Of a stretch of 6,227 bases of DNA, positions 1 through 6,227 are shown one piece after another (position 1 is the first letter of the stretch; each line of letters opens with the position of its first letter). The stretch is taken from the NCBI GenBank assembly GCA_031258055.1, contig JAIRNM010000422.1:1-6227 (forward strand), written 5' to 3'. The notes below the pieces were generated by a model. It saw nothing but the letters and a program-made list of their open reading frames with translations, searched no databases and was not told the origin of the DNA. A program made the position numbers and the translations under genes. This stretch comes from Bifidobacteriaceae bacterium (GTDB lineage Bacteria; Actinomycetota; Actinomycetes; Actinomycetales; WQXJ01).

Positions 1-453
1 GCTGGCCGCCCTTCGGGCGCGTCGCGGTCGCCTCGCATCGCTGGGACCAGTCCCTCCACAACTTGTTAATTCCCGGCCAACGGTCAAACGTTACAGGCCT
101 CAGGCGCGGTCTTTGGACGCCGAACAGACGTGGCCGAGGCGGTGAGCCTGGTAGCCGAGGTTGCCTGTGTCACGGCGTGTGAGTCGGCGGCCGCGGGCGA
201 CACCGCCTAGTTAGTCCTGCCCCACGTTTACCTCACGCCGGTTCCCAAAGCTGGCGCGGCATTTTGCGAAAGCAGCCATGACTAGGCCATATATGGGTGT
301 ATCGGGCTATAGAACGGGCGAAGAAGCAATCAACCAAAGACCCATGAGCACTGTGCTCTCGCTATTGCTAAAAGGAAGATAAGTTCGGTCCGCCTCGGGG
401 CACCGTCTGGGTGAAGGCGCTGGCGGCTTAAGACTTCCGCCTGACAGTATGGA

Positions 454-491
454 CACTTGGCAATGCGCAAGTGGTCATAGTGGGGTACGCT
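454..491 (+). promoter_or_regulatory. Putative promoter/operator of first antitoxin
   Basis: TACGCT at 486-491 matches the TANNNT form of a -10 element and lies 7 nt before the GTG start at 499, as expected for a leaderless transcript. No clear -35 is seen at the proper distance. Just upstream is an inverted repeat, CACTTG (454-459) and CAAGTG (468-473), with an 8-nt centre, a plausible operator for autoregulation by the HTH antitoxin. The second module has a matching arrangement with TATGCT before its ATG. Part of this region (457-482) recurs at 1531-1556 with one mismatch. Confidence 0.4.
457..482. repeat. Direct repeat, copy 1
   Basis: This 26-base segment recurs at 1531-1556 with a single difference (G460 versus A1534). 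It lies upstream of the first antitoxin and overlaps the inverted repeat there, so the second copy is probably a relic of the same control region. Confidence 0.8.
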
Positions 492-498
492 GGGGAAC

Positions 499-828
499 GT
501 GAACAGCATGACCTTGAACCCGGCACGCCTATCGAATGATGACTGGGCGCGCGTGCGCGCGTTCCTGGACTCGGCGAAGAAGCGGGGCGAGGTGGTCGAC
601 TTCTCCTCTCGTGTGGAGCTGCTGACTCCGGCCGAAGTCGCCAAGCGGTTGGGAATGTCTCGGTCCACAGTGTTGCGCCGGATCGCTGATGGCGAGATCG
701 CCGCCACCAAGGTCGGCACCCACCACCGCATCCCGCTAAACGAGTACGAACGATACAGCCGCGAGCTGATGCGCCGCCTAGCGGAAGCGTCCGCTACCGA
801 CATTGAGGCCGAGTTGTTCGGTGAGTGA
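499..828 (+). CDS. Excisionase-type HTH antitoxin, module 1
   Basis: A 109-residue protein, probably the DNA-binding antitoxin of a VapBC-like toxin-antitoxin pair. Residues about 42-79 form an excisionase/MerR-like helix-turn-helix (HTH_17 type): LTPAEVAKRLGMSRSTVLRR, then a short wing with KVG and HRIP. The acidic C-terminal tail, ending IEAELFGE, is the likely toxin-binding part, by analogy with the second copy at 1668, which ends IRADLFGE. The GTG at 499 is chosen because a -10-like TACGCT lies 7 nt upstream; ATG at 508 is an in-frame alternative. The stop overlaps the toxin start (GTG 821) by 8 nt, implying translational coupling. Known family members bind DNA and often repress their own operon. 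The gene is intact although its toxin partner is broken as written. A phage or plasmid excisionase is a less likely reading because of the PIN gene that follows. Confidence 0.8.
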   Translation: MNSMTLNPARLSNDDWARVRAFLDSAKKRGEVVDFSSRVELLTPAEVAKRLGMSRSTVLRRIADGEIAATKVGTHHRIPLNEYERYSRELMRRLAEASATDIEAELFGE

Positions 829-1477
829 CGCGTCGCTGATCTTTCTCGACGCCAACGCGCTCGCCTCACCGGTCACCCGCACGCTGCTAATCGCCGGGGC
901 GCGCTGATGGTCTGCGGTGGACATGGTCGAGGCATGTCGAGGTCGAAGCTGATCGGCACGCCCGCGGACAAGCATCACGGACCTCGGTTGTCCGTGCAGA
1001 AATTCTCGGCACTGAACTGTCGCCGACCGCGCGGCGCACGGCAGGTCTGACAACTGGCACAGCACAGGATCGACAGGTGCTGGCTGACGCGATCCACGCG
1101 GGAGCCAGCTATCTGATCACGACCGATGTCGATGACTTCGCGCTCGCCTCGCGGCACATGGGATGAGCGCAGTGAACCCTGACTATTTCATGGCGTCACG
1201 GTTCACCGAGCAGGCTTATATAGAGGGCGTCGAGCTGCTCGCGGCCGTGCAGAAGAACCCGGCGCGGATAGCAAGCGAAATTCACCGGATGCTCGGCCAC
1301 AGGCATCCCCGCCTGGTCACAAGGTTCGCTGACGCTTACGACACGACACCGATCCCCGCCGACCCCGACCAGCCGAACACGATCTTCCGAGGCGTCGTCT
1401 GCATCCGCTGCGAGGCGCGTCTCAATGATGTGGCGGATTTGCGGCACGGGCTATGCCCAGAGCATCTGAGCCTCTGA
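821..1477 (+). pseudogene. PIN-domain toxin of module 1, two frameshifts
   Basis: A PIN-domain (VapC-like) ribonuclease gene broken as written. The first frame starts at GTG 821, overlaps the antitoxin stop, reads FLDANALASPVTRTLL with the first catalytic Asp, and stops at TGA 905. The frame then shifts at about 896-903, where one surplus base fits the GGGG run. The middle frame is open to TGA 1164 and carries TWSRHVEVEADRHARG (acidic pair), DRQVLADAIHAGASYLITTD and DVDDFA (remaining catalytic Asps). A second shift of opposite sign, one base missing near 1147, returns to the original frame: LAAHGMSAVNPDYF, then a C-terminal region with CIRC and CPEH ending at TGA 1475-1477. Corrected, it would encode about 218 residues, against 221 for the intact homologue at 2023-2688, collinear throughout. 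An ATG at 1163 can begin a 104-residue C-terminal fragment that lacks all catalytic residues and should not be taken as a gene in its own right. Whether this is true decay or consensus error cannot be decided from the sequence. Confidence 0.85.
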
Positions 1478-1491
1478 CCAAGCCCTTGCGC

Positions 1492-1535
1492 TTAGCCCAC
1501 GCCGCCCGGCCCACCATCGCCTCGCGTTCATTGAC
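1492..1535 (-). pseudogene. Tail relic of a DUF433-like antitoxin-type gene
   Basis: On the minus strand this reads VNEREAMVG and then loses frame by one base before a TAA. It aligns with the 3' end of the minus-strand gene ending at 4728 (VNEHEAMVG...), with 37 identical bases in 45 aligned columns including a one-base gap. The similarity ends abruptly at 1535, where a copy of the region upstream of the first antitoxin begins. I read it as a surviving fragment of a second copy of that gene family. At this length the match could still be partly chance, but shared frame, orientation and stop position argue against that. Confidence 0.5.
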
Positions 1536-1556
1536 AATGCGCAAGTGGTCATAGTG
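1531..1556. repeat. Direct repeat, copy 2
   Basis: Second copy of the 457-482 segment. It joins the DUF433-like tail relic on its left to the antitoxin 3' remnant on its right, so it marks a recombination junction. Confidence 0.8.
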
Positions 1557-1619
1557 AGCAAGTACGAACGATACAACCGCGAACTGATGCGCCCCATGAC
1601 CGAACCGTCAGCTCGCTAG
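1531..1619 (+). pseudogene. Internally deleted copy of first antitoxin region
   Basis: Bases 1531-1556 repeat 457-482, upstream of the first antitoxin, with one mismatch (22 consecutive identical bases from 1535). Bases 1561-1593 repeat 743-775 inside that antitoxin gene with two mismatches, and a weaker match continues. The roughly 260 bases between these parts in the original are missing, including the start and the whole HTH. GTACG occurs at both edges of the missing stretch in the original (485-489 and 744-748), a possible deletion point. A residual frame from GTG 1554 reads SKYERYNRELMR and stops at TAG 1617; it cannot make a functional antitoxin. This is evidence of past duplication of the module. 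Confidence 0.65.
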
Positions 1620-1661
1620 TGCACACTTCTTCTTCCGAGAGTGTGCAATGATCGGTATGCT
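1620..1661 (+). promoter_or_regulatory. Putative operator and leaderless promoter of module 2
   Basis: A perfect 8-bp inverted repeat, TGCACACT (1620-1627) and AGTGTGCA (1640-1647), with a 12-nt centre, lies just upstream of a -10-like TATGCT (1656-1661). The ATG at 1668 is 6 nt beyond the -10, which fits transcription starting at the start codon. A weak -35, TTCCGA (1633-1638), is 17 nt from the -10 and lies inside the inverted repeat, so a repressor bound there would block the promoter. AGGAG at 1662-1666 is only 1 nt from the ATG, too close to act as a normal ribosome binding site. Autoregulation by the antitoxin is inferred from the family. Confidence 0.5.
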
Positions 1662-1667
1662 AGGAGC

Positions 1668-2030
1668 ATGGCAGCGTCCACTTTGACGATCGACCCTGAA
1701 GATGTCCGCGCTGTCGCGGCGAAGGCTGGCGATGCGGCGCCCTGGTTGGAGCGGGTCGCCCGGTACGTGCGGGCGGCGGCGGCGGAAGGCGAGACCGTCA
1801 CTTTGACAAGTAGGCGGCGCATGCTCACGCCCGAGCAGGTGGCCGACCGCTTGGGGGTATCGCGTTCCACGATCTCCCGCAGAATCAAAGAGGGGCGACT
1901 GAGGGCTGTCAAAGTGGGCAACCGCAACCGCGTGCCGTATGAGGAGTTTGAGCGGTTCAGGTATCAGATGATGGGCGATCTTGTGGAGTTGTCCGCCGAG
2001 GAGATCAGGGCAGACCTGTTCGGTGAGTGA
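1668..2030 (+). CDS. Excisionase-type HTH antitoxin, module 2
   Basis: A 120-residue antitoxin, homologous to the one at 499-828 but clearly diverged. The N-terminal 50 residues (DPEDVRAVAAKAGDAAPWLE onward) are probably helical and differ from the first copy. Residues about 53-90 are the winged helix-turn-helix: LTPEQVADRLGVSRSTISRR, then VKVGNRNRVP. The C-terminus ends EIRADLFGE. The frame extends to a GTG at 1641, but ATG 1668 is preferred because it sits 6 nt after TATGCT and because the GTG lies inside the putative operator. The stop codon overlaps the PIN toxin start at 2023 by 8 nt. Expected role: DNA-binding repressor of its own operon and inhibitor of the neighbouring nuclease toxin. 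A role in excision of a mobile element is possible for this domain, but no integrase is seen. Confidence 0.85.
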   Translation: MAASTLTIDPEDVRAVAAKAGDAAPWLERVARYVRAAAAEGETVTLTSRRRMLTPEQVADRLGVSRSTISRRIKEGRLRAVKVGNRNRVPYEEFERFRYQMMGDLVELSAEEIRADLFGE

Positions 2031-2688
2031 TTCGGCGACGGTTGTCTTCTTGGACGCAAATGTCATTGCCAAGCGGGTGACAAGGACCTTTCTTCTGGCT
2101 GGTGGGTTGCTGAGCGGGTTCATCGGGGTCTGGAGCCACGCCGCTGAAGGGGAGGCAGCCCGTCACATGCGGCCCCGCGCCACGCCTCCAGCGGTGATCC
2201 GCGAGCGGTTTGGGATACCGCTTGGACCGACCGGCCAGGTGGGCGGTCGTTTCGGGGCCACCAGCATGCCGGATCGCCAAATTCTGGCGGATGCTGAGGT
2301 CGCAGGCGCCGCCTTCTTAGTGACTGAGGACGTTGATGACTTCGCTGTTCCTGACCTGGTGGCCGCTGGAATTTCCGCGGTCAACCCCGACTTGTTCCTG
2401 GCGGAGAGAATGACCCACTCGGCGTATCGGGCGTTGGTCGCGCTGTTCGTCGAACGACAGGTAGCACCGCCGACCACGGCGGAGGACTTTCACAGATCCA
2501 TCGGACGCGAGCACCCCCGCTTGTTCGCTGCTCACGCCGACCTCTACCCAGTTGCTCCGGCCGTGGCCGTCGACCGACCGCCAGCCGTGGTGTTCCGCGG
2601 AACACGTTGCCTACGCTGCGAGACTAAATGCTCAGCCGCAAAAGCTATGACCGATGGCGTATGCCCTGAATGCCTGGGCCATCACTAA
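2023..2688 (+). CDS. PIN-domain ribonuclease toxin (VapC-like), module 2
   Basis: An intact 221-residue PIN-domain protein, expected to be a Mg2+-dependent endoribonuclease held in check by the antitoxin just upstream. Catalytic acids are visible: D11 in VVFLDANVIAK, E42/E44 in SHAAEGEAARH, D84 in DRQILADA, and D103/D105/D106 in TEDVDDFA. After the PIN fold, ending near residue 125 (AVNPDLF), there is a helical extension and a Cys-rich end: C196 and C199 (CLRC), C203, C214 and C217 (CPEC), then a final GHH, suggestive of a zinc knuckle. The frame is open further upstream to 1981, but GTG 2023 is chosen because it gives the same 8-nt overlap with the antitoxin stop as in module 1 and the protein then begins directly at the first PIN strand. 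The length exceeds the roughly 130-150 residues of compact VapC toxins because of the C-terminal extension. Confidence 0.87.
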   Translation: MSDSATVVFLDANVIAKRVTRTFLLAGGLLSGFIGVWSHAAEGEAARHMRPRATPPAVIRERFGIPLGPTGQVGGRFGATSMPDRQILADAEVAGAAFLVTEDVDDFAVPDLVAAGISAVNPDLFLAERMTHSAYRALVALFVERQVAPPTTAEDFHRSIGREHPRLFAAHADLYPVAPAVAVDRPPAVVFRGTRCLRCETKCSAAKAMTDGVCPECLGHH

Positions 2689-2714
2689 GCCGCATTCATA
2701 ACCTGTCAGCGGCT
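2688..2714. terminator. Possible hairpin between convergent genes
   Basis: AGCCGC (2688-2693) pairs with GCGGCT (2709-2714) around a 15-nt loop, in the short gap between the toxin stop (2688) and the stop of the minus-strand nuclease gene (2726). The position suits a bidirectional terminator, but neither strand shows a T run, and the stem is short with a large loop. Confidence 0.3.
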
Positions 2715-2725
2715 CCCCAAAATCG

Positions 2726-3206
2726 CTAAATCACAGAAGTACCAAACCTTGCCCAATCATTGAATTGCCACTCCCAAGCTCGGCACACTCGTTCTCTGGG
2801 TATGGCTTTATCGGTAGGGTCGACGAACATCAACCGTACGTAACGACTGTCGCCCACCACGATACCGAGCAAATATCGACCGCTCTCAGACTGCATGGCA
2901 CCCATCTCATTGTTTGTCATTGAGAAACGCGAGTCTAAGCGTTCTACCCGTTTCACCTCGATCATAGTGAGATCACCATCCGGGTTTTCGCCAACGAGGT
3001 CGTAGCCCAGGTTCTGCTTACTCACATCCCGGAGGTTCCAACCCCGACGATTGAGCCACTCGAGTACGCTCAGTTCAGCGGTTCTCCACTTCGCGACAAT
3101 TTCTGGAAACCCCTCTTCATGAGGGATTGCCGTATGGCGGATAAGTTCGATTGATGCAGGAGTCGCTGGAATCCCTAGCGGCGCAGAAGTCGCCGGCGTC
3201 AGCCCC
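2726..3206 (-). pseudogene. DUF3883 nuclease half, out of frame
   Basis: The authentic part of this frame runs from about LTPATSAPLG to the TAG at 2726-2728. It holds the whole DUF3883 domain, including NLGYDLVGENPDG, MIEVKRVE and SMTNNEMGAM, then strands around YLLGIVVG and VRLMFVDPT, and ends WARFGTSVI. An ATG at 3331 opens the same frame, but residues before about 3206 are antisense-quality sequence overlapping the ATPase frame, so that start is not credible. Confidence 0.7.
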
Positions 3207-4340
3207 GTTTGGGAAAAGATGGCGCAGTTCTTCTCGTTGCAACGGAATCGGAGAAATCGTAAAAGGCAGCGAAGCGATGGCCAGGTGATCCCGTAAGCGC
3301 GACAGAAAAACAAAATCTGTGCTGCCGCCACCAGACGCCAAGATTGAGCGTGGGTCTTCAGCCTGGATCATCAACGTCCATGCGCGCTCAAACCAGTGAT
3401 GTTGAGGATTCGAGAGCACTGCCGCGAACGCACCGGCTGCGTTTTCAAGAACTGTCTGAGTCGACGGGTCGCCCAAGACTGCATGAGTTCTAGATGGATC
3501 AGTGAGAAAATCCCCCGATATAACCAGGGGAACGCCCAGCGCGTCATCTACCGGCAAGAAACAAGCCAAGCGACCACGGATCGTCGTCAAAGACAAGGCC
3601 ATGTCATTAAGGGGTACTGCAATAGTTGCTTTTGCGTCTTGTAACACGGCGAACTCAGCAGTCCTACGATCCACGCTCAAGACCAGCCGGTCGGCATTCC
3701 GCTCCAAAGCGAAGGTCACGCTCGTATTCGGCGTCTCGATATTCAGTTCCCGGAGGTTGCGAAGGAACAAGAGGGATAGTGGATTGATCGCGCCTAGGAT
3801 TTGACGATCTTCCACCTGATTGTTCGGGGTTATCGTAAAAGAGGCTCCGACATTCACGTCCGAACGGGCAACCTGAGTAGGAATGCGAGTGAGAGGCACA
3901 CTGCGCCTGTCGACAGAATCGCCAGCCGCAGCTAGCAGACGAGCGGCCTCCTCCCGGTCAAAGGTAAAGCTCGTTCTAGCTGACTCGACCTTGACTCTTG
4001 ATGCGACCGCCGCCAACGCCTTGAACCCGATCCCACGGTATCCGATGGACTCGCCACGAATCTTGGTTGAACTCGCACTTCTGCACAACCCCTCGGCGTC
4101 GGCTCGGTCAAACGGGCGGCCATTGTTAGACCAAGACACCAAGCCGTCTGACCGAATCTGGACGTTAACGCTCGTGGCGCCAGCGTCATCAGAGTTCTGC
4201 AAGAGTTCATACTGAACGCGATCACGATAAGTCGCTGCCAACACCGTCTCAAGCCGAGCCAACTCCGAGAACATACCTGGAGCCTGCTCATATTCTCCCA
4301 CCAGCGCCGCTTGAAGCGTTGTAACCGACTCCAATAGCAT
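3117..4340 (-). CDS. ATPase half as written (sacsin-like GHKL)
   Basis: As the sequence stands, translation from ATG 4340 gives 407 residues. Residues 1 to about 380 are sacsin-like ATPase and linker; the last 30 or so (after HLFPNG) are out-of-frame residues without family character, ending at TGA 3117-3119. The truncated product keeps the ATP-binding motifs but lacks the nuclease. A GGGGA about 11 nt upstream of the ATG may be its ribosome binding site. If the indel is a sequence error this entry is replaced by the full fusion at 2726-4340. Confidence 0.6.
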   Translation of the reverse strand: MLLESVTTLQAALVGEYEQAPGMFSELARLETVLAATYRDRVQYELLQNSDDAGATSVNVQIRSDGLVSWSNNGRPFDRADAEGLCRSASSTKIRGESIGYRGIGFKALAAVASRVKVESARTSFTFDREEAARLLAAAGDSVDRRSVPLTRIPTQVARSDVNVGASFTITPNNQVEDRQILGAINPLSLLFLRNLRELNIETPNTSVTFALERNADRLVLSVDRRTAEFAVLQDAKATIAVPLNDMALSLTTIRGRLACFLPVDDALGVPLVISGDFLTDPSRTHAVLGDPSTQTVLENAAGAFAAVLSNPQHHWFERAWTLMIQAEDPRSILASGGGSTDFVFLSRLRDHLAIASLPFTISPIPLQREELRHLFPNGADAGDFCAARDSSDSCINRTYPPYGNPS

Positions 4341-4343
4341 TAA

Positions 4344-4727
4344 TCAGCGGTCCCCAATGCGCGCCACAATGCGGTGAACCGGCGCCGGATAATCTTCTAA
4401 CTTAAAGTCCACACCAATTAGCCAGCGTGGCGAACGCGAAGGCATATTCCCGCACTCATCGACATGAATGCATATACTTATGGCGCCACGCAGTTCATCG
4501 AGACGGAATCCGGTGTCATCAAGAATGTCAAAAGAGAACTCAGGGGCATCATATTCAAAGGGCGCCGCCTTGGCAACAGTCAGATCACTCTCCACCCATT
4601 TTCGCTCTCGAAGCATCCAATCTTGAAGCAGTTCGTCGGCAGATCCAAAGACCACTCCTCCGGACGCAAGAATACGCCCTTTTCGGTCGTCCAGCTTATC
4701 AATTATACGGTGCGTGAAAGCTTCCAT
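4344..4727 (-). CDS. Unrecognised 127-residue protein, middle gene of block
   Basis: I do not recognise this protein. It is 127 residues, acidic, with no signal peptide or membrane segment. The N-terminus (MEAFTHRIIDKLDDRKGRIL) looks helical, followed by FGSADELLQDWMLRERKW, then mostly strand-like sequence with FSFDILDDTGF, GAISICIHVDECG, RWLIGVDFKLEDYP and VHRIVARIGDR. Its ATG follows the TAA of the upstream gene with no gap (TAAATG on the coding strand), and its TGA is 3 nt before the ATPase start, so it is almost certainly translationally coupled to both. The fixed place before an ATPase-nuclease gene suggests an accessory or regulatory subunit. There is no further evidence for function. 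Confidence 0.65.
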   Translation of the reverse strand: MEAFTHRIIDKLDDRKGRILASGGVVFGSADELLQDWMLRERKWVESDLTVAKAAPFEYDAPEFSFDILDDTGFRLDELRGAISICIHVDECGNMPSRSPRWLIGVDFKLEDYPAPVHRIVARIGDR

Positions 4728-5024
4728 TTAGCCCAAGCCGCACTGGCCAACCATTGCCTCATGCTCATTGACGTCGATCCAGACATCAATCTCTTCCGGG
4801 TACAGCCCGTAACACTCAAGGGCGACGACAACGTCGCACTCCTTCAAACCCAGTTGTTCAGCCAGCCCGGCCGCGTTCCCGTTCGACTCAACCAGACCCC
4901 TAATCCGAGCAACGATCTCCCATGCACCCAAACCTCCAACCGCCGAACGGCCCGCACCAACCAGTCCTTGCTTGAACTCAATACCAAGAACTTGGCGCCC
5001 AACAGCGGCCGCACACATTGCCAC
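4728..5024 (-). CDS. DUF433-like, antitoxin-type small protein
   Basis: A protein of 98 residues (GTG 5024) or 96 (ATG 5018). The C-terminal half, AWEIVARIRGLVESNG, LAEQLGLKECDVVVALECYG and LYPEEIDVWIDVNEHEAMV, resembles the end of DUF433-like, VapB-type antitoxins: a helix-turn-helix, an alanine-Tyr helix and a PEEID tail. This is family recognition by eye and is only moderately sure. The N-terminal part (CAAAVGRQVLGIEFKQGLVG) is strand-like. The frame is open upstream to a TAA at 5061-5063 without another usual start, so the N-terminus could be shortened relative to relatives. It is the first gene of the three-gene minus block and may serve as its regulator. A relic of the same tail lies at 1492-1535. 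No PIN toxin of the usual partner type follows it. Confidence 0.6.
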   Translation of the reverse strand: MAMCAAAVGRQVLGIEFKQGLVGAGRSAVGGLGAWEIVARIRGLVESNGNAAGLAEQLGLKECDVVVALECYGLYPEEIDVWIDVNEHEAMVGQCGLG

Positions 5025-5084
5025 ATCAAACTTCGTATCTCTCGCGATAAGGTAACCACATTAGATCGTGATGGAAGGAGGGCG
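5025..5084. promoter_or_regulatory. Divergent intergenic region
   Basis: These 60 bases separate the start of the minus-strand block (5024) from the glycosyltransferase start (5085), so both promoters must lie here or inside the opposite gene. On the minus strand TAATGT (5063-5058) or TACCTT (5054-5049) could be -10 elements; no convincing -35 is seen. On the plus strand AAGGAGGG (5075-5082) is a strong Shine-Dalgarno sequence, but only 2-3 nt from the ATG. Confidence 0.35.
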
Positions 5085-6227
5085 ATGGGCCGTTCGCTGG
5101 CGCGCGGGGGCTGGTCCCGTCTACTGCGTTCGCGCCACCGCTTGCCGCCCAGCCTAGATGAGCAGATTGAAAAGCTGAAATGGAGGCTGGTCCGTCCCCC
5201 AGTTGAACTTGAGTTGGCGCTGGTGCCAACTGGATCTCGGCCGCGCACTCTGATTGCGCCCGCTAACTTCGCTGGTCAGGGGCACGCTTGGGCTGAAGCC
5301 TTGAACCGTTATGGCCCCGGCAGCGCGGTGAACTGGGTGTTCAGCGCCAATCCGGTGTTCGGCTTCGCGGCCGATTACACCCAGCCGATCTGCTTGGCGG
5401 CGGCGCCGAAGTCCTTCCAGTCCGCCCAGTTCGCTCTTGTCACGGATCATTTTCAAGCCGTCGTGTTGGAGTCCGGGCGGCCGGTGTTCGGGCGGTTGTT
5501 CGGCCATAGCGCCGCCCGGGAAGCCTTGGTGTTGAACACAGTCGGTTTGACGGTGGCGGTTCTTTGGCATGGTTCTGATATCCGCCTGCCCTCGCGTCAC
5601 ATTGCCACTCATTCGCTCAGCCCTTACGCCTTGGCGCCGCTGCGCCAAAGAGCCGCTGAACTAGAATCGACGGCCCGGCGTAACCGCCGTTCGATGCTTC
5701 ACTTGGACCTGCTGCAACTGGTTTCCACCCCCGATCTGCTATCCCAGGTTCCCGGCGCCGAATGGTGCCCAGTAGTGGTGGCCGCCGAACTGCTGGATTC
5801 GGGTGCGGAGGAACGGCGCCAGTCGGCACCGGCTCTGACGCAGACTCCGGGGAAACCCCCGCGCGTCGTTCACGTGCCGTCCAACCCGTTGATCAAAGGC
5901 ACCGATCTAGCCGACCCGGTGTTACGCCGCCTGGCCGAGCGCGGCCTGATCGACTATGTACTAGCTGAGGGCATCACGGCGGCCGCGGTCTTAGAGTTGT
6001 ACGCCAGCGCCGATGTTGTCATAGACCAGTTCCGTCTCGGCATCTACGGTGTGGCCGCTGCCGAGGCGATGGCCTTAGGGCGTCTGGTGGTCTCCGATGT
6101 GGACCAGTCGGTTTACGATGCCGTACAAGCCCGCACCGGCTTGACGTTGCCGGTCTGCCAAACCCCGGCCGCCGAACTAGAACAACGAATCGAAGACATC
6201 TGCCGCAACCCAGAACCCTACCGGCGC
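5085..6227 (+). CDS. GT-B glycosyltransferase (group 1-like), 3' truncated by window
   Basis: The frame is open from ATG 5085 to the last base, 381 codons without a stop, so the gene continues beyond the window. It looks like a GT-B fold glycosyltransferase, transferring a sugar from an activated donor, probably in cell-surface glycan synthesis at the cytoplasmic side. The N-terminal domain contains RTLIAPANFAGQGHAWAEAL (55-74), a Rossmann-like start, then AVLWHGSDIRLPSRH (158-172) and a LVSTPDLL turn (212-219). The C-terminal domain contains RVVHVPSNPLIKGTD (260-274), ASADVVIDQFRLGIYG (307-322) and AAAEAMALGRLVVSDV (324-339), the usual nucleotide-sugar binding segment of group 1 (GT4-like) enzymes, with E327 in the expected place. 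There is no signal peptide or membrane segment. The start is set by AGGAGG at 5076-5081. Donor and acceptor cannot be told. Confidence 0.85.
   Translation, partial: MGRSLARGGWSRLLRSRHRLPPSLDEQIEKLKWRLVRPPVELELALVPTGSRPRTLIAPANFAGQGHAWAEALNRYGPGSAVNWVFSANPVFGFAADYTQPICLAAAPKSFQSAQFALVTDHFQAVVLESGRPVFGRLFGHSAAREALVLNTVGLTVAVLWHGSDIRLPSRHIATHSLSPYALAPLRQRAAELESTARRNRRSMLHLDLLQLVSTPDLLSQVPGAEWCPVVVAAELLDSGAEERRQSAPALTQTPGKPPRVVHVPSNPLIKGTDLADPVLRRLAERGLIDYVLAEGITAAAVLELYASADVVIDQFRLGIYGVAAAEAMALGRLVVSDVDQSVYDAVQARTGLTLPVCQTPAAELEQRIEDICRNPEPYRR

What the first reader, a model, noticed from the sequence alone, without database searches (positions are those of the whole stretch)
2726..5024. Compact three-gene block: antitoxin-like protein, unknown protein, ATPase-nuclease fusion
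Gene spacings of 0 and 3 nt show a single unit. It ends in a sacsin-like GHKL ATPase joined to a DUF3883 PD-(D/E)XK-type domain, an architecture expected of a nucleic-acid-targeting defence effector, and starts with an antitoxin-like gene. It lies beside two toxin-antitoxin modules. I know of no named system with this exact order, so it is a candidate undescribed defence system. Architecture is seen; function is inferred.
Basis: partly seen in the sequence, partly recalled or inferred. Interest (0 to 1): 0.75.

Follow-up and report, generated by a model that had tools for sequence, protein, structure and literature searches.

The report
Wreck of a two-gene defence system
This stretch holds truncated, out-of-frame and so probably dead remains of a two-gene bacterial module, an Hsp90-like ATPase joined to a predicted DNA-cutting domain plus a small partner protein, which survives whole in many other bacteria and is likely a short cousin of the anti-phage system Tiamat; the antitoxin-like gene in front of it is a fragment of something else.

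Summary
Right protein family, wrong system. (1) The "ATPase-DUF3883 fusion" is not one frame here: the ATPase (3201-4340, -) and DUF3883 (2726-3109, -) lie in different frames, and about 200 nt that relatives have between them are missing. (2) The 127-residue "unknown protein" is the end of a ~295-residue upstream partner (56% identity to residues 169-294 of P0197); the first ~168 residues were not found in the MAG. (3) The 98-residue gene is a truncated, frame-shifted antitoxin; its paralogue in the same MAG keeps its N-terminus and a DUF5615 toxin. That antitoxin family is at 0 of 81 related loci. So the 0-nt junction reads as a deletion scar, and the trio is no system. What is real is a two-gene module elsewhere: a partner gene adjoins the ATPase-DUF3883 gene at 63 of 78 loci (32 of 47 not used as seeds; 0 of 20 control regions), and partner type follows the ATPase tree. 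The effector matches both ends of PADLOC's TmtA (Tiamat) but is about half as long. Defence function and mechanism are inferred. The window copy is probably dead; the intact family is a candidate new variant.

The parts
3201..4340 (-). Sacsin-type GHKL ATPase part of the effector gene, homologous to residues 1-~378 of ~603-aa relatives; N-box YELLQNSDDA and G-box GYRGIGFK intact; the ORF then runs 27 more residues to a stop at 3117-3119
   Evidence: tblastn of P0002/P0005/P0010/P0029, NCBIfam/Pfam/PADLOC, motif positions, ORF length
3110..3200 (-). Scar in the effector gene: 91 nt where near relatives have 96-98 codons; the reading frame changes here
   Evidence: 91 nt, remainder 1; seven near relatives checked have 96-98 residues; residues 385-454 of P0005 missing
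2726..3109 (-). DUF3883/NOV_C (predicted PD-(D/E)XK nuclease) part, in a different frame from the ATPase; D...ExK residues intact
4344..4727 (-). 127-aa ORF = C-terminal fragment (about residues 168-295) of the ~295-residue two-domain beta-sandwich partner; domain 1 and the start of domain 2 are missing
   Evidence: hmmsearch E 4e-29; 56% identity to P0197 169-294; own-MAG searches find only this piece; model of intact partner
4728..5024 (-). 98-aa ORF = antitoxin remnant lacking its RHH N-terminus and toxin; 53-54% identical to the intact paralogue in G000:C138
4721..4747 (-). Antitoxin tail (ASAAWAKWK, against ARAAWAKRK in the paralogue) in a different frame from the 98-aa ORF, running into the start of the 127-aa ORF: frameshift plus inferred deletion junction
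   Evidence: three-frame translation and paralogue sequence

Best explanation
The block is a truncated, frame-shifted and therefore likely non-functional copy of a two-gene module, an Hsp90-like (sacsin-type) ATPase fused to a predicted DUF3883 nuclease and an upstream beta-sandwich partner, that would act against phage, abutting an unrelated antitoxin fragment. SHOWN by calls: the losses relative to intact relatives, the frame change, and the adjacency of a partner gene to the ATPase gene elsewhere. INFERRED: that deletions after horizontal acquisition made this state, including one that fused the antitoxin's tail to the partner's second domain and removed the toxin and the partner's first domain. 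INFERRED mechanism of the intact module: the partner binds a phage-derived or DNA cue; this lets the two ATPase subunits close on ATP as in MutL/Hsp90, which positions or unlocks the C-terminal nuclease to cut nucleic acid. Partner and ATPase lineages are matched, as expected if they touch each other.
For: Frame and length: (window 91 nt against 93-109 codons in the 61 measurable of 119 listed relatives; 114 of the 119 have at least 570 aa, and 113 carry both motif sets on one chain). Partner fragment: E 4e-29; 56% identity to residues 169-294 of P0197, from the start codon on; 77 partner homologues; 254-435 aa, median 299; no other part of the partner in the MAG. Antitoxin fragment. Trio absent: 0 of 81 loci. 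Duo real: 63 of 78 loci with an ATPase N-terminus have a partner-family gene adjoining (54 just upstream, 9 downstream only; 32 of the 47 that were not seeds; 0 of 20 control regions); partner label needs 9 changes on the ATPase tree against 41.5 shuffled, and the 8 'a'-partner ATPases plus the window's form one supported clade. General sequencing error is less likely: the adjoining frame at 5085-6227 is open for 1.1 kb. Effector relatedness to defence: TmtA models. E45, N49, D52, G103, G105 and D513, E527, K529 are invariant in 21 of 21 aligned relatives. Fold: Hsp90/MutL/GyrB/sacsin matches for the ATPase. Patchiness: at E 1e-60, 2 of 396 genomes of the order and 1 of 396 of the phylum, own genome included in both.
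Against: One short contig of a 77%-complete MAG; no reads, so a misassembly cannot be excluded. No close relative (best 57% identity), so neither an intact sister copy nor neutral decay can be shown. Residues of both predicted active sites are intact in the fragments, so loss of function is not demonstrated. 15 of 78 loci have no adjoining partner from my four profile sets (in L042, L044 and L052 a 'd'-type hit lies further upstream). Partner sets a and c show no significant profile similarity, so one shared partner fold is not proven. No experiment links this family to phage defence; TmtA matches cover only the two ends of those models; the neighbour test was inconclusive.
Confidence: 0.72

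Rival explanations
1. Assembly artefact: the organism carries an intact two-gene module and the MAG assembly dropped two internal stretches and misjoined an antitoxin.
For: MAG of 439 contigs, 77% complete; the contig is only 6,227 bases. The missing parts could lie in the unassembled part.
Against: Several lesions of different kinds lie along one contig, including a broken toxin and tail-only relics on the other side, while a 1.1-kb frame and one toxin-antitoxin pair stay open. Own-MAG searches find no second copy or missing piece of the effector or the partner.
Confidence: 0.14
2. A working split system: the ATPase ORF and the DUF3883 ORF are made as two proteins or by frameshifting, with a single-domain partner.
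For: Predicted active-site residues are intact in both pieces; the partner-ATPase spacing of 3 nt is close to that of many relatives.
Against: About 65-70 residues of a confidently modelled, mostly helical segment (pLDDT 84-95 in blocks 381-450) are gone; 114 of 119 listed relatives have at least 570 aa; the partner fragment starts inside a strand of domain 2; the search with the 127-aa ORF found no other short partner (only 14 candidates).
Confidence: 0.06
3. One reading: an intact three-gene defence system with antitoxin, unknown protein and ATPase-nuclease.
For: Gene order and spacing in this contig.
Against: Antitoxin family at 0 of 81 related loci; all three components are truncated or frame-shifted.
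Confidence: 0.02
4. The parent two-gene module is not anti-phage but a stress, chaperone or DNA-repair device; the Hsp90/MutL-like ATPase serves proteins or the cell's own DNA.
For: The ATPase fold matches Hsp90, MutL, gyrase B and sacsin; no experiment ties this short family to phage; only 1 plasmid record and no phage record matched.
Against: Patchy distribution, a tree that mixes phyla, one copy on a viral contig, the TmtA relationship, and neighbours that match type I methylase, DrmD, DpdE, PD-T4-2, HerA, SIR2 and other defence models; but control neighbours also matched Cas genes.
Confidence: 0.25

Closest known systems
Tiamat (TmtA, PADLOC models PDLC03964-PDLC03972)
   Same: N-terminal sacsin/GHKL ATPase and C-terminal DUF3883 match the two ends of TmtA profiles (P0002: PDLC03968 E 1e-30, residues 11-215 to profile 44-246 of 1486; L049's effector also the end of PDLC03969).
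   Different: Intact effectors are about 600-770 aa against 1063-1782 profile positions; the middle of TmtA is not matched; here there is a small partner gene, and none of the 5 intact partners scanned matched a PADLOC model at E 0.01 or a Pfam family above its cut-off.
Plant NO VEIN / human sacsin
   Same: Sacsin-type ATPase domain and the NO VEIN C-terminal domain (PF25794, PF13020); sacsin SR1 is among the fold matches. A survey found its plant 'Tiamat' hits to lie on plant sequences (PMC12409356, passages read); that these are NO VEIN genes is my inference.
   Different: Bacterial, short, two-gene; no HEPN or DnaJ family among the Pfam hits.
RHH antitoxin + DUF5615 PIN-like toxin pair
   Same: The 98-aa ORF is homologous to the antitoxin of such pairs in the same MAG and in G015 and G009.
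   Different: Window copy lacks the RHH domain, the in-frame tail and the toxin.
PDC-S36, PD-T4-1, Hma (HmaA)
   Same: Share the DUF3883-like C-terminal stretch with weak scores.
   Different: Match covers only about 50-105 residues of the effector's end.

Membership tests
Tiamat | N-terminal sacsin/GHKL-type ATPase matching TmtA models | tested here: met
   (window ATPase PDLC03972 E 3e-26; P0002 PDLC03968 E 1e-30)
Tiamat | C-terminal DUF3883 region matching the end of TmtA models | tested here: met
   (window ORF 2726-3331: PDLC03964 positions 1432-1503, E 4e-5)
Tiamat | Full-length TmtA (about 1,060-1,780 profile positions) with its middle region | tested here: not met
   intact relatives are about 600-770 aa; for this family's loci matches to PDLC03964 stop by about position 540 and resume near 1,190-1,450
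Tiamat | Single-gene system (recalled, from no call) | tested here: not met
   partner gene adjoins at 63 of 78 loci
Tiamat | Shown anti-phage activity | not testable with these tools
   needs a bench assay
Sacsin/DUF3883 two-gene family (unnamed, described here) | Single frame holding both ATPase and DUF3883 | tested here: not met
   window: two frames and ~200 nt missing
Sacsin/DUF3883 two-gene family (unnamed, described here) | Partner of the clade-matched type immediately upstream | tested here: met
   'a'-type fragment 3 nt upstream; ATPase falls in the 'a' clade; but only the C-terminal domain remains
PD-(D/E)XK nuclease | D...ExK residues on an alpha-beta-beta-beta-alpha-beta core | tested here: inconclusive
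   D513, E527, K529 invariant in 21 of 21 and the order of elements in the model fits, but the domain was not searched on its own against known folds; the pattern itself is recalled
RHH/DUF5615 toxin-antitoxin module (window 4728-5024) | RHH N-terminus and adjoining PIN-like toxin | tested here: not met
   paralogue has both (RHH by weak, sub-cut-off Pfam matches); window has neither

The most novel reading that the evidence does not exclude
The parent of this wreck is an undescribed two-gene anti-phage system found across bacterial phyla: a short Tiamat/NO VEIN-type Hsp90-like ATPase-nuclease licensed by a small, lineage-matched adaptor (two-domain beta-sandwich in Actinomycetota, other small proteins elsewhere) that acts as the infection sensor.
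Probability: 0.42. Interest if true: 0.62.

Novelty: new variant of a known kind. Interest (0 to 1): 0.36.

Why it matters
For this genome, it shows that a tidy-looking operon in raw sequence can be a deletion scar, and that the trio should not be cloned or counted as a defence system. For the field, the intact relatives give a conserved two-gene set with a matched adaptor, about half the size of TmtA, which would make the unknown mechanism of Tiamat-type (sacsin/NO VEIN) ATPases testable: what the adaptor senses, and whether ATP-driven closure releases a nuclease.

Tried and rejected

Limits of my counts. Neighbour enrichment did not complete: the PADLOC scans of 112 test and 113 control neighbours give family tallies (120 against 74 families at E 1e-15, 25 shown of each), not counts of proteins or loci; the control list shown is mostly Cas models, from how many regions the tally does not tell; gene calls came from my own crude caller, which gave only one control gene in L122. 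The 31 partner seeds were chosen by position, so the fair number is 32 of 47 non-seed loci with an ATPase N-terminus (23 upstream, 9 downstream). The loci are the best 80 of 102 confirmed. Rows dropped: 3 of 81 loci without the ATPase N-terminus; 10 of 81 loci in the tree (those 3 and 7 with under 450 residues); 58 of 119 relatives in the spacer count because my motif patterns missed them.

Full report
WHAT IS IN THE WINDOW. The window is the whole of contig C167 (6,227 bases) of a 2.39-Mb, 439-contig, 77%-complete MAG. But the ATPase and DUF3883 do not form one ORF: the ATPase frame ends at 3117 and DUF3883 is in another frame (2726-3331).

THE EFFECTOR GENE IS BROKEN. A search of 5.8 billion proteins gave 376 relatives, of which the best 120 were listed. 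Of the 119 listed besides the window's own, 114 have at least 570 residues and 113 carry an ATPase G-box and the nuclease motif on one chain. tblastn of four of them against the window gives two pieces in two frames, with the stretch between absent. Between FPNGA and FPEIVAKW the window has 91 nt; the 61 relatives that my patterns could measure have 93-109 codons, and the seven near ones checked 96-98. With P0005 as query the pieces meet at 3189/3190 and residues 385-454 are missing. So about 200 nt are missing and the frame is lost. In the model of an intact relative (P0002, mean pLDDT 85.5) the missing part is mostly confident helices, not loose linker. Residues of both predicted active sites remain.

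THE 127-RESIDUE PROTEIN IS A FRAGMENT. Searched alone it finds only itself. Reading upstream of the effector in other actinobacteria revealed a ~300-residue gene. A profile of six such genes matches the window ORF at E 4e-29 over its last third (one of the six was the longer L002 protein). A search with that family gave 77 proteins of 254-435 aa; the window ORF aligns from its first residue with residues 169-294 of P0197 at 56% identity. The intact partner is modelled as a beta-rich protein that I read as two beta-sandwich domains (mean pLDDT 92.7, pTM 0.89; separate fold matches to 18-129 and 161-295); the window keeps the second domain without the start of its first strand. The MAG holds no other part of the partner that searches with L003's partner or P0197 could find (P0197's match runs a few residues past the start codon, through a stop).

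THE ANTITOXIN IS A FRAGMENT TOO. The 98-aa ORF is 54% identical to part of a protein in contig C138 of the same MAG and more distantly to proteins in G015 and G009 (4 of 39 genomes had a match, the fourth, G030, weak and showing no such pair). Those are ~140-aa proteins with a ribbon-helix-helix N-terminus (Pfam RHH/CopG matches below their cut-offs) followed directly by a DUF5615 PIN-like toxin. The window copy lacks the N-terminus and the toxin, and its tail continues in another frame (ASAAWAKWK at 4747-4721) up to the start of the partner fragment. The 0-nt junction is thus best read as a deletion scar.

MORE DEBRIS NEARBY. The toxin of the first toxin-antitoxin module is interrupted by stops; a 20-residue tail of the same RHH/DUF5615 antitoxin family lies at 1473-1532 on the minus strand; and 1531-1613 repeats the leader (457-482) and the antitoxin end (743-795) of the first module with the middle missing. 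The frame at 5085-6227 and the second module stay open. G+C of the effector and partner pieces is 0.52-0.55 against 0.63-0.64 for the flanking genes, which fits horizontal acquisition.

THE PARENT MODULE ELSEWHERE. Of 102 confirmed genome loci the best 80 were kept, plus one viral contig. With four partner profiles built from 31 seeds, 54 loci have a partner immediately upstream and 9 only downstream; 15 have none adjoining and 3 lack the ATPase N-terminus; 20 arbitrary regions from the same genomes give no hit. Because seeds were chosen by position, the fair figure is 32 of 47 non-seed loci. Set b is set c with an extra N-terminal part (both profiles hit the same proteins); set d looks different; sets a and c show no significant profile similarity. 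On an ATPase tree of 71 loci plus the window, partner type needs 9 changes against 41.5 for shuffled labels; the window falls beside Rhodococcus koreensis within the 'a' clade. The tree mixes phyla; one archaeon (Methanoregula) is in it, in a clade without any of the four partners. The full-length type is rare: at E 1e-60, 2 of 396 genomes of the order and 1 of 396 of the phylum, the window's own included in both.

WHAT IT WORKS LIKE. PADLOC's TmtA (Tiamat) models match the ATPase end and the DUF3883 end, but the middle of TmtA is not matched and there is a partner gene, so I do not file it as Tiamat. The mechanism of Tiamat is given as unknown in two papers whose passages I read (PMC10482375, PMC12926258). 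DUF3883 was called a novel restriction-endonuclease domain in PMC3710099 (passages read). The ATPase model matches Hsp90, MutL, gyrase B and the sacsin SR1 domain. From this I infer that the ATPase closes as a dimer on ATP and controls the nuclease, with the partner as sensor or gate. None of these steps is shown.

DEFENCE NEIGHBOURS. Among 112 neighbours of 20 loci the scan hit models such as DpdE, type I methylases, DrmD, PD-T4-2, Hhe, SIR2, HerA, HEC-06 and MADS. Among 113 control neighbours it hit mostly Cas models, with a reverse transcriptase, dGTPase and PDC-S03. The tool gives family tallies, not locus counts, so this neither shows nor excludes enrichment.

VERDICT. The three-gene block is not a system. 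It is most likely a dead copy of a two-gene Tiamat-like module beside an antitoxin fragment. The intact family deserves a test.

Noticed in passing
window 821-1477 (+): Toxin of the first excisionase-HTH/PIN-like module is broken by several stops and frame changes relative to the open toxin at 2023-2688 (35% identity over the gapped match).
   Followed up: partly
window 1531-1613 (+): Relic third copy of that module: leader (96% to 457-482) followed closely by the antitoxin end (83% to 743-795), middle missing.
   Followed up: partly
window 1473-1532 (-): Tail-only remnant (NEREAMVGRAAWAKRKGLVR) of the RHH/DUF5615 antitoxin family, 75% identical to the C138 paralogue.
   Followed up: partly
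L118:1112-1977 (G000:C138): Intact antitoxin plus DUF5615 PIN-like toxin elsewhere in the same MAG.
   Followed up: yes
L006:7944-8828 (-) and upstream of 5986: Nocardia vaccinii has two 'a'-type partner matches around one effector, one upstream and one downstream on the other strand.
   Followed up: no
L018, L025, L010, L004: Other actinobacterial copies also look broken or partial (Streptomyces philanthi, S. buecherae, Rhodococcus opacus; partner in two frames in Actinomadura sp. J1-007), so decay of this module may be common.
   Followed up: partly
L017, L019, L036, L054, L065, L068: A supported effector clade (six loci, several phyla and one archaeon) has none of the four partner types; its partner, if any, is unknown.
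   Followed up: no
window 5085-6227 (+): Open frame running off the contig, read by eye as a glycosyltransferase (no family scan made).
   Followed up: no
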